From assembly GCA_021811435.1 (NCBI GenBank), contig JAJZOR010000006.1, positions 1 to 64,000 of the forward strand: a stretch of 64,000 nucleotides of DNA. The letters run 5' to 3'. The notes below the pieces were generated by a model that made no database searches, was not told the origin of the DNA, and was given only the letters and a program-made list of their open reading frames with translations. Positions 1 to 64,000 of the stretch are shown here, one piece after another. A program made the translations under genes and the position numbers. The stretch is from Microcaldota archaeon. Its GTDB lineage: Archaea; Micrarchaeota; Micrarchaeia; Micrarchaeales; Micrarchaeaceae. The stretch's first letter is position 1. Each line of letters begins with the position of its first letter.

Positions 1-379
1 GCCCGGGAGTCAGCAGGCCAAGCGGCGTCATGTTGACGGTGTTTGACTCCGAAAAGTCCACGGGAAGTCCTCCGGATCCGAAGGGTTCGCTTGAAGATGT
101 TATGAATCCCCACGCATTGTAGTAATCCTGCCCAGAGTTCTGCCCTATAGAGACCGATATCCCATTATTCGTGTATATCGGGTCAGTGCAAACAAAATTA
201 GGCTGCGGTTGGCACACGCTCGGTGCGCTTGAGGAGGACTGGCCGAAGAGCCCTAGCGCGAAGAGCAATGCCGCGACCACTGCAACTATGAGTATGGCCC
301 ATCCGTAGGTCATCAGGTATTCCATCGATGACTGGGCCCTGTTGGGTTTTAGGCTTGGTTTGCGCGTTTTTGCCTGCAT
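1..379 (-). CDS. Class III signal-peptide pilin-like surface protein, partial
   Basis: This is the N-terminal part of a gene that runs off the left edge; its ATG is at 379-377. The translation opens with a short basic leader (about 18 residues), then AQSSMEYLMTYGWAIL and a hydrophobic stretch ending in ALGLF. That is the arrangement of archaeal class III (pilin-type) signal peptides, processed by an EppA/FlaK-like peptidase and assembled through the hydrophobic helix. The ectodomain begins with two Cys (SVCQP and NFVCTD). The same N-terminal layout and the later block GLPVDFSES recur in the broken gene at 18604-20066, and a shorter match is in 25341-26216, so this belongs to a local paralogous family. 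The C-terminal domain is outside the window, so the specific role (pilus, adhesin or surface sheath) is unknown. Confidence 0.8.
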   Translation of the reverse strand, partial: MQAKTRKPSLKPNRAQSSMEYLMTYGWAILIVAVVAALLFALGLFGQSSSSAPSVCQPQPNFVCTDPIYTNNGISVSIGQNSGQDYYNAWGFITSSSEPFGSGGLPVDFSESNTVNMTPLGLLTPG

Positions 380-561
380 AGCTTCACTGGATGGGGTTGT
401 ATTGAAATGTCTATGAAGGTAAGAGTTTAATAAACTTACGGGGGGGGGCGTTACCATTTGGATAACGTTTCTCTCGCTCGGGATTTTGTATCCTGCCTGT
501 AAAGACACCTTGGAGATGCTGTGTTGCATAACTCTTCGATTTTTCTATTATGGTGAACTGG

Positions 562-970
562 TCACGATTTGGATTCACTGTAGCTTTTGAGTAGTTGATA
601 GGCCCCAATTTTGCACGATGCCTCCTGCAACATGCCCCGTTCGCTTGTCGCGGCAAGTTGTTCGCCAAACATCCGTCTCATAGCGCTGAATATCCCTTCA
701 GTTGCGGGCCATCAAAAACCATACTTGTTCTTTCTTGCCCAACGTTTGTAACCGAGTAGGCTACGTTCCGTTACGACTTTATTGCGAAGCGCCGAATCCG
801 TATCAGTACGCGCATTAATGTCTGATTTGAAGATTGGTACAATTCCACGGCCTTCACAAAAATCGTATAATGGTTTGGAATCCATTGCACCGTCGCCGCC
901 GGCTGCAACTACGGATACTTTGTCATCTAAAAGTTTAGTAAGCTGCCTTTCCGTACTCTTTGCTTCTGAT
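562..970 (-). pseudogene. Degenerate IS5-type DDE transposase, C-terminal remnant
   Basis: Reading the minus strand gives KLLDDKVSVVAAGGDGAMDS, then YDFCEGRGIVPIFKSDINAR, TDTDSALRNKVV, and later ATEGIFSAMRRMFGE. This is the second half of an IS5/IS1182-like DDE transposase: the Asp of GDGAMDS and the Glu of TEGIFSA match the second and third catalytic acids. The frame is interrupted by TGA just before WPATEG and ends at TGA (562-564). Upstream (above about 970) the frame meets another stop, and the first third of the protein, with the first catalytic Asp, is missing. It is therefore an inactive insertion-sequence fossil. I could not define terminal inverted repeats. It lies between a pilin-like gene and a short orphan gene. 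Confidence 0.75.
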
Positions 971-1063
971 CACCAGGTTCCTTAAGAACACGTTTCATGC
1001 ATATCACCATTACTGAATCAGCTTCAGTAAGACTTATATTATAGTAGGTTCATTATATTTACT

Positions 1064-1327
1064 ATGAAGATACTTGTCGAAATCGATGTTAGCAGCAAGA
1101 AGCGGGTTGCAAAAACAAGAGCACTTCGTAGCGTGTTTGGTTTTACTGACCGAAGTAACAATGGAAAGTACAGTTATGAACGCCATGGTCTGGTCTCAAA
1201 AATACCAGGTGCACTCAGGATCAAATCCGCGTTGCTGATTGAAAGAAGGTACGAAAAACGGGTACTTCAGCAACTTAAAGAGTTGGGAGTGGATTACAAG
1301 GTGATACGTCTCGATAAAGCCGGATAG
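1064..1327 (+). CDS. Small basic protein of unknown function
   Basis: An 87-residue ORF with many Lys/Arg residues. It reads as beta (KILVEIDV), a basic loop (SSKKRVAKTRALR), a GFTDRS segment, and a C-terminal helix-strand (YEKRVLQQLKELGVDYKVIRL), consistent with a small alpha/beta fold. An AT-rich stretch with ttatattatag and cattatattt lies directly upstream and could be a promoter, with the ATG close behind. I recognise no family. Its position between a transposase fossil and a frameshifted phosphoribosyltransferase makes it possible that it is foreign or itself a relic. The 244 bases after it show no gene. Confidence 0.45.
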   Translation: MKILVEIDVSSKKRVAKTRALRSVFGFTDRSNNGKYSYERHGLVSKIPGALRIKSALLIERRYEKRVLQQLKELGVDYKVIRLDKAG

Positions 1328-1571
1328 TCATGCAACACAGCACATTTATACGATCAACTTTTCATGGCTGATGCATAGCCCCCCCTTAACTCTAAGATAA
1401 CTGCCCTTACTATAGCTCCAACCTTTAATCTATCCCTTTTGGTTGCATCAATAAAATATGATAGGACTCGTCATCTGGTAACGTTGTCACTCCGACCTCA
1501 TCCTTAATAAGCATGCCATCTCCAATAAATCTACCGGTGTGCCTATAATACTGTGAAATGTTGGTGTGGAG

Positions 1572-2251
1572 ATGGACGACTTCGCCCAATCAGGGTTCAA
1601 CGAAGAGCCTATAGTCAGGGACAGGAGCGAGGCAGCCATGCTGCTGGCTGAGAAGCCGAAGGGCCGCGGCCTGGGGCCGCTCGGGTGCTTGCGATGCCGC
1701 GCGGAGGCGTTGCGTTGGGGTACGTAATAGCAAAGGCGACCGGAGCGGAGCTCGACATAATAACGCCGCGCAAGCTTAAGGACCCGTACGAGCCAGAGCT
1801 CGCGATAGGGGCGGTCATGCCGGGCGTTAGCGCATTCCTGAACGATGATGTGATAGCAGCAAGGGGCGTTTACCCTCAGTACATAGAAGAGGAAATGGCA
1901 AGGGAGGTTGAGGAAGCGTCCCGCAGGCTGCGGGCCTACAGGGGCTCCAGGCCTTACCCTGAGCTGGGCGGCAGGATTGTGATGCTCGTGGATGACGGCA
2001 TAGCCACTGGAGCTACGATGATGGTTGCGGCGAGATGGGCGAGGGGGCAGGGCGCGGCCAAGGTCATGGTAGCGGTGCCTTTCATACCAAAGGAAACCAT
2101 AGGCAGCATAGAGAGGGAGTGCGATGAGGTCCTGTACATTGCTGCGCCGGAGTTCTTCATGGCCATCGGCCAGTTCTACGCGGAGTTCCTGCAGGTCACG
2201 GATTCTGAGGTAGTAGATACGCTAAAAGAGTACTGGCGGCAAAAGCGCTAG
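1572..2251 (+). pseudogene. Phosphoribosyltransferase-family gene with a frameshift near 1684
   Basis: The downstream frame (from 1685) contains VLAMPRGGVALGYVIA, DIITPRKLKDP and VMLVDDGIATGATM, the last being the PRPP-binding loop (DDGIATGAT) of type I phosphoribosyltransferases of the COG1926 kind. Family members normally begin with an FRDR..A...LAEKL helix. That segment is present in another frame starting at ATG 1572 (VRDRSEAAMLLAEKP). The frames would join if one G were added to the GGG run at 1683-1685, so this is either a single-base deletion or an assembly error. A shorter protein could start at GTG 1685 but would lack the first helix. The PRPP loop is intact. No substrate can be assigned. 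Confidence 0.75.
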
Positions 2252-2304
2252 CAGCCCGTCGCGTGTGATCTCAGCGTGAGTCCGCACATACGGTTACTAC
2301 CTTT

Positions 2305-2754
2305 CTAGTTGACGTGTTTAGAGTATATGCTTGGGTAATTCTTTATCAGGTACAGATTCGTATCCACCACGTTGACGTACCTGGATCCGAAGAAGAAGAG
2401 CGTGTATTCGCTCTGGTTGCTTATTACGCCGTCAAGCAGCGACTGCGGCAGTCCCGTAGCGTTGCTTATGCGGGGCACCTGCGAATACGCGTACGCCAAT
2501 GTTACTGTGGGATCTACACCTGAAGCAGAGAAGTTGTCTGGCTCCGGATGCAAGAAGATGCTGGAATTGAATTCCTGCGCCACCAGGTACGAGCCCACCA
2601 CTGTGCCATTCATCACAACCTGCTCTCCGTTCGCCTGGAACGGGAACGCTACTCCGGCTATTATAGTTACTAATATCGGGTATGCGAGCCCGCACACCAA
2701 AAGCGTTACTATCGCAAGGAGCAGCGGAGTTTTTATCGGTTCTAAAGCATCCAT
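2305..2754 (-). CDS. kdpC: Potassium-transporting ATPase subunit C
   Basis: KdpC is the single-span periplasmic-side chaperone subunit of the KdpFABC potassium pump. The protein has one N-terminal membrane helix (LLLAIVTLLVCGLAYPILVT) and then the family landmarks GSYLVAQEF, FLHPEPDNFSASGVDPTVTL and YSQVPRISNATGLP. The family usually has GS.LIGQ.F, F..RPS and SGG.NLGPTNP, so these segments are divergent. At about 149 residues it is shorter than typical bacterial KdpC (about 190). I use ATG 2754; an in-frame TTG at 2763 is possible. It lies 10 bases after the kdpB stop in a minus-strand kdpA-kdpB-kdpC operon. Confidence 0.9.
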   Translation of the reverse strand: MDALEPIKTPLLLAIVTLLVCGLAYPILVTIIAGVAFPFQANGEQVVMNGTVVGSYLVAQEFNSSIFLHPEPDNFSASGVDPTVTLAYAYSQVPRISNATGLPQSLLDGVISNQSEYTLFFFGSRYVNVVDTNLYLIKNYPSIYSKHVN

Positions 2755-2764
2755 GATCGTCAAC

Positions 2765-4903
2765 TCAGAGCGCCTTTATCAGCAGCCCTATCGCCTCTAT
2801 GCCTATGAACGGCAGTATGACCCCTCCCACGCCGTAAGTCACCATGTTCTTCAGGAATATTGACATGGTGCTCCGCGGCTTCAGCCTTACGCCCCTGGTC
2901 GCCAGCGGTATCAATGCGGGTATTATCAATGCGTTGAATATCAGCGCAGCCAGCACGGTCACAGATGGAGGCAGGCCTAGCACGTTCACCCTGCCGAGCA
3001 CCGGCAGAGCAGAGAACATCACAGGGACTATGGCGAAGTATTTCGCAACGTCGTTGGATATGCTGAACGTGGTGATCGCGCCCCTGGTCATCAGCAGCTG
3101 CTTGCCGAGCATTATAACCTGTATTATCTTCGAAGGGTCGGATTCCAGGTCCACCATGTTGGCAGCCTCCTTGGCGGCTATTGTGCCGGAACCCATCGCC
3201 AGGCCGGCGTCCGCCGCGGCGAGCGCAGGGGCGTCATTTGTCCCGTCGCCCACCATCGCCACTATCCTGCCTGCGGCCTGCTCCCTCTTCACCACCTCTA
3301 TCTTGGTCTCGGGCTTCGCCTTGGACACGAACTCTTCTATGCCGACCTCTGATGCTATGCTCTTCGCGGTCAGCGGCTGGTCTCCAGTTATCATTATCGG
3401 CTTTATGCCCATGACCTTTACCGCCTCTATCTTCGCCTTGATGCCCTGCTTCAGCTGGTCCTTCAGCCTTATCAGGCCTATTATCTCTCCGTCTACCGCT
3501 ACAGCCATCGCGGTCTCTCCGGCAGAGGAGATACCTGACACCTTTTCGTCGAAGCCTTCGGGCAGCGCGCGCGCCGACTGCGCTATCGCGTCAGGCGCTC
3601 CTTTCGATATGTTTAGGTCGTCCGATGACTTGCCTGTCTGGTACTTCTTGCTTATCCTGCTGCGTTGCAGCATGCCCTTGCCGCCCTTGGGCAGCATGAA
3701 GACGTTGGGCCTGCCCAGCCTGACGCTGCTGGTCCTTGTTACCGCGCTGAACTCCATAGCCTCCGCCCTGCTTATGGAATGGAACTCCTTGGGAACGAAG
3801 CCGAGGCTGTACGCCAAGGCTATGATGCTGCGGCCCTCTGGTGTGTCGTCATACCATGATGACATGAATGACGCCTCCCCCATCTCCTTGGCGGAGTGGC
3901 CGCCGAGCGGTATGAATTCGGTGGCGGTCCTGCTGCCTAAAGTTATCGTGCCGGTCTTGTCGAGCAGGACCACGTCGGTGTCGCCCGCGGTCTCTATGGC
4001 CTTGCCGGATTTCGCTATTATCCTGTCGATCGACATCCTCCTGATCCCAGAGATGCCTATGGCCGGCAGCAGTGCGCCTATGGTGGTCGGCAGGAGGCAG
4101 ACGTAGAGCGCTATCAGCACAGACAGGTCGGCGCCCAGGGAAAGGGACACTGAGAGCCAAAGGATCGATACTATTATTATTGTAAAAATCGCGGTGAAGC
4201 CCAGCAGCAGCGTCGATATCGCTGCCTCGTTAGGGGTCTTGGGCCTCTTCGTGCTCTCCACCATGCTTATCAATTTGCTTAGGTACGTGTCGCCCGGATC
4301 TGCCGATATGCGGGCTATCAGCGAATCGGAAACCAGGACTGAGCCCCCTATCAAGACGTCAGTGGGCGCCTTCCTTACCGGCGCAGACTCCCCTGTCAGC
4401 AGGGACTCATCCACCATGGCGATGCCTTCAAGCACAACGCAGTCTATAGGTATGTAATCGCCCTTCTGTATGAGTACGATGTCGTCCTTCTTGAGCGCCT
4501 TTGACGACACTACGGTGACTTTCCTGTCGGGGTCCATCCTCCTTGCCTTGACCTCGTGCTCTATCTGCTTGAGGCCGTCAGCCGTCGCCTTGATCTGGGC
4601 CTCGGCTATGGAATCCGATAGGGTGCTGAACCATACGGTGAAAAGTAGTATGATCGCTACGTACACGTAGAACATTTGCTGCGAAGGGCTGGACACTGCG
4701 GGTATGAGACCGGGGGCGATCGCCATTATGGCCACTATGAAAAACATTACCTCTACTATGAATATCACAGGGTTTGAGATGAGCCTGGCCGGGTTCATCC
4801 GGAGCACCGACTCGGATAGCACATGCTTCAACGGAAGCGCGCGCTTCCCTCCGTTGGCCTTGACCGCGCACGTTTCCCCAGTTGCAGTTTTTTTAGATTC
4901 CAT
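2765..4903 (-). CDS. kdpB: Potassium-transporting P-type ATPase, catalytic subunit B
   Basis: A 712-residue P-type ATPase that hydrolyses ATP for high-affinity K+ import through KdpA. Landmarks are visible: actuator-domain LLTGESAPV (about residues 168-176), phosphorylation motif DKTGT with Asp about residue 315, and hinge motif GDGTNDAPAL in the P domain, followed by the C-terminal membrane helices. The helix preceding the P domain contains CLLPTTIGALLPAIG, the KdpB version of the ion-site motif. Length is slightly above the usual 680 because of an insertion in the nucleotide-binding domain (about residues 395-430, rich in Lys and Gly). The start overlaps the end of kdpA by 11 bases, consistent with translational coupling. 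Confidence 0.97.
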   Translation of the reverse strand: MESKKTATGETCAVKANGGKRALPLKHVLSESVLRMNPARLISNPVIFIVEVMFFIVAIMAIAPGLIPAVSSPSQQMFYVYVAIILLFTVWFSTLSDSIAEAQIKATADGLKQIEHEVKARRMDPDRKVTVVSSKALKKDDIVLIQKGDYIPIDCVVLEGIAMVDESLLTGESAPVRKAPTDVLIGGSVLVSDSLIARISADPGDTYLSKLISMVESTKRPKTPNEAAISTLLLGFTAIFTIIIVSILWLSVSLSLGADLSVLIALYVCLLPTTIGALLPAIGISGIRRMSIDRIIAKSGKAIETAGDTDVVLLDKTGTITLGSRTATEFIPLGGHSAKEMGEASFMSSWYDDTPEGRSIIALAYSLGFVPKEFHSISRAEAMEFSAVTRTSSVRLGRPNVFMLPKGGKGMLQRSRISKKYQTGKSSDDLNISKGAPDAIAQSARALPEGFDEKVSGISSAGETAMAVAVDGEIIGLIRLKDQLKQGIKAKIEAVKVMGIKPIMITGDQPLTAKSIASEVGIEEFVSKAKPETKIEVVKREQAAGRIVAMVGDGTNDAPALAAADAGLAMGSGTIAAKEAANMVDLESDPSKIIQVIMLGKQLLMTRGAITTFSISNDVAKYFAIVPVMFSALPVLGRVNVLGLPPSVTVLAALIFNALIIPALIPLATRGVRLKPRSTMSIFLKNMVTYGVGGVILPFIGIEAIGLLIKAL

Positions 4904-6545
4904 TGTATCCCTGCAGTAGCGACAGCACAGGCCCTAGTATTATGAAAGGCAGGAACGTCAGCACCACCAGTATGAGTATGCTTACGACCAGTATCCCTGC
5001 GAACAGCAGGTTGTCCGTCCTGAGCCCTCCGCCCTGGCTTGACCTTGTCCTCTTGAGCATGCTGTCGGCTATGGCCAGCATGACCGCCATCGGAATGAAC
5101 CTACCCAGCAATACAACGATGCTCGTGGATATGTTGAAGAACAGCGTGTTCCCTGCAGTACCGAGAAAGTCCGAGCCGTTGTTCGCTGCGGCAGAAGTGA
5201 ATTCGTAAAGCACCTTGGTGAAGCCGTTGGGTATGCTGCCAGCGCCGGCTACCGCGGCCGCCCCGGTAGAGAATGCCAGCGCCAGGGGTATCAGTATCAG
5301 GATAGGGTGGGAGACGAATGCTATGACTGCCCGCTTCACGTCGTTCGGCAGTATCTTGGCTCCGAGGTACTCAGGGGTCCTGCCTGCCATCAGCCCTACG
5401 ATAAAGACTGCTATGACAACATACATGAGCAGGTACATCACCCCTCCGCCTATGCCGCCCGGCGCGGCCTGTATGAACATGCCCATAAGAGCAGCGATTA
5501 TGACCACGGGATTGAATGCGGAGAGTGCGGCGTTGAGCGAGCCGGTCATCGTGGAAGTCGCGGTAACGGTCCATACGATAGAGGAGAACGCTCCAAGCCG
5601 CGCCTCAATGCCAGGGCCGAATGGCGCCAGATTTACGAATGCCACTACCAGATTGATTCCGTAGATCGCGTAAGCCGCGATCAGTAGCATGTGGCCTTCC
5701 CTCTTGTTGCCCACCATCCTCCCGAAAAGGAACGGCATTGAGGTTTCAATCAGCAGCATGAGGCCTATCTCCAGCCAGTTGGTGAGCGGCGAAGGGTTCT
5801 GGTACGGGCTTGCCGAGTTGGCTCCATAATAGCCTCCACCGTTCGTGCCCAGCTGCATTATAGAGACTAAAGAGGCCACAGGTCCTATATCGAGCGTCTG
5901 CGCGCCGCCTCCGATGGTGTTCGCGGTGACGTACCCTCCCAGCGACTGCGGCAGGCCCAATGCGACCAGTACGATTGCGGCAACCAGGCTAGCGGGCAGA
6001 AGGATCCTGGTAATGCTCCTAACGAAATCGTAATAGAAGTTGCCTATGCCGCTGAACTTGCCGGAGAACCCCCTGAACACAGCCACCGCTACACACATGC
6101 CTATAGCAGCTGAGGCGAACTGGAGGAACTGTATGGCTGCCGCCTGGCTGAAGTACGAAAGCGTCGTCTCGCCGGCATAATGCTGCAGGTCGGTGTTTGT
6201 TGCGAACGAGAGCGCGGTATGCAGCGCCAAATCCCATGCGAGGCCGGGGAAATGCTGCGGGTTCAAGGGCAGATATCCTTGCGCCACCAGTATTATGAAG
6301 CATAAAGCGGCTGCAAGAGCGCTGAAGCCCAGGAGTGCAAGGAAGTATTCTCCTCCTGTCATCTGCTTGGATGGATCTGCCCTTATCACTTTATATATGA
6401 AGTTGTCTATCGGGTCAAAAAGCCTGTCAAGCCTGCCCTTCCTTCCAGTATAGACCGCGAAAAGATATGCTGAGAGCAGCCATGAGGATGCTATGACTGC
6501 TGCAAATATGAAAACAAGCCAGACGGCATATGGCAGCGCGCTCAT
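4893..6545 (-). CDS. kdpA: Potassium-transporting ATPase, channel-like subunit A
   Basis: KdpA is the K+-selective membrane subunit, related to Trk/Ktr channels. Four selectivity-filter repeats are recognisable: FATNTDLQHYAG, LGTNGGGYYGANS, PGGIGGGVMY and ANNGSDFLG. About ten membrane helices are evident over 550 residues, close to the usual length. The open frame extends to 6620, but the upstream 25 residues are Cys/Arg-rich and unlike the family, so the ATG at 6545-6543 (MSALPYAVW) is preferred. No kdpF, kdpD or kdpE is visible, so control may be different from the bacterial two-component scheme; a stand-alone RAM-domain gene lies upstream. Confidence 0.96.
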   Translation of the reverse strand: MSALPYAVWLVFIFAAVIASSWLLSAYLFAVYTGRKGRLDRLFDPIDNFIYKVIRADPSKQMTGGEYFLALLGFSALAAALCFIILVAQGYLPLNPQHFPGLAWDLALHTALSFATNTDLQHYAGETTLSYFSQAAAIQFLQFASAAIGMCVAVAVFRGFSGKFSGIGNFYYDFVRSITRILLPASLVAAIVLVALGLPQSLGGYVTANTIGGGAQTLDIGPVASLVSIMQLGTNGGGYYGANSASPYQNPSPLTNWLEIGLMLLIETSMPFLFGRMVGNKREGHMLLIAAYAIYGINLVVAFVNLAPFGPGIEARLGAFSSIVWTVTATSTMTGSLNAALSAFNPVVIIAALMGMFIQAAPGGIGGGVMYLLMYVVIAVFIVGLMAGRTPEYLGAKILPNDVKRAVIAFVSHPILILIPLALAFSTGAAAVAGAGSIPNGFTKVLYEFTSAAANNGSDFLGTAGNTLFFNISTSIVVLLGRFIPMAVMLAIADSMLKRTRSSQGGGLRTDNLLFAGILVVSILILVVLTFLPFIILGPVLSLLQGYNGI

Positions 6546-6685
6546 GAATGGTCGCCTATGCCATGTGCAACAGCAGGATCGGTCCTGGCGTCGCGCGATT
6601 CCAAAGCAGTAGCGCGCCAATGCCTTGCCCTATAACGGCTGATCAGGATTCGCATGTAACGACCACTGCGGCATAGCTCATTCCA

Positions 6686-6949
6686 TTACTTCTTCGGTCC
6701 CTTGTCCTCCTTTAGTACTATGGAACTGACAGTCGTCTTTATTCCCTTTATCTTCATGATCTTGTTCTTAAGGAGGTCCCTGAATTCCTCCATGTCCCTG
6801 GAGACGGTCATTGCTATTATGTCAAATTCCCCGGTCACCTCATAAACCTCTGCAACGTCGTCTATAGCGGCAAGCTCATTGACGACGTCGTCCATCAGAG
6901 CCGGATCTACAAATATCTCGATAAAAGACACGACCTTTCCCCCAACCAT
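6686..6949 (-). CDS. Lrp/AsnC-type RAM (ligand-binding) domain protein
   Basis: An 87-residue protein consisting only of the C-terminal effector-binding domain of Lrp/AsnC regulators. The pattern is FIEIFVDPALMDDVVNELA, then VAEVYEVTGEFDIIAMTV, then a helix and the strand GIKTTVSSIVL, which is the beta-alpha-beta-beta-alpha-beta RAM fold. There is no helix-turn-helix, so it does not bind DNA alone; such proteins sense small molecules or pair with full-length Lrp proteins. ATG 6949 is chosen because residues encoded upstream of it do not belong to the fold. It lies 140 bases upstream of kdpA on the same strand; a regulatory link is a guess. Confidence 0.85.
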   Translation of the reverse strand: MVGGKVVSFIEIFVDPALMDDVVNELAAIDDVAEVYEVTGEFDIIAMTVSRDMEEFRDLLKNKIMKIKGIKTTVSSIVLKEDKGPKK

Positions 6950-7113
6950 CCAATCACTGTGCGCATATGGCCTAGGCCAAATTTGCACTTCAAGAGTTTA
7001 GTCAATATACCAATATAATGCTTTCTATGCCGTTTTTCGGCGCCGGGCAGGTGCGGCAAGCGCGGTCTGCCATGCCTGAAAAAGGCTTTAATTGTTGCTT
7101 CCGAATAAATAGC

Positions 7114-7428
7114 ATGTCATGCGTTGAAATAATCACTACAAGCGACAGGAAGGCGGTACTGCGCAGGATAGGAACGGCGCTGGTAAGGAAGAGGCTGGCT
7201 GCGTGCGTTCAGGTATTCGGCGGAATAGACAGCATGTACAGATGGAATGGCAGGGTGGAGCACACCAGGGAATGGGTATGCGTGGTAAAGACAAAGAAGT
7301 CCGCCTTCAAGGCAGTGGAGCGCGAGATAATGAGCAATCACAATTACAGGCTGCCGCAAATAACAATGATGGATATAAGCGGAGGGTCGAAGGGCTATCT
7401 TGACTGGATAGCGGGCGAGGTGGCGTGA
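7114..7428 (+). CDS. cutA: CutA1-like divalent-ion tolerance protein
   Basis: A 104-residue protein matching CutA: VEIITTSDRKAVLRRIGTAL, RLAACVQVFGGIDSMYRWNGRVEH, EWVCVVKTKKSAFKAVEREI and LPQITMMDISGG. The family forms very stable trimers with a ferredoxin-like fold; a role in metal tolerance was proposed in bacteria but the true function is unsettled. ATG 7114 fits the family start, although the frame stays open upstream to 7018. The ttaattg and aataaat stretch just ahead could be a promoter. The stop overlaps the start of the methyltransferase gene by 4 bases (GTGA), so the two are probably co-transcribed. Confidence 0.92.
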   Translation: MSCVEIITTSDRKAVLRRIGTALVRKRLAACVQVFGGIDSMYRWNGRVEHTREWVCVVKTKKSAFKAVEREIMSNHNYRLPQITMMDISGGSKGYLDWIAGEVA

Positions 7429-8069
7429 CGCATCGCATTTCAAGCGTGGAGATAGTGGAACGTGGTTCTATGGATGGAGGTAATTATTGGGAAGATGTAT
7501 ACAGGCATGCAAAAACGGAGGACCTGCCATGGTACTACGCAGGGCTTGATGCGGACGTGAAAGCCGCGATAAGGGGCCTTGGCGCGAAGCGCGGCAGGTT
7601 CCTGGACCTCGGCACCGGGCCGGGCACTCAGGCGGTCGGCTTGGCAAAGTTAGGGTTTGATGTTGTAGGCGTGGACATTTCAAGGACCGCAATAAGTAAG
7701 GCAAGGGCCAGGGCGAGGGCCGGAAATGCCAAGATAAGGTTCATTGTGGATAACATCCTTGACACCGCTTTGAAACCCAAGCAGTTCGACTTCATACTTG
7801 ACAGGGGCGTTTTCCATACGATGAAACCTGAAGGCAGGATGAGATTCATAAGGACGATAAGGAGGCTCCTCAAAGCTGACGGCGTCTACCTTATGAAGTG
7901 CTTCTCCACAAAGACGCCAGGCACATGGGGACCGCACAGGTTCACGAAGGGAATGATAAAGGAGTATTTCGGCAAGTACTTCGAAATAGTATCCATCCGC
8001 GATTCCTTATTCCAGGGCAAGTTCGGCGACCGGCCGAAAACGCTCTTTTGCGTAATGAAGCCGAGATAG
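7425..8069 (+). CDS. Class I SAM-dependent methyltransferase
   Basis: A 214-residue Rossmann-fold methyltransferase. Motif I is FLDLGTGPGTQAVGLAKLGF, the acidic residue after strand 2 is in VVGVDIS, and FDFILDRGVFHTM is motif IV followed by the post-motif helix. The N-terminal WEDVY..AKTEDLPWYYAG and the DRGVFHTM region resemble thiopurine-methyltransferase-like and other small-molecule methyltransferases; the substrate cannot be deduced. The GTG start at 7425 overlaps the cutA stop; an internal ATG at 7470 (MDGGNYW) is an alternative that better matches related proteins. Confidence 0.9.
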   Translation: MTHRISSVEIVERGSMDGGNYWEDVYRHAKTEDLPWYYAGLDADVKAAIRGLGAKRGRFLDLGTGPGTQAVGLAKLGFDVVGVDISRTAISKARARARAGNAKIRFIVDNILDTALKPKQFDFILDRGVFHTMKPEGRMRFIRTIRRLLKADGVYLMKCFSTKTPGTWGPHRFTKGMIKEYFGKYFEIVSIRDSLFQGKFGDRPKTLFCVMKPR

Positions 8070-8143
8070 CACAGCCATTAACTTTCTTTCGTTGCCGTAT
8101 GCGCTGTATAAGCCTTTTATTGCTTGTGATTTCAAATAATAGC

Positions 8144-8728
8144 ATGGCGAGCAAAAATTCAAAGATGATTGTGGCAGGAGCCGTAGTCACATTGGTTATC
8201 GCGGTGATAGCTGCAGGAATTGCGCTTAATCCCGGCGGCACGAAAAGCACAACATCAACATCTACATCCGGGACCACGACTGTACTCCATGCCGTGAATT
8301 TCACCACTGCTGCCACAACCATTGTAGATCAGACAAAGCATAATGCCACTACGGCGGCAACCACGATCCCTCAGTTATCGTACGACGTGAATTCCGCATA
8401 CAACTCCACCGTGGGCGACTACCTCTCAAACGCCACGGGATGGGCGCTTTACACCTACGCTAAGGACACGCCCTACAGCGGAAACAGCACATGCTACGGG
8501 GGATGCGCTGCGATATGGCCTCCATTTTATGTTGCTAACGTAACTCCTCCGCAAAACATCAATGCCTCGAAATTCGGCTCCATAGCAAGGGTTGGAGGGG
8601 GCAGGCAGACCACCTACAACGGGATGCCGTTATACTTTTACAGCGGCGATAAGCACGCTCTCACCGTGAACGGACAGGGGATTGGCGGCGTATGGTACGT
8701 CGTCAGGGTAAACGGTACCGGCGGCTAG
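8144..8728 (+). CDS. Membrane-anchored secreted-repeat protein (COG4315/Lipoprotein_15 type)
   Basis: A 194-residue exported protein. It has an N-terminal hydrophobic anchor (about residues 8-28), a Ser/Thr-rich linker (TSTSTSGTTT) and two copies of the secreted-repeat motif: ATGWALYTYAKDTPYSGNST with CYGGCAAIWPPF, then TTYNGMPLYFYSGDK with GQGIGGVWYVV. The paired Cys (CYGGC) and the WPP and PLY signatures identify the family. Its biochemical role is unknown, although members are often found in envelope or redox settings. No lipobox Cys is present, so it is probably helix-anchored. ATG 8144 is chosen; the longer open frame upstream overlaps the methyltransferase gene. A close paralogue is at 10692-11246. 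Confidence 0.9.
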   Translation: MASKNSKMIVAGAVVTLVIAVIAAGIALNPGGTKSTTSTSTSGTTTVLHAVNFTTAATTIVDQTKHNATTAATTIPQLSYDVNSAYNSTVGDYLSNATGWALYTYAKDTPYSGNSTCYGGCAAIWPPFYVANVTPPQNINASKFGSIARVGGGRQTTYNGMPLYFYSGDKHALTVNGQGIGGVWYVVRVNGTGG

Positions 8729-8751
8729 ATCCGGTAACAGCGTGATTGCAG

Positions 8752-9126
8752 ATGGAGAACCGGCGGATGCGCCATATGCTGACCAGGCTCAGCCTTGCAG
8801 TGATATTCGTAGGGATAGGCACATGAGAAATACTGCAGCCGGGTTATTGGAGCGCGTTCATGCCCCGGTTCTTGTCAGGAATAGCCCCGATTGACACGCT
8901 CGTCATGGCGCATGGCATTGCGCTTCTTGTAATCGGCATGGCGGTACTTGTAGGCGCCTACTTGAGGATAGCCTCGGTGCTGGCCGTGCTGATGATGCTG
9001 GCGATAATCGCTTCAGTAACGATGCAATCGGGGTTTACTGACCTTACGATAAGGGACACTGCAGTAGCACTGATAGCGGTGGCGCTTTTCTTCGATGACA
9101 CGAAGTACATGAGATTAACGGATTGA
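8752..9126 (+). pseudogene. DoxX/DoxD-like membrane protein interrupted by TGA at 8824
   Basis: From ATG 8752 the frame reads MLTRLSLAVIFVGIGT, a TGA stop at 8824-8826, then EILQPGYWSAFMPRFLSG and four hydrophobic segments ending in FFDDTKYMRLTD. DoxX-type proteins have the pattern RisLaivFlw.G..Kll.P..W...iP, and the stop sits where a Trp is expected, so the change is probably TGG to TGA. The remaining frame is completely open in both directions (8752 to 9126). It is either a recently inactivated gene, a sequencing error, or a short protein restarting at ATG 8860. It lies between a secreted-repeat gene and an anion-permease gene. Confidence 0.7.
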
Positions 9127-9210
9127 GCGCCGTGCTGCAGCCAATGTTTTTATCAACGCCGGAATCCGTGCCCGCGCATTAATAAATAACATGACTGCCA
9201 TTATGAATCC

Positions 9211-10461
9211 ATGCTCGCCGCGCCGCCCTTCCCGGTGATAGTGCTATCCGCTGTCTTCCTGCTGATAGCTGTCAGGCAGACAGGCATGGTAAAGCTCAGG
9301 ATATGGCAGATAGTAGTGGCGGGAGCAGCAATTGTCCTGGTCACTGGGCAGATATCGCTGCAGGCAGCCATATCGTACGTGGACCCCACAGTCATAGTAT
9401 TCCTCCTATGCATCTTCATTGTCGGCGAGGCGCTGACCGAGAGCGGTTACGCCCAGCACCTTTTCTATGGAGTTTTCAAGCCTGCAAGGTCGGTCGGCGC
9501 GCTGGTGCTGCTGATACTGTTCTCGGTCGGCATAGCGTCAATGTTCCTGCTCAATGACACGCTTGCCGTGATAGGCACGCCGGTGGTGCTGCTATTCGCT
9601 GAGAAGGAGCGCATAAACCCCAAGCTCATGCTGCTATCCCTGGCGTTCGCGGTCACGATAGGCAGCGTCGCAAGCCCGATAGGCAACCCGCAGAACCTGC
9701 TCATAGCCTCGAGCGGCGATGTGAGCAACCCGTTCGTCACCTTCTTCTCGTACCTTGCGCTTCCCACCATGATAAACCTGCTGCTGGCGTATGCGGTGCT
9801 CAGGCTGTTCTATAAGAGGGAATTCCGCGCGGAGAGGCCGGCATACTCCAGGATGAGGATAACCGACGCGGATCTTGCCGGGCTGTGCAAAGTGTCGCTG
9901 CTCATAATCGGCGCGCTTGTGGCGTTCAACATCGCCGCGGTGTCATTAGGGATGGGCGGCGGCTTCAGCCTGGCGTACATCGCAGTGATAGCGTCGCTGC
10001 CCTTGCTGATATTCAGCAAAAAGAGGGCCGCGCTGCTGATGAATATAGACTGGCCCACCATAGCCTTTTTCATAGCGCTGTTCGTGCTGGTGGGCAGCGT
10101 ATGGCAGTCCGGCTTCGTGCAGGGCTGGGCAAGCGGCCTCGGCGTGGACGTAGGATCGGTGCCGGTTGTGCTGGTGGCCAGCGTGCTGGGCAGCCAGCTG
10201 GTGTCGAACGTGCCCATGGTGCTCCTCTACCTGAAGCTGCTTGCTTATACGCACATATCCGCCGCTTCGGCTATGGCCCTGGCAGCGGGCAGCACGATAG
10301 CAGGCAACATGCTCGTGCTCGGGGCGGCCAGCAACGTTATAATAATACAGGGCGCAGAGAGGAGGCGCTCCGAGACGCTCTCATTCACCGACTTCGCCAG
10401 GATCGGGATAATACTGACTGCCCTGAACGTCATCGTGTACTGGGTCTTCCTGGGCGCCTGA
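9211..10461 (+). CDS. ArsB/NhaD-superfamily anion permease
   Basis: A 416-residue polytopic membrane protein with roughly 11 hydrophobic helices. It carries ion-transporter superfamily hallmarks: SMFLLNDTLAVIGTPVVL and TIGSVASPIGNPQNLLIA in the first half, and SNVPMVLLYL with AAGSTIAGNMLVLGAASNVI in the second. The paired NDT and SNVP hairpins with GN.QN and GNMLVLGAASN motifs are characteristic of ArsB/CitM/NhaD-like carriers. Arsenite, a dicarboxylate or Na+/H+ exchange are possible; no ArsA or ArsR neighbour supports arsenite. A TATA-like aataaataac lies 15-25 bases upstream. Confidence 0.9.
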   Translation: MLAAPPFPVIVLSAVFLLIAVRQTGMVKLRIWQIVVAGAAIVLVTGQISLQAAISYVDPTVIVFLLCIFIVGEALTESGYAQHLFYGVFKPARSVGALVLLILFSVGIASMFLLNDTLAVIGTPVVLLFAEKERINPKLMLLSLAFAVTIGSVASPIGNPQNLLIASSGDVSNPFVTFFSYLALPTMINLLLAYAVLRLFYKREFRAERPAYSRMRITDADLAGLCKVSLLIIGALVAFNIAAVSLGMGGGFSLAYIAVIASLPLLIFSKKRAALLMNIDWPTIAFFIALFVLVGSVWQSGFVQGWASGLGVDVGSVPVVLVASVLGSQLVSNVPMVLLYLKLLAYTHISAASAMALAAGSTIAGNMLVLGAASNVIIIQGAERRRSETLSFTDFARIGIILTALNVIVYWVFLGA

Positions 10462-10514
10462 AGCGTTTGGGCGGGCTTTATATGGGTTTCTCCACATAAT
10501 ATTCCTGTGTTATA

Positions 10515-10691
10515 ATGTCTGGCAATACGAAGTCGATGATCGCACTGCTGATGGGAGCGATAATACTTGTAGCTGACATATACTGGACGTACACGAGCTA
10601 CTACTACGCGGTTTGGCTTGCTGTCGGAGCCGTCATATTTGCGGCTGATCTTATATGGCTCTACATCGATTGGAGCCTCATGAAAAGATGA
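10515..10691 (+). CDS. Small two-helix membrane protein
   Basis: A 58-residue ORF: MSGNTKSMIALLMGAIILVA, then DIYWTYTSYYYA and a second hydrophobic helix (VWLAVGAVIFAADLIWLYI), ending WSLMKR. Two membrane segments with a short aromatic loop are predicted. The ATG follows a gctttatatggg box by about 35 bases, and the stop abuts the ATG of the secreted-repeat gene with no gap, so the two are almost certainly one operon. No family is recognised. It could be a structural partner or accessory subunit for the exported protein encoded next to it. Confidence 0.75.
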   Translation: MSGNTKSMIALLMGAIILVADIYWTYTSYYYAVWLAVGAVIFAADLIWLYIDWSLMKR

Positions 10692-11246
10692 ATGGTTGAT
10701 AAAATGGACAAAATAGCAATAGCGGTTGCGATTGTAGCGTTACTTGCGATCGCGGCGATAGGCCTGTTCTCATTTAGCGGAGGGAAGGCCACAACGACGA
10801 CATCCGTTGCGGCATCTGCAAGCACGACGGTAGCCATAGGCGGCAATGGCACCAAGACCACGGTACCACCTACCACATCCATGCTGCCCAATGCAACCAA
10901 TTCCACCGCAACGCACTATACGATAAACCTGGAAAGCAGCCCAACCCTTGGTGCGTACCTTGCCAATGGCAGCGGCTTCACCCTGTATACATACACCGGC
11001 GACGTGCAGAACGGCGGGACCAGCGCGTGCAATGGAGGGTGTGCGGGCTCATGGCCGCCGTTCTACACTGCAACGCTTGTGCTGCCGAGCGGGCTCAATG
11101 CATCCGCATTCGGCACCATAACCAGGTCGGACGGCACTAAGCAGCTTACCTACAAGGGCTGGCCGCTCTATCTTTTCGCGGGCGACAGCGGCGCGGGCCA
11201 GACGAACGGCCAGAATGTCGGAGGCTTCGTGGTGGCCACTAAATGA
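10692..11246 (+). CDS. Membrane-anchored secreted-repeat protein (COG4315/Lipoprotein_15 type)
   Basis: A 184-residue paralogue of 8144-8728 with the same plan: N-terminal hydrophobic anchor (IAIAVAIVALLAIAAIGLF), a Thr/Ser-rich linker, then two secreted-repeat units. Landmarks are GSGFTLYTYTGD, CNGGCAGSWPPFYT, KQLTYKGWPLYLFAGD and GQNVGGFVVATK. The Cys pair and WPP signature are conserved between the two copies. It follows directly on the small membrane protein gene. ATG 10692 or 10704 (MDKIAIA) may start it. Function is unknown; extracytoplasmic location is predicted. Confidence 0.9.
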   Translation: MVDKMDKIAIAVAIVALLAIAAIGLFSFSGGKATTTTSVAASASTTVAIGGNGTKTTVPPTTSMLPNATNSTATHYTINLESSPTLGAYLANGSGFTLYTYTGDVQNGGTSACNGGCAGSWPPFYTATLVLPSGLNASAFGTITRSDGTKQLTYKGWPLYLFAGDSGAGQTNGQNVGGFVVATK

Positions 11247-11411
11247 TTCAGGAACACCGCAGAATCTTGCAGCGGCAGCCTCCGCTTTTTACCAGAACTA
11301 AATGCGGCGGTATGGAAGTGTCTGGTATGCGATGAGGTAGACGCGCAGAGCCAAGGCTGAGCCTATTGTAGCTTTGCAGCGATGCGGGTCAGCAACCGCC
11401 GGGTAAGGTCG

Positions 11412-11552
11412 TTACTTCCCGCCTATCTTGAACATCTTGGTGCCGCAGACTGCGCAGGATCCTGAAAGCGCGGATTTCCCGTTCTTCATCTGAACCTCCT
11501 TCGCATCCTTCATCTCCCTCTTCTGCTTGCACTTCATGCAGTAAGCCTCCAT
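11412..11552 (-). CDS. DUF5679-like small zinc-ribbon protein
   Basis: A 46-residue protein: MEAYCMKCKQKREMKDAKEV, then a basic turn KNGKSALSG and SCAVCGTKMFKIGGK. Two CxxC knuckles (residues 5-8 and 33-36) should bind one zinc. The pattern YC.KCK.K..m.....v..knGr.a..G.C..CGtk.fki matches the DUF5679 family, which is widespread in archaea and some bacteria. Function is unknown; nucleic-acid or protein binding is likely for such ribbons. The gene sits alone between two convergent or unrelated units. Confidence 0.88.
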   Translation of the reverse strand: MEAYCMKCKQKREMKDAKEVQMKNGKSALSGSCAVCGTKMFKIGGK

Positions 11553-11582
11553 GGTATCTCCGAATCTATATGCCAAGCTACA

Positions 11583-11773
11583 TTATAAAAACATAGCGGC
11601 CGCCTCCTTTTCTATGTATTTCGCCGCTTCTGACGCACTGTCGAACGTGTTTAGCGCGCCTACCGCAAGCAAGCCCCAGGGTATCCCACCGTGTCGCTCC
11701 TCTGGTACCTGTTGTGCATGGCTATGACAGGAAAGCGCTTCACCTTCCTATAAACAAGTACGAATGTGCACAT
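11583..11773 (-). pseudogene. TANGO2/NRDE-family protein remnant with internal deletion
   Basis: The ATG at 11773-11771 starts MCTFVLVYRKVKRFPVIAMH then NRYQRSDT, the conserved N-terminus of the TANGO2/NRDE family (MC...L.Y...P....ANRDE). The frame breaks near 11655: one frame continues VGYP then GACLR and stops, while the neighbouring frame gives GIPWGLLAVGALNTFDSASE then AAKYIEKEAAAMFL. The latter looks like the mid-protein segment with RG.L...ALN..SA.EA. The central region and the C-terminal half of the usual 230-260 residue protein are missing. This is a gene fossil left by deletion and frameshift. Confidence 0.55.
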
Positions 11774-11879
11774 CCTAATCACAGTAGAAACTGGGACTGT
11801 CAATATATTTATTCATTGCATGGGCTAGTGGCCAGGTCCGTCTTGATACTTACACATATAAACGTATGTAATGCAAGAA

Positions 11880-11890
11880 CTTTAAATATC
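11880..11890 (+). promoter_or_regulatory. TATA-like box upstream of the malic enzyme gene
   Basis: The AT-rich octamer tttaaata lies 33-42 bases upstream of the first ATG of the malic enzyme gene, the spacing expected for an archaeal TATA box followed by a start site 24-28 bases downstream and a short leader. It was identified by eye only. Confidence 0.5.
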
Positions 11891-11921
11891 TTTTCCATAA
11901 AGTTAGTTGGATTTTTGTGGT

Positions 11922-13259
11922 ATGATGCCCAAGAAGGATGACAAAACCGAGAGGCTCTACAGGCTTGCCATGCGCTATTCCAAGTTCTACGGCGGCAAGA
12001 TAGCGGTGATGCCTAACGTGCCTGTGCGCAGCCTTGACGACTTCTCCATATGGTACACGCCGGGCGTGGCGGCGGTATCAAGGGCCATAGAGAAGGACCA
12101 CAATCTCTCGTTCGAGCTTACGAGCAGGTGGAACACCATAGCCATAGTGAGCGACGGGACCAGGGTGCTGGGCCTTGGCAACGTAGGGCCCGAGGCGGCG
12201 ATGCCGGTAATGGAGGGGAAGGCGATGATATTCAAGTATCTGGGCGGCGTCAACGCGGTCCCTCTCACCGTAAACGTGCACGACCAGCAGGGCATATTCA
12301 ACACCGTAAGCTCATTGGAGCCGGCCTTCGGGGGGTTCAACCTCGAGGACATAGAGTCGCCGAAATGTTTCTACCTGCTAGACAGCCTCAGGAAGTCGGT
12401 AAAGGTGCCGGTCTGGCACGACGACCAGCAGGGCACTGCAGGGGCCACGCTTGCCGGACTGCTCAGCAGCATAAGGCTTACAGGCAGGAAGGCCAGTCAG
12501 ACGAAGATAGTGTTCCTTGGCACAGGCGCTGCGAACGTGGCTACGGCAAGGATACTCGCCGTTGCCGGATTCGATCAGGGCAACATAATAATGGTGGATT
12601 CCAAGGGCATACTGAATCCTGAAAGGGACGACATGGACGAACTCATGCTGCATAACCCGTGGAAATACGACCTGGCGATAAAGACCAACTCCGAGAGGAT
12701 GAAGGGCGGGCTTGAGGACGCGCTCAAGGGGGCCGACGTGCTGGTCGCGGCGTCGGGGCCAGGGCCCGACAAGTTCCCTAAGGAATACATAAAAGGCATG
12801 AACAAGGACGCGATCACTTTCATGCTTGCCAACCCAGTACCGGAGATATGGCCGTGGGAGGCCAAGGACATGGGCGCCAGGATAGTCGCTACCGGCAGGT
12901 CCGACTTCCCCAACCAGGTGAACAACAGCATAATATTCCCAGCGCTATTCAGGGGCGCGCTGGACTGCGGCGCGTCCGCTATAACCGACGAGATGATAGT
13001 GGCGGCGTCATCGGAGATAGCCCGATACGCCTACGAGAACGGCATGTCCGAGGAGCACATAATACCGACAATGAAGGAGTGGGAGGTATATCCCAACGTA
13101 GCGGCTGCAGTGGCGAGGAAGGCGGTCGGGCAGCGCATAGCCAAGCGTTCGATGTCGGCGAAGAAATTCCACGACAATGCAAAGAGGATAATAGAGGGCA
13201 GCAGGATGATGCTTTCGGCGCTCATAAAGAGCAGATTAATTAAGATGCCGCCGCAATAA
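11922..13259 (+). CDS. NAD(P)-dependent malic enzyme
   Basis: A 445-residue malic enzyme that oxidatively decarboxylates malate to pyruvate and CO2 with NAD(P)+. The malic domain shows SIWYTPGVAAVSRAI, TIAIVSDGTRVLGLGNVGPE and AMPVMEGKA; the metal and catalytic segment is VPVWHDDQQGTAGA; the Rossmann loop is FLGTGAANVATARIL; and MLANPVPEIWP plus SDFPNQVNNSI follow. Length matches the short bacterial/archaeal form without a phosphotransacetylase extension. I start at ATG 11922 (a second ATG follows at 11925); the frame extends to a TTG at 11907. It would link the TCA branch (Icd at 34156) to pyruvate. Confidence 0.95.
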   Translation: MMPKKDDKTERLYRLAMRYSKFYGGKIAVMPNVPVRSLDDFSIWYTPGVAAVSRAIEKDHNLSFELTSRWNTIAIVSDGTRVLGLGNVGPEAAMPVMEGKAMIFKYLGGVNAVPLTVNVHDQQGIFNTVSSLEPAFGGFNLEDIESPKCFYLLDSLRKSVKVPVWHDDQQGTAGATLAGLLSSIRLTGRKASQTKIVFLGTGAANVATARILAVAGFDQGNIIMVDSKGILNPERDDMDELMLHNPWKYDLAIKTNSERMKGGLEDALKGADVLVAASGPGPDKFPKEYIKGMNKDAITFMLANPVPEIWPWEAKDMGARIVATGRSDFPNQVNNSIIFPALFRGALDCGASAITDEMIVAASSEIARYAYENGMSEEHIIPTMKEWEVYPNVAAAVARKAVGQRIAKRSMSAKKFHDNAKRIIEGSRMMLSALIKSRLIKMPPQ

Positions 13260-13280
13260 CACTTATGGCAGGTCTTGTAT

Positions 13281-13763
13281 ATGGCAGGTATTGACAACAG
13301 GATAAAGTTCAGGGACGCACGCGAGGGCGACGTCGAGGCGCTTGCGGAACTTGTCGCCAGGCTCAAGAGGCTGAACGAGGAGTTCGATTCAATGCTGAAG
13401 GTCAGGGACGACATAAAGGACGTCTCGCGGTCCTACATATCCAGCGCAGTCAAGGACAAGAACTGCATAGTGCTGGTGGCCGAGAACGACGGGAAGGTGG
13501 TCGGGCTGCTAAAGGCCGACATAAGGGAGCGCAGATTCAGCCAGCCCATGACCGAGGGCAGGATAATCGAGTTCTACATAATGCCCGAGTACAGGAAGCA
13601 CGGCGGCGGCACAGAGATGCTGCACCATGCGATAGACAGGATGAAGCGTATAGGCGTAAAGATCGTCTCTGCCGAGTTCCCGTCGCAGAACAAGATATCA
13701 GTGGAGTTCTACGCGAAACAGGGATTCAGGCCGATAACCAACATACACGCTAAGCTTATCTGA
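13281..13763 (+). CDS. GNAT-family N-acetyltransferase
   Basis: A 160-residue GNAT protein. It has the N-terminal substrate helix region (FRDAREGDVEALAELVARLK), a strand IVLVAENDGKVVGLLKADI, and the acetyl-CoA site in IIEFYIMPEYRKHGGGTEML, where R/Q-x-x-G-x-G/A is represented by RKHGGG. The C-terminal EFYAKQGFRPITNIHAKLI is the usual motif B tail. The substrate is unknown. ATG 13281 follows a TTG at 13275 in frame. It starts 21 bases after the malic enzyme stop, so they may share a transcript, and it is convergent with a broken TnpB. Confidence 0.9.
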   Translation: MAGIDNRIKFRDAREGDVEALAELVARLKRLNEEFDSMLKVRDDIKDVSRSYISSAVKDKNCIVLVAENDGKVVGLLKADIRERRFSQPMTEGRIIEFYIMPEYRKHGGGTEMLHHAIDRMKRIGVKIVSAEFPSQNKISVEFYAKQGFRPITNIHAKLI

Positions 13764-13776
13764 TGCGTGACATTCT

Positions 13777-13797
13777 CTCCTAACTAAAAATTAGGAG
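13777..13797. repeat. Perfect 7-bp hairpin at the TnpB end
   Basis: ctcctaa and ttaggag form a perfect 7-bp stem around a 7-base A-rich loop. The hairpin lies between the GNAT stop and the TnpB stop codon (which is inside it). It may be the right-end palindrome of an IS200/IS605-type element or part of its guide-RNA scaffold; a bidirectional transcription end is an alternative. Confidence 0.45.
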
Positions 13798-14644
13798 CTT
13801 CCCCTGCGTTTGCACGGTATGCTCTCAGTTCTTCGAGGACTGCCTCCTGTTGAGGTCTTACACTCTCTCCCTGAACGTGACTTCCCTCCCTGTCCGAGGG
13901 TAGTTGCTCTGTGCAATATGTTTATCGATGCGTTCATGTCCCTGTCCAACTGCATGCCGCATCTGTTGCAGTGGTAAATCCTGTCTTCCAGGTTCAGCCT
14001 CCCCTTCCCTCTCTTTATGCAATGGCAGTCGCTGCATTCCCGCGTCGTGTCCCTTGCGTCCACCTTTATCACCTTAATACTAGCACTTTCAGCCTTGTAT
14101 GAAAGCATTCGGATGAACCTGTTCCATGAAGCGTTCCGTATTCTTTTCGGGCCATTTTCCCTCATTGCGACTATCCTCTGCCATCTCGCGATCCTCTCTC
14201 CCTCTTCTTGAAGAACTTCGGCTTCTGGATTTCCTGGCCGTCTGAGAGCGCAATGACGTTGTTTAATCCCAAGTCCATGCCCTCCTATGCGCCCTATTTG
14301 AAAAGAGCCGTTATCCTATGGATAGGTTATTGACCTGTATTTGTCGTGCGATTTGAACTTCGGGAATCCATTTTTGCCGGATTTATCCTTGCATCTCCTG
14401 AAGAAATTTTGGTATGCCCTCATTACCCTTATCCATATGTCCTGCCGCGTCTGGGAATATAGAAGTTTGAAGTATTTGTCCCCTTCTGCTATGTCATTAG
14501 CGTATCCGTTCAGTGCCTGCATTGAAACTCTGCGTTCTTTTATTGACCTTTCGGGTATCCTATTGTAGAATTGCAGGCGAGGTTCATGCCTTCATCTATC
14601 GTTTCCTGGCTTTTGTATATCTTTGCTTCTGCATTCGCTTTCAT
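13791..14644 (-). pseudogene. Degenerate IS200/IS605-type TnpB nuclease gene
   Basis: Minus-strand frames together reconstruct a TnpB: the start MKANAEAKIYKSQETIDEGM (ATG 14644), LQFYNRIPERSIKERRVSMQ, RVMRAYQNFFRRCKDKSGKN, then GMDLGLNNVIALSDG (RuvC-I Asp), IARWQRIVAMRENG and the zinc ribbon CSDCHC...YHCNRCG with DRDMNASINI (RuvC-III Asp). At least three frameshifts and an in-frame TAG after RSITYP break it, and the middle (between the N-terminal domain and RuvC-I) is shortened. It cannot encode an active guide-directed nuclease. No TnpA is seen nearby. Confidence 0.85.
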
Positions 14645-14646
14645 CT

Positions 14647-14675
14647 CCTATCTGAAGGATAGGGGTTTCCCCTAT
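14647..14675. repeat. Overlapping hairpins at the TnpB 5' end
   Basis: cctatc(14647-52)/gataggg and ataggggtttcccctat (14659-14675, 7-bp perfect stem with a 3-base loop) lie just outside the TnpB start. Two mutually exclusive hairpins of this kind fit the left end of an IS200/IS605 element, where single-strand hairpins mark the ends. Confidence 0.4.
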
Positions 14676-14731
14676 ATGAATTTATAAGCCTTAGGATTCC
14701 TGCGGCTCTCAGTATGGTGGTAAGGCGCTCT

Positions 14732-15823
14732 TTATCTGGCGAGCTTCTTATTGTAACGCAGGTAAGCCTCTGCTGCGGTCTTTTCCGCTATCTCGGAAAA
14801 GCTCTTCTCCAGGAGCTCATTCTTGCGCTCGATGTTGCCGCCATCTAGCTGTTGTGCAAGGCTGGACATGCTGCCATCCTTGTCCAGTATGTAATTGCTG
14901 ACGCCCATGCCAAGGGCGCCGGGATTCTCAAGCGCACTTTTTATGAATATGGCAAGCGTTTCTTCAGAGTGATCTGCAAGGCCTAGCAGAATCCCTAAAC
15001 GCGGCATGCAGTATACGAGCAGGAATTTCTGGTTCTCACTGCAGTATCTGTGGAGCGTCTTGCGGCCTTCCCTGATAGCGTCTTCATCCGTGTACTCCTT
15101 TGAGGCGCCGTCCTTGCCGAGCTTCTCGAGTCCCAAGCGCTTGACCGAGCCTTCAAAATCGTTGACGTAATCTTCATGCAGTTTCTCTGCGCCGGTGGAG
15201 CTGTTATATACTGATTCCATCATGTTCTCTGCAAGGCTCCTGTTATCGAAGCCTGCTCCATTTATCCTTGCAGCCAGGTATGTACCGATGGCCTCTGCCA
15301 GGCTCTCCTGCAGCCTCTTGCCCTGCCCATCATATACCAGCCACTTGGGGTACTCAACGCCTGGTTTGAGGTATATGTCGGACTTCCTGATAAGGTTCTC
15401 TAGTATAAGCGATGATAGCACTGCATGTCCAAGTTCGTGGCTTATTATAGTGTCCAGTTTCCTGCGCAGCTCATTCTGCCCGTCTTTGTCCTCTTTGGCG
15501 TCCTCCATGCGCTTGAACAACTTGTATGAAGGCAGATAGAATTCTATGGAGCTTTTAGAATCGGTGTAATCGGCCTGAGTCGTATGGCCTCCGCGCTTGT
15601 AGAACTGCGAATACCTTATCCCGATTTCCTTGAAGTCCTTAGGCTTGACATCCTCCCCGAACATCGCATGCGCCGTATCATAATAGAGCTTGCTTGCGTC
15701 GCCATAAAGTGCGTGGAACCGCTGATCGACGTATCTCTCGAACTCGGCATAGACTGCCTGGTCAACCTTCGGATTCGCTTTCACTCCTGTTTTTTCTGTA
15801 GGGACTTTAGTTATCTCTGACAT
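14732..15823 (-). CDS. Predicted zincin metalloprotease with HELGH motif
   Basis: A 363-residue protein with HELGHAV at about residues 126-132, preceded by RRKLDTIIS, the arrangement of a zinc-binding HExxH helix. About 45 residues later LQESLAEAIGTYLA could give the third zinc ligand (Glu), as in gluzincins. There is no signal peptide or membrane helix; the protein is charged and largely helical. I do not recognise a named family, and resemblance outside the motif is not evident. ATG 15823 (MSEITKV) is preferred over an upstream frame extension. It starts 13 bases after the stop of the TRAM-like gene, so the two are one operon. Confidence 0.75.
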   Translation of the reverse strand: MSEITKVPTEKTGVKANPKVDQAVYAEFERYVDQRFHALYGDASKLYYDTAHAMFGEDVKPKDFKEIGIRYSQFYKRGGHTTQADYTDSKSSIEFYLPSYKLFKRMEDAKEDKDGQNELRRKLDTIISHELGHAVLSSLILENLIRKSDIYLKPGVEYPKWLVYDGQGKRLQESLAEAIGTYLAARINGAGFDNRSLAENMMESVYNSSTGAEKLHEDYVNDFEGSVKRLGLEKLGKDGASKEYTDEDAIREGRKTLHRYCSENQKFLLVYCMPRLGILLGLADHSEETLAIFIKSALENPGALGMGVSNYILDKDGSMSSLAQQLDGGNIERKNELLEKSFSEIAEKTAAEAYLRYNKKLAR

Positions 15824-15836
15824 AGGAACACACCGC

Positions 15837-16076
15837 TTAGACCTGCACGCCCTCTGCGCCACCAGGGAACAGCTTTGTTATCATCACGTCTATTGTCTCA
15901 TCTGCAACAAGCGCGGCCTTGTCTGATGCATGGTCCACCTGGATTAGCCATGTTCCTTCAAGCCTGGCTACCCCCTGCATGCCGTTTTTGTTCACTGCGC
16001 GCAGCTTGACGCTGACCTTATCGCCCACCTTGAGGGGAGGCAAAGGCTGTCTTACTACAGGCTCGATGCTGGTCAT
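15837..16076 (-). CDS. TRAM-like small beta-barrel protein
   Basis: A 79-residue protein. PLKVGDKVSVKLRAVNKNGM then QGVARLEGTWLIQVDHA and ADETIDVMITKLFPGGAEG match the outline of a TRAM/OB-type RNA-binding domain (GD.v.v.i..i...G.Gva...g....v......e.v.v.I......), although the usual DRFG-like Gly loop is altered. Stand-alone TRAM proteins in archaea are cold-shock-like RNA chaperones. It is the first gene of a two-gene unit with the zinc metalloprotease. The promoter probably lies in gttatatatta at about 16110. Confidence 0.6.
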   Translation of the reverse strand: MTSIEPVVRQPLPPLKVGDKVSVKLRAVNKNGMQGVARLEGTWLIQVDHASDKAALVADETIDVMITKLFPGGAEGVQV

Positions 16077-16220
16077 TATCGCACCTTCTCCGCAATAGAT
16101 AAAGTAATGTTATATATTATTAAACGTTGCCTAAAGGAAAGTACGTCTGTTGATATGATCCAAGCGCAAGTGCGACGGGATTTTGTTGGTCGGATCGAAA
16201 TCGGATAGGATGGTTCTTTG

Positions 16221-17069
16221 ATGAGGCTGGGCTTCCACATGTCAATAGCCGGCTCTGTGGCCAACGCGCCAAGGAGCACGATAGCAAGTGGATATAATGC
16301 GTTCCAGATGTTCGTGTCAAGTTCGCGTTCATGGAGGCACTCTAAGATAAAGAAACCCGACTCGGAGGAGTTCAGGAGGCTGGTCGTTGGTGGCGACCTC
16401 AATGCTTACGCCCACATACCGTACCTATGCAACCCCTCGTCTACGAATCCGGAGGTGCATAGGAAGAGCGTGGGGATGCTGATTGACAACATGAAAAACT
16501 GCGAACAGCTCGGGGTGCGTTACCTCGTAGTACATCTGGGCTCGCATCTGGGGAAAGGGCTTGATGAGGGCGTATCCAACGCATGCAAGGCGTTCGAATC
16601 CGGAATCGAGGCTACAAGGAACGTGGAGATTCTGCTGGAGAACACCGCAGGCTACAAGAACAGCGTCGGCTCCAGATTCGGGGAAATCGCGGAAATAATC
16701 GGTAGGGTCGGCTCTAGGCGCATTGGCATGTGCCTGGACACGTGCCACGCATTCGCTGCTGGTTACGACCTGCGCACACCCCGCAGCGTGACAGGGGTGA
16801 TGGATGAGCTGGACGGCACTGTGGGCATCGGCAAGGTCAAGCTGGTGCATCTGAACGACGCGAAATACGGGCTGGCCAGCCACCTAGATAGGCATTGGCA
16901 CTTGGGCGCGGGACACATCGGCAGGGAGGGTTTCATTGCGCTTTTCAGGAACGGGGCGCTTAACGGCTGCGGCTTCATAATGGAGACCCCAGCCATGGCC
17001 GAGTCGGATGAGGCCATGAACTACAAATTCGCAAGGAGCATGATGGCTAACGCCGGGCTAGAGGTTTAG
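16221..17069 (+). CDS. nfo: Endonuclease IV (AP endonuclease)
   Basis: A 282-residue TIM-barrel AP endonuclease that cleaves 5' to abasic sites in base-excision repair using three zinc ions. Visible landmarks are RLGFHMSIAGS, HIPYLCNPSS, YLVVHLGSHLG (signature 1), ILLENTAGYKNSVG, IGMCLDTCHAFAAGYD (signature 2), VHLNDAKYGLASHLDRHWHL and GFIMETPAM. All expected metal-ligand positions appear kept. Length equals the family norm. TTG 16218 precedes ATG 16221, which is used. It is divergent from the TRAM/metalloprotease unit. Confidence 0.97.
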   Translation: MRLGFHMSIAGSVANAPRSTIASGYNAFQMFVSSSRSWRHSKIKKPDSEEFRRLVVGGDLNAYAHIPYLCNPSSTNPEVHRKSVGMLIDNMKNCEQLGVRYLVVHLGSHLGKGLDEGVSNACKAFESGIEATRNVEILLENTAGYKNSVGSRFGEIAEIIGRVGSRRIGMCLDTCHAFAAGYDLRTPRSVTGVMDELDGTVGIGKVKLVHLNDAKYGLASHLDRHWHLGAGHIGREGFIALFRNGALNGCGFIMETPAMAESDEAMNYKFARSMMANAGLEV

Positions 17070-17116
17070 TGGCAGGCCGGGGAAAGCCATTAAGACATTG
17101 GGGCCAAAAGTTTAGC

Positions 17117-17557
17117 ATGGCGATACTGAAAAAGAAGGACCTTCAGGGGCTGTTCATTCTCCTTGCGGTCATCTACCTGTTCGATGCCGTAGCCACAGTG
17201 TTTTTCGCGACTTTCGGTGCCATCGTATTCGCGATAATTGCCGGCCTGGCGTTCTTCAGCGGCATGCAGGAGGGCGCCGGTCTGATAGGCGACCAGCGTG
17301 ATGAAAGCATAAGCTGGATTATAAGGGCGAGCATAGCCGTCATGCTGGTAGGGGTGCTATTCCTTAACCTGTATCTCGTTGCGATAGGTATCCTAATAGC
17401 CGAGATTACGCTGTTCCTGCCAAATGATGGGATAGAGATTGACTTGTGGGGCGTCTACGTGCATGCGATACCCAGCTCCAGGAAGCAGAGCAGCAGGCCA
17501 AAGCCTGCGGAGCAGAAAGACGAAAATGCCGCAGTGCCCAAAAATCAAGATGAATGA
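17117..17557 (+). CDS. Small multi-span membrane protein
   Basis: A 146-residue protein with three to four membrane segments: FILLAVIYLFDAVATVFFAT, GAIVFAIIAGLAFFSGMQ, and the pair IRASIAVMLVGVLFLNLYLV and AIGILIAEITLFL. A charged, proline-rich cytoplasmic tail (SSRKQSSRPKPAEQKDE) ends it. No family recognised. ATG 17117 (MAILKKKD) is chosen because the upstream in-frame extension to 17069 overlaps the nfo stop region and is not hydrophobic. It follows nfo by 47 bases on the same strand. Confidence 0.7.
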   Translation: MAILKKKDLQGLFILLAVIYLFDAVATVFFATFGAIVFAIIAGLAFFSGMQEGAGLIGDQRDESISWIIRASIAVMLVGVLFLNLYLVAIGILIAEITLFLPNDGIEIDLWGVYVHAIPSSRKQSSRPKPAEQKDENAAVPKNQDE

Positions 17558-17583
17558 CGCCGCGACCAATCAGATCTGCAGGA

Positions 17584-18030
17584 TTAACGTATGTAAGTCC
17601 CCATATAGCTTGCCTTTTCGATTATCTTGCCGCGCATTGCCGAGTCGACGCCCGACCTGCTGCTGCCACGATCTATATCTAATCTATCGGCGTTGAGGGC
17701 GTATACGGTAAAGTAGTATCTGTGGGGTTTGCCTGGGGGCGGGCATGGTCCGCCGTATCCGTTTCTGCCGAAATCGTTCGTTGCGGACCTTAGCGAATTC
17801 CCGTTCCCTGCGCCTTCCGGTATCGACTTTGTATCGGGCGATATATCATAAGCTATCCAGTGAGTGAAAAGGCCCACAGGAGCATCGGGATCATCCATTA
17901 TAAGGACCAGCGATTTGGCGCCTAGCGGTGCGCCATCTATCTCTATCTCTGGGGATGCGTCGTCGCCGTCACATGAGAATCTCTTAGGTATGGCCGCGCC
18001 GTTTCCGAACGCCTTGACATTTATCTTCAT
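17584..18030 (-). CDS. YbhB/YbcL-family PEBP-like protein
   Basis: A 148-residue phosphatidylethanolamine-binding-protein relative. It has IPKRFSCDGDDASPEIEI, SLVLIMDDPDAPVGLFTHWI (the DPDAP and THW ligand-pocket motifs), GRNGYGGPCPPPGKPHRYYF and YALNADRLD, all typical of prokaryotic PEBP proteins. These bind small anionic ligands; a Raf-inhibitor name is historical. No signal peptide. It is convergent with the small membrane protein gene at 17117 and divergent from 18134. Confidence 0.95.
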   Translation of the reverse strand: MKINVKAFGNGAAIPKRFSCDGDDASPEIEIDGAPLGAKSLVLIMDDPDAPVGLFTHWIAYDISPDTKSIPEGAGNGNSLRSATNDFGRNGYGGPCPPPGKPHRYYFTVYALNADRLDIDRGSSRSGVDSAMRGKIIEKASYMGTYIR

Positions 18031-18133
18031 ATTATGGCTTTAGGCGGTCGAAAATATAAAATCCCATAAGGTGAGGTGCCGTGCCCAATAATCATTAATA
18101 TAAATCTGTTTTGCATACTATTCCTGGTACTTT

Positions 18134-18499
18134 ATGGCTAGGAGGAAACCGATCAAATCGAGTGACCTTGACGATGTCATAGCCTCACTTGAGGCACGGG
18201 AGAGCAGGTACGCGCAGCTGCCGGCTGCGGCTGCAGACATAAAAGGCAGGATTCTGATAGGCACTGTGGAGCAGTTTTTCGGCAAAATCAATGTTGTAGC
18301 GGTAAAGCTTTCTGGCAAACTCTCGGTAGGGGATATAATAGAGATAGGCACCGAAGAGGAGGCGATAAGGCAGAGGGTGTCCAGCATGCAGATAGAGCGG
18401 GAGGATGTGAAGGAGGCTGGCGATGGGGAATCCGTCGGCATAAAAATAAAGTACAGAGTGCCAATAGGCAGCGACGTATACAGGATGGCGTCGGACTGA
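18134..18499 (+). CDS. EF-Tu domain-2-like beta-barrel protein
   Basis: A 121-residue protein. The first 35 residues are basic and helical (ARRKPIKSSDLDDVIASLEA). The rest, RILIGTVEQFFGKINVVAVK then LSGKLSVGDIIEIG, QRVSSMQIEREDVKEAGDG and SVGIKIKYRV, follows the translation-factor domain-2 barrel pattern (G.V...f.k..va.v.l.g.l.vGD.i.i......v.smq......a..G..vgi). No GTPase domain is attached. Stand-alone barrels of this type occur in archaea with unknown roles; an RNA or protein contact role is plausible. A taatataaat box sits about 30 bases upstream. Confidence 0.7.
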   Translation: MARRKPIKSSDLDDVIASLEARESRYAQLPAAAADIKGRILIGTVEQFFGKINVVAVKLSGKLSVGDIIEIGTEEEAIRQRVSSMQIEREDVKEAGDGESVGIKIKYRVPIGSDVYRMASD

Positions 18500-18603
18500 T
18501 GCTTCTGCATAATACAAATGCTAAAGTATAATGGTTCCGATGCAATTTCACGACTTCTAGGTTCGGCTACCTTCCTTGCGCTCCATTTCACTGCGACTTA
18601 AAT

Positions 18604-20066
18604 TCAAGGATTTATCGGCGGCGTAGACCACAGGTAGATAAGCGCCCTTCCATTGCCTCCCGTACCTCCATGTGAATTGCACCCACAACTAAGTGACGCT
18701 CCACCGCTGCCGCAGTTAGCGGTATTTGTATCGGAGGTGTATCCATTAGGCCCGTAAGCCAGTATTATGATGCCCCCTCCGCCCCCTGCGGCCTAGCCTC
18801 CGCAATTCCCGTTCGCTCCATTTGTGCCGTTAGCGTTTATAATCCCGTTTGTTATGGCATTCGCTTGGATGTATACGCCGTAACTGCCCGACCCTCCAGA
18901 CCCTGCGCAGCCACTGCCGCTCATTTGAACCCCGCCGCCGCCGGATAGATATGCAGTGAGCCTCCCGTATACCATGTATTTATTAACGCATTTGTTATCG
19001 TAGGCGCAATAGGTGTGCTCCCAGAACCACCGCCGCCTGCGGTTCCGGCGCCTCCGTAAACCTGAGTGTTACCCCCTGCTCCGCCGCATCCGTTACTTGG
19101 GCATGAGCCCCACCCTCCGCCTCCTCCTCCTGAACCTGCGTATGACGATGAGAAACTCGCACCAACTCCGCCGGTGCCGCCGCCGCTTTGTCCAGCACCT
19201 CCTGAGTTTGGTATCAGCCCTGCATTTATCGTCCCTGAATTTATGAAATTGCCGCCTGCGATTAGTGCGTAACCGTCTGCTGTAAGCGTAACTCCGCCGT
19301 TTATAGTAATGCTTGCGGTAGTCAGGATATTCCCGGTCAATGTGCAGCTGCCGCAGCTTGAATCAAATACTATGTTGTTGCCTCCGCTATATCCGTCTGT
19401 CGGGTCGAATGTCGTTCCTATTGTCGTTGTAGTCGTGGATGAGGTGGTCGACGTAGTTGAGCTCGATTTAGAGGAGGTGGATGAGGTAGAAGTGATGGAA
19501 GTCCCGGAACTGAAAGCATTTGCTCCGCCCTGCTTCACGTTCGCGGTCCCTACCTTGGCGAAGTTCGTCTGGTTAGAGCAAATAGGGCTAGCGCAGTAAG
19601 CCAGCCACACATAGCCTGTGAACGGCGTGCCCACCGGTATGTTAGCCTCCGGTATGTCCCCGGCTGTGGTGTAAAGGAAACTCACCGACACGACCTGCGA
19701 TGGGGTCAGCGTGCCCACCTGCACCATGTTGGCAATTGAAGACTCGGAGAAGTTTACCGGAAGCCCTGTGCTGCCTACATCATCCGACACTGACGCGACG
19801 AACGCCCATGCATCGTAATAGTTTTGGCCGCTGGTCTGGCTTATGCTGACTCCTATGCCATTCGGCGTGTACGAAGGGTCCGAACAGGTGAAACCGGACT
19901 GCGGCGTGCACCCTGCTGGGATGTTTGATGATAAGTTAAACAGGCCCAGAGCGAAGAGCAGGCCGACTATAACTGCGATGGCAGGTATCGCCTACCAGTA
20001 CGTCATCAGGTACTCCATATGCGACTGGGCTTTTTCTGCTCCGTCCTTAAGTGTTCTGCGAGCCAT
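18604..20066 (-). pseudogene. Decayed class III signal-peptide surface protein, Gly-rich
   Basis: From ATG 20066 the frame reads a basic leader, then AQSHMEYLMTYW, a TAG (19992-19994), and AIPAIAVIVGLLFALGLF. In relatives this is MTYGWAIL, so TGG became TAG at the conserved Trp. The ectodomain continues with Cys pairs, GLPVNFSES, a Thr/Ser-rich hinge and long Gly-rich stretches. A frameshift near 18950-18975 moves the reading frame to TAYLSGGGGVQMSG, and a second TAG (about 18796) follows GNCGG before the tail ALIYLWSTPPINP ends at 18604. Three lesions make it a pseudogene unless the stops are misassembled. It is a paralogue of the gene at the left edge. Confidence 0.8.
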
Positions 20067-20227
20067 CATATCATTCTTGGCAGACAGTTGGTATAAACAT
20101 CTGGAAACAAATAATAGACTTTGGAATCAAAGGCGCGGCACAAATGGATCCGTTCGAAGCTACGACCCTCTACGGTCCTATTACGGTATTAAATACTTTA
20201 GTAGGAGATTTATATCGAGGTGCCACA

Positions 20228-21112
20228 ATGGAGAAGCGCGTCCAATCCGCCGCTAGACGGAATGGTGCAGATACGGTGCATGAGACGGGCCCCTACATGC
20301 AAATCGCCAACGAGGCGATTGCTAGGGAGGAGGCGGCTGACAATAACGATAAAACCGAATGCGCAATGCCCAGTCCGGAAAATCCATCCTTAAGATCCGA
20401 GGAAACCGGTCTATTCGTATCTATAAAGAGCGTAGCTAGGGAGGCCGTCAGGGCGTTCTGGCTTGTTGCCATTTATGCGAATCCGGTCATGGAATTCAAG
20501 CATTACGTTGGGTTGTATATCAACCATGGAAAGGAGAGAAAGGCCAGGGCGCCTGAAACGCTTGAAGCCAGGCAGAGTTGCGGAGACCCTGCCCTAATTA
20601 TGCGCACCGGCAGGGACGGATTGCCGTACGTGATGGAGGACGAAGTAGCCAACATGGAGCTAAGGGGGACATCGCTATACTACAAAAAGATAAACATGAA
20701 AGCAAGCTGGCACATACCAGAGAACCAGTTCGCGCTAATGGAAAAGCTGCACGAAATCGCTCCGGATGAGATGGCGCAGCCAATAGCGCTTGTCAGGGGC
20801 AAGGGCGGGGAGGCGCTCGGGTACCTCATGGAAAGGGTGATTGGTGTGCCTCTGGAAGACGCGCTTGCAAGCGGAAGCCTTACCGAGCGACAAAAGGAAA
20901 AGATATGGAAGTCGCTGTCAGAGGCGGTCGGCAAGTTCCACAGCAATGGGTTGGGGCATGGCGACCTGAACATGGGCAATGTAATGGTAACTCGGGATTT
21001 CAAGGTAAAGCTGATTGACCCACTTGATGACACCGTATGGAACAGATGGTTGAGCATCAAGGAGGACCTGAACTGGCTGGACTACATACACGCAAGGCTC
21101 GGCGTGCGATAA
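20228..21112 (+). CDS. Protein-kinase-like phosphotransferase
   Basis: A 294-residue protein. The second half has a kinase-like fold: LYYKKIN with a possible ATP-binding Lys, NQFALMEKLHEIA (helix C), the hinge-like YLMERVIGVPLEDAL, catalytic loop FHSNGLGHGDLNMGNVMV (H-G-D-x-x-x-x-N) and KVKLIDPLDD, where DP replaces DFG as in RIO/Bud32 and small-molecule kinases. The first 130 residues are charged and of unknown fold. No glycine-rich loop is evident. Substrate unknown. The start is ATG 20228; attaaata and gatttatat boxes lie upstream. Confidence 0.75.
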   Translation: MEKRVQSAARRNGADTVHETGPYMQIANEAIAREEAADNNDKTECAMPSPENPSLRSEETGLFVSIKSVAREAVRAFWLVAIYANPVMEFKHYVGLYINHGKERKARAPETLEARQSCGDPALIMRTGRDGLPYVMEDEVANMELRGTSLYYKKINMKASWHIPENQFALMEKLHEIAPDEMAQPIALVRGKGGEALGYLMERVIGVPLEDALASGSLTERQKEKIWKSLSEAVGKFHSNGLGHGDLNMGNVMVTRDFKVKLIDPLDDTVWNRWLSIKEDLNWLDYIHARLGVR

Positions 21113-21222
21113 ACTGCGCGGCAGCAATGTTCATGCAATGACCCAAATCCATATGAGGCGTGGCGTAACGGGTGCGGCGCGCCATTCCGATTCTAATTGC
21201 ATATGGCTAGCAGGTTGGTAAA

Positions 21223-21621
21223 ATGCCGATACATGAAAACATCGATTCCCTAATGCTTGACGCGGCCAAAATGGGCGACTTCGAAAGCGTAAAGCGGTTG
21301 CTCATTGAAGGCGCAGACGTAAACGCGAAAACGCCGATAGGCACTACGGCGCTGATGTACGCGGCGCGGGCCAACAACGTCGGTATCGTCAGCATGCTGC
21401 TAGACAAGGGCGCGGACATAAATGCCAGGACCCTGCGTAACCAGACCGTGCTGATATACGGCATAGCTGGCGGTAATTTGGAACTGGTGGCGCTGCTGCT
21501 TGACAGGGGCGCCGATTTCAATGCCGAGGACAGCGACGGCGACACCGCCCTCAATATAGCGCAGAGAAACGGCTACGTTGAAATAGCGCGCCTACTTATA
21601 AAACGCGGAGCCAAAGCCTAA
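21223..21621 (+). CDS. Ankyrin-repeat protein
   Basis: A 132-residue protein made of an N-terminal cap and about four ankyrin repeats: LMLDAAKMGDFESVKRLLIE, then GADVNAKTPIGTTALMYAAR, GADINARTLRNQTVLIYGIA, and GADFNAEDSDGDTALNIAQR. Each shows the G-T-x-L-x-x-A core and the GAD-N turn. No other domain and no signal peptide, so it is a small cytoplasmic protein-binding module. Ankyrin proteins are uncommon in archaea but recurrent in host-associated DPANN lineages; a role in host contact is speculation. The start may be GTG or TTG upstream, but the ATG 21223 fits. Confidence 0.92.
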   Translation: MPIHENIDSLMLDAAKMGDFESVKRLLIEGADVNAKTPIGTTALMYAARANNVGIVSMLLDKGADINARTLRNQTVLIYGIAGGNLELVALLLDRGADFNAEDSDGDTALNIAQRNGYVEIARLLIKRGAKA

Positions 21622-21657
21622 TGCTGCGCGCGTATCTTTGTTACGGTCCGAACGCCT

Positions 21658-21927
21658 CTATTCTATCAGCTTCATTGCTTCGTCTATGTGGATTGCAGGC
21701 AGCGTCTCGTGCGTCACCATGTCAGCCATAGCCATGCTGTACTTCAACATGGCCTTCGCATCCGGTGCTTCGGCTATCGCCGCTCCGTCGAACCTGCCCA
21801 GCGTGAAGTACTCGGATATGTACTTTATCCCCAGCTTCTGCATGATCGGCGGGGAAATCCGCATGAACTCCTCCTTCATCTCCTTAGTCGGCCTTTTCCT
21901 GAACTTGTACAGTACCAAGAACAGCAT
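21658..21927 (-). CDS. GYD-domain-like small protein
   Basis: An 89-residue protein: LFLVLYKFRKRPTKEMKEEF, GIKYISEYFTLGRFDGAAIA, EAPDAKAMLKYSMAMADMVT and LPAIHIDEAMKLI. A beta-alpha-beta-beta-alpha-beta pattern with YFTLGRFDGAAIAEAPD matches GYD-type dimeric alpha/beta-barrel proteins (..yyt.G.yD.v...eapd...). Function unknown; the fold usually binds small ligands. It is convergent with the ankyrin gene. Confidence 0.8.
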   Translation of the reverse strand: MLFLVLYKFRKRPTKEMKEEFMRISPPIMQKLGIKYISEYFTLGRFDGAAIAEAPDAKAMLKYSMAMADMVTHETLPAIHIDEAMKLIE

Positions 21928-22189
21928 TTATACACCTGTTAGGGCTTCATAATAAAGGTATAAAATGGTTCTGTGCGGGCGTTTACATGGGGCGCGCCTT
22001 TGAAAGCGCTATACTGCGTAAACGATATCACGATTTTATATGGCTTTGATAAAGCAATAAAAGAAGGAGCCTGCGCTGGCAGGATGCTTTGCCCCATTCA
22101 GGGCCTAGCGCTGGATATTTCAGTGAATCGGGCCGCTGCGGAAAACTCTATATACTTAACCATGGAAACAGATTGTATGTAGTGTTTTG

Positions 22190-24214
22190 ATGGCCACGAC
22201 ATCCAAAGAGCGACCTGAGGAGGCTGAAATAGCCGTTGAAAAAGCCGATACCAAGCAAGCCCCAGGATTTTCTGTCAAGTACATGGACAGGTCAGCGGAT
22301 CCGTGGCAGGACTTTTACACTTATGCGGCTGGCGAATGGATAAGGACCCACCCAGTTCCGCCGGACAAATCCGAGTATGGCGCGTTCAACGAACTGAATG
22401 ACTGGAATCTGGAGCTTCTTCGCAAGATAGCCGAGGAGTCAGCGGCGGACAAGTCCGCACCGGCAGGTTCATACAACAAAATGGTTGGCGATTTCTACAC
22501 ATCAGCTATGGACACATCACGCATCAATGGCCTTAGGTTCGCTCCGATAGACGATATCTGGCAGAGCGTTTCGCAGATAAAATCTAAGGGTGACATAGCG
22601 CGCCTGATCCCGGAGCTGCATCTAGAAGGCGTGGACGCATTTTTCAGTTCCGGCTCCGGCACAGACCTCAAGAACAGCACTACCTATGCTTTCTACCTCG
22701 GCCAAGGCGGCATTTCGCTGCCTGACCGCGATTACTACCTGTCTGACAACTTCGCGCAGGTGCGCGGCGAATTCCGCGAACACGTGGCCAAGATGTTCAT
22801 GCTTAGGGGCATACCTGAGCAGCAGGCGAGGCAGTGGGCTGACACGGTGCTGGAAATAGAGACTGACATGGCCAAGTCAAGTAGGACCAGGGACGAACTG
22901 CGCGATGACGAGAAGAACTACAACAGGGTCGACCCGGCGCAACTGGGCTCCAAGTACGGCGAGCTTTCACTCGATAGATACCTGAAGGAACTCGGAGTTC
23001 CCGCCACGCAATACGTCGTGGTCGGTCAGCCGGAGTTCTTCGATTTCATAAACGGCCAGCTAGTCAAGCGCAGCGTAGAAGAATTGAAAATATACTTATA
23101 TTGGCAGACGATCCATGCGTACGCCTCGGCGCTGCACAAGGACGTCAAGGACGAGAACTTCGACATGTTCGGCCGAAAGCTAACCGGGCAGCTGCAGCAG
23201 AAGCCCAGGTGGAAGGAGGCGCTAGGCGTCATAAACGGCACCATAGGGGAAGCGATGGGCAAGCTTTACGTTGACAGGCATTTCGACGAGAATGCGCGCA
23301 ATAAGGCCGGCGAACTCGTTGGCGACATACTGTCTGTGCTGAGGGACAGGCTCCAGAATCTGTCATGGATGTCGGACGCAACGCGCAAGCAGGCTCTCGC
23401 CAAGCTCGACAAGCTCAACGTCAAGATAGGCTGCCCTGACAAGTTCAGGGATTACACAGGGCTTGACATAAAGGCTGACGATTTCGTAGGCAACATAAGG
23501 CGCGCGGTCGAGTTCGAGGTTAGGAGACAGGCTGGCAGGGTAGGAAAGCCCGTGGATAAGAAGGAGTGGGGCATGACGCCGCAGACAGTTAACGCCTACT
23601 ATTCTCCCACAGAGAACGAGATAGTCTTCCCGGCAGGCATACTCCAGCCGCCCTTCTTCGACGCTGCGATGGACGCCGCGGTGAACTACGGCTCCATAGG
23701 CGCAGTCATAGGCCACGAGATAACGCACGGCTTCGACGACCAGGGCAGGCTTTACGACGCGGACGGCAACCTCCACAGCTGGTGGACACCGGATGACGAA
23801 AAGCAGTTCAAGGCGAGGAGCGACTTGGTAGTGCAGGCTTACGGGGCCGAGGAGGCGCTGCCCAAGATGTTCATAAACGGCAATCTCACGCTAGGCGAGA
23901 ACATAGCAGACCTGGGCGGGGTCAGCATAGCCTACGAGGCGCTGCAGAGGCGCATCGCGAAGGATCCAGCCATTGGCCAGGCAGCGGACGGGCTTACCCC
24001 AGAGCAGCGTTTCTTCATCTCGTATGCACAGACATGGAGGGAGTCGATAACAAACCAGGAATTGCAGATGCTACTGGTCACTGATCCGCACTCACCATCA
24101 AAGTACAGGGCGATAATACCATCGATAAACCATCCGGCCTTCGGCACAGCATTCCCTCCGTCAACTGATACGGATAAGGCAGCGCAGGCGAAGCCGAAGG
24201 TGGGTGTTTGGTAG
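22190..24214 (+). CDS. M13 (neprilysin/PepO-type) metallopeptidase
   Basis: A 674-residue M13 peptidase covering both lobes. The N-terminal DPWQDFYTYAAGEWIRTHPV is the family start (D.F..Y..G.W), ISLPDRDYYLS and ENEIVFPAGILQPPFFD are standard, and the active site is VIGHEITHGFDDQGRLYDAD (HExxH about residue 508) with ENIADLGG (GENxAD, third zinc ligand about residue 568). There is no signal peptide or membrane anchor, so it is probably cytoplasmic and digests small peptides. Start ATG 22190; a tctatatac box is about 40 bases upstream. M13 enzymes are widespread in bacteria and scattered in archaea, so transfer is likely. Confidence 0.96.
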   Translation: MATTSKERPEEAEIAVEKADTKQAPGFSVKYMDRSADPWQDFYTYAAGEWIRTHPVPPDKSEYGAFNELNDWNLELLRKIAEESAADKSAPAGSYNKMVGDFYTSAMDTSRINGLRFAPIDDIWQSVSQIKSKGDIARLIPELHLEGVDAFFSSGSGTDLKNSTTYAFYLGQGGISLPDRDYYLSDNFAQVRGEFREHVAKMFMLRGIPEQQARQWADTVLEIETDMAKSSRTRDELRDDEKNYNRVDPAQLGSKYGELSLDRYLKELGVPATQYVVVGQPEFFDFINGQLVKRSVEELKIYLYWQTIHAYASALHKDVKDENFDMFGRKLTGQLQQKPRWKEALGVINGTIGEAMGKLYVDRHFDENARNKAGELVGDILSVLRDRLQNLSWMSDATRKQALAKLDKLNVKIGCPDKFRDYTGLDIKADDFVGNIRRAVEFEVRRQAGRVGKPVDKKEWGMTPQTVNAYYSPTENEIVFPAGILQPPFFDAAMDAAVNYGSIGAVIGHEITHGFDDQGRLYDADGNLHSWWTPDDEKQFKARSDLVVQAYGAEEALPKMFINGNLTLGENIADLGGVSIAYEALQRRIAKDPAIGQAADGLTPEQRFFISYAQTWRESITNQELQMLLVTDPHSPSKYRAIIPSINHPAFGTAFPPSTDTDKAAQAKPKVGVW

Positions 24215-24504
24215 AGGGGCAACGCCTAGGCGGCGGCCAGGCATGCACTGTCGCTGAGATGGAACAATAATGCTGGCTTACGGCCCAGGAGGCCATACTG
24301 AGGGCACTTACAACATTAATGGCGACGGCGGGAGAATGGCCATGTCATTAGGTACCAGTGGCCCACTGCATCCGTAACACCGTAATTCTATTTTGGCACA
24401 TCGTAGTGGCGGACCAAGCCGTTTTGTACAAGTTACGCCGTCGTGGCATCTGCAAAATCAAATATTAAATACTTTGATAACGAAGCATAATCGCGGGTAG
24501 TTCA
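24215..24504. other. Intergenic region between M13 peptidase and adk-like gene
   Basis: About 290 bases. I see no convincing gene. The last 50 bases are AT-rich (caaatattaaatactttgata) and probably hold the promoter of the kinase gene. A 19-base tRNA-D-arm-like string lies against its start codon (see findings). Confidence 0.4.
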
Positions 24505-25107
24505 GTGGTAGACAGCATAATAATTGTTGTTGGCATACCTGGGTCAGGGAAGTCAAGCGCGCTAGAAGGGGTAGAGGCGGAGACGGGGGCAGTCGTAATC
24601 AGCGTTGGCACCGAGATGGCGAAGAAGGGTGGAGTAGCGGACAGGGACACGTTAAGGAAGGAAGCGGACGCAGAGGAAAAGGCAGCGGTACTGCGCAGGC
24701 GAGTACTAGAGGACGCATTGGACTCGGATGCAAAGACAATAATACTAGATACTCATGCTGTGGTCAAGACAAGCTCGGGCTACATGGAAGGGTTCAGCGA
24801 GGATGACATGAAAATGCTTGAAGGCAAGGTGAAGGCGGTGATATACGTCCATGCTGACGCGCCTGAGATAATAAAACGCAGGCAGAAAGATGCGGGGAGG
24901 CAGAGGGACGGTGAGACGGAACCAGAGGTTGAAGCGCAACAGAGGATGAGTGAGGACCTTTGCCTTAAAATAAGCGCTCGCTTAGGTGCTAAACTGTACG
25001 GCATAGACGGAACGAAGGCATCCAAGGAGGAAGTCAGGGACGAGATGCGCAGTATTATAAAGGAGGCTATAGGCACCGATAAAAGGAGGGCCAAAACGCA
25101 TGCGTGA
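24505..25107 (+). CDS. adkA: Archaeal AdkA-type adenylate kinase
   Basis: A 200-residue P-loop kinase. IIIVVGIPGSGKSSALEG is the Walker A loop, then AVVISVGTEMAKKGGVADRD and DTLRKEADAEE, TIILDTHAVVKTSSGYMEGF (Walker B / second acidic) and VIYVHADAPEIIKRRQKD. This order, with the short trimer-type layout and no lid zinc finger, fits archaeal AdkA, which interconverts AMP, ADP and ATP. The start is a GTG at 24505; no nearer ATG is in frame. Length is close to the family norm (about 190-196). Confidence 0.88.
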   Translation: MVDSIIIVVGIPGSGKSSALEGVEAETGAVVISVGTEMAKKGGVADRDTLRKEADAEEKAAVLRRRVLEDALDSDAKTIILDTHAVVKTSSGYMEGFSEDDMKMLEGKVKAVIYVHADAPEIIKRRQKDAGRQRDGETEPEVEAQQRMSEDLCLKISARLGAKLYGIDGTKASKEEVRDEMRSIIKEAIGTDKRRAKTHA

Positions 25108-25340
25108 ACGGCTTGGTATGGACTTCTTATTGCTCGGATTGACAGACAGCGTGTTTGCGTATGGCCGGTAACTGGACAAACTGAGTGAACTATCCTGAAG
25201 GCGCAATATATCTCGAATTTCTCTGGATCTGGCAAGTGCGTGAATCCAAAATCAACTTATACCATAGGGCGTGCCTTTTTATTATTGCCGTGCGAAGATA
25301 TTTTAGTTCTCAGTGCGTTACAAAAATTTAAGTTGATGAA

Positions 25341-26216
25341 TTGTACAAAAATTCTAGCAAGATAAGGGCACAATCGGCCATGGAATACCTACTGACATAC
25401 GCATGGGCGATACTGATAATCGCCGTAGTCCTTATAGCGCTTTTCGGGCTCGGGCTTTTCAACACTAATGGGGGCAGGATCCAGCCAGGCACATGCAACA
25501 TTTATAGGCCATACGGTCCGGGAACCACTATTGGCATCAATACCCAGGGGCCGTGCAACGGAGGGCTGCCGGTTTATGTTGCGGCTTTTGGCGGAAGTGC
25601 GAACATTTCGATAGACAAGGCCGTAATATCGAACTCTCTGCGGCAATTCTCCATATCGCTCTGGGTTAATCCGACCACTCTTAGCCAGCAGGGCCAGATG
25701 ATAGGCGAGGATTCGCCATCCAACTGCGGCGCGACGGGTATTTTCTGCATTGAATACAACAATGGCGTGGTATACTTCAAGCCAGCAGGCGGCAGCGGGA
25801 TAAATACCGCGAGCTTTAACAGCCTTGTCTTGCCTGGCCAATGGTACAACGTGGTCGCAACTTACTCTTCTAGCGGCAATAGCGTAATATACTTGGACGG
25901 CGTCCAGGCTGCTTCTGGTGCCCTCTCTTTCAGCGGCAATGGATTGCTGGATATCGGCAGCGGGGACGGAAACGGCGATTTCTTCATCGGGCAGCTTTCA
26001 AACATACAAGTTTACAACATATCGCTGTCCTCAAACGGCGTGGCATCGCTCTATGCAGAAGGCATGGGCGGAGTCCCTATAGACCTGGATAACATAGTCG
26101 CATGGTGGCCGCTTAATGGCGATACGAAGGATTATTCCGGTAACGCATACGACGGGAGAGGCACTTCCGTTTTATTCCCAAACAACTGGCAGGCCACGTT
26201 CTCCACGCCTAAATGA
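25341..26216 (+). CDS. Pilin-like protein with LamG/concanavalin-like domain
   Basis: A 291-residue surface protein. It opens with a short basic leader and AQSAMEYLLTYAWAILIIAV, a class III signal peptide; then a Cys-containing linker and, from about residue 85, a LamG-like jelly-roll: FSISLWVNPTTLSQQGQMIG, GVVYFKPAGGS, GQWYNVVATYSSSGNSVIYL then DGVQAASG, GDFFIGQLSNIQVYN and IVAWWPLNGDTKDYSGNAYD. The repeated W, Y and G positions and the NDxxG-like motif are typical for LamG domains, which bind glycans or Ca2+. The start codon appears to be TTG. It precedes the DUF2341-like gene by 27 bases, so the pair is likely one operon. Confidence 0.88.
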   Translation: MYKNSSKIRAQSAMEYLLTYAWAILIIAVVLIALFGLGLFNTNGGRIQPGTCNIYRPYGPGTTIGINTQGPCNGGLPVYVAAFGGSANISIDKAVISNSLRQFSISLWVNPTTLSQQGQMIGEDSPSNCGATGIFCIEYNNGVVYFKPAGGSGINTASFNSLVLPGQWYNVVATYSSSGNSVIYLDGVQAASGALSFSGNGLLDIGSGDGNGDFFIGQLSNIQVYNISLSSNGVASLYAEGMGGVPIDLDNIVAWWPLNGDTKDYSGNAYDGRGTSVLFPNNWQATFSTPK

Positions 26217-26243
26217 CCAGCCCAGACAAGGGGCAGATTTTAT

Positions 26244-27488
26244 ATGGGCACATTTAACAAAGCATCAGGCGGCAAATATCCGTATTTGTATGCAGTCATA
26301 GTTGTACTTATGATGGCTTTCGTGCTGGCCTATCTGCTCTGGAGCGAAACCCCGATTTTCAATTATTACACAAAACCGACACTTACATCCACGATAGCAT
26401 CTGTAATGTTGACCATAACAAATTCACAGGACACACCCTCCGCTGCGGGTTTCCAGCAGATGATATCGATTAATCCATCCGTTTATGCAATGTACGAAGC
26501 GGCCAACTTGGGCAACATAAGGTTCTATATTGGCGCGCCTAACGATGGAACGGAATTATATAGCTGGTGCGAGTCAGGATGCAACGCGTCCTCTTCGAAC
26601 GCAACCTTCTGGGTTAAGATTCCGGATACGATAGGCGCTATGGCATCACTCGAAATCAATATGACGTTTGATAAGCTGGATGTGAATTACGATGACAATT
26701 ACGCAGGGGAGGCGCCGCAGCTGAGCCCCGAATACGCGGAGTACGACAACGGAAGGAACGTCTTCAACTTTTATGATGATTTCGCCGGCACAAGCCTTAA
26801 TTCAACCAGATGGGCTTCTGCCGAATCCGGCTGTGGCAGTGTGGTCGTTGCGGATGGACTTGAATTAATCTATGCTGGGAGACTCTTCTCAGGATTAAAC
26901 GCCACGTACCCGATTTCTGTAATCCCGGCTAATAATATCGACGCCGTGGCAGGGGAGGCATCGATAACGTCCAAATTGCCAGGATTCGACATGCAGAAAG
27001 AGGTGGAGGACATGTATATGTATACGGATTCCTTCATGGCGTCATGCGCCACGAACAATTGCGACAACTTCGGTATGCTGATGCCTCAGCCTACCGCCTA
27101 CCGCCCAGCCGGCGCGGATCAGATATTCATAAGCGCATTCGCCCCGAGCAATGGCACTGTCGGCTATTATGGGGTTTCCACTTACAATGATGATTACGTC
27201 AATCCGGTTCCTGCAGCGATAGCCTATCACGCCTCTGATTCTGCATACAATATATTCAGCCTGTGGGCATCAGCCAACTCGGCCTATGCGAGCAACAATT
27301 ACGGCCCGGCCAGCGTGAGCACCGAGGACTTCCCGGCCGGCCATACATCCGATATGGTGCCATGGTTTATAATCAGCGATTTGAACCAGACGCCCCAGAC
27401 CTTCTATATGCGCTGGGTCAGGATAAGGGTTTTGCCGCCAAACGGCGTAATGCCTGGCGTGGCCGTAGGTGCGCTCTATCAAAGGTAG
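26244..27488 (+). CDS. Membrane-anchored DUF2341-like surface protein
   Basis: A 414-residue protein with one N-terminal hydrophobic segment (about residues 13-33) and a long extracellular part. QQMISINPSVYAMYEAANLG then NIRFYIGAPNDGTELYSWCE, and ATFWVKIPDTIGAM, follow the DUF2341 pattern (a jelly-roll glycan-related module). A second part begins FYDDFAGTSLNSTRWASAES, the usual opening of a LamG-like module in such proteins. Several Cys are present in pairs (CESGC, CATNNC). The stop overlaps the convergent gene by 10 bases. With 25341 it likely forms a surface or adhesin unit. Confidence 0.8.
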   Translation: MGTFNKASGGKYPYLYAVIVVLMMAFVLAYLLWSETPIFNYYTKPTLTSTIASVMLTITNSQDTPSAAGFQQMISINPSVYAMYEAANLGNIRFYIGAPNDGTELYSWCESGCNASSSNATFWVKIPDTIGAMASLEINMTFDKLDVNYDDNYAGEAPQLSPEYAEYDNGRNVFNFYDDFAGTSLNSTRWASAESGCGSVVVADGLELIYAGRLFSGLNATYPISVIPANNIDAVAGEASITSKLPGFDMQKEVEDMYMYTDSFMASCATNNCDNFGMLMPQPTAYRPAGADQIFISAFAPSNGTVGYYGVSTYNDDYVNPVPAAIAYHASDSAYNIFSLWASANSAYASNNYGPASVSTEDFPAGHTSDMVPWFIISDLNQTPQTFYMRWVRIRVLPPNGVMPGVAVGALYQR

Positions 27489-27733
27489 GACACCGACTCC
27501 AGTTGGCGAATCCTCGCCGTGTCGGGATGCATGCCGACCGATTCAAGTACGCTCTTCATGTTCTTTTTCGACGCTTCCTTCACGTTTGCTATAAGGTAGT
27601 CGTTCCTCAGCGTGATTTCTATAATGCCATAATTGAGACCCATGCCTATCGATTTTATCATGCTCGGCATGCTGCCCCTCGTTAGCTCCCGCCCTGCAAA
27701 GCTCAGGAAACCGGCAGCGTACGGGTATCTCAT
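27479..27733 (-). CDS. Small protein of unknown function
   Basis: An 84-residue ORF: MRYPYAAGFLSFAGRELTRG, then GLNYGIIEITLRNDYLIANV and ASKKNMKSVLESVGMHPDTA. It looks soluble with an alpha/beta order. Coding-like sequence continues upstream of the ATG (WALEKEELNAGIRKG) to a TAA, without another start codon, so it may be the C-terminal relic of a longer gene. Its last 10 bases overlap the stop of the convergent surface-protein gene. No family recognised. Confidence 0.45.
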   Translation of the reverse strand: MRYPYAAGFLSFAGRELTRGSMPSMIKSIGMGLNYGIIEITLRNDYLIANVKEASKKNMKSVLESVGMHPDTARIRQLESVSYL

Positions 27734-28047
27734 CGTCCCCTTCCTGATTCCGGCATTTAGCTCCTCCTTCTCAAGCGCCCACCTAAGTTAGTGCGCCATG
27801 GCTATAAAGCGGCGAAACAATAAATAACGTGCCGCACATTATCATTCACAATCACCATTGCGGATACCCCGTCTCTTGATTTGGGGGAGGAGCGATGTAA
27901 GTGTTATAACTATTGCCGTCCAAATGATAAGCGGTCGGATTTATGCAGAGAAGCATAGCAACAGTGTTGCGTAATCCTCAACTGATGGATGCCCATGGTT
28001 TGCCGTGGGGCAGTTTACTCTAATGCATTAGCAGATTGGGTGCCAAA
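27734..28047. other. Non-coding stretch of about 310 bases
   Basis: No convincing gene on either strand. The first 50 bases continue the possible N-terminal relic of the preceding minus-strand frame. The rest is AT-moderate with scattered stops; I see no tRNA, CRISPR repeat or clear box C/D RNA. Confidence 0.4.
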
Positions 28048-28278
28048 ATGGACGAAAAAATAAAACAGCTGGGCGATATATCGGAGGTGCTGCACGACTG
28101 CCAGCGCAGGCTCGATGGCGTACTTAACTTAACCACACTTTCATATAATCTGGATTCAAAGGACGATGCGCTGCTGGACGCAGCACTTGCAGAAATCACT
28201 TCAGTGGTAGATAAGGTAGATAAAAGGCTAAATGCACTGAAGGCTGTGGGGCGCAAACGCGCAGGCAAAAAGAAATGA
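28048..28278 (+). CDS. Short coiled-coil protein
   Basis: A 76-residue protein, mostly helical: KIKQLGDISEVLHDCQRRLD then GVLNLTTLSYNLDSKDDAL, with a second helix ALAEITSVVDKVDKRLNALK and a Lys/Arg-rich tail (GRKRAGKKK). Heptad-like leucines suggest a coiled-coil or helical-bundle dimer, and the basic tail could contact nucleic acid. ATG 28048 is preferred over TTG 28036. No family recognised. Confidence 0.6.
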   Translation: MDEKIKQLGDISEVLHDCQRRLDGVLNLTTLSYNLDSKDDALLDAALAEITSVVDKVDKRLNALKAVGRKRAGKKK

Positions 28279-28341
28279 CAATGGGAACTGTGACTCCCGC
28301 AGTCTAGCGTCTAATATATGGTATATGATAAAGGGACTGTG

Positions 28342-29079
28342 CTATTTCTCCCTCCATACGGTGAAGTGCTTCGCCAGAGCGAAGAATACGATTGTTTCCA
28401 GCAGCAGCAAAGCCGCCATCTCGTAGATCAGGGCGTAGTTGAGCGGCTTTATCAGCCCGAAGGCGCTCTGCGCCAGTATGGCTGCCGGGGTGACCGGCGA
28501 TATTGACAGGACGTACAGCGCGTAGTTGGGAAGCGAAGTGTACGGATAGAACGTAGGCGGCAGCAGCGTCATCGCTATCGAGAGTATGCTTGCTATGCCC
28601 CAGATGTTCCTGACATGCTTTACCATGCCTGCCACAATGAAGGCTATCGACGAGGTGGCTATGGTCACAAGGGCCATCAGGCAGACCAGCACCAGTAAGC
28701 TCATCAAGGTGAAGATGTGGTAGGCCATGCCTATTACGAAATAAAGTGCTATCCCAGGTAGCGAACCGAAGAAGTAGCTCAGCGTAAGCGCCATCATGTA
28801 GTCTATCCTAGTTATCTTCGTCGTGACGAACAGGTCCTGCATCCTTAGCTGTATCCTCCAGAATGCCGCATCGCCCGCGCTGGAGAGCGAGTTAGACGCT
28901 ATCAGCGCTATGAAGCCTCCTATTATGGCGTATACCACCAGGCTGCCCTGCGACAGTATGCCCACCATGAATAGCAGCGAGAGCGGCAGCGCAAGCTCGG
29001 CAATCAGGTAGGACGGGCCCCTCGCTATCGCCGTTATGCCGTAAGAATATGTCAGCGACGCTATGAACTTAATATTCAT
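28342..29079 (-). CDS. ABC-2 type transporter permease
   Basis: A 245-residue integral membrane protein with about six helices. The pattern ITAIARGPSYLIAELALPLS, LVVYAIIGGFIALIASNSLS, an RIQLRMQDLFVTTKI amphipathic segment, FFGSLPGIALYFVIGMAY and FYPYTSLPNYALYVLSISPV then TPAAILAQ (the ABC-2 C-terminal P-loop-like region) is characteristic of ABC-2 permeases. Its start overlaps the end of the ATPase gene by 11 bases, so the two subunits are translationally coupled. Substrate unknown; drug, lipid or polysaccharide export are typical. Confidence 0.9.
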   Translation of the reverse strand: MNIKFIASLTYSYGITAIARGPSYLIAELALPLSLLFMVGILSQGSLVVYAIIGGFIALIASNSLSSAGDAAFWRIQLRMQDLFVTTKITRIDYMMALTLSYFFGSLPGIALYFVIGMAYHIFTLMSLLVLVCLMALVTIATSSIAFIVAGMVKHVRNIWGIASILSIAMTLLPPTFYPYTSLPNYALYVLSISPVTPAAILAQSAFGLIKPLNYALIYEMAALLLLETIVFFALAKHFTVWREK

Positions 29080-29944
29080 CTTCGCCACCCTCCCCTTCCC
29101 CATCAAGGCTGACCCCGTGGACTATGAAGAGATCGTCCAGGGTAATGGGCCTGACGGTGCATCCCATCGCTATGAATTCTCCGGCCTTGTCTTTCTTCAC
29201 ATAAGAAACCTTGGTAGTGCCTATCCTGTACTGCATCCTGACGCGTGACTTGTCCCCCGAGATCTCTACCCTGACCTTGCCGCTGAATCCGGATAGCAGC
29301 GAGCCAACGCTGCCGCGCTCAAGTACGCGGCCCTGGTCGACGAGCACGACCTCCTCCGCCAGCTGCTGCGCCTCTTCCATGTAGTGCGTGGTGAGTATCA
29401 CGTTGCCGTCCAGCTGCTTTATGGCGGACCATACCTCGAACCTTGACAGCGGGTCGAGCCCAGTGGTCGGCTCGTCTAGGAACACGGTGTCAGCATCGGC
29501 CGCGAGCGCCATTGCGACGAATAGCTTCCTCTTCATGCCTCCTGAAAGCGTGTCGGTAGGCGCATCCTTGGATTTCCACAGCTCCAGGGCCTTAAGCGCC
29601 TTCATGCCCTCCTCGTCCGCACCCTTGAACGACATGCCGCGCGCCAGCAGGTAGACCCTCATGTGCTCCCACGGGGTAAGGAACCCTATAGGGCTGGCCT
29701 CCTGCGGTATGCTGGCTGTGCGAGCCCTTATCGCATCGGTGTCCTTGAGTATGTCGTAGCCTCCTATGGTCGCGGTGCCCGACGTAGGCTCAAGCTGCGT
29801 CGAAAGCATCCTTATCATAGTGGTCTTGCCGGCGCCGTTCCTGCCTATCACCGATGTAAGCCTCTTCCCGAGCTTCAGGGTGATGCCTTTGAGCGCGTAT
29901 GTACCGTCGGAGTAGCGCTTCTTTAGGTCCAGTAGCTCTATCAT
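29069..29944 (-). CDS. ABC transporter ATP-binding protein
   Basis: A 291-residue ABC ATPase. IGRNGAGKTTMIRMLSTQLE is Walker A, IPQEASPIGFL is the Q-loop, TLSGGMKRKLFVAMALAADA is the signature, TVFLDEPTTGLDPLSR is Walker B and D loop, and VILTTHYMEEAQQLAE is the H-loop. The DrrA/CcmA-like C-terminal extension (GKVRVEISG then YRIGTTKVSY) is present. ATG 29944 is used; the frame is open 21 bases further. It pairs with the permease at 28342-29079. Confidence 0.96.
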   Translation of the reverse strand: MIELLDLKKRYSDGTYALKGITLKLGKRLTSVIGRNGAGKTTMIRMLSTQLEPTSGTATIGGYDILKDTDAIRARTASIPQEASPIGFLTPWEHMRVYLLARGMSFKGADEEGMKALKALELWKSKDAPTDTLSGGMKRKLFVAMALAADADTVFLDEPTTGLDPLSRFEVWSAIKQLDGNVILTTHYMEEAQQLAEEVVLVDQGRVLERGSVGSLLSGFSGKVRVEISGDKSRVRMQYRIGTTKVSYVKKDKAGEFIAMGCTVRPITLDDLFIVHGVSLDGEGEGGEDEY

Positions 29945-29978
29945 GGGATACCACCATACTTGCAAGGCCCTATTATTG

Positions 29979-30773
29979 TCATCCGAACCTTCTTATAATA
30001 TAATACGCCGGCACCGACACTGCAATCGCTATGGCGAATGAAGCGATTGTGCCGGAGACTACGCCGAATGGCACATAAAGGAGCCGGACCGAGAAACAGT
30101 ACGCGACAGACGTCAGCATGCCGCTAAGCATCATAGGTTTCGCGGAACTGCGCGCGAACTCCGGACCGTTCATTTCGTTAAGTATTACAAGGCTGGCTAT
30201 GAAGCTGGACGGGAAGGCCGCAAGGGCGCCGCCAAGCACAGGGCCCGCTACGTTGCTGGCGAGGACCGTGATAGCCACCATAGCGCCGCTGAACGCGGCG
30301 CGCAGGACAAGGTGGGCGCTAGCGGTGCGCCCATTTCCTCGGATACCTGCCCTGCCTCCCGGAACCAAGCTGAACAAGTAAATCGAGATTGCGAACAGCA
30401 GCAAGTAACCAACTGACGCCTCTGCTATATCCACTCCGGAAGCCACTGTGGCAAGGGAAAGGCCAAGCCACAAGCAGATGGACAGAATCAGTCCGGAAGA
30501 GAAGCCGTACCTATATGAAATTATGTAGTAAACGGCAAGCATCAGCGCAGTGAACCCGTAAACAATCGGGAATATTGTAGTCGCATTGACTGCGACCGAC
30601 GCGGATTGTGATATGGCTATGAAAACGAATGAGACCACTGTCGTAGATGGGAAGCCTATTATCAGACCTCCAAGTCTGCTGCCAGAACGCTCCGCGACCA
30701 GCGTTGCTGCGGCGATCCATGCACCGCCAGTTAGAAAAGCCGCAAGCAGGTACATCACGAATACGCTTGCCAT
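29979..30773 (-). CDS. Multi-span membrane protein of unknown function
   Basis: A 264-residue protein with about eight hydrophobic helices in two similar halves: FLTGGAWIAAATLVAERSGS then RLGGLIIGFPSTTVVSFVF in the first, and GPVLGGALAAFPSSFIASLV in the second. The repeated GxxGG...FPS signature suggests an internal duplication, as in some small transporters. No charged pore or catalytic motif is visible. It lies 34 bases upstream of the ABC ATPase on the same strand and could belong to that operon. Confidence 0.7.
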   Translation of the reverse strand: MASVFVMYLLAAFLTGGAWIAAATLVAERSGSRLGGLIIGFPSTTVVSFVFIAISQSASVAVNATTIFPIVYGFTALMLAVYYIISYRYGFSSGLILSICLWLGLSLATVASGVDIAEASVGYLLLFAISIYLFSLVPGGRAGIRGNGRTASAHLVLRAAFSGAMVAITVLASNVAGPVLGGALAAFPSSFIASLVILNEMNGPEFARSSAKPMMLSGMLTSVAYCFSVRLLYVPFGVVSGTIASFAIAIAVSVPAYYIIRRFG

Positions 30774-31178
30774 GATACAAGCATGTGGTTTTAGTATTTT
30801 AAATATGATACTTTATGAATTAGGTGCAAATACATGAGCCCTGAGATTTACAAGTCGCCTGTCATCGTCTGAGGATTGGACTACTCAGTTTTTGTTTGTG
30901 GGCCAGATACGATAAGGGAACGGCAATCTTCATCTGGACTTATGTAAGAGTTTAAGATTGTTACGGACAGATTTTGTCATTCGACGACAATCACCATAGA
31001 ACTGCAAAACACACGAAAACCTTGTCCTCGAAGCCGTAAGATTCTTGAACTGTTACGAACTCATACATAGATTTATAAAGATGCGCAGTGTATTGGCTAT
31101 TGTAGCATATGTGGTAGGACGCATTCAGGCCAATGAGAGTTTTCACGGATTACAGTACAGCAGGACAGGTGCATACAA
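30774..31178. other. Non-coding stretch of about 400 bases
   Basis: I see no convincing gene. tagtattttaaatatgata (about 30797) may be the promoter of the divergent minus-strand membrane-protein gene, and agatttataaag (about 31068) a TATA box for the peroxiredoxin. The rest has stops in all frames and may be a decayed gene. Confidence 0.45.
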
Positions 31179-31658
31179 ATGCTAAGCACTCCAATGCTTA
31201 AAGAAGGGTTGAAGGCACCCGATTTCGCGCTAAAAGGCACGGATAACGCCACCCATGCGCTAGGCGACTTCAAAGGCCATGTGCTAGTGCTTTTCCTCTA
31301 TATAAAAGATGACACTCCAATATGCACTATCGAGGCCATCGAATTCAACAAGCTCATAGATGAATTCGGTGCAGCAGGCGCGGTCGTGGTCGGCCTGAGT
31401 AACGATTTCCTGGACGCGCATCACAAGTTCAAAGAAAAGCACCGCCTCAAGATGCTCCTGCTAGCGGACCCCACATGCAGCACGATAAAGGCTTACGGTT
31501 CATACGGTTCGCCGGAGTTCCTCAAGATGGGCGCCCATAGGGACACGTTCGTCATAGACGGCGACGGAACCATAATAAAAATATACAGGAAGGTGCAGGA
31601 TTGCCACAAGCACCCGGCTGAAGTGCTGCTTTTCATAAAAAATTCGGTTATGCGATAA
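31179..31658 (+). CDS. Peroxiredoxin of the BCP/AhpC-TSA family
   Basis: A 159-residue thioredoxin-fold peroxidase that reduces hydroperoxides. APDFALKGTDNATHALGDFK then GHVLVLFLYIKDDTPICTIE: the peroxidatic Cys lies in TPIC, matching the T-x-x-C motif; AHRDTFVIDGDGTIIKIYRK keeps the conserved Arg. The second BCP Cys (five residues after the first) is replaced by Ile (AIEF), while Cys in DPTCST and QDCHKHP may provide resolving partners. Start ATG 31179 is followed by a second ATG in frame. Confidence 0.93.
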   Translation: MLSTPMLKEGLKAPDFALKGTDNATHALGDFKGHVLVLFLYIKDDTPICTIEAIEFNKLIDEFGAAGAVVVGLSNDFLDAHHKFKEKHRLKMLLLADPTCSTIKAYGSYGSPEFLKMGAHRDTFVIDGDGTIIKIYRKVQDCHKHPAEVLLFIKNSVMR

Positions 31659-31693
31659 GTTCCATTCATAGCAAACAATGAACGTGATTGAAT

Positions 31694-32167
31694 ATGCCAG
31701 GAAAAAGGATACAAATGTCGAAGACTTATGTGAAGGCGCTAATCAACGAGTCCCTCGGGAAAAAGCTTGGTAGCAACACTGATAGGATAATGGACGAGAT
31801 AAACGGCCTCGATACCAAAGTCTCAGCTATTGAAGCTAAGAATGACGAACTAGAGGCGAATCTGGAGCTCATGTCGAACAAGATTGATACGCTTGACCGG
31901 TACGCTAATGCGGAGGAGCAGATGCACAGGCCAAACATACTCGGCTTCGTGGTGTTCCTGCTTTCCATACTGGTTGTGGCCCTCTTTCTCATGATAATAA
32001 CATTTCCAGAAGTCCAGACGACCCTCATCCTAGTCACTGGATTCCTTCTAGGCTTCATCGTTTCAAATGTGCTAACCGAGAAGGTAATGCTTCCGATGTG
32101 GCATCATGGAAAGAGTAAGGGTATTGCAGCAAAGGATCCGACTGCGAAACCACAGCAGGAAGGATGA
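31694..32167 (+). CDS. Coiled-coil protein with C-terminal membrane hairpin
   Basis: A 157-residue protein. Residues about 25-75 form a coiled coil (DRIMDEINGLDTKVSAIEAK then NDELEANLELMSNKIDTL), followed by two hydrophobic helices (ILGFVVFLLSILVVALFLMI and TTLILVTGFLLGFIVSNVL) and a Lys-rich tail. This is the outline of a membrane-tethered cytoplasmic coiled coil. Family unknown. Start could be ATG 31694 or ATG 31715 (MSKTYV). Confidence 0.65.
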   Translation: MPGKRIQMSKTYVKALINESLGKKLGSNTDRIMDEINGLDTKVSAIEAKNDELEANLELMSNKIDTLDRYANAEEQMHRPNILGFVVFLLSILVVALFLMIITFPEVQTTLILVTGFLLGFIVSNVLTEKVMLPMWHHGKSKGIAAKDPTAKPQQEG

Positions 32168-32219
32168 GCGTGATGGCACTGACGCGTGGCAACGAAGCAC
32201 ACTATGGCTTATTTTGTGC

Positions 32220-33608
32220 TCACTTCATATGCGGCCCCTCGTGCTCCGTTTTGAACCACTCAGTTGATTGATTTATGTATTCGCGTTTGGCTGCACGTAT
32301 ATCGGATGCCCACTGGAATAACCAGTATATAGGTGTGGACAGTCCAACCAATAACGCCTTTGTTAGCCTCTTGCGCTTATTCGATTCATCGGTTGCCTGC
32401 AGGTAACCATAGCTGCTGATTACACAGTACATTACTATGCCGCAGAAATTTAGATATGTAAGCAAAAGCAACGGATATGGGAATATGTCTTTGACCAACA
32501 TGGCATACACATTGAGCGAAATGCCGATAAGATTCATGAATGCTATGTGAGGCTGCATGACCGCAATGTACACGTGCAGTTTCTTCGTGAAGCCGTCGGG
32601 AGGATTACTTACATAATTCCTGAAGGTCTGTATCTTGCCCTGCTGCCATCTGGTCCTTTGCCTATGCCATCCGAGCCAGTTAGGCGGGGATTCCTCCCTC
32701 GTAACTGCGTTAAGCATACCGACCTTGTATTGTTCATTATATTTTGTATTTGTAGGGCGGTTCATTATCCATCGCATATTGTCTTGGGATCCGTCATAAC
32801 GCCGAATCGACGTATTCAGCATGCCCACCTTCTTGTTGGCATTGAAGAGACGCATTCCCAGTGCGAAGTCTTCAGTAAGATTGCCTGCTTCCCATCCCCC
32901 CATCTCATCCAGGATCGAGCGCTTCAAGAAGTTTGTCGTGCCGCCCAGGGGCATCGGATAGCCTGACTTCTCCAATGCTTCCAAGTAGTGCCTGTACCAG
33001 TATCCGTACTCCGCCCTCTCCATGAGACTGAACCAACCGCTGTCCTCGTTAACAGGATCCAGTACTCCCTGCACAACATCGTATCCCTCAAAGGTTATCT
33101 TTTGCGCCACTTTTAAGAGAAGATCCGGCTCTATTATGTCTTCTGCATCAAGAACGCCTATTATCTCGCCCTTCGCCCCGATCAAGCCCAGATTGAGCGC
33201 ACGCGGCTTGCCTTTTGGATATATGCTATCCTGCGGGACTATTACAGACTTGATGAAGTGGTAGCGTTTTATGAACGGCGCAATTGCTGCACGTGTTTCT
33301 GCGTCCCCTTCCTCCGTTATTATTATCAATTCTAGCTTGTCTTTCGGATATCTCAGCTTGCTGCTGATCCTTAGGTTTTTCCCTATCACACTCGCTTCAT
33401 GATATGCGGCTATTAGTACCGATATAGTCGGCAGGTCGTCCGCATCTACGCTTGGCATTGTTGTAATGCTAGATTGACCGTTGCGGTCCTTCCATTTGAT
33501 AAGCTTGCTGCGGACTAATGCCATCCCGTTGTAAATATTGAGCATAGCCCAAAAAGTATTCACTAGGACAAGAACGAAATTAAGGGTGGAGAACGCCAAG
33601 CTTATCAC
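32220..33608 (-). CDS. Processive family 2 glycosyltransferase, membrane-bound
   Basis: A 462-residue glycosyltransferase. One helix precedes the catalytic domain, which has TISVLIAAYHEASVIGKNLR, the nucleotide-sugar DxD-like GVLDAEDIIEPDLL, TEDFALGMRL (base motif) and QRTRWQQGK (QxxRW), all signatures of processive GT2 enzymes such as cellulose, hyaluronan or exopolysaccharide synthases; three or four helices close the protein. Between TED and QxxRW it has an insertion of about 45 residues with VGMLN occurring twice. It probably builds a surface polysaccharide. Product and acceptor unknown. Confidence 0.92.
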   Translation of the reverse strand: MISLAFSTLNFVLVLVNTFWAMLNIYNGMALVRSKLIKWKDRNGQSSITTMPSVDADDLPTISVLIAAYHEASVIGKNLRISSKLRYPKDKLELIIITEEGDAETRAAIAPFIKRYHFIKSVIVPQDSIYPKGKPRALNLGLIGAKGEIIGVLDAEDIIEPDLLLKVAQKITFEGYDVVQGVLDPVNEDSGWFSLMERAEYGYWYRHYLEALEKSGYPMPLGGTTNFLKRSILDEMGGWEAGNLTEDFALGMRLFNANKKVGMLNTSIRRYDGSQDNMRWIMNRPTNTKYNEQYKVGMLNAVTREESPPNWLGWHRQRTRWQQGKIQTFRNYVSNPPDGFTKKLHVYIAVMQPHIAFMNLIGISLNVYAMLVKDIFPYPLLLLTYLNFCGIVMYCVISSYGYLQATDESNKRKRLTKALLVGLSTPIYWLFQWASDIRAAKREYINQSTEWFKTEHEGPHMK

Positions 33609-33905
33609 TCTTATTGGTTATTATGGTTTAACTGGTAATACGGGATTTGGTAGGGTGAATCTTGCAACGTTGGATAATCAAGTAGCGATTATGCAATAAT
33701 GCCAATACGGATGCCTTGCAATGCTCTACCATATCTTATAATTGGTAAGATGGTCAGATATTTATATTGCAATATAATGATAAATATACTAAAGCGCTTT
33801 GAGTTTTACATTATGCAGGGCAGAAAGCCCGCATGCCTGCAGGCAAGGGATTTAAAAGCCCTAATGTATTAAAATCCTTAACGGGGTATATTGTCTGGTG
33901 CTCCA
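33609..33905. other. Intergenic region of about 300 bases
   Basis: No gene visible. It contains several AT-rich blocks (ttatattgcaatataat at about 33763) and a GC-rich palindrome-like gcatgcctgcaggca (about 33832). gggatttaaaagcc (33848) is a good TATA box for the 33906 gene, and the left part may carry the glycosyltransferase promoter. Confidence 0.45.
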
Positions 33906-34133
33906 ATGGTAAACGCCATAGTGACCGTCGCTGACAGGGAGAGGCTGATGGCCATGCCTACTGGCGAATTCGATTTCTCCAAAGCCGTAGGCAAGAAGGT
34001 CAAGTACTACGACAAGAACAACAAGGAGTGGCCCGGTACGATCGTTGAGGCGTCGGACCCTATGCTCGTCATAAAATTCGAGGTTTATCCGAGCGGCCTT
34101 GGGCAGGGGCAGCTGATCGAGATAGAGGATTGA
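33906..34133 (+). CDS. Small SH3-like barrel protein of unknown function
   Basis: A 75-residue protein. After a helical start (VADRERLMAMPTGEFDFSKA) comes a compact strand-rich part, GKKVKYYDKNNKEWPGTIVE then ASDPMLVIKFEVYPSG, ending GQGQLIEIED. The alternation of strands and turns suggests an SH3/KOW-like barrel, often RNA- or ribosome-binding. ATG 33906 begins 13 bases after a TTG. It precedes icd by 22 bases; both are probably transcribed together. Confidence 0.6.
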   Translation: MVNAIVTVADRERLMAMPTGEFDFSKAVGKKVKYYDKNNKEWPGTIVEASDPMLVIKFEVYPSGLGQGQLIEIED

Positions 34134-34155
34134 ATCGCATTGATGGTTGATTTTG

Positions 34156-35361
34156 ATGGCTATGATAGAGTTGAAAAGGGGCAGGCTCACGGTGCCTGAC
34201 GACCTTGAACTGCCGTACATAGAAGGCGACGGGATAGGGCCCGACATAACAAGGGCTACGCTCAGGGTGCTTGACGCATGCGTGCACAAGGTTTACAACG
34301 GCAAAAAGAGCGTCAAGTGGGTCAAGCTGGACGCTGGCGAGGAGTCTTTCGCAAAGCTGGGCACCTACATGCCAGCCGAGACCATCGATGCGATAAAGCG
34401 CTATCGCGTCGCCATAAAGGGGCCGCTCACCACGCCTGTCGGCAAGGGCATAAGGAGCATAAACGTGCTGATGAGGCAGACCTTCGGGCTGTACGCAAAC
34501 GTCAGGCCGGTGAGGTTCTTCCCTGGGCTTCCTTCGCCGCTGAAGAGCCCTGAGAACGTTGACATCACGGTCGTAAGGGAGAACACGGAAGACGTGTACG
34601 CAGGCATAGAGTTCGAGAAGGGCTCCGATGGCGCCAAGGAAATCATAAAGATGATGAGGGAAAAGTTCAAGATCGAGATAGGGAATGACGCCGGCATAGG
34701 CATAAAGGTGATCACGGAGAGCGCGAGCAAGAGGATAATGAAGTACGCGGTCTCGTACGCCCTTGACCACAGGAAGAACCGCATAACCATAATGCACAAG
34801 GGCAACATAATGAAGTTCACCGAGGGGGCGTTCATGAACTGGTGCTACGACGTTGCGAAGAAGGAGCTCGGCCCGGCGATGGTCACAGAGCAGGAGCTGA
34901 CGGAGAAATACGGAGGCAGGGTGCCAGCAGGCAAGGTGCTCGTTAACGACAGGATAGCGGACAACATGCTCCAGCAGATAATAACCAGGCCAGAGGATTA
35001 CGGGATAATAGTTGCACCAAACCTAAATGGCGACTACGTGAGCGATGCCATAGCTGCAGAAGTGGGCGGCCTTGGCGTTGCGCCGGGAGGCAACATAGGC
35101 GACGACTACGCGGTGTTCGAAGCAGTCCACGGATCAGCGCCGAAGTACGCAAACAAGAACGTGGCCAACCCGACCTCGATGATACTCGCAGGCGCGATGA
35201 TGTTCGCCCACCTCGGATGGAAGGAGGCGCACGACGAAATATACAATGCAGTGGAAAAGACGATGAAGGAGGGCTCGCTCACACAGGACCTGGCCAGGGT
35301 GCTTGGCACAAAAGCCCTCGGCACCGCCGAATTCGCGGATGCGGTGGTAAAGAACATCTGA
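34156..35361 (+). CDS. icd: NADP-dependent isocitrate dehydrogenase
   Basis: A 401-residue beta-decarboxylating dehydrogenase converting isocitrate to 2-oxoglutarate. Family landmarks: YIEGDGIGPDITRATLRVLD, GPLTTPVGKGIRSINVLMRQ (substrate-binding Ser and Arg), VRENTEDVYAGIEF, RITIMHKGNIMKFTEGAF, NLNGDYVSDAIAAEVGGLGV and HGSAPKYANKNVANPTSMIL. The KY pair after HGSAP is the NADP-specificity position in E. coli-type enzymes, so NADP use is predicted. Start ATG 34156 (ATG 34162 also possible). Confidence 0.96.
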   Translation: MAMIELKRGRLTVPDDLELPYIEGDGIGPDITRATLRVLDACVHKVYNGKKSVKWVKLDAGEESFAKLGTYMPAETIDAIKRYRVAIKGPLTTPVGKGIRSINVLMRQTFGLYANVRPVRFFPGLPSPLKSPENVDITVVRENTEDVYAGIEFEKGSDGAKEIIKMMREKFKIEIGNDAGIGIKVITESASKRIMKYAVSYALDHRKNRITIMHKGNIMKFTEGAFMNWCYDVAKKELGPAMVTEQELTEKYGGRVPAGKVLVNDRIADNMLQQIITRPEDYGIIVAPNLNGDYVSDAIAAEVGGLGVAPGGNIGDDYAVFEAVHGSAPKYANKNVANPTSMILAGAMMFAHLGWKEAHDEIYNAVEKTMKEGSLTQDLARVLGTKALGTAEFADAVVKNI

Positions 35362-35396
35362 CCTTTGGCCGGAGCGTGTCTACTGCGGTTAAAAAA

Positions 35397-36455
35397 TTAT
35401 GCGCGCTTAGGTTTCCTGCCTTTCAGTATTTCGTAATCCAGCACTATCTCGGCCTCGACCGCCGAATACGGCCGGACAGTCCTGCCCGAAAGGAACCTGA
35501 CTTTATAGCCATTTCGCGCTGCATGCTCCCTTATAGCGGCTTTTATCGGCCCGAACTGGTTGGCTGTGGGCGCAAAGGTGTATATGTGCACTACCGCCCT
35601 TTTCTTTGCCACCAGCAGCGCTTCGTCCAGGAAGGTCTCGCTGCTCTTTGGCATCGGCATGATTATCCTGTCCGCGAATCCCTTGAAATCCTTGGCCTTA
35701 TCCCTGACATCGCCAAGCACAGGGATTACGTTTGGCGTCTTGTTTAACAGTATGTTACCCTTCATATATTCATAACCGAACTTGTTGAGCTCTATCGCGA
35801 CTACCCTCGACTTCTTATGCACCTTGGCTATCTCTATGGCGAACGGCCCTGCACCCGCGAACATCACCATGACGCGCTCGCGGCCGCCTACTAGGGAGGT
35901 GACCCTTGCCCGCTCGAACGCAAACCTTGTCGAGAAGAACACTTTGCGCACATCAAACCTGAACGTACATCCGTTTTCCCTGTGGAGCGCTATGAAACGC
36001 CGTTTGCCCGATATGAACCTCATCTTCCGGGTGCGGAACACCCCTGATATCGGGCCGGCCTTGGCAAGCACAGTAGATATCCTATGGTTGGCCTGCAGTA
36101 TCGCCCTAGCTACGATCGCTTCCCTGCCATTCAGGCCAGGAGGGACGTCTATGAGGGCGATGTCGCCGAAAAGGTCAAAGCCCCTTGTCAGCGCATTCAG
36201 CTCCGTTGCGGTTAACTTGCCATCCAGGAGGTCGTAATATGTCCGCCGCGGCTCCTTCGCGATTGCGGCCTTATTGACCAGACGCACACCGGATTTCTCA
36301 ATAAGCTTTTTAATTCTTGCATCGCTAATATTGACCGGAAAATAGACATAGCTGTCGCTATGTTGGACCATGTTATGCTTGTCCAGTGCATCGAGGCGCG
36401 AAAGATTCCGCCTCACGCGCTCCGCATCCTTCTCGGATGCTTCCGCATAGAACAT
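35397..36455 (-). CDS. trm5: tRNA (guanine37-N1)-methyltransferase Trm5
   Basis: A 352-residue archaeal Trm5-type enzyme that methylates G37 of tRNAs ending in G36 and supports frame maintenance. It has the N-terminal D1/D2 region, KVFFSTRFAFERARVTSLVG, the SAM loop VMVMFAGAGPFAIEIAKVHK, VVAIELNKFGYEYMKGNILL and the catalytic-loop PMPKSSETFLDEAL. In Trm5 the catalytic motif is N-P-P; here IIMPMPKS is the MP variant found in some Trm5 proteins. Convergent with icd and divergent from spt5 (start 82 bases away). Confidence 0.93.
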   Translation of the reverse strand: MFYAEASEKDAERVRRNLSRLDALDKHNMVQHSDSYVYFPVNISDARIKKLIEKSGVRLVNKAAIAKEPRRTYYDLLDGKLTATELNALTRGFDLFGDIALIDVPPGLNGREAIVARAILQANHRISTVLAKAGPISGVFRTRKMRFISGKRRFIALHRENGCTFRFDVRKVFFSTRFAFERARVTSLVGGRERVMVMFAGAGPFAIEIAKVHKKSRVVAIELNKFGYEYMKGNILLNKTPNVIPVLGDVRDKAKDFKGFADRIIMPMPKSSETFLDEALLVAKKRAVVHIYTFAPTANQFGPIKAAIREHAARNGYKVRFLSGRTVRPYSAVEAEIVLDYEILKGRKPKRA

Positions 36456-36536
36456 AATGCACCATCGCCGGGCTTTGCCTAGCTAATGATTATAGGATAT
36501 TGATTTAAATATGTGAATAGGAAATAAGACAAGGAA

Positions 36537-36998
36537 GTGAGTTTCGTGTATTTCGTTGTAAAAGTGACTGCCGGGCAGGAGAGAATTGCGGCCAACATGC
36601 TGCAGAACAGGCTCTCCAAGGAAGACGCCCCGATATACTCGGTCCTTGTAGTGGAGGGCATGCGCGGCTACATAATAGTAGAGGCGGAGGACGAGATATC
36701 GGTGCGCTCGTTCATAACCAAGGAGAGGAACATAAGGGGCATACTGCCGAAGGCGCTGAGCGAGGACGAGATAAACAAGCTAGTGGAGGTGAAGAACCTG
36801 TCCCAGATGATAGAGAAGGGGGACACCGTGGAGTTCACCTCAGGGCCGTTCAAGGGCTACAAGGCCAAGGTCATAAAGGTTGACGAGGTGAAGGACGACA
36901 TCACCGTGGAGCTCATGGACGTGGTCGTGCCGATACCTATAACGACCAAGGGCAGCACGACTAGGGTCATACAGAAGGCCTCAAAGGCCGGTGAATGA
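36537..36998 (+). CDS. spt5: Transcription elongation factor Spt5/NusG
   Basis: A 153-residue archaeal Spt5: an NGN domain (FVVKVTAGQERIAANMLQNR, GMRGYIIVEAEDEISVRSFI, IRGILPKALSEDEI) and a KOW domain (IEKGDTVEFTSGPFKGYKAK then VIKVDEV). It forms the processivity clamp with Spt4 on RNA polymerase. The start is GTG 36537 (GTG 36546 is also in frame); a gatttaaatatg box is about 30 bases upstream. Rpl11 starts 20 bases after the stop, the conserved archaeal nusG-rpl11 order, but no secE is visible and rpl1 does not follow. Confidence 0.97.
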   Translation: MSFVYFVVKVTAGQERIAANMLQNRLSKEDAPIYSVLVVEGMRGYIIVEAEDEISVRSFITKERNIRGILPKALSEDEINKLVEVKNLSQMIEKGDTVEFTSGPFKGYKAKVIKVDEVKDDITVELMDVVVPIPITTKGSTTRVIQKASKAGE

Positions 36999-37017
36999 GG
37001 AAGCTTATGTGGTTTTT

Positions 37018-37488
37018 ATGGCAGACGTAACAATTGCTGGCCTGATAGAAGGAGGTAAGGCGACTGGCGGGGCGCCGTTCGGTCCAGCGCTGGGGCCGCT
37101 AGGAGTAAACATAAACTCCATAATAGCTGAGATAAACCAGAAGACCAAGGCATTCGAGGGCGTGAAGATACCTGTCAAGGTCATAGTCAACAGCGAGACA
37201 AAGGAGTTCAGGGTGGAGATAGGAGCTCCCCCCACAAGCGCGCTGATACTCAGGGAGATCGGTGTGCAGCTCGGCGCTAAGGCAAAGGGCGAGATAGTCG
37301 GGAACATAACGCTCGAACAGGCAAAGAAGGTAGCCGCGTCCAAGGACGCCTCCATATACGGCAAGGGCATGGAAGCCAAGGTCAACCAGGTGCTGGGCAC
37401 GTGCAAGAGCATGGGAGTCACTTGCGACGGGCAGGACCCGAGGGCCGTTATCGCCAGGATAAAGAGCGGCGAGATCAAGCTGAAGTGA
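37018..37488 (+). CDS. rpl11: Ribosomal protein L11
   Basis: A 156-residue uL11 with the N-terminal IAGLIEGGKATGGAPFGPAL then GPLGVNINSIIAEINQKT, the VKVIVNSETKEFRVEIGAPP region, and the 23S-binding C-terminal domain ending GMEAKVNQVLGTCKSMGVTC then DGQDPRAVIARIKSG. It binds the GTPase-associated centre of 23S rRNA with the L10/L12 stalk. ATG 37018 is used because the open frame before it overlaps the spt5 stop. The usual downstream partners (rpl1, rpl10, rpl12) are not here. Confidence 0.98.
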   Translation: MADVTIAGLIEGGKATGGAPFGPALGPLGVNINSIIAEINQKTKAFEGVKIPVKVIVNSETKEFRVEIGAPPTSALILREIGVQLGAKAKGEIVGNITLEQAKKVAASKDASIYGKGMEAKVNQVLGTCKSMGVTCDGQDPRAVIARIKSGEIKLK

Positions 37489-37577
37489 CCTCGCGTTTCT
37501 TTTTGTTTCTCAAGCCCAAGAATTAGCTGCGCCTAGCAAAGCTTTTAAAGCTTACTTATCAAGTATATCGGATTAGC

Positions 37578-38417
37578 ATGGCCAAGGCGGAAGAGGCGGA
37601 CGGACAGAAGCAGAAGGAGGCAGGCAAGGGGCATAAAAAGCTGAAGATATTCTTGATAGCATTAGTAGTCCTATTTGGCGTGCTGTTCGCGCTGTACGAA
37701 ATGTACGGAAGCCTGCCGAGCAGCGTCCTCTCGGCCGTGAACTCGGGAAAGCCGCTCAACGCAACTGTACTCGAAGGCATAGTGTTGCAAAAGGTAAACG
37801 CTTCGCCAATGTTCTCAGCGAACTATACGGGCAATATAACCATAAACAACGGCTCGGACCCTTCATTCCATTTCTCGTTCTTAAAGTACTATAACGCAAC
37901 GAGGTATACTTTCTCTGTAACCGGTCTTTATCATTTACAGTCTTCAAAGAACGTGAGCATCGTATACATAACAAACAGCAGCAACAGCATGCAGAACACT
38001 CTGTGCGCTGAAGGGGTTCCGGTAAGCATCGGCACAGTTGCTGGAAGCTACACATGCTTCAAGACATACAACAACTGGACGCAGGAAGCCGGGATAGCAA
38101 ACCTTTTCGTGAACGTCTCCAGTATTAACAACGTTGCCACTACATCGTATGGCGTAAGCTTATACAACGGCCAGCCATGCTACTCGGTGTCAGGCACAGG
38201 GACCATAGGCGTGAACGGCGCGCTTTTCGGTGCTAGCTCTTCGGGAGAGATTCCGATGGGCCTGACCTTCAGTGCGTGCCTGTCAGCGCAGTACAATATA
38301 CCTCTCTATATCTCGGCCTACATGACTGGGGCGAACGGCAGGAGCGTAAGCATAAACCTGAACGAGTCCGCCATAGGAATGGCGACAAATAGCAACCAAG
38401 TAATGGGACTGCCCTGA
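37578..38417 (+). CDS. Single-span extracellular protein, many N-glycosylation sequons
   Basis: A 279-residue protein: charged cytoplasmic N-terminus rich in Lys/Glu, one hydrophobic helix (IFLIALVVLFGVLFALYEMY), then an extracellular beta-rich domain. NxS/T sequons are numerous (NAT, NYT, NGS, NVS, NSS, NWT, NES), which suggests glycosylation. Cys occur in LCAEG, TCFK, PCYS and SACLS and may pair. Tyr/Ser-rich, no catalytic motif recognised. A similar general plan (anchor plus glycosylated domain) is common in micrarchaeal genomes, but I cannot assign a family. Confidence 0.7.
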   Translation: MAKAEEADGQKQKEAGKGHKKLKIFLIALVVLFGVLFALYEMYGSLPSSVLSAVNSGKPLNATVLEGIVLQKVNASPMFSANYTGNITINNGSDPSFHFSFLKYYNATRYTFSVTGLYHLQSSKNVSIVYITNSSNSMQNTLCAEGVPVSIGTVAGSYTCFKTYNNWTQEAGIANLFVNVSSINNVATTSYGVSLYNGQPCYSVSGTGTIGVNGALFGASSSGEIPMGLTFSACLSAQYNIPLYISAYMTGANGRSVSINLNESAIGMATNSNQVMGLP

Positions 38418-38526
38418 CCGCACAAATTTAAGAGCGCGGATGCCGCGCATGCCTGTGGATGGGTAGACGGCGCTGCGCAAGCTAGTATAGCTATTAATTT
38501 TTTATGTGTTATAGTATACTGGTTAG

Positions 38527-39732
38527 ATGTTCGGAAGGGCTATGCCTGAAGTAAAGCTTACTTTTGAACAGCTACCGCGATATCTGGACCAGTGCTTTAA
38601 CGGCAAATTGAAGGAGCTCGAGTCCAGCGCGGGCAGGATAATCAAGGCGCTGGATGAGGCGAAGTCGCAGTTCGAGACGGCCTGCGAAGCGTTCGAGAGA
38701 GGGGACTACGAGCCGGACACGGAGTATACGCCAAGGCTGAGCGCATCCTACATAAAGAGCAGCAAGGGGGCCTACATAAAATCGCTGCGCTCCATACTGG
38801 TCCAACACAGCCATGCAGCGCAGGCCGACAACATATACTCTAAGTACAATTACGAGCAATCGGAGATTGAGCACATGGTAGACTCGGTGCTAAAGACAAA
38901 CATGCAGTTCAATCCGGTGCTCCTAGGCTACAGCGACAACCTTGGCAATTTCAAGAAGTCCTTCTCAGCCATGGAAAAGTGCAGCAAGAGCCTGAAGGAC
39001 GAACTGCTGCTGTGGGGAGATGAAGTCGGCGAATACAAAGCCATACTGGGCGAGATAAATAGGATCCAGGTACTGGATGAGGAGCACAGGAATATTCGTT
39101 CGGCGCTGGAAAGCATGACGACCAAGGCCGGCAAGGATGAAGTCACGCCTGCCGATCCGGTCGTTGCGATGCTTGAAAAGGAGCGCGCGAAGCTCTCCGA
39201 TATCGAGAGGAGGCGGGCCGCGCTAGAAGCCAGCATAGCATCAACCATGATGCCCCTTGAGAGGGCTGCCAGGAAATACGACCACTCCATCGGCAGAAAG
39301 TCTAAGGCCGCAGACTACATAACCAAGCCGATGGAAAGCATAGCAGATAAAGCCTCTTACTCGGAGTTCCAGAATATAATAGAGGCGATTTACAAGGAGA
39401 TAGAGTCCGGAGGCCTGGAGATAAAGAGCAAGACCGTTGCGCTGCACTCGGTGGATGTGATAAGGAAGGGCGATGTCCTTAGGGACATCGAGGAAGCGAA
39501 GGCTCTGGACGACGAATTGAGGGAGGGCAGAGCTGCCGTGAGGGACCTAGAGCGCATGGCCGAGGAGATGCACATGCGCGATATCGACTCGAAGAATATA
39601 GAAGCGGAGAGGGAAGCGATGCTAGGCAAAGACGCTGCCATAATAAGAGAGCAGACATCAATCAGGAAGAACATTGAAGACGAATTCGCGAGATTCTATA
39701 AGGTAAGGTTATCGATAGAAACGGCGCATTGA
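38527..39732 (+). CDS. Long coiled-coil protein
   Basis: A 401-residue charged, almost entirely helical protein without membrane segments. Long heptad-rich stretches (KDELLLWGDEVGEYKAILGE, LEKERAKLSDIERRRAALEA and RDLERMAEEMHMRDIDSKNI) suggest parallel coiled coils separated by short breaks. No enzymatic motif is visible. It resembles SMC/Rad50-like or structural coiled-coil proteins only in a general way. The stop overlaps the region just before gpmI, so they may be co-transcribed. ATG 38527 or ATG 38542 start. Confidence 0.7.
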   Translation: MFGRAMPEVKLTFEQLPRYLDQCFNGKLKELESSAGRIIKALDEAKSQFETACEAFERGDYEPDTEYTPRLSASYIKSSKGAYIKSLRSILVQHSHAAQADNIYSKYNYEQSEIEHMVDSVLKTNMQFNPVLLGYSDNLGNFKKSFSAMEKCSKSLKDELLLWGDEVGEYKAILGEINRIQVLDEEHRNIRSALESMTTKAGKDEVTPADPVVAMLEKERAKLSDIERRRAALEASIASTMMPLERAARKYDHSIGRKSKAADYITKPMESIADKASYSEFQNIIEAIYKEIESGGLEIKSKTVALHSVDVIRKGDVLRDIEEAKALDDELREGRAAVRDLERMAEEMHMRDIDSKNIEAEREAMLGKDAAIIREQTSIRKNIEDEFARFYKVRLSIETAH

Positions 39733-39752
39733 CACATGGAAAAGGTTGTTGC

Positions 39753-41309
39753 ATGGCAAGACGGGTTGCTCTGATAGTGCTTGACGGATGGGGCATAGCC
39801 CCGGCTTCCGAATACAACGCGATAAGCCTGGCGAGGAAACCGAACTTCGACTACATATCAAAGAAATTCGGGGTGATGCAGCTATGTGCATCAGGCACGT
39901 GCGTCGGGCTCGAAGAAGGCCAGATGGGCAATTCGGAAGTGGGCCATCTCACCATAGGCGCCGGAAGGGTAATACTCCAGGATCAGACTAGGATAGACGA
40001 CGACATAAACAGCGGGCAGATGGCTAAGAATCACATCCTTTCAACTGCGATAAGGCGCGCGGTTAGGTTGGACTCAACGATACATTTTGTCGGCCTGCTT
40101 TCTGATTCGGGGGTGCACAGCCAGATAAGGCACCTTTTCGCGCTGATCGGGATAGCTGCTGGGCTGGGGGCAAAAAACCTGGCGCTGGACCCTATACTCG
40201 ATGGCAGGGATACTCCACCTGAAAGCAGCATCGGATACATTTCGAAGACCATGGACTATCTCAAAAGCGTAGGAGCAGGGCGGATAACCACGATGTCGGG
40301 CAGGTATTATGCGATGGACAGGGACAACAGGTGGGACAGGACCAGAGCGGCTTACGATGCAATAGTTTATGGCAAGGGGGAGCCGCTGGACGACCCTATA
40401 GCTGCAGTCAGGGATTCGTACAGGGAAAAGGTCACTGACGAGTTCTTCGTGCCGCACGTCGCCGATGGTTATGAAGGCCTCAGGGCTGGCGACCTGGTGA
40501 TATTATTCAATTTCAGGCAGGATAGGATGAGACAGCTGGCCGGGGCGCTTAGCGGCGAACTGGACGGGTTCGGCAAAAAGGCAAGCGGAAAACTGGGCGC
40601 TGCTCCGGGAGGCATAGAACTTGTTTCGATGACAATGTATGATGAAGCGCTGAAGAACATCAAGCCGATAATAAGGCAGGAGAGCGTCAGGGGGACGCTG
40701 AGCAGCGTGATAGCGAAAAACGGGATAATGCAGTTCCATGTTGCTGAGACTGAAAAGTACGCGCATGTCACCTACTTCTTCAATGGCCTCACGGAGAAGC
40801 CGGAGCGGATGGAGGAGAGGGCGCTTATACCGTCGCCAAAGGTGGATTTTTACTATAAAACGCCTAGGATGAGCGCTGGGCTTATAACTGATAAGGTAGT
40901 GGGCGCCATAGAAAGCCAGGCATACGGCTTCATCCTGGCCAATTTCGCCAATGCGGACATGGTCGGCCATACCGGCAAACTGGACGCCACTGTGAAAGCC
41001 ATCGAGGCGGAGGACGGTTTCGTAGGAATGATATTTGATGCATACGAAAAAGAAAGCGGTAACCTGGCACTGATGATAACTGCTGACCATGGAAACGCGG
41101 AAAAGAAGTTCGACCCAGTATCAAACCAGCCCAGCACGTCTCACACTTCTAATCCGGTTCCCTTCATCGTTGTGTCGGATGAATGGAAGCTTGCGGGGTC
41201 CCGGGGCTACAGCGCAGGGCTGCGCGACGTGGCCCCATCTGTGCTTGATATGATGGGGCTGAGAAAGCCCGCGGAGATGACAGGAAGGTCGCTGGTAACG
41301 ACGAAGTAA
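39753..41309 (+). CDS. gpmI: 2,3-bisphosphoglycerate-independent phosphoglycerate mutase
   Basis: A 518-residue iPGM of the two-domain bacterial form, interconverting 3- and 2-phosphoglycerate in glycolysis. It has LIVLDGWGIAP, GQMGNSEVGHLTIGAGRV with the phosphorylated Ser, DPILDGRDTPPESS, SGRYYAMDRDNRWDR, NADMVGHTGKLDATVKAIEA and ITADHGNAEKK, which supply the two-manganese site. Most archaea use the shorter ApgM form, so this is a GpmI-type enzyme in an archaeal background. ATG 39753 is chosen by homology; the frame opens at TTG 39729. Confidence 0.96.
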   Translation: MARRVALIVLDGWGIAPASEYNAISLARKPNFDYISKKFGVMQLCASGTCVGLEEGQMGNSEVGHLTIGAGRVILQDQTRIDDDINSGQMAKNHILSTAIRRAVRLDSTIHFVGLLSDSGVHSQIRHLFALIGIAAGLGAKNLALDPILDGRDTPPESSIGYISKTMDYLKSVGAGRITTMSGRYYAMDRDNRWDRTRAAYDAIVYGKGEPLDDPIAAVRDSYREKVTDEFFVPHVADGYEGLRAGDLVILFNFRQDRMRQLAGALSGELDGFGKKASGKLGAAPGGIELVSMTMYDEALKNIKPIIRQESVRGTLSSVIAKNGIMQFHVAETEKYAHVTYFFNGLTEKPERMEERALIPSPKVDFYYKTPRMSAGLITDKVVGAIESQAYGFILANFANADMVGHTGKLDATVKAIEAEDGFVGMIFDAYEKESGNLALMITADHGNAEKKFDPVSNQPSTSHTSNPVPFIVVSDEWKLAGSRGYSAGLRDVAPSVLDMMGLRKPAEMTGRSLVTTK

Positions 41310-41349
41310 AGCGACGGGCTGCGATAGGCTCAACCTGGGTTTATACATT

Positions 41350-41664
41350 ATGGTTATTAAAATGCAGATAGAGACATTTAGGGGGGATTTATTGCTTGAT
41401 GAGGAATTCGACAGGTTGCTGCACATATGTAGGCTGCGCTTAGGCAGCGAGGAGCGGTCCAAGATAAAAGCGCAGGTAGACGAAGTGATAGAGTACTTTG
41501 ATGCGATAGACGCCATAAAATGCGATGACCTCGAAGAATCATACCATCCAATAAAAATACCTGAGAGGCTCAGGGAAGATGCAGTAAAGGAGTTCGAAAA
41601 CGTAAACGGTATACTGAAGAACGCCAGGATTTACAGATTCTATGTTGTAGGGCCGAAGATATGA
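41350..41664 (+). CDS. gatC: Asp/Glu-tRNA amidotransferase subunit C
   Basis: A 104-residue GatC. LLLDEEFDRLLHICRLRLGS then EERSKIKAQVDEVIEYFDAI and LEESYHPIKIPERLREDAVK match GatC, the small subunit that wraps GatA and GatB and stabilises the complex. It is longer than typical at the N-terminus; the start could be ATG 41350, ATG 41362 or TTG near 41393 (preceded by an aggggggat Shine-Dalgarno-like run). It overlaps gatA by 4 bases. A gtttata box lies directly before. Confidence 0.9.
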   Translation: MVIKMQIETFRGDLLLDEEFDRLLHICRLRLGSEERSKIKAQVDEVIEYFDAIDAIKCDDLEESYHPIKIPERLREDAVKEFENVNGILKNARIYRFYVVGPKI

Positions 41665-43007
41665 CAAGCATAGACGAATTCCGTTCCAAGGCAATCCCAG
41701 ACGGCTATTACAGCGACCTTACGGCAGAGCTTGAGAAACTGAACGGCCAACTCAATGCATTCAATGGCATAAACAGACTGTTGGACAGCGGCTATCCGTT
41801 CAGCGTAAAGGACAACATATGTGTAAAGGGAGTAGAGACCACGGCGTCATCAAAGATACTCTCTGGCTATGTGCCGCCTTTCAGCGCTACCGTGGTTGAT
41901 AGGATGGTCGAAGGGGGTTTCGGATTCCTCGGCAAAACCAACATGGACGAATTCGGCTTCGGGACATTCGGCATAAACTCAGAGAGGATTGCAAGGAACC
42001 CGTTCAACAGCGAATACGTAGCAGGCGGATCGAGCAGCGGCGCAGCTATAGCAACCTCGTTACTCAGATACCATGTCGCCGTGTCTGAATCAACAGGGGG
42101 ATCGATATCCGCGCCAGCTGCGTTCTGCGGCGTGGTCGGATTCACACCCACTTATGGCCTGCTTTCGAGATACGGCCTGATAGATTACGCCAACTCGCTT
42201 GACAAGATAGGCATTATGGCAAGAAGCGCATCGGATATAAGATATGCATTTGACGTGATGCGCGGGCAGGACGACTATGACACCACATGTGTATCGACAA
42301 CGCCTACCTCTGAGAGGAAATCTAGGATAGTGGTTATAACGCAGCTCCTAGATGGGTGCGACAAGGCAGTAGTTTCAAGTTTCGAGAAGTTGCTGGATAG
42401 GCTCAGGAATTCGGGGTACAGGATAGATTATGTGGATGTCGACTTCATAACCAGCGCCATACAGGCGTACTATATAATCTCCATGGCCGAATCGTCAACC
42501 AACCTGGCGAAATTCACCGGTTTCAAATACGGCTACAAACTTGACAGGTTCATTGAGCCGTACAATGAGTTCTTTACTGAGGCGAGGGACGTTTTCGGGC
42601 CTGAAGCTAAGCGGCGCATAATACTTGGCACTTTGGTCAGGAGCGCAAGCGTAAGGAACCGGTATTATTCAAAGGCGCTCAAGGTCCGGACTATGCTGAT
42701 AAACAAGCTTAAGGGGCTGCTCAAGGAAGCGTTCATTCTGAGCCCGACAATGCCCATATTGACGCCAAAGGTGAGCGAAGCGAAGGAACTCAGCCCGGTG
42801 CATGCGTACGCCATGGATGCCATGACCATACCGCCCAATATCTGCGGATTCCCACACATATCGTTCCCATACGATTATGTCGGCGGCATGCCGCTCGGCG
42901 CGCAGATTATCTCTGACCACTTCAACGATTACGCAGTAATGGATTTCGTCTCTGAATGGGAAAAAGGATTCGATTACAGGTTCAAGTACAATCTGGGAGC
43001 GTTATGA
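41661..43007 (+). CDS. gatA: Asp/Glu-tRNA amidotransferase subunit A
   Basis: A 448-residue amidase-signature enzyme that releases ammonia from glutamine or asparagine for GatB. The Ser-cisSer-Lys triad is visible: Lys in YPFSVKDNICVKG, cis-Ser in the ESTGGSISAPAAFCG loop, and the GGSSSGAA motif. IGIMARSASDIRYAFDVM and a C-terminal ICGFPHISFPYDYVGGMPLG are also standard. It is slightly shorter than the typical 480 residues. It overlaps gatC by 4 bases and gatB by 4 bases (ATGA), so gatCAB is one tightly coupled operon. Confidence 0.96.
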   Translation: MTSIDEFRSKAIPDGYYSDLTAELEKLNGQLNAFNGINRLLDSGYPFSVKDNICVKGVETTASSKILSGYVPPFSATVVDRMVEGGFGFLGKTNMDEFGFGTFGINSERIARNPFNSEYVAGGSSSGAAIATSLLRYHVAVSESTGGSISAPAAFCGVVGFTPTYGLLSRYGLIDYANSLDKIGIMARSASDIRYAFDVMRGQDDYDTTCVSTTPTSERKSRIVVITQLLDGCDKAVVSSFEKLLDRLRNSGYRIDYVDVDFITSAIQAYYIISMAESSTNLAKFTGFKYGYKLDRFIEPYNEFFTEARDVFGPEAKRRIILGTLVRSASVRNRYYSKALKVRTMLINKLKGLLKEAFILSPTMPILTPKVSEAKELSPVHAYAMDAMTIPPNICGFPHISFPYDYVGGMPLGAQIISDHFNDYAVMDFVSEWEKGFDYRFKYNLGAL

Positions 43008-44302
43008 GGATAGGATTGGAGGTGCACGTTGCATTGCCGACGAAGACAAAGCTCTTCTGCAGCTGCAGCTCGCATGCCAAGGAGGTAAACTCGTCCATAT
43101 GCCCCATATGCATGGGCATGCCGGGTTCAAAGCCGATGCTCAACAAGGAGGCATTGAGGCTGGCAAAGTCAATTTCACTGGGATTGAATGCGACTGTCAA
43201 CGAAACAACGTCGTTCATAAGGAAGGTATACTTCTACCCGGACCTGCCCAAGTCATTCCAGATAACGCAGCTAAGCCACTCCATAGGCATTGGCGGCTGT
43301 GTCAGGATAGGAAGCAAGACAGTAGGGATAAGGAGAATCCAGATAGAAGAGGATCCTGCAAAAATAATAAGGGAAGATGACTACACGCTCCTAGACTTCA
43401 ACAGGTCAGGCGTGGCGCTGGTCGAGATAGTCACCGAGCCCGACATATCAAGCCTTGATGAGCTGCGCGAATTCCTCACCGAACTGCGCAGCATACTCTA
43501 CTACTCCGGAATCAACATAAGCGAGGAGGTGAAGGCTGACGTGAACATCTCATTGGACAATGAGCGCGTGGAGATAAAAAATGTCACTGGAGTGAACAAT
43601 GTTATAGCTGCGGCAAGATACGAAATCGACAGGCAGGGTGAAATAATCAGGACCGGAGGCAGGGTAAGGATGGAAACCCGCTCATACGACGAGACTTCTA
43701 TGAAAACCGTGGGTTCCAGGGAGAAGGAGACGGAGGAGGAATACGGGTTCATTTATGAGCCTGACCTCACGGATTTCGATTCCGGATCAATCAAGGCGGA
43801 TAAGCCTATAATAGCGAGCGAGGTAGCTGGCAGTATTGCGGAAACGTACGGATTGAACCTTCAGACCTTGCGCGAACTGTCGCTCTTCGATATGGGTTCA
43901 CTGAGGCTGATACAGCTGGGCGTAGTCAAGGATCCGAAGGCAGCGATAGGCGTGGTAGAGTCTCTGAAGAAGCTGGGAAGGATGGACGTGAAAGACGACG
44001 TGTTTTACAAGCTGATAGAAAATGCTGCCAGGGGGCTTCAGATAACCGCGGATATATTAGGCAGAATAGAAAGGGACGAGACAGTAAGCGGCGGCGCGAA
44101 GGGCATAGACCAAAAGGCCATTGACGATGATATAATTGATACGATAAACAAGAGGCAGGACCTCCTCATTGAATACCGCACAAACAAGAAGGTGTTCAAC
44201 TTCCTCGTAGGCATGCTGATAAAGAAGTATAGCGCAAGCCCAAGGTACGTTGCGGAAAGGCTGGCAGCACTGCTGGACAGCAGAATCGATCGTGCCGAAT
44301 GA
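43004..44302 (+). CDS. gatB: Asp/Glu-tRNA amidotransferase subunit B
   Basis: A 432-residue GatB that activates the tRNA-bound Asp or Glu carboxylate with ATP and transfers ammonia. It has RIGLEVHVALPTKTKLFCSC (start), CPICMGMPGSKPMLNKEALR (Zn-cluster Cys and GMPG), YFYPDLPKSFQITQLSHSIG, IQIEEDPAKI, DYTLLDFNRSGVALVEIVTE, the KADVNISL core and a C-terminal YqeY-like helix domain (about residues 290-430). The open frame begins earlier in gatA, but ATG 43004 is the family start. This is the bacterial/archaeal GatB, not GatE. Confidence 0.97.
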   Translation: MRIGLEVHVALPTKTKLFCSCSSHAKEVNSSICPICMGMPGSKPMLNKEALRLAKSISLGLNATVNETTSFIRKVYFYPDLPKSFQITQLSHSIGIGGCVRIGSKTVGIRRIQIEEDPAKIIREDDYTLLDFNRSGVALVEIVTEPDISSLDELREFLTELRSILYYSGINISEEVKADVNISLDNERVEIKNVTGVNNVIAAARYEIDRQGEIIRTGGRVRMETRSYDETSMKTVGSREKETEEEYGFIYEPDLTDFDSGSIKADKPIIASEVAGSIAETYGLNLQTLRELSLFDMGSLRLIQLGVVKDPKAAIGVVESLKKLGRMDVKDDVFYKLIENAARGLQITADILGRIERDETVSGGAKGIDQKAIDDDIIDTINKRQDLLIEYRTNKKVFNFLVGMLIKKYSASPRYVAERLAALLDSRIDRAE

Positions 44303-44332
44303 TGGAGACTGTTTTAATCCACCATAGAAAAA

Positions 44333-44340
44333 GTTTATAA
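44333..44340 (+). promoter_or_regulatory. TATA-like box upstream of aspS
   Basis: gtttataa lies about 26 bases upstream of the ATG at 44362, the exact spacing for a leaderless archaeal transcript starting on that codon, and about 53 bases upstream of the alternative ATG at 44389. It indicates that aspS has its own promoter in addition to any gatCAB read-through. Confidence 0.55.
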
Positions 44341-44361
44341 GCAGTAGGCGAAAATAGATAA

Positions 44362-46182
44362 ATGCGCTTTTGCTATCCAGTGGCTTTTATGGACATCGTG
44401 AACTGCGGGCAGATAGATGAAAGCTACCGCGGGAAGGAGGTAAGCATATTCGGCTGGTGCAGGCTGATAAGGGATCATGGCAAGAAGCTTTTTATAGACC
44501 TGGCGGACAGGTACGGCACTACGCAGCTTGTTTTTGAGGGAGAAGCGAAGGAAGGAGCCGATGCGTTTGGCAGGGAATACGTGATAAACGCGATCGGCGT
44601 AGTGGAGATGAGGGACTATGATACTGTAGACAGCAAGAGCAAGACGGGCAGGGTTGAGATAAACGTCGGCAAATCGGCCTTGATAAGCGCTTCCAAGGTG
44701 CCGCCTTTCGAGCTCATATCCGAAAAGGGCAAGTTCCTGGCGGACGAGGAAATCAGGCTGAAGTACAGGTACCTTGATCTGAGGCGCCCGGAGAGCGTAG
44801 AGAACATAGTCTTCAGGGACCGCGTTACAAAGGCTATAAGGAAGTTCCTCTGGAAGAACGACTTCCTGGAGCTGGAAACCCCGATGCTCATAAAAGATAC
44901 TTATGAAACAGGATCCAGGACGTTTTTGGTGCCGTCCAGGATACATGGCGGCGCGTTCTATGCGCTGCCTCAATCGCCGCAGCTTTTCAAGCAGATGTGC
45001 ATGATTGGCGGGCTGGGCAATTATTTCCAGATAGCGCGGTGTTTCAGGGACGAGGACCCTAGGGAGGACAGGCAGCCGGAATTCACGCAGATAGACATTG
45101 AGGTATCGTTCAAGGACGAGGCGTACATAAATTCCATTATAGAAGGCGCCATAGCGGCGGCCTTTAAAGAGGCCATGAACGCGGATCTTAAGCTGCCGTT
45201 GAGGCGCATGTCCTATAGCGAGGCGCTGGAAAGATACGGCAGCGACAAGCCTGACCTGAGGTTTGGGTCAGAGCTGGTAGACGTGACAGACGAGTTGCGT
45301 GAATGCAGGTATAAAGTGATAAACAGGGTCATAGAAAACGGCGGCCGTGTAAGGGCCATGGCCTTCAACGCAGGCTACGGCAGGCAGGGAAGCAGGATTA
45401 CTGAAAAATTCATGCTGGATACGGTTGAGCTGTCCAAGAGCTTCGGGCTTGGGGGCCTGACCTGGCTATATGTAGATGGAAGTGAGATGAAGTCGGAGCC
45501 GCAAAGCATAGCCCAGGCGCTGAAAAGCTGTGGACAGGCCATCTTGGCCAAGTTGGGGGCAAAGGACGGCTACCTAGTAGTCATAGGCGCGGATCTCTCG
45601 TCTAATGTACTGCTCACAGGCCTGGGCAAGGTGAGGAGGATTATAGGAAACCGCATAGGTGCGTTCAACGAGGACTTCTCTTTCGTTTGGATTGACGGGT
45701 TCCCGGAGTTCGATGTGGACGAGGTAACCGGTACGCTGAAACCTGCGCATAACCCGTTCACCTCTCCGACACCCGACACAATGCAGTATCTCGATACCAA
45801 ACCGGAGCTAGTCATAGGGCGCCAATACGACCTTGTGCTCAACGGCTACGAGCTGGGAAGCGGGTCAATAAGGATCAACGATCCCGCGCTCCAGACCAAG
45901 GTGCTCAGGAAGATGGGGATGTCGGACAAGGCTATAGACGAAACGTTCGGGTTCCTCATAGAGGCGCTCTCCTACGGCGCGCCGATACACGGCGGCATGG
46001 CTCTCGGCCTTGACAGGCTCGTCACTCTGCTGGCCAAGAAGGAGAACATAAGGGACTTCATACTGTTCCCCAAAAACAAGAAGCAGGAACTCTTGGTTGA
46101 CGGATCGCCCACTTGGATAAGCGAAAAGAGGCTCAAGGACGATTATGGAATAAAGCACGACGGATTAAAGCGTACGGACTAG
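44362..46182 (+). CDS. aspS: Bacterial-type aspartyl-tRNA synthetase, probably non-discriminating
   Basis: A 606-residue class II synthetase that charges Asp. Class II motif 2 (FRDEDPREDRQPEFTQIDIE) and motif 3 (GMALGLDRL) are present. Length and a GAD-like insertion (about residues 290-420) identify the bacterial D-type enzyme (580-600 residues), not the archaeal one of about 430 residues. The anticodon-binding domain reads GWCRLIRDHGKKLFIDLADR; the His in RDHG occupies the position where non-discriminating bacterial AspRS has His and E. coli has Leu. Such enzymes also charge tRNA-Asn with Asp, which GatCAB converts to Asn. It lies just downstream of gatCAB. An ATG at 44389 (MDIVNCG) is an alternative start. 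Confidence 0.95.
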   Translation: MRFCYPVAFMDIVNCGQIDESYRGKEVSIFGWCRLIRDHGKKLFIDLADRYGTTQLVFEGEAKEGADAFGREYVINAIGVVEMRDYDTVDSKSKTGRVEINVGKSALISASKVPPFELISEKGKFLADEEIRLKYRYLDLRRPESVENIVFRDRVTKAIRKFLWKNDFLELETPMLIKDTYETGSRTFLVPSRIHGGAFYALPQSPQLFKQMCMIGGLGNYFQIARCFRDEDPREDRQPEFTQIDIEVSFKDEAYINSIIEGAIAAAFKEAMNADLKLPLRRMSYSEALERYGSDKPDLRFGSELVDVTDELRECRYKVINRVIENGGRVRAMAFNAGYGRQGSRITEKFMLDTVELSKSFGLGGLTWLYVDGSEMKSEPQSIAQALKSCGQAILAKLGAKDGYLVVIGADLSSNVLLTGLGKVRRIIGNRIGAFNEDFSFVWIDGFPEFDVDEVTGTLKPAHNPFTSPTPDTMQYLDTKPELVIGRQYDLVLNGYELGSGSIRINDPALQTKVLRKMGMSDKAIDETFGFLIEALSYGAPIHGGMALGLDRLVTLLAKKENIRDFILFPKNKKQELLVDGSPTWISEKRLKDDYGIKHDGLKRTD

Positions 46183-46284
46183 CGTGATTGGCTGGTAGAG
46201 TTTCGCACCGAATCGTGCGCAACGCCGTATGCGCCGCGTTAACTGCATGATGGATGCCCTTCAGCTGGAGGAGGGCACCACAAT

Positions 46285-47709
46285 TCAAAGGTCAAAGTAC
46301 AGGTAAAACTCGTGCGGCGCTGGCCTGCTCTCGACCTGGGAGTACTGCACCTTCCCGTAATCAGCTATCCAGTCTATTAGTGCACTATCGAACAGCGGCT
46401 TTAGGTAGGCGTTGTCAGAATTAAGCGAATCGACCGCCTCTATCAGGTTGCGCGGCAATTCCTTTACTCCGTAAGCCCTCCTTTTCTCAGGAGTGAGCTT
46501 GTATATGTTCTCGTCAACGGGGTCGCCGGGCTCGATCTTTTTCTTTATGCCGTCCAAGCCGGCCAGCAGCATTGCAGGGAAAGTAAGGTACTGGTTGCAA
46601 CTCGGATCCGGGGTCCTGAATTCCACTCTTTTCTCCGAAGCCTTTCCATTGAAGTATGCCGGTACCCTAACGTTAGCGCTCCTGTTGCCTTTGCTCCATG
46701 CTATGAATATGGGGGCCTCGTATCCGGGTACAAGCCTCTTGTAGGAGTTTGTAGTAGGGGCAACTATGGCGGCCAGGCTCCTGCTGTGCTCCTTCAGGCC
46801 GCCCACGAAATACCTGCCCGTCTGGCTCAATTCGGCGTACTTGTCGTTCCTATCGTAAAACGTGTTTACCTGGTCGCGCCAGAGGCTCACGTGGACATGA
46901 AGGCCCGAGCCGTTGTCTCCGAAAACAGGTTTGGGCATCAGCGTGGCCACCTTGCCGGCATTCGCCGCGACGTTCTTAACCGTGTACTTCAGCGATGCGA
47001 GCTTGTCTGCCTGCGAAAGGAGGGTATCGTACTTTATGTTTATCTCGCATTGACCTTCGCCTGCGACCTCATGATGGTGCGCCTCGACTTCTGTATAGAA
47101 GTTATCGTGCATCACCCTTGACATCTCGCTTCTGAGCAGGTTAAGCGTATCGTGCGGCTCGGCGGGGTAATAGCCCTCCTTCGGCCTGATAGAATACTGG
47201 TTTGGGTTCTCCGCTTCTGATGAATATATCTTGTAGAACGCAGACGTCTCTCGTTGGTTCAGGTTCGTATTCCACTCGACCTTGTCAAATACGAAAAACT
47301 CAAGTTCTGGCCCCCAGTAAGATTTGCCGTTCCACTGCTCCTTCAGGTAGGCCTCCGCGCTGTATGCTATGAAGCGCGGGTCGTGCTTGAAATGCTTTTC
47401 GCCGCCGGCCTCCATCACGAACGACAATATCCTGGCCGTCCTGTAACCATGGCTTGTCTGCCAAGGCAGCATTGCGTATGTCGACTGATCCGGCATTATC
47501 ACCATGTCTGACTCGTATATCTCCTTGAAGCCGCGGAGGGACGAACCGTCGAGTTTTGGCAGGCCGTGAGTCAATGACTCCTCGGTTATGTTGTATGAAG
47601 GTATCGTAACGTGATTTATCTTGCCTATCAGGTCGATTATCTGTAGGTCTACAAACTCTACCTTGTCTTCCTTAATCCTTTGTAGAACGCTGTGAGATTT
47701 GCCAGGCAT
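46285..47709 (-). CDS. glnA: Glutamine synthetase, type I
   Basis: A 474-residue glutamine synthetase making Gln from Glu, ATP and ammonia. It has DLQIIDLIGKINHVTIP, YWGPELEFFVFDKV, HHHEVAGEGQCEINIKYDTL, PKPVFGDNGSGLHVHVSLWR, TTNSYKRLVPGYEAPIFIAW and RVEFRTPDPSCNQYLTFPAM, all catalytic metal and ATP-site motifs of GSI. Length is normal for GSI. The protein supplies Gln for GatCAB and biosynthesis. No GlnB/PII gene is nearby. It is convergent with aspS. Confidence 0.97.
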   Translation of the reverse strand: MPGKSHSVLQRIKEDKVEFVDLQIIDLIGKINHVTIPSYNITEESLTHGLPKLDGSSLRGFKEIYESDMVIMPDQSTYAMLPWQTSHGYRTARILSFVMEAGGEKHFKHDPRFIAYSAEAYLKEQWNGKSYWGPELEFFVFDKVEWNTNLNQRETSAFYKIYSSEAENPNQYSIRPKEGYYPAEPHDTLNLLRSEMSRVMHDNFYTEVEAHHHEVAGEGQCEINIKYDTLLSQADKLASLKYTVKNVAANAGKVATLMPKPVFGDNGSGLHVHVSLWRDQVNTFYDRNDKYAELSQTGRYFVGGLKEHSRSLAAIVAPTTNSYKRLVPGYEAPIFIAWSKGNRSANVRVPAYFNGKASEKRVEFRTPDPSCNQYLTFPAMLLAGLDGIKKKIEPGDPVDENIYKLTPEKRRAYGVKELPRNLIEAVDSLNSDNAYLKPLFDSALIDWIADYGKVQYSQVESRPAPHEFYLYFDL

Positions 47710-47730
47710 GTAACCGTTTCTTCATTGAAT

Positions 47731-48288
47731 CTATTTAAGCATTTCCTCCAGTTTTGCCCAGTTCTTCTTTACCATTCCGGCGTAGTCCTTGTTGTAGTAG
47801 TCCGTGTAGACCGTGCCGTGCGTTATGTTTCCTACCGGCCTTCCTTTTATGCCTAGCTCATTGTATGTTTTTTCCACTGCGCCTACACTTGGACCCTCTA
47901 TCTCTACGTACCATGGTATGCCGGGCCATTTGTCAATAGCTATATGTACGCCGTTCAGAAGGTACTCCTCGCGCCTGTTGAATTCGTATATGGGTTTGGA
48001 CGTTATGGCCCTGCAGAGTATCCTGACGGTTGTCTTGAAATCTTCGACTTCGGTTTCGTACTCATCCGTCTGTTCCAATCCGCTGCCTTTCCGCTCCTTG
48101 AGGGTCAGGGTGGTCGTCTTGCCGTCCGTCCTTACCCTGAGATGCTTTTTCGTCCTCCCTCCGCCTAGATTGAAAACGACCCTCTTGAATTCGTAGTCTG
48201 CCACATGCCTGGCACCAAGCGCGGCCAAACGAGCCTCTACCTCATTCTTGTCTACGCCGATAACCTTCATCTCTATCTCTTTAGCCAT
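47731..48288 (-). CDS. CYTH-domain protein (class IV adenylyl cyclase-like)
   Basis: A 185-residue CYTH/TTM protein. The diagnostic EIEMKV (ExExK) is at the N-terminus, followed by HLRVRTDGKTTTLTLKERKG (Arg and Lys tunnel residues), EYETEVEDF and VHIAIDKWPGIPWYVEIEGP. Archaeal CyaB-like proteins act on organic phosphates or triphosphates; triphosphatase or cyclase activity is possible. ATG 48288 is selected; a short upstream extension (to 48303) is less likely. It starts 25 bases after the lplA-like gene on the same strand. Confidence 0.92.
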   Translation of the reverse strand: MAKEIEMKVIGVDKNEVEARLAALGARHVADYEFKRVVFNLGGGRTKKHLRVRTDGKTTTLTLKERKGSGLEQTDEYETEVEDFKTTVRILCRAITSKPIYEFNRREEYLLNGVHIAIDKWPGIPWYVEIEGPSVGAVEKTYNELGIKGRPVGNITHGTVYTDYYNKDYAGMVKKNWAKLEEMLK

Positions 48289-48313
48289 CGAACCAACAGG
48301 CACGGATCTTCAC

Positions 48314-49234
48314 CTAGTCCGGATTTTCTGCCATGCGCACGAAGTCCTTGTCCTTTACCTGGCTGTACAGGCAGTAGCCCAGCCCGGTTTTAAGCGTCCC
48401 GTCCAGTTCCTCCCCCGGTATCGCGTCGACCTGTTCCTTCCTGAAAGCAGGCTCCCTCCCATCCACCCAAGGTGAACCTGTATGTGCCTTACTTATCATC
48501 CGCCTCGCTTCATCGATTACATTGTCCGCGGGCTCCTTTCCGGCATATCTGCCGGAGGTCACCTGCTTGAGGACCTCGTTTATTATCATCCTTTTTGCGA
48601 ACGCTGATTTCATCCTGCTATCCACGCCGCCCATGCGCGCGTCCAGCAGCTTTGACAGCGGCGGGATGTTTTTCAGAGCAGAGTACTCTGTATATACGTG
48701 CTTGCCTATCTTCCTGCCGTTGAGCGCCACTCTCTCGAGTATCCTGTCTACGTCGTAGTCGCTTATCACCATGAGCCCGTGAAGCAGTGCGCTCTTTACG
48801 CCCCAGAATATGGCATGGCTCGCTACCACCTTGCCTTCGACGTTTATTGTCGACGCCCGGTTGTCCACCGAGCTTACCTCTATCCCGAGTTCCTGAAATG
48901 CGTCGGCTATCTTCTCGGCGTAATACTTCCTCATGTCCTCAAAATACCTGAAGCTGCCGTCCCTAGGCACGGTGAATGAGTAGGCAAGGCAATTGGAGTC
49001 GAACTGTATGTGGGAGCCGCCTGTAATCCTCCTCGCCAGGTCGAATGAACCGTCGCTAATCTTCACCGCGCTCTCCGATTCGCCGTAGCCCAGCACGACC
49101 GCGTCTTTCGACACGTTCCAGAACCTTATTGTTGCGGCTTTCTGCCTTGCAGAGCGTTCGAGCAGATATTCCTCCAGAGCCATGTTGGAAGCTATGGGCA
49201 GGTCCTGCGTCCCCCAGTATTCGTAGTCAAACAT
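48314..49234 (-). CDS. lplA: Lipoate/biotin protein ligase-like protein
   Basis: A 306-residue biotin/lipoate ligase-fold protein. It has QDLPIASNMALEEYLLERSA, TIRFWNVSKDAVVLGYGESE, LARRITGGSHIQFDSNCLAY (the RR..GG lipoyl-AMP binding loop) and INVEGKVVASHAIFWGVKSA (the catalytic Lys segment). It has a C-terminal extension of about 90 residues. A lipoylated substrate (E2 or GcvH) is not encoded here, so the substrate protein is unknown. It starts at the divergent promoter shared with the AlaX-like gene. Confidence 0.85.
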   Translation of the reverse strand: MFDYEYWGTQDLPIASNMALEEYLLERSARQKAATIRFWNVSKDAVVLGYGESESAVKISDGSFDLARRITGGSHIQFDSNCLAYSFTVPRDGSFRYFEDMRKYYAEKIADAFQELGIEVSSVDNRASTINVEGKVVASHAIFWGVKSALLHGLMVISDYDVDRILERVALNGRKIGKHVYTEYSALKNIPPLSKLLDARMGGVDSRMKSAFAKRMIINEVLKQVTSGRYAGKEPADNVIDEARRMISKAHTGSPWVDGREPAFRKEQVDAIPGEELDGTLKTGLGYCLYSQVKDKDFVRMAENPD

Positions 49235-49249
49235 ATGGTTATAGATTGG

Positions 49250-49257
49250 TATAAAAG
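49250..49257. promoter_or_regulatory. Shared TATA-like box between lplA and alaX
   Basis: tataaaag lies between the divergent genes lplA (start 49234, minus) and the AlaX-like gene (start 49292, plus). Read on the minus strand it is cttttata. The 58-base space is so short that one AT-rich element may serve both directions, with lplA virtually leaderless. Confidence 0.45.
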
Positions 49258-49291
49258 GCTTTTAAGCGTTGATTCACCTTAGATTTTATAT

Positions 49292-50218
49292 TTGCAGGCA
49301 CAACCGGATGATTCAGTGGGGAAAAACGCGGCCTTGAATGAACAGTTGCATACGGCGGAGCACATATTCGCCAGATGCCTTCAAAACGCTGGCGCCGACA
49401 TACATGTGAGGAAAGTAGACACTGAAAGGGCGGACGGGCTCGGCGAGGCTTTCCTGAAGGAAGCGGTGCCGATAGAGAGGATAATAATAGCGGAGAGGGA
49501 AGCCAACGACGTAATAGCAAAAGGGCTTGATGTATCGGTCAGGGTCTTTAAGAACATCGAGGAGGCCAGGTCCGTCTTCCCTAAGATAAGGTTCAACCAG
49601 GACAGGCTTTCGGATTCGCAGGGCATACGAGCCGTCAACATTGGGGATTTCGATTGGGCCGCATGCGCAATGAACCATGTTAGGAACACATCCGACATAA
49701 TGGCCTTCTCGGTCGTCGGCGCGACCTACCCCGCAGGTGAGACAAAGATAACCTTCAGGGCGGGCGCCGACGCGGTGGCGCACATGCTCAGGGTGAAAGC
49801 CGCCGCGCTTGCAGCCGCATCGCGCGACAATTTCGATGCGGAAATGATAGGCGAAAGATACACGGCGCTGAGGGAAGAAGCAGACCGCATGCGCTACGAT
49901 GCAGAAAGCGCGCTCAAGGCCGCGATAAGCTCATCGGACAGAGCGGTGCTCTACGTGAAGGCGCGCAGCATAAACATTTTATACGGACCCATGGCGGACT
50001 ACCTGAAGAGGTACGCGGACCGCTACCTCATCGTATTCAATGATACCCAGCTCCTTGGCGCGAAGGGCGCGAACTGCGCATTCGACATTGAGGGATCCGG
50101 CCGGCAACTGAAGAGCGCTGGGGCGTTCCTAGGGGCGATCAAGCCTGATTCCATCAGCGGCAAAGTGGTCGACATTAAAAAGGTCAAGGAGCACTTTCGG
50201 CTCATGGAAAGTAAGTAG
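49292..50218 (+). CDS. AlaX-like alanyl-tRNA editing protein
   Basis: A 308-residue protein with a tRNA-SAD domain: LHTAEHIFARCLQN carries the first zinc pair (HxxxH) and WAACAMNHVRN the second (CxxxH), with IHVRKVDTERADGLGEAFLK between. A C-terminal part of about 120 residues (LLGAKGANCAFDIEGSGRQL then KSAGAFLGAIKPD) resembles the DHHA1 region of AlaRS. It should deacylate Ser- or Gly-tRNA-Ala in trans. The start appears to be TTG 49292 (GTG 49316 is possible). The genome also encodes AlaRS (62350-64000), whose C-terminal domain is similar. Confidence 0.82.
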   Translation: MQAQPDDSVGKNAALNEQLHTAEHIFARCLQNAGADIHVRKVDTERADGLGEAFLKEAVPIERIIIAEREANDVIAKGLDVSVRVFKNIEEARSVFPKIRFNQDRLSDSQGIRAVNIGDFDWAACAMNHVRNTSDIMAFSVVGATYPAGETKITFRAGADAVAHMLRVKAAALAAASRDNFDAEMIGERYTALREEADRMRYDAESALKAAISSSDRAVLYVKARSINILYGPMADYLKRYADRYLIVFNDTQLLGAKGANCAFDIEGSGRQLKSAGAFLGAIKPDSISGKVVDIKKVKEHFRLMESK

Positions 50219-50220
50219 GA

Positions 50221-50342
50221 CGCCGGGGGTGGGAATTGAACCCACGAAAGCCATTTCTGGCTAAACAGCTTAGCAGGCTGCCGCCCTTTAGTGGACATCC
50301 AGCAGGGCGTCCGCCAAAAGCCTACCACTAGGCGACCCCGGC
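50221..50342 (-). tRNA. tRNA-Ser(GCT) with an extra intron-like segment
   Basis: The minus strand gives acceptor GCCGGGG pairing with CCCCGGC and discriminator G; a 3-bp D stem GCC/GGC with loop TAGTGGTA; anticodon stem GCAGC/GCTGT with loop CTGCTAA (anticodon GCT at 50274-50272); a long variable arm (AGCC...GGCT); and T arm GTGGGTTCAATTCCCAC. This is a serine tRNA for AGC/AGT codons. Between the D stem and the anticodon stem there is an unexpected 37-base segment (50283-50319). Without it the mature RNA would be 85 bases, normal for Ser. It is most likely a non-canonical tRNA intron. Confidence 0.9.
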
Positions 50343-50390
50343 ACGTGAACGCTAATAGTTAACCTTAAAGCAATAAAAGCTTATTCGATG

Positions 50391-50650
50391 TGGCAGAGGC
50401 CGACCTTGCACTGCAAGGCGCCCCGAAGTAGACTGCACCTCTGCTCGGCCCTGTATCCTAAGAGCATAGCCTAAATATGCTTAAGGTTGCTCCTTCCGGC
50501 CTGGCCTGGTTCACATACCAAACTATCACCTAGGGCAAGGCGTCTACGCTTCGATGCAGGCTCCGAAAAGCCCTGCAGCACTCAGCCGGCACTGGCCCGC
50601 CTAAAGGGATTTGCGAGCGGGAAACCCTTAGCTTCCCGGCCCATCTGCCA
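50391..50650 (-). ncRNA. Signal recognition particle 7S RNA
   Basis: About 260 bases on the minus strand form the archaeal SRP RNA. The SRP54-binding apical helix 8 is at 50516-50485 and reads GTGAACCAGGCCAGGCCGG then AAGGAGCAAC, including the universally conserved GNAR-type and AGCA loops. The ends TGGCAGA (50650-50644) and TCTGCCA (50397-50391) pair to close the molecule (helix 1/5). A CTTTTTAAA promoter box lies about 25-35 bases before the 5' end. It ends about 50 bases upstream of the tRNA-Ser gene on the same strand. Confidence 0.93.
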
Positions 50651-50851
50651 CAGCAGTATTATGCACAGACAGTTTAAAAAGCTTGTTCAGGGATGCACAG
50701 CCTGCAGGCGCTGTGGTTTCTAACCGTGGTTTTGCAGTGTGCCAAGCGAGCGCAGAAGACATGCAGCAGGTGCGCGTGAAAAGGCTGGCAGCTTTGGATC
50801 TAGGACACAGTGGGTCGCGATGTTGCAATAAGAAATAAATAGCCGTGGCAA

Positions 50852-50861
50852 CGCATATAAA
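50852..50861 (+). promoter_or_regulatory. TATA-like box before the aIF2-beta gene
   Basis: cgcatataaa is 33-42 bases upstream of the GTG start of aIF2-beta. The bases between 50661 and 50850 carry no gene that I can see. Confidence 0.5.
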
Positions 50862-50893
50862 GATTAGTTGGGGGATATCCCTGCGCATGCACG

Positions 50894-51322
50894 GTGGTAC
50901 GATTGAGCGACGAGGAGTATATGAAGCTGCTTGACAGGGCGTTCGAGGGCAAGCCGGCGCTCGCGGCCAGCACCAGCGATTTCGTAATACCTAACGTGGA
51001 CTCTTTCGTACAGGGGAACAAGACCATAATAAAGAACATCGCAGCGATAGCTGACAAGGCGCGGAGGAAGCCGGAAGAGATAGGCAGGTACATCAGCAAG
51101 GAGCTTTCCGTGCCGATAAGCATAGACGAGCAGAAGAGGCTCACGGTGAACAGCAAGTTCAATGCGCCTGACCTCGACAAGATAATAAAGAGGTATTTCA
51201 GCACTTATGTCATATGCAAGGAGTGCAGCAAGCCGGACACGCGCCTGGACAGCAGCGGGAGGGGGATGTTCACCCTGGTGTGCGAGGCTTGCGGGGCGCA
51301 CTACAAGGTTAAAAGCTACTAG
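50894..51322 (+). CDS. eif2b: Translation initiation factor aIF2 subunit beta
   Basis: A 142-residue archaeal aIF2-beta. It has the N-terminal helix region, FVIPNVDSFVQGNKTIIKNI, the central alpha/beta domain (GRYISKELSVPISIDEQKRL then TVNSKFNAPDLDKIIKRYF) and a zinc ribbon (CKECSKPDTRL...LVCEACGAHYKV). It is part of the heterotrimeric factor that delivers Met-tRNAi to the small subunit. GTG 50894 is the start. Its stop overlaps the aIF1A start by one base (TAGTG). Confidence 0.97.
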   Translation: MVRLSDEEYMKLLDRAFEGKPALAASTSDFVIPNVDSFVQGNKTIIKNIAAIADKARRKPEEIGRYISKELSVPISIDEQKRLTVNSKFNAPDLDKIIKRYFSTYVICKECSKPDTRLDSSGRGMFTLVCEACGAHYKVKSY

Positions 51323-51660
51323 TGGTTGATTTTATAGGGGGCTATGGGAACAGGTACAAGAAATTTGACAAGCACGGCAGGGGACAGCCGACAGAATACG
51401 TACTGAAGCTGCCGGGCCAGGGCGAGGTCGTAGGCACTGTGTCCAAGATAGCTGGCGCGACAAAGTTCATTGTCAATTGCAGCGATGGGAAGGAACGCCT
51501 TTGCATAATACCGGGAAGGCTGAGGAGGAGGTTCTGGATAAAGGAGAACGACGTTGTCCTAGTGAAGCCGTGGGTTGTCCAGACCGATGAACGCGGGGAC
51601 ATAATATGGCGCTACAGCATGCTGGACATAAGCAAGCTGAAGGAAAGGCACATGATCTGA
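51322..51660 (+). CDS. eif1a: Translation initiation factor aIF1A
   Basis: A 112-residue S1/OB-fold factor that occupies the A site of the small subunit during initiation. GEVVGTVSKIAGATKFIVNC then SDGKERLCIIPGRLRRRFWI and KENDVVLVKPWVVQTDERGD carry the OB strands and the conserved RRRFWI segment. The acidic tail of eukaryotic eIF1A is absent, as in archaea. GTG 51322 overlaps the previous stop, so aIF2-beta and aIF1A are translationally coupled. Confidence 0.97.
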   Translation: MVDFIGGYGNRYKKFDKHGRGQPTEYVLKLPGQGEVVGTVSKIAGATKFIVNCSDGKERLCIIPGRLRRRFWIKENDVVLVKPWVVQTDERGDIIWRYSMLDISKLKERHMI

Positions 51661-51676
51661 AGCGCAGGCTGATCGC

Positions 51677-52924
51677 ATGGCCTTAAGGCGCAAATCCACG
51701 GACGCCTCCGGCTCGCCCAATCTCATCAGCGAGCTGGATTTATCTCCTAAGAAGCTAGAGATATTCGCAGCCAAGGCGCTCAGGGTATTCGCATACGCTT
51801 TCATAAGCATAATACTTCCGGTATACCTGCTAAGGCTGGGTTATCCGGTGCTATTGGTCGGCGTAATATCATCGCTGGCGATAGGCAGCGCCGCGGTATA
51901 CAACCTGTTCATAAGCAGATACGCGGACTCTTTCGGCAGGAGGAGGCTGCTCGTCCTGCTGTCGCTGCTAATGGCAGCGTCAGGGATAATTTTCGCACTC
52001 GACCTTGGCACATATTCGCTGGTGCTGGCTGCGCTCATAGGATCGATAAGCGCTACGGGCACGGAGACAGGGCCGTTCATGAACATAGAGACCGTGGTGC
52101 TGGCAGGCCTTTCCACGGACCGGAACAGGACCATGACATTCAGCGCCTATAATTTCATCGGATATGCGGCGCTCTCGCTCGGGTCGCTCTTCAGTGGCAT
52201 GCCAGCCGTGCTGGCGAATTCCGTGGGCGACATGCGCATGCTGTTCTATGTGTACGCCGTGATAGCGATAGCGCTCGCCCTCATCTACCTCAGGCTTGGG
52301 GATTCGATAGAGATTAGGCGGAAAGGGAGGAAGCTGCCCAAACTGGGCAGGGAAGCGAAGAGCAGGATCCTGCACATGGCTGCGCTCTTCTCCCTGGACG
52401 CTTTCGGCGGCGGGTTCGTCATCCAGACGATACTCGCGCTATATTTCTACAAGGTATGGGGCTTGCAGCTGGGCTCCCTATCGGCCATCTTCTTCGTGTC
52501 CGGAGCCATAACCGCGATGTCGATATTCCTTGCAGCCAGGATCGCGAAGCGCATAGGGCTGCTGAACACCATGGTGCTTACCCATGTACCGTCCTCCGTC
52601 TTCCTTATGGCGATACCGTTCGCGCCTTCAGCGCTTGACGCGGTCGTGCTGCTGTTCCTCAGGCAGTCTATCTCGCAGATGGACGTGCCCACCAGGCAGT
52701 CTTACACGATGGCCATAGTTAAGCCGCACGAGAGGACGGCCGCAGGCAGCCTCACGAACACTCCCAGGACCATAGCGCAGGCCATAAGCCCAAGCATTGC
52801 CTCGTATATGCTGCAGTTATCCGCAGTGCAGCTGCCTTTCGTGATAGGCGGCTCTTTGAAGATAGTTTATGATGTGCTCGTTTACTTCAGGTTCAGGAAG
52901 GTCAAGCCGCCGGAGGAGTCATGA
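51677..52924 (+). CDS. Major facilitator superfamily transporter
   Basis: A 415-residue MFS protein with about 12 helices. The motif A-like RYADSFGRRRLLVLLSLLMA follows helix 2, and the second half has the same fold with AARIAKRIGLLNTMVLTHV. It has a basic N-terminal extension (ALRRKSTDASGSPN). No specific substrate can be read. It follows aIF1A by 16 bases and precedes cdc6, so it may ride in the same transcript. Confidence 0.92.
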   Translation: MALRRKSTDASGSPNLISELDLSPKKLEIFAAKALRVFAYAFISIILPVYLLRLGYPVLLVGVISSLAIGSAAVYNLFISRYADSFGRRRLLVLLSLLMAASGIIFALDLGTYSLVLAALIGSISATGTETGPFMNIETVVLAGLSTDRNRTMTFSAYNFIGYAALSLGSLFSGMPAVLANSVGDMRMLFYVYAVIAIALALIYLRLGDSIEIRRKGRKLPKLGREAKSRILHMAALFSLDAFGGGFVIQTILALYFYKVWGLQLGSLSAIFFVSGAITAMSIFLAARIAKRIGLLNTMVLTHVPSSVFLMAIPFAPSALDAVVLLFLRQSISQMDVPTRQSYTMAIVKPHERTAAGSLTNTPRTIAQAISPSIASYMLQLSAVQLPFVIGGSLKIVYDVLVYFRFRKVKPPEES

Positions 52925-53119
52925 CCGGAACTGGGGCCGGGCCGATTGCATTTGGTAGGCGGGAAGCAGGCGCTACAACGCCGGCTTACCAGAGTAGACG
53001 CGTTTTATGTTGCGAGTCTCCGGGCAAGCGATTTTTACACGCTGATAGTAGAAAAGGTTTTAAATCCGAACAAGTCATACTTATACCGCTGTTGCCCTCT
53101 AGCAACAGCCGTGGGGAAC

Positions 53120-54343
53120 ATGCAGACGCTCAATGACCTTCTTACAGAGTCAAGAATCTTCGCCAACAGGGAGGTCCTATCCCCGCACTACACTCCGCAG
53201 AGGCTCATCTACAGGGAGCGCGAGATAAACAACATTGAGAAGGCGATAGCGCCATCGCTCAAGGGGGAGAGGGGCAGGAACCTGTTCGTCTACGGGAAGA
53301 CAGGGACAGGGAAGACATCGTGCGTCAAGTATGTCATAAACGAGGTCAAGAGCATACCCAACTCTAAGACGCAGATATCTTACATAAACTGCAGGATCTA
53401 CAACTCGAGATACAGGGTGCTGAGCAAGATAATCAGCGACCACCTGCCGACTTACGCCAAGAGGGGCTACGGGGCCGTGGATTTATACGAGAGGCTGACC
53501 AGCTGGATAGAGGAGGAGGGCAGGATACTGGTAGTGGCGCTCGACGAGATAGACGTGATAAAGGATCTCGACGACCTGGTGTACACACTCACCAGGATAA
53601 ACAGCGACATAAAGACCGGCGGGGTCACTATAGTTGGCATATCGAACAAGGTATCGTTCAAGGAGGAGCTCGACCCGAGGAGCCTGTCGACGCTTTACGA
53701 GACCGAACTGGTTTTCGCGCCGTATTACGCCACTGAGCTGTACGAGATAATAAAGGACAGGGTGGCGGCGGGTTTCAAGAAGGACGTGATGGACGATGAA
53801 GTACTGCGCTTCATAGCCGCTTCTGCTGCAAAGGAGGGCGGCGACGCCAGGTTCTCGCTCAAGGTCCTGTCAAAAGCAGGCGAGATAGCTGAGGAGCGGG
53901 GGAAGACGAAGATAACGATGGACGAGGCGATGCAGGCTTCCAAGATGACCGAGGAGGACGTAGTCTACGAAGTCATATCCACGCTGCCGGAGCACCAGAA
54001 GCTGGTGATGTACTCTATAGCGATGCTAGCCCACGGGGGCGGCACTTACAAGAAGCTGACGGACGGAGTGGACACGTACCTATTCAGCGGCGAGGTATAC
54101 AACAGGTACAAATCCATATCGGATAGCCTGCACAAGGAGCCGAAGAGCGAGCGCTGGTACAGGAAGTATCTTGCAGATCTCGAGATGCAGGGCCTCATAA
54201 CGTCGTTCGAGTCAGGCAAGGGCATACGCGGCCACACTAAACTGATAAAGCTGATGTACCCGGCGGACAAAACGAAGCAGGTGCTGGAGGGCGACATATT
54301 CGGCTCCGAGAACGCTGCGCCTGACCCCCAGGTAAACGCTTAG
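53120..54343 (+). CDS. cdc6: Cdc6/Orc1 replication initiator
   Basis: A 407-residue archaeal Orc1/Cdc6. It has NLFVYGKTGTGKTSCVKYVI (Walker A), ILVVALDEIDVIKDLDDLVY (Walker B), the sensor segment VTIVGISNKVSF, an arginine-containing lid (PRSLSTLYETELVFAPYYAT) and a C-terminal winged helix (LPEHQKLVMYSIAMLAHGGG). It binds origins and loads MCM. ATG 53120 is the family start; the frame opens upstream to 52946. A ggttttaaatcc box at about 53056 fits a promoter. A nearby replication origin is possible, but no repeated origin boxes were recognised. Confidence 0.96.
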   Translation: MQTLNDLLTESRIFANREVLSPHYTPQRLIYREREINNIEKAIAPSLKGERGRNLFVYGKTGTGKTSCVKYVINEVKSIPNSKTQISYINCRIYNSRYRVLSKIISDHLPTYAKRGYGAVDLYERLTSWIEEEGRILVVALDEIDVIKDLDDLVYTLTRINSDIKTGGVTIVGISNKVSFKEELDPRSLSTLYETELVFAPYYATELYEIIKDRVAAGFKKDVMDDEVLRFIAASAAKEGGDARFSLKVLSKAGEIAEERGKTKITMDEAMQASKMTEEDVVYEVISTLPEHQKLVMYSIAMLAHGGGTYKKLTDGVDTYLFSGEVYNRYKSISDSLHKEPKSERWYRKYLADLEMQGLITSFESGKGIRGHTKLIKLMYPADKTKQVLEGDIFGSENAAPDPQVNA

Positions 54344-54361
54344 CCGCCCAGGTAGATTCGC

Positions 54362-54889
54362 TTGGATTTTTATGATGTTATAGGGCCGGGATGCGCATTC
54401 GACGACCAGCTCCAGATAAGGCTTGGCTACAAGAGGCTGTTCAAGGTCGGGAAGGACGTGGCCGTGCTTGAAGCCGGGAGCGAGGGCCAGAGGTCCGGCG
54501 CTTACCTAGCTGCCGGGGACAACCCTAGCAGGCTCATATACCATGCCAAGAACGGTGCGGCCGGGATAATCCCTACGGCCATGGCCGCAGAAGCTAAACT
54601 GCTTGACGCGATGCGCGACAACGGATGCGTGGCTGTGATACCGCTGGACGCCATAATCTGGCGCGGCGCGGAATCGCGCTCCAAGATGCTCTACAGGGCT
54701 GCGAGGCTGTTTTCGCAGGCGAGGAAGGCGGACGTGCACGTCTCTATAGTAAGCATGGCGCGCAACAGGGCGTATATGGAGTCCCCGATCCAGCTGATTG
54801 GGCTCGCCAAGCTCATAGGCGCGGAAGAGGGCTACGCCAGGTACATGGTCTCTAAAGTGAACGGCTCATTGGGCGGTGCGGATGATTAG
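54362..54889 (+). CDS. rnp3: RNase P protein subunit Rnp3 (p30)
   Basis: A 175-residue protein that corresponds to archaeal p30 (RPP30). Landmarks are AGIIPTAMAAEAKLLDAMRD, CVAVIPLDAIIWRG, and KADVHVSIVSMARNRAYMES then PIQLIGLAKLIGAEEGYARY, the characteristic lower-barrel pattern (LlissgA.s...lrsp..i..la..lGm). The first 40 residues are divergent from the usual FYDLHVH opening. The start is TTG 54362. It binds RNase P RNA with Rnp2. Its position upstream of rnp2 and psmA is the conserved archaeal order. Confidence 0.82.
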   Translation: MDFYDVIGPGCAFDDQLQIRLGYKRLFKVGKDVAVLEAGSEGQRSGAYLAAGDNPSRLIYHAKNGAAGIIPTAMAAEAKLLDAMRDNGCVAVIPLDAIIWRGAESRSKMLYRAARLFSQARKADVHVSIVSMARNRAYMESPIQLIGLAKLIGAEEGYARYMVSKVNGSLGGADD

Positions 54890-55235
54890 GGAAAAGAGGA
54901 GGTACATCCTTGTAGAGGCGAGCGAGCCCATAGGCGGCGGGGGAGCTACGCAGGGCGCGGGGGACTTCGAGAAAGACCTGTACGCCGCACTAAGGTCAGA
55001 GCTCGGAGGCATCCATTACTTTTCCGCAAACCCCAGGATAGCGCTTTACATTGGAGACCGCGCGTTCATAGTGAAGTGCTCGCTCAGGTGCTTCCCGGAC
55101 ATGATCCTCGCGCTGGCCATGATCAAGAGGCTAGGAAACCGCGATATCGGCCTCTACACGCTGAAAAGCTCCGGCACTATGCGCGCCCTGAAGGCGTTCC
55201 AGACGTTTGGCGGAAACGATGGCAAAAGGTTATAA
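54882..55235 (+). CDS. rnp2: RNase P protein subunit Rnp2 (Pop5)
   Basis: A 117-residue Pop5-like protein: RRYILVEASEPIGGGGATQG, DFEKDLYAALRSELGGIHYF, RAFIVKCSLRCFPDMILALA and LYTLKSSGTMRALKAFQTFG. The RYILVE opening, the VKC strand and the SGT.r.l C-terminus are family signatures. Rnp2 pairs with Rnp3 to form the catalytic-domain-activating heterodimer of RNase P. It overlaps rnp3 by 8 bases (ATG 54882; GTG 54876 is also in frame). Confidence 0.85.
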   Translation: MIREKRRYILVEASEPIGGGGATQGAGDFEKDLYAALRSELGGIHYFSANPRIALYIGDRAFIVKCSLRCFPDMILALAMIKRLGNRDIGLYTLKSSGTMRALKAFQTFGGNDGKRL

Positions 55236-55237
55236 AT
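55229..55237 (+). promoter_or_regulatory. TATA-like box within the rnp2-psmA gap
   Basis: ttataaata overlaps the rnp2 stop. A start site near 55260 would give a leader of about 60 bases before psmA. It may provide a promoter for the proteasome-exosome unit. Confidence 0.4.
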
Positions 55238-55321
55238 ATGTCCGTGTGAATTATAACAAAGGCATGATACGTTGCATCTGGTTCTTAATGCCGCGTCTTC
55301 GGTGTAACGTGCTAACGCTCA

Positions 55322-56029
55322 ATGGTGGAATATATGTATCCTAATGTACAGGCATATGATAGGGGAGTGATGTTCAGCCCGGACGGGAGATTATTTCAGG
55401 TGGAGTATGCGCGCGAGGCGGTCAGGAGGGGCGCCACATCAGTCGGCATAGTGGCAACGGACGGCGTCGTCCTCGTCGCCCACAAGAACATAACGGACCC
55501 GCTGGCTGTGCCGAGCACGATACAGAAGATATTCAGGATAGATTCGTTCATAGGCGCCACCTACAGCGGCATGGTGTCGGACGGCCTGCACGTCGTCAAC
55601 GCCATGAGGGGCAAGACGCAGACCCATAGGATGATATACGACGAGACGGAATCGATAGAGATGGTGGCCAAGGAGATATCGGAGGAGATGCAGGCCGCAA
55701 CGCAGTACGGCGGCATAAGGCCGTACGCCATATCACTGCTTATAGGGGGCGTAGGCACAAAGCCCAGCCTCTTCGAGATAGAGCCCGGGGCCTCTTACCT
55801 GGGGTACAAGGCGGATGCGATAGGGATGGGGAAGAAGGTAGCGGAGGAGATGCTGGTCAAGGACTACAAAGACGACATGACCGTAGAGGATGCCATAGGG
55901 CTGGGGGTCAGCATAGTGAAGAAGGTTAACGAGAAGAAGCTCACGGAGGATAACGTTGACATATCCGTAATAAAGGCGGACACCGGGTACCGAATGCTAA
56001 CTTCTCAGGAGATATCGAAGTACCTGTAG
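55322..56029 (+). CDS. psmA: Proteasome subunit alpha
   Basis: A 235-residue archaeal 20S proteasome alpha subunit. The signature [20 protein letters not shown] then [20 protein letters not shown] is the H0 helix and gate region, and [20 protein letters not shown] with [20 protein letters not shown] follows. It forms the outer rings that gate substrates into the beta chamber. No psmB or PAN gene is nearby. ATG 55322 or the in-frame ATG at 55334 could be used. The stop overlaps the sbds start by one base. Confidence 0.98.
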
Positions 56030-56718
56030 TGGTAAGGATGTCTAAGACAGTGATAGCCAAATACTCGAGGAACGGGGAGGAGTTCGAGCTTTTCATAGAC
56101 GCGGATATGGCTTACGAGTACATAACCGGCAAGAGGAGCGACCCGGTAACCGTGCTAGAGGTTGAGGAGGTATTCAAGGACGCGAAGAAGGGGGAGCGGC
56201 AGAGCGAGGAAAAGGTAAGGAAGGTGTTCGGGACTACGGAGCTGGGCAAGGTCGCCGCGGTGATACTCAAGAACGGCGAGGTGCCGATAACGACTGAGCA
56301 GAGGAACAAGCTTTCCGAGGAGAAGAGGAAGCAGATAGTCGAGATAATATCCAGGAATTCTATAGACCCGAGGACCAATGCGCCGAACCCGCCGCTCAGG
56401 ATAGAGAACGCCATGAGGGAGGCGAGGGTTTCAATAGACCCGTTCAAGAACGCCAACGAGCAGGTCGAGGAGGTCGTCAAGAAGATAAGCATGCTGGTAC
56501 CGATAAAGTTCACAACCGCAAAGGTGCAGGTCACGATACCTCCGGAGTTTTCGAACAGGTGCTACGGCATACTGAAGCAGTTCGGCCTGAAGTCCGAACA
56601 GTGGCTACCCAACGGCAGCCTCCAGGCGGTACTGGAGTTCCCTGCCGGAATGCAGAACGACTTTTTCGACAGGATGAACGGCGCTACGCAGGGCAGGGCG
56701 GAGATAAAGCTCCTTTGA
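56029..56718 (+). CDS. sbds: SBDS ribosome maturation protein
   Basis: A 229-residue SBDS family protein that releases aIF6 from the large subunit. The FYSH domain ([20 protein letters not shown] then [31 protein letters not shown]) is followed by a helical central domain ([20 protein letters not shown]) and a ferredoxin-like C-terminal domain. The start is GTG 56029 or ATG 56038. It lies between psmA and the exosome genes, the conserved archaeal arrangement. Confidence 0.97.
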
Positions 56719-56740
56719 GCATTAGTTTGATGTTTTAATT

Positions 56741-57373
56741 TTGGCATTAGTGATCCATGTGAGGGAAATTGTTGTTCCGGGCGAGGCGGTCGCGGATAGG
56801 CCGGTCAGGATGCATAACACGTACATCGACGGCGGCAAAACGTACGCCGCGACAGTGGGGCTGTTCGACAGGGAGCACAACGAGATAATACCGCTGGAGG
56901 GCGGCTGGGTGCCGCACATAGAGGACGTGGTGGTCGGCATAGTGAAAACTTCCAAGAACAGCGTCTACGAGATAGACCTCTCCTACTTCAAGAGGAGCAT
57001 ACTTATAGCCAGCAAGTTCGAAAGGCACCCGCTGAAGGTGGGCGAGGCGATAGAGGCTTCCATAAAGGACATAGAGGACAGGAAGACCATAATACTTTAC
57101 AGGGAGCGGGTATTGAACGGTGGCACGATGATGGAGGTGAAGGCCTCCAAGGTGCCCAGGATAATAGGCAAGAACAGCACGATGGTCAACCAGATATCGG
57201 AACTCACCGGGGCGAGCATTACCGTAGGCCGCAACGGCATAGTATGGCTCAGGGGAGGCAACGTGGAACTGGCGGCGGAGGCCATACTCAAGATAGAGAA
57301 CGAGGCGCACATAAAAGGATTGACGGAACGCATAAGGATGATGTTGGAGGATAGGACAAGAAAGGGTGAATGA
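56741..57373 (+). CDS. rrp4: Exosome RNA-binding subunit Rrp4
   Basis: A 210-residue Rrp4: N-terminal domain (EIVVPGEAVADRPVRMHNTY), S1 domain (GGWVPHIEDVVVGIVKTSKN then SVYEIDLSYFKRSIL) and KH domain (VPRIIGKNSTMVNQISELTG then ASITVGRNGIVWLRGG). The GKNxS replaces GxxG as in archaeal Rrp4. It forms the RNA-entry cap on the Rrp41-Rrp42 ring. The start appears to be TTG 56741. It is directly joined (0-base gap) to rrp41. Confidence 0.97.
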   Translation: MALVIHVREIVVPGEAVADRPVRMHNTYIDGGKTYAATVGLFDREHNEIIPLEGGWVPHIEDVVVGIVKTSKNSVYEIDLSYFKRSILIASKFERHPLKVGEAIEASIKDIEDRKTIILYRERVLNGGTMMEVKASKVPRIIGKNSTMVNQISELTGASITVGRNGIVWLRGGNVELAAEAILKIENEAHIKGLTERIRMMLEDRTRKGE

Positions 57374-58120
57374 ATGGCTTCTTTAGCTAATAAACCGGAT
57401 TTGATAGTGAATGGCAAAAGGATAGATGGTAGGGACTTCGATGAGCTCAGGCCGATAAAGATAGAGGCCGGAATGCTCAAGAATGCGGACGGATCCGCTT
57501 ACGTCGAGTGGGGAAACAACAAGATTCTTGCAGGCGTTTACGGGCCGAAGGAGGTCTTCCCGAGGCACATGGCCGATCCTGCAAAGGCGATAATAAAATG
57601 CAGGTACACGATGGCGCCTTTCTCGTCTCTTGCAGAGCACGGCAGGACAGGGCCGAACAGGAGGGCCATAGAGATATCCAAGGTGACGAAGGAGGTGTTC
57701 GAGAACGTAGTGATGCTGAACGAGTTCCCGAACAGCGAGATCGATATCTTCATAGAGGTGCTGCAGGGCGACGGCGGCACCAGGGCGGCCGGGATAACGG
57801 CCGCTTCAGTGGCGCTAGCCAACGCCGGCATCTACATGAGGGATCTCGTTTACGCAGTGAGCGCGGGTAGGATAGAGGACAAGATAGTGCTCGACTTCAA
57901 CATGATAGAGGACAATTATTCTGAGGCTGACATGCCGATTGCCGTGGCCCCTAGGAACAACGAGATACTGTTGCTTCAGATGGACGGCGGCCTCACCAGG
58001 GAGCAGCTGAAGCAGGCCATAGGCATGGTGCTCGAGGCGGGGAAGAAGATCAGCGCGATGCAGAAGGAGGCCCTGAACGAGAACTACAGGAAGGTGGCGG
58101 AGCAGTACGGGCAGAAATGA
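57374..58120 (+). CDS. rrp41: Exosome catalytic subunit Rrp41
   Basis: A 248-residue RNase PH-fold protein, the phosphorolytic active subunit. IKIEAGMLKNADGSAYVEWG, CRYTMAPFSSLAEHGRTGPN then RRAIEISKVTKEVFENVV, VLQGDGGTRAAGITAASVAL and EADMPIAVAPRNNEILLLQM are conserved; the acid in EADMP is the catalytic Asp of active Rrp41 and the GDGGTRAA loop binds phosphate. It pairs with Rrp42 to make the hexameric ring. The stop overlaps the rrp42 start (ATGA). Confidence 0.98.
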   Translation: MASLANKPDLIVNGKRIDGRDFDELRPIKIEAGMLKNADGSAYVEWGNNKILAGVYGPKEVFPRHMADPAKAIIKCRYTMAPFSSLAEHGRTGPNRRAIEISKVTKEVFENVVMLNEFPNSEIDIFIEVLQGDGGTRAAGITAASVALANAGIYMRDLVYAVSAGRIEDKIVLDFNMIEDNYSEADMPIAVAPRNNEILLLQMDGGLTREQLKQAIGMVLEAGKKISAMQKEALNENYRKVAEQYGQK

Positions 58121-58926
58121 GGGGTGTTTTTATGGAAGCTATAGACATTATAAAAAGCAACTACATAAGGGAACTTTTGACTAACGGGGTCAGGGAGGAC
58201 GCGAGAGGGCCGAACGATTTCAGGGGCGTGAGCATAAAGCCGGGCATCATAGAGCACGCCGAAGGCTCTGCGCAGGTAGACCTCGGAGCGACCAAGGTAC
58301 TGGCAGGGGTGAAACTCGTCATGGGCGAGCCTATGGCGGACACGCCGGACCAAGGCACCATAAGCATGGCCGCCGAACTGCTGCCGCTGGCATCAGCCGA
58401 GTACGAGACCGGCCCGCCCAGCCCCCAATCCATAGAGCTGGCTAGGGTGGTAGACAGGGGCATACGGGCAGGCAACTGCGTGGACCTTGCTGACCTGCTT
58501 GTAGCTGAGGGCAAGGCGTGGAGCGTGTTCGTAGACCTTTACATACTGAACTATGCAGGCAACCTTTTCGACGCCAGCGAACTGGCCGTCATGTCGGCGC
58601 TCATGAACACCAAGGTGCCTAAATACGAGGACGACAAGGTGGTTAGGGAGGAAAGGATTAAAGACATTAAGCTGGATAATATAGTCACGTCGGCGACATT
58701 CGCCAAGATAGGGGACCACGTCCTGCTCGACATGAACAGGAATGAGGAGAACGCTGCTGACGCCAGGCTTACGGTAGCGACCGACGGCAGCGCCGTGAGG
58801 GCGATGCAGAAGGGCCTCAGCGGGGGAATCTCGGTGAAGGAGATCGACGACATGGTTGGCATAGCTCTGGCCAAGCACGGGGAGCTCAAGAACCTGATGG
58901 AAAAAGCTACTAAGAGGTCTTTGTAA
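58117..58926 (+). CDS. rrp42: Exosome subunit Rrp42
   Basis: A 269-residue RNase PH-fold subunit, catalytically inactive but needed for the ring and RNA binding. It has RELLTNGVREDARGPNDFRG, VDLGATKVLAGVKLVMGEPM, SIELARVVDRGIRAGNCVDL and LLDMNRNEENAADARLTVAT; the phosphate-binding and catalytic Asp found in Rrp41 are replaced. The start is ATG 58117 overlapping rrp41, or ATG 58132 (MEAIDII). The stop is joined to rpl37ae. Confidence 0.97.
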   Translation: MRGVFMEAIDIIKSNYIRELLTNGVREDARGPNDFRGVSIKPGIIEHAEGSAQVDLGATKVLAGVKLVMGEPMADTPDQGTISMAAELLPLASAEYETGPPSPQSIELARVVDRGIRAGNCVDLADLLVAEGKAWSVFVDLYILNYAGNLFDASELAVMSALMNTKVPKYEDDKVVREERIKDIKLDNIVTSATFAKIGDHVLLDMNRNEENAADARLTVATDGSAVRAMQKGLSGGISVKEIDDMVGIALAKHGELKNLMEKATKRSL

Positions 58927-59165
58927 TGGCAAATTCAAGCATAAGGTACGGCGCCAGCATAAGGAAGAGGAATGCAGCAGTCAAACGCGAGAAGCAGGCC
59001 CTTTACAAGTGCGAGGTCTGCGGGAAGATTTCGGTTAAGAGGATAAGCACAAGCATCTGGAAGTGCAAGCACTGCGGCACAACATACGCTGGCGGCGCTT
59101 ACACGATGACCACTACGGCGGGCGAGACCGCCAAGGCCCTTGTCGAGGACATGTCCCGCCAGTGA
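58926..59165 (+). CDS. rpl37ae: Ribosomal protein L37Ae (eL43)
   Basis: A 79-residue eL43 zinc-finger protein. RYGASIRKRNAAVKREKQAL, then CEVCGKISVKRISTSIWKCK then HCGTTYAGGAYTMTTTAGET, gives a C-x2-C...C-x2-C finger binding 23S rRNA. Length is normal. ATG 58926 overlaps the rrp42 stop by one base. This is the usual archaeal neighbour of rrp42. Confidence 0.97.
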   Translation: MANSSIRYGASIRKRNAAVKREKQALYKCEVCGKISVKRISTSIWKCKHCGTTYAGGAYTMTTTAGETAKALVEDMSRQ

Positions 59166-59175
59166 GCGTGTTTCT

Positions 59176-59532
59176 ATGGTAAAAGTAACTTTCACCCCTA
59201 TAAAGGAGCTTGTGGTGCACGAGGTGCTCAAGGTCGATTACGAAGACCTGCTGAGGGAGCGCATAACGCCTGCCGGCGCGGCGCCCCTCTACTGGTGCAA
59301 TGGCGTGCTGTTCAACTTCGCTTCGCTGCCGTTCTCGAAGGCGGTCATAGAGGATTACATGCAGGGGAAGATACACTGGGCTGAGGTGCATTACACTGAA
59401 TCCAAGAAATACTCCCCGGTCCTGGAGCTTAACGATGAACACTACAGCGGCCCGCAGAAGATAAGGGCGATAGACACGAGCAGGTCGGAGTTGCACCTGG
59501 AGTTCATAAAGTGGCTCAAGGCGAATAGGTGA
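59176..59532 (+). CDS. Conserved-position protein of unknown function
   Basis: A 118-residue protein: VKVTFTPIKELVVHEVLKVD then YEDLLRERI, PLYWCNGVLFNFASLPFSKA and KIHWAEVHYTESKKYSPVLE, ending LHLEFIKWLKANR. It looks like a compact alpha/beta protein. I recognise no family. It replaces nothing known in the standard archaeal order but sits tightly (10 bases after rpl37ae, 4 bases before rpoP) between two information-processing genes, so it may belong to translation, transcription or RNA decay. ATG 59176 is chosen. Confidence 0.7.
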   Translation: MVKVTFTPIKELVVHEVLKVDYEDLLRERITPAGAAPLYWCNGVLFNFASLPFSKAVIEDYMQGKIHWAEVHYTESKKYSPVLELNDEHYSGPQKIRAIDTSRSELHLEFIKWLKANR

Positions 59533-59536
59533 TTGT

Positions 59537-59668
59537 TTGGCGTACGCATGCACACATTGTGGGAAGAAGATAAAGCAGCTTGAGAGCTTCATAAGGTGCC
59601 CCTACTGCGGTGGGAGGATACTTTTGAAGGAGAGGCCGAATATAGCCCGTGAAGTCACAACGGATTAA
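59537..59668 (+). CDS. rpoP: RNA polymerase subunit P
   Basis: A 43-residue zinc-ribbon protein: MAYACTHCGKKIKQLESFIR then CPYCGGRILLKERPNIAREV. The two CxxC pairs (CTHC and CPYC) and the GGRILLKERP segment are characteristic of archaeal RpoP, the counterpart of Rpb12. The start is TTG 59537. It closes the exosome-proteasome gene cluster; prefoldin beta, often next in other archaea, is absent. Confidence 0.9.
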   Translation: MAYACTHCGKKIKQLESFIRCPYCGGRILLKERPNIAREVTTD

Positions 59669-59797
59669 TCGGATGGGACTGGGGCGCGCTGTTGTTCCGG
59701 ATTCTTGCATTTGTTCTTATCGCGCAGCGCAAGCGTTGCGACCGCTATGTTGTATAGATGGCGCCATGAAAACCGGCATATGGCTATGCGATGGCGG

Positions 59798-60046
59798 CTA
59801 TCTGGGCGCGCTGCTGACTATTATCGACTGGGAGACGCTCTTTACCCTCTCATACTTGACGCTGTTCTTGGCGAGTACCTGCGCAGTGTTATCGCTGCGT
59901 ATCACGTCGTCTATCTTGGTGAGCAGCATGCTGTAGACTGAGCCCTTCTCGAAGTCTATTATTATGTCGCCTACAGTCCCTATTATCTGGCCCGAGCTGC
60001 TTATTATCTGCTTTCCGTAAAGGTCCGAAAGCATTATGTTACCCAT
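59798..60046 (-). CDS. PRC-barrel domain protein
   Basis: An 82-residue PRC-barrel protein: MLSDLYGKQIISSSGQIIGT then VGDIIIDFEKGSVYSMLLTK and DNTAQVLAKNSVKYERVKSV. The DLYGK.I....G..IG...DI..D...G.V... signature is clear. Stand-alone archaeal PRC-barrels were linked to RNA processing and, in haloarchaea, to cell division (CdpA/CdpB); no such role can be shown here. ATG 60046 is used. It begins 15 bases after the stop of the zinc-finger gene upstream on the same strand. Confidence 0.88.
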   Translation of the reverse strand: MGNIMLSDLYGKQIISSSGQIIGTVGDIIIDFEKGSVYSMLLTKIDDVIRSDNTAQVLAKNSVKYERVKSVSQSIIVSSAPR

Positions 60047-60061
60047 TTTGACACCATACAA

Positions 60062-60610
60062 TCATTTTATGCGCTCTATCTTTTTGGATGACAATATTCT
60101 TATTATATATCCTTTGAGCTCCTCCATGAAGGCCTTCTTGTCGGACGACAGTTCCTTAAGTTCCTGTTCCGTGAACAGCCCCTTGTTGTTCTCCACGAGG
60201 TACTCGAGGTATGCATCCGTCAGGTAATAACTCTGCGCCTTGCAGCCCATGCATATGTACATCGGCATAACGGGCGGCGCGCCGCTGCTCCTGAATTCAT
60301 CGACGTACCTGCGCAACTCCTTCTTCCCGCATTTAGGGCATTCCCTGTCGAACTTTATGTCCTTGTAGTCCACGCGGACCAGCTCCAGGGGGTTCAGCTC
60401 CCTTATGAACTTCTCGGACACCTCGCGGACCATCCCATTTTCAGCCTGTATGAGCATCTGCGCCCTTATGGAACCGTCGGCATTGAACGCCGTCTCGAGA
60501 ACATGCTCCTTGACAGGTTCCCATAGCCTGATCTCCAGTTTCCCGTCAACCGAATATTCCAGCCTTATCTTGCCGTCACTGCTTATCGATAAGAACGCCT
60601 TATCAGGTAT
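60062..60610 (-). CDS. Zinc-knuckle protein with no standard start codon
   Basis: Coding-like sequence starts directly after the histone stop (60613-60611) in the same frame and reads IPDKAFLSISSDGKIRLEYS, VDGKLEIRLWEPVKEHVLET then AFNADGSIRAQMLIQAENGM, and a zinc knuckle (CPKCGKKELRRYVDE...YICMGCKAQSYYL). The first ATG is at 60457, after about 50 coding-like residues; no ATG, GTG or TTG precedes it, and the first codon is ATA. So either an ATA start, a read-through fusion with the histone, or a mutated start. If ATG 60457 is used, the protein is 131 residues. Function unknown; a nucleic-acid role is plausible. Confidence 0.6.
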   Translation of the reverse strand: MPDKAFLSISSDGKIRLEYSVDGKLEIRLWEPVKEHVLETAFNADGSIRAQMLIQAENGMVREVSEKFIRELNPLELVRVDYKDIKFDRECPKCGKKELRRYVDEFRSSGAPPVMPMYICMGCKAQSYYLTDAYLEYLVENNKGLFTEQELKELSSDKKAFMEELKGYIIRILSSKKIERIK

Positions 60611-60850
60611 TCAATCACCGAACTTGAGTCGGTATGCCTCGATGTCCTCCTCTAGGATGGTCTTGCGCTTCTTGTCCTTGGCCCTCTCGACCGCGTACCT
60701 GGCTATCTTGTTGGCCTTCTGGTCCAGCAGCTGCGATATCGCATCTGCAGCGCTGTCGCTTATTATTGCGTTGAATTTCTCCTTCACGATCTTCTTGATA
60801 GCGGCCTTGGGTATTTTCTGCATCAAATCAGCACTCAAGATCCTCATCAT
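60611..60850 (-). CDS. Archaeal histone-fold protein
   Basis: A 79-residue protein with the histone fold: helix 1 DLMQKIPKAAIKKIVKEK, helix 2 FNAIISDSAADAISQLLDQK then ANKIARYAVERAKDK, and helix 3 ILEEDIEAYRLK, with the KRKTI loop. It should wrap DNA as a dimer. The usual HMf-type sequence differs (no RVS.DA), so it is a divergent member. ATG 60850 and 60847 are adjacent possible starts. A TATA box is at 60901-60909. The next gene (60610-60062) follows with no gap. Confidence 0.85.
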   Translation of the reverse strand: MMRILSADLMQKIPKAAIKKIVKEKFNAIISDSAADAISQLLDQKANKIARYAVERAKDKKRKTILEEDIEAYRLKFGD

Positions 60851-60900
60851 AGCAAAAGCTCAGAGCGCTAAATCATCACAGTAAGGTTGTTTTGAACTAA

Positions 60901-60909
60901 TATAAAAAG
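60901..60909 (-). promoter_or_regulatory. TATA-like box of the histone gene
   Basis: The minus strand reads CTTTTTATA here; a start site about 26 bases downstream (near 60879) leaves a leader of about 30 bases to the ATG at 60850. Confidence 0.5.
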
Positions 60910-61103
60910 CTTTTGAACAGTGAATTTACAGTCAGAGCCATATCCATTCACCGAGGGCGGATCGGATCGCTTTGTGCATTCAAAGATTTGCTATGCGAAA
61001 CTTATCCGATTGCCAGGAGCCCTTAAATATCCTTCCGGCCACATCACTAACAACACCTTTTCTAAAAACATGATAAAATCTCTCTGCTTCTTCTCTTTCG
61101 AAA

Positions 61104-61736
61104 ATGCGAATACAAAATGGTACCTGCTCCTTGCCGCAAACACATTTGTACACTTATGTTTGCTGTTTATCCTACGATAGGTTTGGGCATTCACCTTTTG
61201 GCATCGCTATAGCACCAAATGGGGAATACGCTTACGTACCAAACTATTTGGACGGCACCGTGGCGGTAATTGATACAAGAACGAATACTGCAGTAGATAC
61301 TATAGATATCGGTACGAATCCAGTGCGCATGGCTATAACTCCGGACAGCCGATACGCATATGAAACAAACTATAATGCAAGTACCGTATCGGTAATCAAC
61401 ATTTCTTCGAATAAAGTAGTCGGTTCGATAAGCATTGCAGTGGGAAACCCTTTGGGCATCGCAATAACACCGGATGGCAGATACGCGTATGTGACAACTT
61501 CATTAAACGGCACTAATGGCGCTGCCTCTGTAATTGACATAGCAACGAACAAAGTTATAGATACTATAACATGATTAGGTATTAATCCCGGAGAACTTGC
61601 AATAACACGTGACGGCGGATATGTTTATGTGGCGAATCAAGGTTCGAATACGGTGTCCGTGATTGATACATCAACAAACAAAGCGATAGCCACTATACCA
61701 GTATGCCCGGATCCTTCTGGCATCGCTATAAGCTGA
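61104..61736 (+). pseudogene. YVTN-type beta-propeller protein remnant
   Basis: About four or five beta-propeller blades of the surface-layer YVTN kind: SPFGIAIAPNGEYAYVPNYL then DGTVAVIDTRTNTAVDTIDI, AITPDSRYAYETNYNASTVS and AITPDGRYAYVTTSL. A TGA at 61572-61574 interrupts the fourth repeat (DTIT then LGINPGELAITRDGGYVYVA) and the frame ends in GIAIS at 61736, mid-blade. The N-terminus lacks a signal peptide and seems joined to unrelated sequence. The intact family is exported and mediates adhesion. This copy is dead or truncated. Confidence 0.75.
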
Positions 61737-61814
61737 AGCGCAGATTTGCAAGAGCCATGTTCCTAGTGCGCAGTTGAATATGTGCGATCCTTCTAACCTG
61801 ACATGCCGCTGCGG

Positions 61815-62327
61815 TCACCAAGGCACGCTCTTCAGCTTGAGCCTGTGCGCTCCAATGTTCGTGAGGAGGTGCAGGATCCCGGTCAGGGCCGTTATGAAAA
61901 TCAGCCCTGCGGCCCCTACGCCTGCCAGCGCGCTGCCGTCAACTATATACGCGAAAAGCAGGGCGAAAACGAAGAAGCCGTACTGGTCCAGTATAGGCAC
62001 GCTGGACCCGGATTTTATACCAAGCCTCCTCTTCATGAAGCTCCCGAATAGGTCCCCGGCCATAGCCCCGACCGCCATCGCTACCGCGATCTGCAGCATG
62101 TAGCTGAAGAACGGCCATTCTATGACGCCAACCAGTGAGCCTGCCGCCAAACCCGCTGCGAGGCCGCGTATCGTCTTATGGGCCCCGAAGATGCGCTTTC
62201 CCATGAATTTCCTGCCTAAGTCTAGCGGCGCGCCGCCGCCCAGCAATACAGGGACCGCGTTGGTCGCATAGGCCGGGAAAATAAATATCACAGGGTATAT
62301 CACTACCGAATACAAAAGCGCAATCAT
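61815..62327 (-). CDS. carS: CDP-archaeol synthase
   Basis: A 170-residue integral membrane enzyme that makes CDP-archaeol from CTP and DGGGP for archaeal polar lipids. It has FPAYATNAVPVLLGGGAPLD then LGRKFMGKRIFGAHKTIRGL, IAVAMAVGAMAGDLFGSFMK then RRLGIKSGSSVPILDQYGFF, with the conserved D..DRK-like region as DLGRKF and KTIRG. The CDP-alcohol transferase-like motifs are in five helices. ATG 62327 is used; the longer frame upstream overlaps alaS. A nearby alaS stop is 23 bases upstream on the same strand. Confidence 0.94.
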   Translation of the reverse strand: MIALLYSVVIYPVIFIFPAYATNAVPVLLGGGAPLDLGRKFMGKRIFGAHKTIRGLAAGLAAGSLVGVIEWPFFSYMLQIAVAMAVGAMAGDLFGSFMKRRLGIKSGSSVPILDQYGFFVFALLFAYIVDGSALAGVGAAGLIFITALTGILHLLTNIGAHRLKLKSVPW

Positions 62328-62349
62328 GTCCACCAAACCAACCCCGCAA

Positions 62350-64000
62350 TCATTTGGCTGCGGATATGCGGCCTTCGGCCATGCGCGCAGAACCGCCTCC
62401 AATGAACTGCGAGCCATTGACTATTTTCGGCACGCTGTCCTTTGCGAATTCAAGGGCGCCTGTCTTACCGTCGCTGGACACGCACACTGCATAACCATCG
62501 TTGTTGTACAGCAGCACCACCACGCCCTTCCTCGAATCCGCGGCCTTCGTGGCTATGCCCCTTAGCGCCTTCCTGTCGTAGTTCAGGTTCTCTGTTATCC
62601 TGTCCCCTTTACTTAGCAGCTCTGCGGCTATGTACCCGCCCAGCTTTTCCGTCAGCCTCTCGTGTTCCTTCCTGTATTCCTGCAGCTCCTTTATCTGTGA
62701 TGTTATGCTCTGCGTGAGCTTGTCCTGGTCCACCCCCGCCGCACTGGCCAGAGAACTTATGTCGCCATCAAGCTTCCTCATGTAGTCGACCACTGCGGGC
62801 CCTGCCACGTACTCCAGCCTGTTTATGCCATCGTGTATGCGCGACGAGGCTATGACCTTTATTATCCCTATCATCGACTCGCACCCTGCGAGGTGCAGCC
62901 CGCCGCAGGCCTCCGCGTCTATGAGCCTGCCCTCGGTATCGTATATCTCCACCATCCTTAGTTCGCTTGCCGGCACCCCGTGCCCCTGGTATATTGAGAA
63001 GCCGAACCTCGATTCCGCCTCGCTCCTCGGGACGTACTCTATCTTCACCCTAATCCCGTGCACTATGTACCCGTTAGCTGTGTCTTCTATAGTCCGGACC
63101 TGCTCCCCGCTCAGCTTCTCGTAATGGGCTATGTCTATGTGCGCCTTGTCCGCGCTCTTCTTCGCGCCCTCCTGCCACGCGTGCTGGCCGAGCACCTGTC
63201 TCGCCGCTGCGCTCATCAGGTGCGTGGCCGTGTGGTGCGCCATCAGCCTCGTCCTGCGCTCCGTATCGACAGAGCAATGCACTGTATCGCCCTCCTTGAA
63301 ATCCGGCTTGCCATCGAACATGTGGACTATGACGCCGTCTACGCTCTGCACGTCCTTTACGGTGACGTTACCCAGTCCGCCGCGGTCGGCCTCCTGCCCG
63401 CCGCTCTCGGCGTAGAAAGGCGTGCGGTCCAATACGGCCATGCTGCCCTTCAACCTAAGCACCTTCGCGTCGGCGTTCACGTTCTCCGTCCTGGAAGTGT
63501 AAAACAGCTTGACCGTCTTCGGCATGTCACCGGTCTGTATCTCCTCCATGAGCTTCGGCTGCTTTTTCCTCTCTGCTATGTCGCCCTTTACGATGTTCTC
63601 GTAGACGTTCTCCGGAAGCTCTATGCCGAAGCCCTTTTCCGCCGCGACCGCCTTTATGAAGTCGGGCGTTATGCCGTTGCTCTCGTAAAGCGTGGCCAGC
63701 CTCTTCGAGTCTATCCGCTCACCCCTGCTTATTATGCCGTCGACTATCCTGCCTGCGTTCTCCTTGCTCTTGGAATACCTCCTGACCTCCGTGTCCATCA
63801 CGCTTGCGAAGTCGCCGTTGTCCAGGCATTCCCTGAGCTGCGGGTAAAGCGCGTGGAGCTCGTCCGCCTGCAGCTCGGCTATGTCGTTCAGGTCTATGCC
63901 AAGCTTGTATTTCTCTATGAAGTCCAGCGACCTCCTGAGTATTATCCTGAGGTTGTAGCCGCCTCCGATGTTCGATGGCAGCGAGCCGTCCGATATCCCG
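62350..64000 (-). CDS. alaS: Alanyl-tRNA synthetase, 3' portion
   Basis: This gene continues past the right edge. It encodes the second half of an archaeal AlaRS: the C-terminal part of the catalytic/tRNA domain (YNLRIILRRSLDFIEKYKLG), a linker, then the editing domain with HHTATHLMSAAARQVLG (HxxxH) and CGGLHLAGCESMIG (the C..H site), and the DHHA1-type C-terminal domain ending GSQFIGGGSARMAEGRIS. It charges tRNA-Ala and hydrolyses Ser/Gly mischarges. It is the archaeal form rather than the bacterial one, in contrast to aspS. It precedes carS on the same strand. Confidence 0.95.
   Translation of the reverse strand, partial: GISDGSLPSNIGGGYNLRIILRRSLDFIEKYKLGIDLNDIAELQADELHALYPQLRECLDNGDFASVMDTEVRRYSKSKENAGRIVDGIISRGERIDSKRLATLYESNGITPDFIKAVAAEKGFGIELPENVYENIVKGDIAERKKQPKLMEEIQTGDMPKTVKLFYTSRTENVNADAKVLRLKGSMAVLDRTPFYAESGGQEADRGGLGNVTVKDVQSVDGVIVHMFDGKPDFKEGDTVHCSVDTERRTRLMAHHTATHLMSAAARQVLGQHAWQEGAKKSADKAHIDIAHYEKLSGEQVRTIEDTANGYIVHGIRVKIEYVPRSEAESRFGFSIYQGHGVPASELRMVEIYDTEGRLIDAEACGGLHLAGCESMIGIIKVIASSRIHDGINRLEYVAGPAVVDYMRKLDGDISSLASAAGVDQDKLTQSITSQIKELQEYRKEHERLTEKLGGYIAAELLSKGDRITENLNYDRKALRGIATKAADSRKGVVVLLYNNDGYAVCVSSDGKTGALEFAKDSVPKIVNGSQFIGGGSARMAEGRISAAK

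Follow-up and report, generated by a model that had tools for sequence, protein, structure and literature searches.

The window, the whole analysed stretch of 64,000 nucleotides at the start of contig JAJZOR010000006.1 from a Micrarchaeaceae archaeon, contains a gatCAB-aspS operon on the plus strand with the following genes and features.

39,729 to 41,309, plus strand: iPGM, phosphoglycerate mutase gene, upstream neighbour (Pfam iPGM_N, E 2.7e-65)
41,350 to 41,664, plus strand: gatC, ORF of 104 amino acids, start possibly at the ATG at 41,362
41,661 to 43,007, plus strand: gatA, amidase subunit, 448 amino acids (matches to TIGR00132 and Pfam Amidase)
43,004 to 44,302, plus strand: gatB, kinase/amidotransferase subunit, 432 amino acids, with a divergent tail domain
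44,362 to 46,182, plus strand: aspS, bacterial-type aspartyl-tRNA synthetase (AspRS), 606 amino acids (by TIGR00459, phmmer and tree)
44,476 to 44,478, plus strand: codon of His39, aligned with Pseudomonas aeruginosa His31 and Escherichia coli Leu30
44,620 to 44,622, plus strand: codon of Asp87, second determinant column by alignment
44,893 to 44,922, plus strand: flipping-loop segment KDTYETGSRT, from an alignment of 34 DPANN and 15 bacterial AspRS
45,322 to 45,609, plus strand: GAD insertion domain of AspRS (Pfam PF02938, residues 321-416)
46,285 to 47,709, minus strand: glnA, glutamine synthetase, convergent with aspS (Pfam Gln-synt_C, E 6e-114)

The ORF coordinates confirm the gene order of the original prediction, with four-base overlaps between the gat genes followed by aspS: gatC/gatA and gatA/gatB each share the bases ATGA, and 59 bases separate gatB from aspS. 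The gatB start was taken at an inner ATG of a longer ORF, and starts across the family make an ATG at 44,389 a possible alternative start of aspS. All four ORFs are intact and their catalytic motifs are conserved. The iPGM gene upstream of gatC is probably unrelated to the operon. The product of glnA, a gene found close to bacterial-type aspS in several related loci, is a candidate supplier of the amide donor. The GC content of the module is 0.44-0.53 (lowest in gatC, 0.435) versus 0.53 for the window (SD 0.03). Contamination or a mis-binned contig is unlikely: many independent Micrarchaeota MAGs carry this AspRS and this operon, and the module resembles the window in GC.

All three GatCAB subunits are present, together with the amidase triad motifs and the GatB catalytic domain. 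GatC scores 53.4 bits with TIGR00135, above the NCBIfam cut-off of 47.1. The scores of GatA with TIGR00132 (E 1e-121, 406.8 bits) and of GatB with its NCBIfam model (E 1e-100, 336.4 bits) fall under the curated cut-offs of 481.1 and 338, respectively, because both proteins are divergent; the corresponding Pfam matches are Amidase (E 1.6e-89) and GatB_N (E 6e-80). The GatA triad was recognized by eye in the motifs PFSVKDNI (Lys), GGSSSGAA (Ser) and STGGSISAPAA (Ser). The GatB tail scores 16-18 bits with GatB_Yqey against a threshold of 27 and is helical at residues 370-430 in the AlphaFold model (pLDDT 83.9), for which Foldseek aligns full GatB and the best PDB matches are GatB of solved GatCAB complexes (E values down to 1.8e-31).

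The enzyme encoded by aspS had been described as an AspRS of bacterial length with a GAD insertion, unlike archaeal AspRS, and this is borne out by model scores, domain content and phylogeny. It scores 599.5 bits with the bacterial model TIGR00459 (cut-off 373.85) and 182.2 bits with the archaeal model (cut-off 368.4), and its residues 15-593 match Thermus thermophilus AspRS1 (phmmer, E 3e-130). The GAD domain scores 23.3 bits, just under Pfam's 23.4, and is found in all nine members of the AspRS family alignment (best E 7e-9). In the AspRS tree, the DPANN enzymes of this type (AspRSb) group in a single clade (100/100) that falls with the bacterial and not with the archaeal enzymes, and a 100/100 branch parts the bacterial and DPANN AspRSb sequences from archaeal AspRS.

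Two anticodon-domain sites, His/Leu and Gly/Lys, are reportedly determinants of tRNA discrimination in the Pseudomonas AspRS. At the first, the candidate non-discrimination determinant His39 lies in a column that holds His in 34/34 DPANN relatives and Leu, Lys, His or other residues in 15 sampled bacterial AspRS. At the second, which we take to be the column of P. aeruginosa Gly82 and E. coli Lys82, Asp or Glu, never Lys, nor Gly, was found in 22 of the 22 genomes compared. The invariant His and the acidic second site thus back the non-discriminating look noted in the original prediction, a sequence-level resemblance that is indicative only. His at the first site is also seen in some bacterial AspRS and alone is no proof of non-discrimination. 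The flipping loop carries an insertion of 1-2 residues relative to the bacterial S/T-P-E-GARD of all 15 sampled bacteria, the DPANN versions being TYE-TGSRT with the insertion or, in some members, TYD/THD and a two-residue insertion. The DPANN AspRSb keep motif 2, QSPQ/TSPQ and motif 3. The loop S/T-P-E-G-A-R-D is not a curated criterion of the TIGR00459 family, and its alteration is treated here as clade-specific variation, not as a family-defining loss.

The gene order is conserved in about 18 relatives, and the operon is present in most of about 55 species of Micrarchaeota and Parvarchaeota. AspRSb was found in 23 genomes, including the genome under study, and all 23 also encode a matching GatA (Fisher p 4e-16, counting genomes and not independent events). 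Nearly all compared genomes are MAGs or lack a stated origin, which makes the following absences approximate: AsnRS was not detected in nine of the 23 AspRSb genomes, five of these nine being at least 90% complete; it is missing from 18/42 GatA-positive and 2/39 GatA-negative genomes of 80%+ completeness (p 7e-5); and AsnB and GatA never occur together (7 versus 49 genomes, 0/7 overlap, p 0.012). In the nine genomes Asn-tRNA(Asn) should therefore be made through the operon alone. A sister GatCAB system, in which a tRNA-Asn gene adjoins gatB in 14 of 15 loci, independently supports an asparagine role. By this co-occurrence and linkage, the predicted pathway making Asn-tRNA(Asn) is well supported.

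Among the genes that the original prediction had singled out for a genome search, asnS, GatDE and an archaeal aspS were found and asnB was not detected. The archaeal AspRS and AsnRS (391.6 bits, cut-off 342.6) are encoded outside the window; the genome also encodes GatD, GatE and an archaeal GluRS, and family searches, on which absences in this genome rest, detected neither AsnA nor AsnB. On this basis tRNA-dependent Asn synthesis beside direct charging is the best reading of the module, and the presence of AsnRS means that the operon is not obligatory in this genome. An intact asnS had been named as one half of a refutation, together with exclusive tRNA-Asp charging, and the pathway still stands, since both routes are used by Thermus, Deinococcus and Bdellovibrio (PMC4206432).

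In the proposed pathway, the bacterial-type AspRS would charge tRNA-Asn with Asp. By the established chemistry of GatCAB, GatB would then phosphorylate the tRNA-bound Asp at its side chain, and GatA would deliver ammonia from Gln to yield Asn-tRNA(Asn). The archaeal AspRS encoded elsewhere in the genome would serve tRNA-Asp, GatDE would serve tRNA-Gln, and AsnRS would recycle free Asn, when any is available. As the searches turned up no AsnA or AsnB, the only recognized source of new Asn in the cell would be the operon. The D-loop is longer in tRNA-Asp than in tRNA-Asn of this genome, as expected of an anti-determinant. Bacterial GatCAB prefers a U1-A72 tRNA (PMC9976931) and the tRNA-Asn here has G1-C72, so an archaeal-style rule must be assumed.

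Alternatively, the bacterial AspRS could be discriminating and simply redundant for tRNA-Asp, with GatCAB serving tRNA-Gln as in many bacteria. Such a role would agree with the presence of AsnRS and with the established use of bacterial GatCAB for making Gln-tRNA(Gln) (PMC4206432), but GatD, GatE, the archaeal GluRS and an archaeal-type tRNA-Gln with A1-U72 provide for Gln without GatCAB, and a Gln role of GatCAB was rejected. Considering also the nine operon genomes without a detected AsnRS and the absence of the discriminating Leu30 and Lys82 from every member compared, we regard this alternative as extremely improbable. Scarcely more credible is a relic operon, in which charging is left to AsnRS and the module is being lost in its own species. 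The same-genus genomes G002-G004 (only G003 nearly complete) are without GatA, the bacterial AspRS and glnA, and AsnRS is available, as a relic would suggest; against it, the four ORFs with their catalytic motifs are intact, and loss of the operon would leave no known Asn synthesis.

The origin of the tRNA-dependent Asn pathway appears to be composite. The original prediction of a horizontally acquired module holds for aspS, as judged from the AspRS tree, and is not supported for the block as a whole, since GatA and GatB are not placed inside the sampled bacterial GatA and GatB. In the GatA and GatB trees these subunits group in a DPANN clade of their own, apart from the sampled bacteria (support for the bacterial clade 100/100 and 97/97, respectively), thus a whole-module transfer is not supported. 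Transfer of the entire block from one bacterium would account for the clearly bacterial aspS and for the four genes travelling together, but it is unlikely given the separate GatA/GatB clade and the GatA identities, which are 44-48% to other micrarchaeal GatA versus 31-39% to the best plasmid-borne bacterial GatA. Moreover, in five genomes (G005, G085, G087, G097 and G098) the neighbour of the same GatCAB clade is a divergent AspRS of archaeal type, therefore AspRS is the exchanged part. We consider it very probable that the operon performs tRNA-dependent Asn synthesis, the charging step being inferred, with a bacterial-derived aspS and GatCAB of a separate DPANN clade. The aspS gene would have entered the Micrarchaeota/Parvarchaeota ancestry from bacteria and joined this GatCAB, and the pair may since have been mostly vertically inherited, with repeated loss. 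Distances among AspRSb track those of archaeal AspRS (rho 0.54, Mantel p 0.001), which was counted for vertical inheritance; those of GatA do not (rho 0.06), which counts against it. The search for a bacterial donor of aspS used clade-specific patterns and named none; two of its bacterial matches are LysRS.

The closest known arrangement is that of Thermus thermophilus and Deinococcus radiodurans, which combine dual AspRS, GatCAB and AsnRS (PMC4206432, PMC6523644). There, the second AspRS feeds GatCAB and Asn is made on tRNA-Asn; here, too, a second AspRS from the other domain is found with GatCAB and AsnRS, and no AsnA or AsnB was detected. In contrast to these bacteria, the host is an archaeon with a resident archaeal AspRS, the extra AspRS is bacterial with GAD, its gene lies inside the gatCAB operon, and Gln is provided by GatDE, not GlnRS. 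Bdellovibrio bacteriovorus likewise has a bacterial-type non-discriminating AspRS and GatCAB beside AsnRS and no AsnA/AsnB (PMC4206432), but it relies on a single AspRS and a U1-A72 tRNA-Asn, as opposed to two AspRS and a G1-C72 tRNA-Asn. The canonical archaeal pathway likewise assigns GatCAB to Asn and GatDE to Gln within a single archaeon and differs in having an archaeal non-discriminating AspRS without GAD and no AsnRS (PMC9499178). A literature search with most subscription journals outside its scope returned no paper on a bacterial-type AspRS in archaea. The chemistry is already known, and what is new is the Thermus/Deinococcus arrangement with the domains swapped.

This represents an inter-domain exchange of a predicted mis-charging synthetase in the direction opposite to that in Thermus and Deinococcus, and it offers an explanation of how minimal-genome archaea in which no asparagine synthetase was detected could nevertheless make Asn. 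The operons in most of the ~55 species and the sister loci with a different AspRS constitute a natural test set for asking how tRNA-Asp and tRNA-Asn are shared out once a second AspRS is present, with the code kept intact, and whether loss of AsnRS follows.

The archaeal AspRS is kept in at least 21 of the 23 operon genomes, also in those without a detected AsnRS, which is notable because one ordinary non-discriminating enzyme would cover both tRNAs. Together with the invariant His and acidic residue and the flipping loop altered in every member, this retention suggests, as a tentative and rather doubtful possibility, that the operon enzyme has become an aspartyl-tRNA synthetase dedicated to tRNA-Asn and has given up tRNA-Asp. 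We know of no precedent for a specialized Asp:tRNA-Asn synthetase acting only inside a transamidosome. In the Thermococcus AspRS, single residues (Tko K85 and column 26) reportedly have roles in discrimination. Column 26 of the archaeal AspRS holds His, not Trp, in nearly all genomes; it was dropped as a sign of non-discrimination because it also occurs in genomes with AsnRS and without GatCAB. Among about 50 archaeal orthologs, a single one lacks Lys or Arg in the column of Tko K85.

The four genes of the module lie on one strand, and their open reading frames bear out the predicted order, with 4-base overlaps joining gatC, gatA and gatB and with aspS following gatB after 59 bases.

41350-41664, + strand, gatC
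41661-43007, + strand, gatA
43004-44302, + strand, gatB
44362-46182, + strand, aspS
46285-47709, glutamine synthetase gene glnA, downstream of aspS and convergent with it

A phosphoglycerate mutase gene lies upstream of gatC. TATA-like TTTATA elements were seen by eye upstream of gatC (about 41339-41346) and aspS (about 44334-44341), and aspS may be transcribed as a leaderless message from a separate archaeal promoter. The GatA and GatB proteins are identifiable and divergent, scoring under the NCBIfam cut-offs; a structure model of GatB (26 sequences, pLDDT 83.9) matches the GatB chains of solved GatCAB complexes.

The aspS product is of bacterial type, as originally predicted: it scores 599.5 bits against the bacterial model, above the cut-off of 373.85, fails the archaeal model, and aligns end to end with AspRS1 of T. 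thermophilus and the AspRSs of P. aeruginosa and E. coli. The proposed GAD domain is present but gives a weak match. The His of the anticodon domain shares its alignment column with P. aeruginosa His31 and E. coli Leu30; it is found in all 34 DPANN AspRSs in the tree, the residue being variable among bacterial AspRSs, and a second determinant column holds Asp or Glu in 22/22 genomes compared and Lys in none. This pattern fits, and does not prove, the relaxed tRNA specificity suggested originally. In the flipping loop of the active site, DPANN enzymes have an insertion of 1-2 residues and altered residues (TYE-TGSRT; window 44893-44922), a type exclusive to their bacterial-type clade among the AspRSs sampled, where 15/15 sampled bacteria have S/T-P-E-GARD. 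In genome G041 the bacterial aspS is broken across two overlapping frames (L103:1303-3058) by a frameshift or an assembly error.

A search of the source genome (1.1 Mb in 25 contigs; completeness 92.7%), proposed originally as a check, revealed an archaeal AspRS (495.8 bits) and an AsnRS (391.6 bits), both above cut-off, together with GatD and GatE, class II LysRS and archaeal GluRS; neither AsnB nor AsnA was detected in this assembly. Since GatD and GatE are present and tRNA-Gln has A1-U72 of the archaeal GatDE type, glutamine would be supplied via GatDE. As AsnRS makes direct charging possible, GatCAB and the second AspRS would constitute an extra, not the sole, route to Asn-tRNA(Asn), in which the operon AspRS would charge tRNA-Asn with Asp for amidation by GatCAB.

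Thermus thermophilus and Deinococcus radiodurans combine AsnRS and GatCAB with a bacterial discriminating and an archaeal non-discriminating AspRS, and in Bdellovibrio one AspRS suffices for such a dual-route system (PMC4206432, PMC6523644). By its inferred specificities the present case appears domain-reversed relative to Thermus and Deinococcus, the extra AspRS being bacterial and the host archaeal, and the extra synthetase gene lies inside the gatCAB operon; the source genome has two AspRSs, unlike Bdellovibrio. Archaea usually have an archaeal non-discriminating AspRS and GatCAB without AsnRS (PMC9499178), whereas here AsnRS and a bacterial AspRS accompany GatCAB. Bacterial GatCAB depends on U1-A72 of tRNA-Asn and refuses tRNA-Asp via G1-C72 and U20a (PMC9976931). 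In contrast, the single tRNA-Asn gene found has G1-C72, with G73 and a short D-loop, so the window GatCAB must follow a non-bacterial recognition rule, perhaps based on the D-loop, which is longer in the single tRNA-Asp found.

Twenty-three genomes, out of 98 relatives and the source genome, have the bacterial AspRS, and each of them also has a window-like GatA. Eight more have such a GatA without the bacterial AspRS (in G057 only a GatA fragment), and in G005, G085, G087, G097 and G098 the immediate neighbour of gatC is a gene for a divergent archaeal-type AspRS. A more distant GatA (44-48% identity) occurs in 17 genomes, several with an adjacent AspRS gene. A GTDB genome scan recovered about 55 loci under the labels Micrarchaeota, Parvarchaeota, Nanoarchaeota or Marsarchaeota, with the order gatC-gatA-gatB-aspS conserved nearly throughout where the contig extends far enough. 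At several of these glnA is close to the bacterial aspS; in G073 asnS follows aspS. At L083:5538-6746, L098:1301-2545 and L102:10627-11958 the gene just before gatC encodes an L-asparaginase-family protein, as it does at L224, L229, L235, L236, L243, L251 and L278, some of these loci being duplicates of the same contigs. Glutamine synthetase also accompanies the module at G001:C2:20082-21503 and was not found in the same-genus, module-less G002-G004 (G002 and G004 are incomplete). A plasmid labelled Stutzerimonas stutzeri (L302, NZ_CP078511.1) carries frame-broken gatA and gatB that look foreign to that organism; the entry is possibly mislabelled or an error-rich assembly.

Several co-occurrence patterns favour an asparagine role, as does the separate provision of glutamine. 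For 9 of the 23 genomes with the operon no AsnRS was found, and five of these 9 are at least 90% complete. At 80% or higher completeness the enzyme is missing from 18/42 GatA-positive versus 2/39 GatA-negative genomes (p 7e-5), and none of the seven AsnB genomes has GatA (p 0.012 for all genomes, 0.23 for the most complete alone), these counts coming from related genomes rather than independent events. In a sister GatCAB system, a same-strand tRNA-Asn(GUU) gene starts -19 to +32 bases from the gatB stop at 14 of 15 assessable loci (L189 and L191-L203; genomes G028, G023, G025, G010, G024, G026, G015, G030, G008, G016, G011, G027, G050 and G035), G053 being the sole exception; at three sister loci tRNA-Asp follows about 120-145 bases past gatB. 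No tRNA-Asn gene adjoins gatB in the window operon, so this linkage supports an Asn role for the archaeal GatCAB family and not directly for the window copy.

The originally proposed transfer of the module is supported for aspS and not for the gat genes. The DPANN operon-AspRS clade (100/100) groups with the bacterial enzymes, separated from archaeal AspRSs by a 100/100 branch, whereas GatA and GatB form DPANN clades apart from the sampled bacterial clade, a placement limited by few references (six bacteria for GatA; five and one haloarchaeon for GatB). A bacterial aspS would have been acquired long ago into a DPANN gatCAB locus and then inherited mostly vertically, with losses. Distances among bacterial AspRSs correlate with those of archaeal AspRS (rho 0.54) and GatB (0.66) and, less closely, with those of GatA (0.25). 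G000 and G001, both with the module, show 68% identity for both AspRS types; G002 and G003 lack it, yet are 80% identical to G000 by archaeal AspRS. Because G003 is 96% complete and nearer to G000 than G001 is, loss would be the simplest reading.

The archaeal AspRS is retained in at least 21 of the 23 operon genomes, which suggests that the two AspRSs may divide the labour. All but one of about 50 archaeal orthologues carry Lys or Arg at the Thermococcus K85 column. Column 26 has His, not Trp, in almost every genome; found with and without GatCAB, this residue is uninformative as a sign of specificity. In four Parvarchaeota/Nanoarchaeota MAG loci (L259, L260, L261 and L266) a divergent archaeal-type aspS lies near the bacterial aspS, and both kinds of partner AspRS thus coexist at one locus.

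Follow-up and report, generated by a model that had tools for sequence, protein, structure and literature searches.

A non-canonical intron in the D loop of a tRNA-Ser(GCT) gene of a Micrarchaeota archaeon

The window, a 64,000-nucleotide stretch of a contig from a Micrarchaeota archaeon, contains a tRNA-Ser(GCT) gene interrupted by extra bases. What these bases are, where they begin and end, and whether they would be removed from the transcript are the questions raised by this locus. The joint reading favoured here, with a probability of about 0.95 that takes in the splicing itself, is that they form an archaeal tRNA intron that is spliced by proteins and interrupts the D loop at the non-canonical site 20/21.

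The gene and the position of the extra bases

The gene for pre-tRNA-Ser(GCT) occupies 122 nt on the minus strand (50221 to 50342; read from 50342 down to 50221 its sequence is GCCGGGGTCGCCTAGTGGTAGGCTTTTGGCGGACGCCCTGCTGGATGTCCACTAAAGGGCGGCAGCCTGCTAAGCTGTTTAGCCAGAAATGGCTTTCGTGGGTTCAATTCCCACCCCCGGCG). Its acceptor, anticodon, variable and T arms are all intact, and the preliminary description was right in seeing here a tRNA-Ser(GCT) with all arms that contains extra bases. The anticodon GCT lies at 50272 to 50274, minus strand, within an intact anticodon loop (CTGCTAA), so that no intron is present at the canonical 37/38 site; a site other than 37/38 had also been proposed from the start. Only one tRNA with CTGCTAA was found in the assembly (1.095 Mb, 25 contigs, 93% complete). 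Neither a second tRNA-Ser(GCT) nor the intact intron-less copy that would have spoken against an intron was found there, and tRNA-Ser(GCU) is the only tRNA found in the genome for the codons AGC and AGU.

Automatic annotation handles this gene poorly. ARAGORN in plain mode calls no tRNA at 50221–50342, while its intron mode reports a tRNA-Ala with an intron, a misreading of the same gene. In the whole-genome tRNA search the score is 23 bits, under the cut-off, and Rfam gives only a weak tRNA-like match to the 3′ part of the gene. A tRNA-Sec match (50221–50304), under the gathering score, is accounted for by the same 3′ part, and a weak Plastid-ycf2 match on the plus strand is the T arm read on the opposite strand. 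Upstream on the same strand lies an archaeal SRP RNA (Rfam RF01857, 98.7 bits, 50390–50651, minus strand), which ends 47 nt before the 5′ end of the tRNA; the two may be co-transcribed.

The position of the insertion can be read from relatives. A pattern made of the anticodon-to-T-arm part of the gene matched 78 of the 301 genomes of the phylum. Sixty D regions were read, from the 60 fetched of these 78 genomes together with the window's gene and with one match (L111) excluded as a chance match that is no tRNA. An insertion is present in 27 of them and none in 33. Intron-less orthologues, including one from the window's own genus (L054), have the D region GCCTAGTGGTAGGGCGGCAGC, which is the exact product of a splice at 20/21; the predicted spliced D region itself occurs exactly in eight of these 33 genes, L054 among them. 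Intron-less genes, L054 again among them, read TCGCCTAGTGGTAGGGCGGCAGC, and the window's gene without 50288–50323 gives exactly TCGCCTAGTGGTAGGGCGGCAGC. A second pattern search of the same 301 genomes added more intron-bearing cases and dozens more intron-less ones with the identical junction. By this comparison the insertion is placed as a 36-nt intron in the D loop, between tRNA positions 20 and 21.

The 5′ exon (tRNA positions 1–20, GCCGGGGTCGCCTAGTGGT) thus lies at 50324 to 50342, minus strand, and is identical to the first 19 nt of L054. The intron, AGGCTTTTGGCGGACGCCCTGCTGGATGTCCACTAA, lies at 50288 to 50323, minus strand, and is missing from the intron-less orthologues. The 3′ exon (positions 21–73) lies at 50221 to 50287, minus strand, as defined by the intron-less orthologues and by the cloverleaf formed after splicing. 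Removal of the intron restores a canonical tRNA of the same form as the intron-less orthologues. The splice points, which had seemed ambiguous by eye, are unambiguous because relatives can be compared.

The extra segment of the preliminary description is therefore real, but it is 36 nt at 50288–50323 and not 37 nt at 50283–50319. The latter interval includes five bases of the exon, A21 to C25 (50283–50287), and omits the first four intron bases (50320–50323); the D arm that went with it had a false 3′ strand, made of the intron bases GGC. Its removal gives GGTAGGCGGC, which is found in no intron-less relative. The proposed location, between the D arm and the anticodon stem, gives way to the D loop on the evidence of both the orthologues and the bulge-helix-bulge geometry. 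An intron of 37 nt at 25/26 or 26/27, leaving a D stem of 3 bp, would yield an 85-nt product that ARAGORN also accepts as tRNA-Ser(GCT). That product, TAGTGGTAGGCGGCAGC, occurs in 0 of the 33 intron-less orthologues and has no match in the second search; these genes read GGTAGGGCGG or close variants. No cut phase beyond 20/21 gives a strict splice motif in any of 28 introns, and this placement is very improbable.

The bulge-helix-bulge motif

In the transcript the 20/21 intron would lengthen the D stem into a strict bulge-helix-bulge, in which a 3-nt bulge, a 4-bp helix and a second 3-nt bulge lie between an outer and an inner helix. The outer helix would be the D stem itself, positions 10–13 with 22–25. 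Its 5′ strand (G10–T13) lies at 50330 to 50333 and its 3′ strand (G22–C25), counted earlier as part of the insert, at 50283 to 50286, both on the minus strand, as are all the elements that follow. The central helix would pair A14, G15, U16 and G18 (50326 to 50329) with CACU, which lies close to the intron's 3′ end (CACT in the gene, 50290 to 50293). The 5′ bulge is G19 U20/A(+1) (50323 to 50325), with the predicted cut after U20, and the 3′ bulge is AA/A21 (50287 to 50289), with the predicted cut before A21; each cut thus falls after the second nucleotide of its bulge. The inner helix, formed inside the intron by GGC (+2 to +4, 50320 to 50322) with GTC (50294 to 50296), has 3 bp in the window's species, one of them G-U. 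The central helix is contained in the complementarity of TAGTGG to CCACTA, which had been picked out correctly from the sequence. The other complementarities noted with it, GGAC/GTCC and GCCC/GGGC, exist as well, but they cross each other and the motif does not need them.

Folding of the precursor gives a minimum free energy of -60.7 kcal/mol, against -58.8 kcal/mol with the bulge-helix-bulge constrained, and all arms are kept. In the window's RNA the unconstrained fold is therefore lower by 1.9 kcal/mol, and G19 can compete with G(+2) for the same C, so that for this species the prediction does not single out the strict register as the best fold. The 4-bp register is favoured over a 5-bp one because the latter would leave an extra A in the product, as judged against the relatives.

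Conservation among relatives points to the same structure. The 20/21 geometry is shared by 28 distinct introns of 15–36 nt, which come from three families and at least 17 genera. In all 28 distinct intron-bearing D regions the D stem serves as the outer helix when the cut is at 20/21, and at least three of the four central pairs (A14 G15 N16 G18 with the intron 3′ end) are formed. The 3′ bulge is AAA in 28 of 28. A fully strict motif, in which the four central pairs all form and the inner helix has at least 2 bp, is found in 20 of the 28 introns, compared with 0.05 expected after intron shuffling, a figure that gives no formal probability since the 28 sequences are related. When the cut is shifted by -2 to +4 from 20/21, the number of strict motifs among the 28 introns falls to 0. 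Pairs 15 and 18 form in all of them. Pair 16 takes three Watson-Crick forms: most introns have T-A, those of the TAGAGG lineages A-T and that of the TAGCGG lineage (L057) C-G. Since this pair changes form from lineage to lineage, the intron follows the exon, and this covariation is the best evidence that the predicted structure is used. One species (L106) has a broken pair 16, and six others have A-G or A-C as pair 14.

The same observations bear on two further explanations. A decayed or non-functional copy carrying a chance insertion would explain why ARAGORN misses the gene in plain mode and why its Rfam tRNA score is low. Such a copy is hard to reconcile with a 93%-complete genome in which no other tRNA-Ser(GCT) was found, with exons that match those of intron-less relatives and with a motif conserved, with covariation, over three families, and it is given very little credence. 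That the mature tRNA keeps the insert as a longer D arm, a reading suggested by the folding of the insert as a continuous extension of the D stem, is the least probable of all: the length of the insert ranges from 15 to 36 nt, its sequence varies freely beyond the splice motif, and it is absent, with a precise junction, from close relatives.

Splicing enzymes and other tRNA loci of the genome

The preliminary description called for a search for an epsilon-2 endonuclease gene, and one is present as a single ORF of 395 aa (G000:C17:133150-134334). The protein aligns end to end with the ARMAN-2 (Ca. Micrarchaeum acidiphilum) endonuclease (PDB 4FZ2, 9W2K), with 64% identity over 385 aa. The alignment with 4FZ2 and two PF01974 stretches indicate an alphaN-alpha-betaC architecture. 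In the ARMAN-2 enzyme the catalytic residues are Y236, H251 and K282, and the loop residues are Y160 and K161 (PMC12397907). Their equivalents here are Y244, H259 and K290 and, for the ARMAN-specific loop Tyr-Lys, Y168 and K169. While differing in sequence, the two enzymes therefore share architecture, catalytic triad and ARMAN-specific loop residues, and these features assign the endonuclease of this genome to the three-unit, epsilon-2 type. Its named relatives are from Micrarchaeota MAGs, including Ca. Micrarchaeum sp. A_DKE. A gene for the RtcB ligase is also present.

By analogy with established archaeal tRNA splicing, the epsilon-2 enzyme would cut the tRNA-Ser(GCU) precursor at both bulges, behind the second nucleotide of each, and the exons would be ligated by RtcB. 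The D arm would then read GGTAGGGCGGC across the 20/21 junction, and the product would be a normal tRNA-Ser(GCU) whose D stem has 4 bp and whose D loop has 7 nt. The boundaries are set by intron-less relatives, the motif is conserved and covarying, and the genes for both enzymes are present; the precursor is presumably expressed, cleaved and ligated. The suggestion of a non-canonical archaeal tRNA intron in an ARMAN-lineage (Micrarchaeota) genome with a three-unit endonuclease is thereby supported.

Other tRNA loci of the genome also have unusual features. Interruptions of the T loop after TTCAAA (59/60) are apparent in four other tRNAs: L038 (Arg TCT), L039 (Arg TCG), L048 and L051 (Leu CAA). 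Two of them, L038 (27 nt) and L039 (16 nt), have a strict bulge-helix-bulge. A second D-loop insertion, of about 23 nt, is present in tRNA-Leu(TAA) (L045), where the strict-motif script found no motif with all four central pairs. About nine loci are truncated 3′ tRNA pieces (L040, L041, L042/L043, L044, L046, L047, L050, L052 and L053), several of which read in frame after an ATG (MKLEKDDK.., MKLGNDAR..). Of the eight tyrosine-integrase genes of the genome, seven are located downstream of a tRNA or tRNA piece, at most about 300 bases away. The pieces and integrases are likely to come from elements that inserted at tRNA genes and whose attachment site lies within the start of the integrase. At L042/L043, the end of contig C8 and the start of contig C10 share about 125 identical bases, counted inward and extending through a tRNA-Lys piece, beyond which they differ; this is a repeat-caused assembly break.

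Distribution and meaning

The 20/21 intron is spread over three families (f1, f2 and f15), in which at least 17 genera carry it, and many other genera are without it. Four genera (g1, g15, g26 and g42) hold both states, and one genome (G262) carries a 17-nt version. On the endonuclease tree of 61 genomes the intron state changes at least 13 times, a count from one gene and a quick search, with many open forks, that cannot separate gain from loss. Exact loss is the simplest reading within the window's genus, because the intron-less G238 lies nested among intron-bearing members. It is conceivable, though doubtful, that in Micrarchaeota introns have been repeatedly gained as well as lost at the 20/21 site in the D loop of tRNA-Ser(GCU), re-inserting at the same place because half of the splice motif is fixed by the conserved D loop.

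Position 20/21 is among the known sites of non-canonical archaeal tRNA introns (PMC4090602), and D-loop or D-arm introns are also mentioned in PMC6379350 and PMC12397907. The known non-canonical introns share with the present one the position, the strict hBHBh′ motif and protein splicing, here predicted; they are best documented in Crenarchaeota and Nanoarchaeota, whereas the present set is from Micrarchaeota. The type I permuted tRNAs of Cyanidioschyzon merolae have the same D-loop junction at 20/21 (PMC3978253), but their gene order is permuted, while the exons of the present gene are collinear. The class of intron is thus already known, and that of tRNA-Ser(GCT) is a well-formed example, real and ordinary in kind. 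No description of this tRNA-Ser(GCU) intron in Micrarchaeota was found in the literature covered, which excludes Fujishima et al. 2011 on ARMAN tRNAs, and no paper on non-canonical tRNA introns in DPANN turned up in a literature search.

In such genomes the sole serine tRNA that decodes AGY can escape a gene finder. The family-wide set forms a natural series at one fixed site, with introns of 15 to 36 nt and both states in four genera, and therefore makes intron gain, intron loss and minimal intron length testable in a lineage with the least-studied type of endonuclease.
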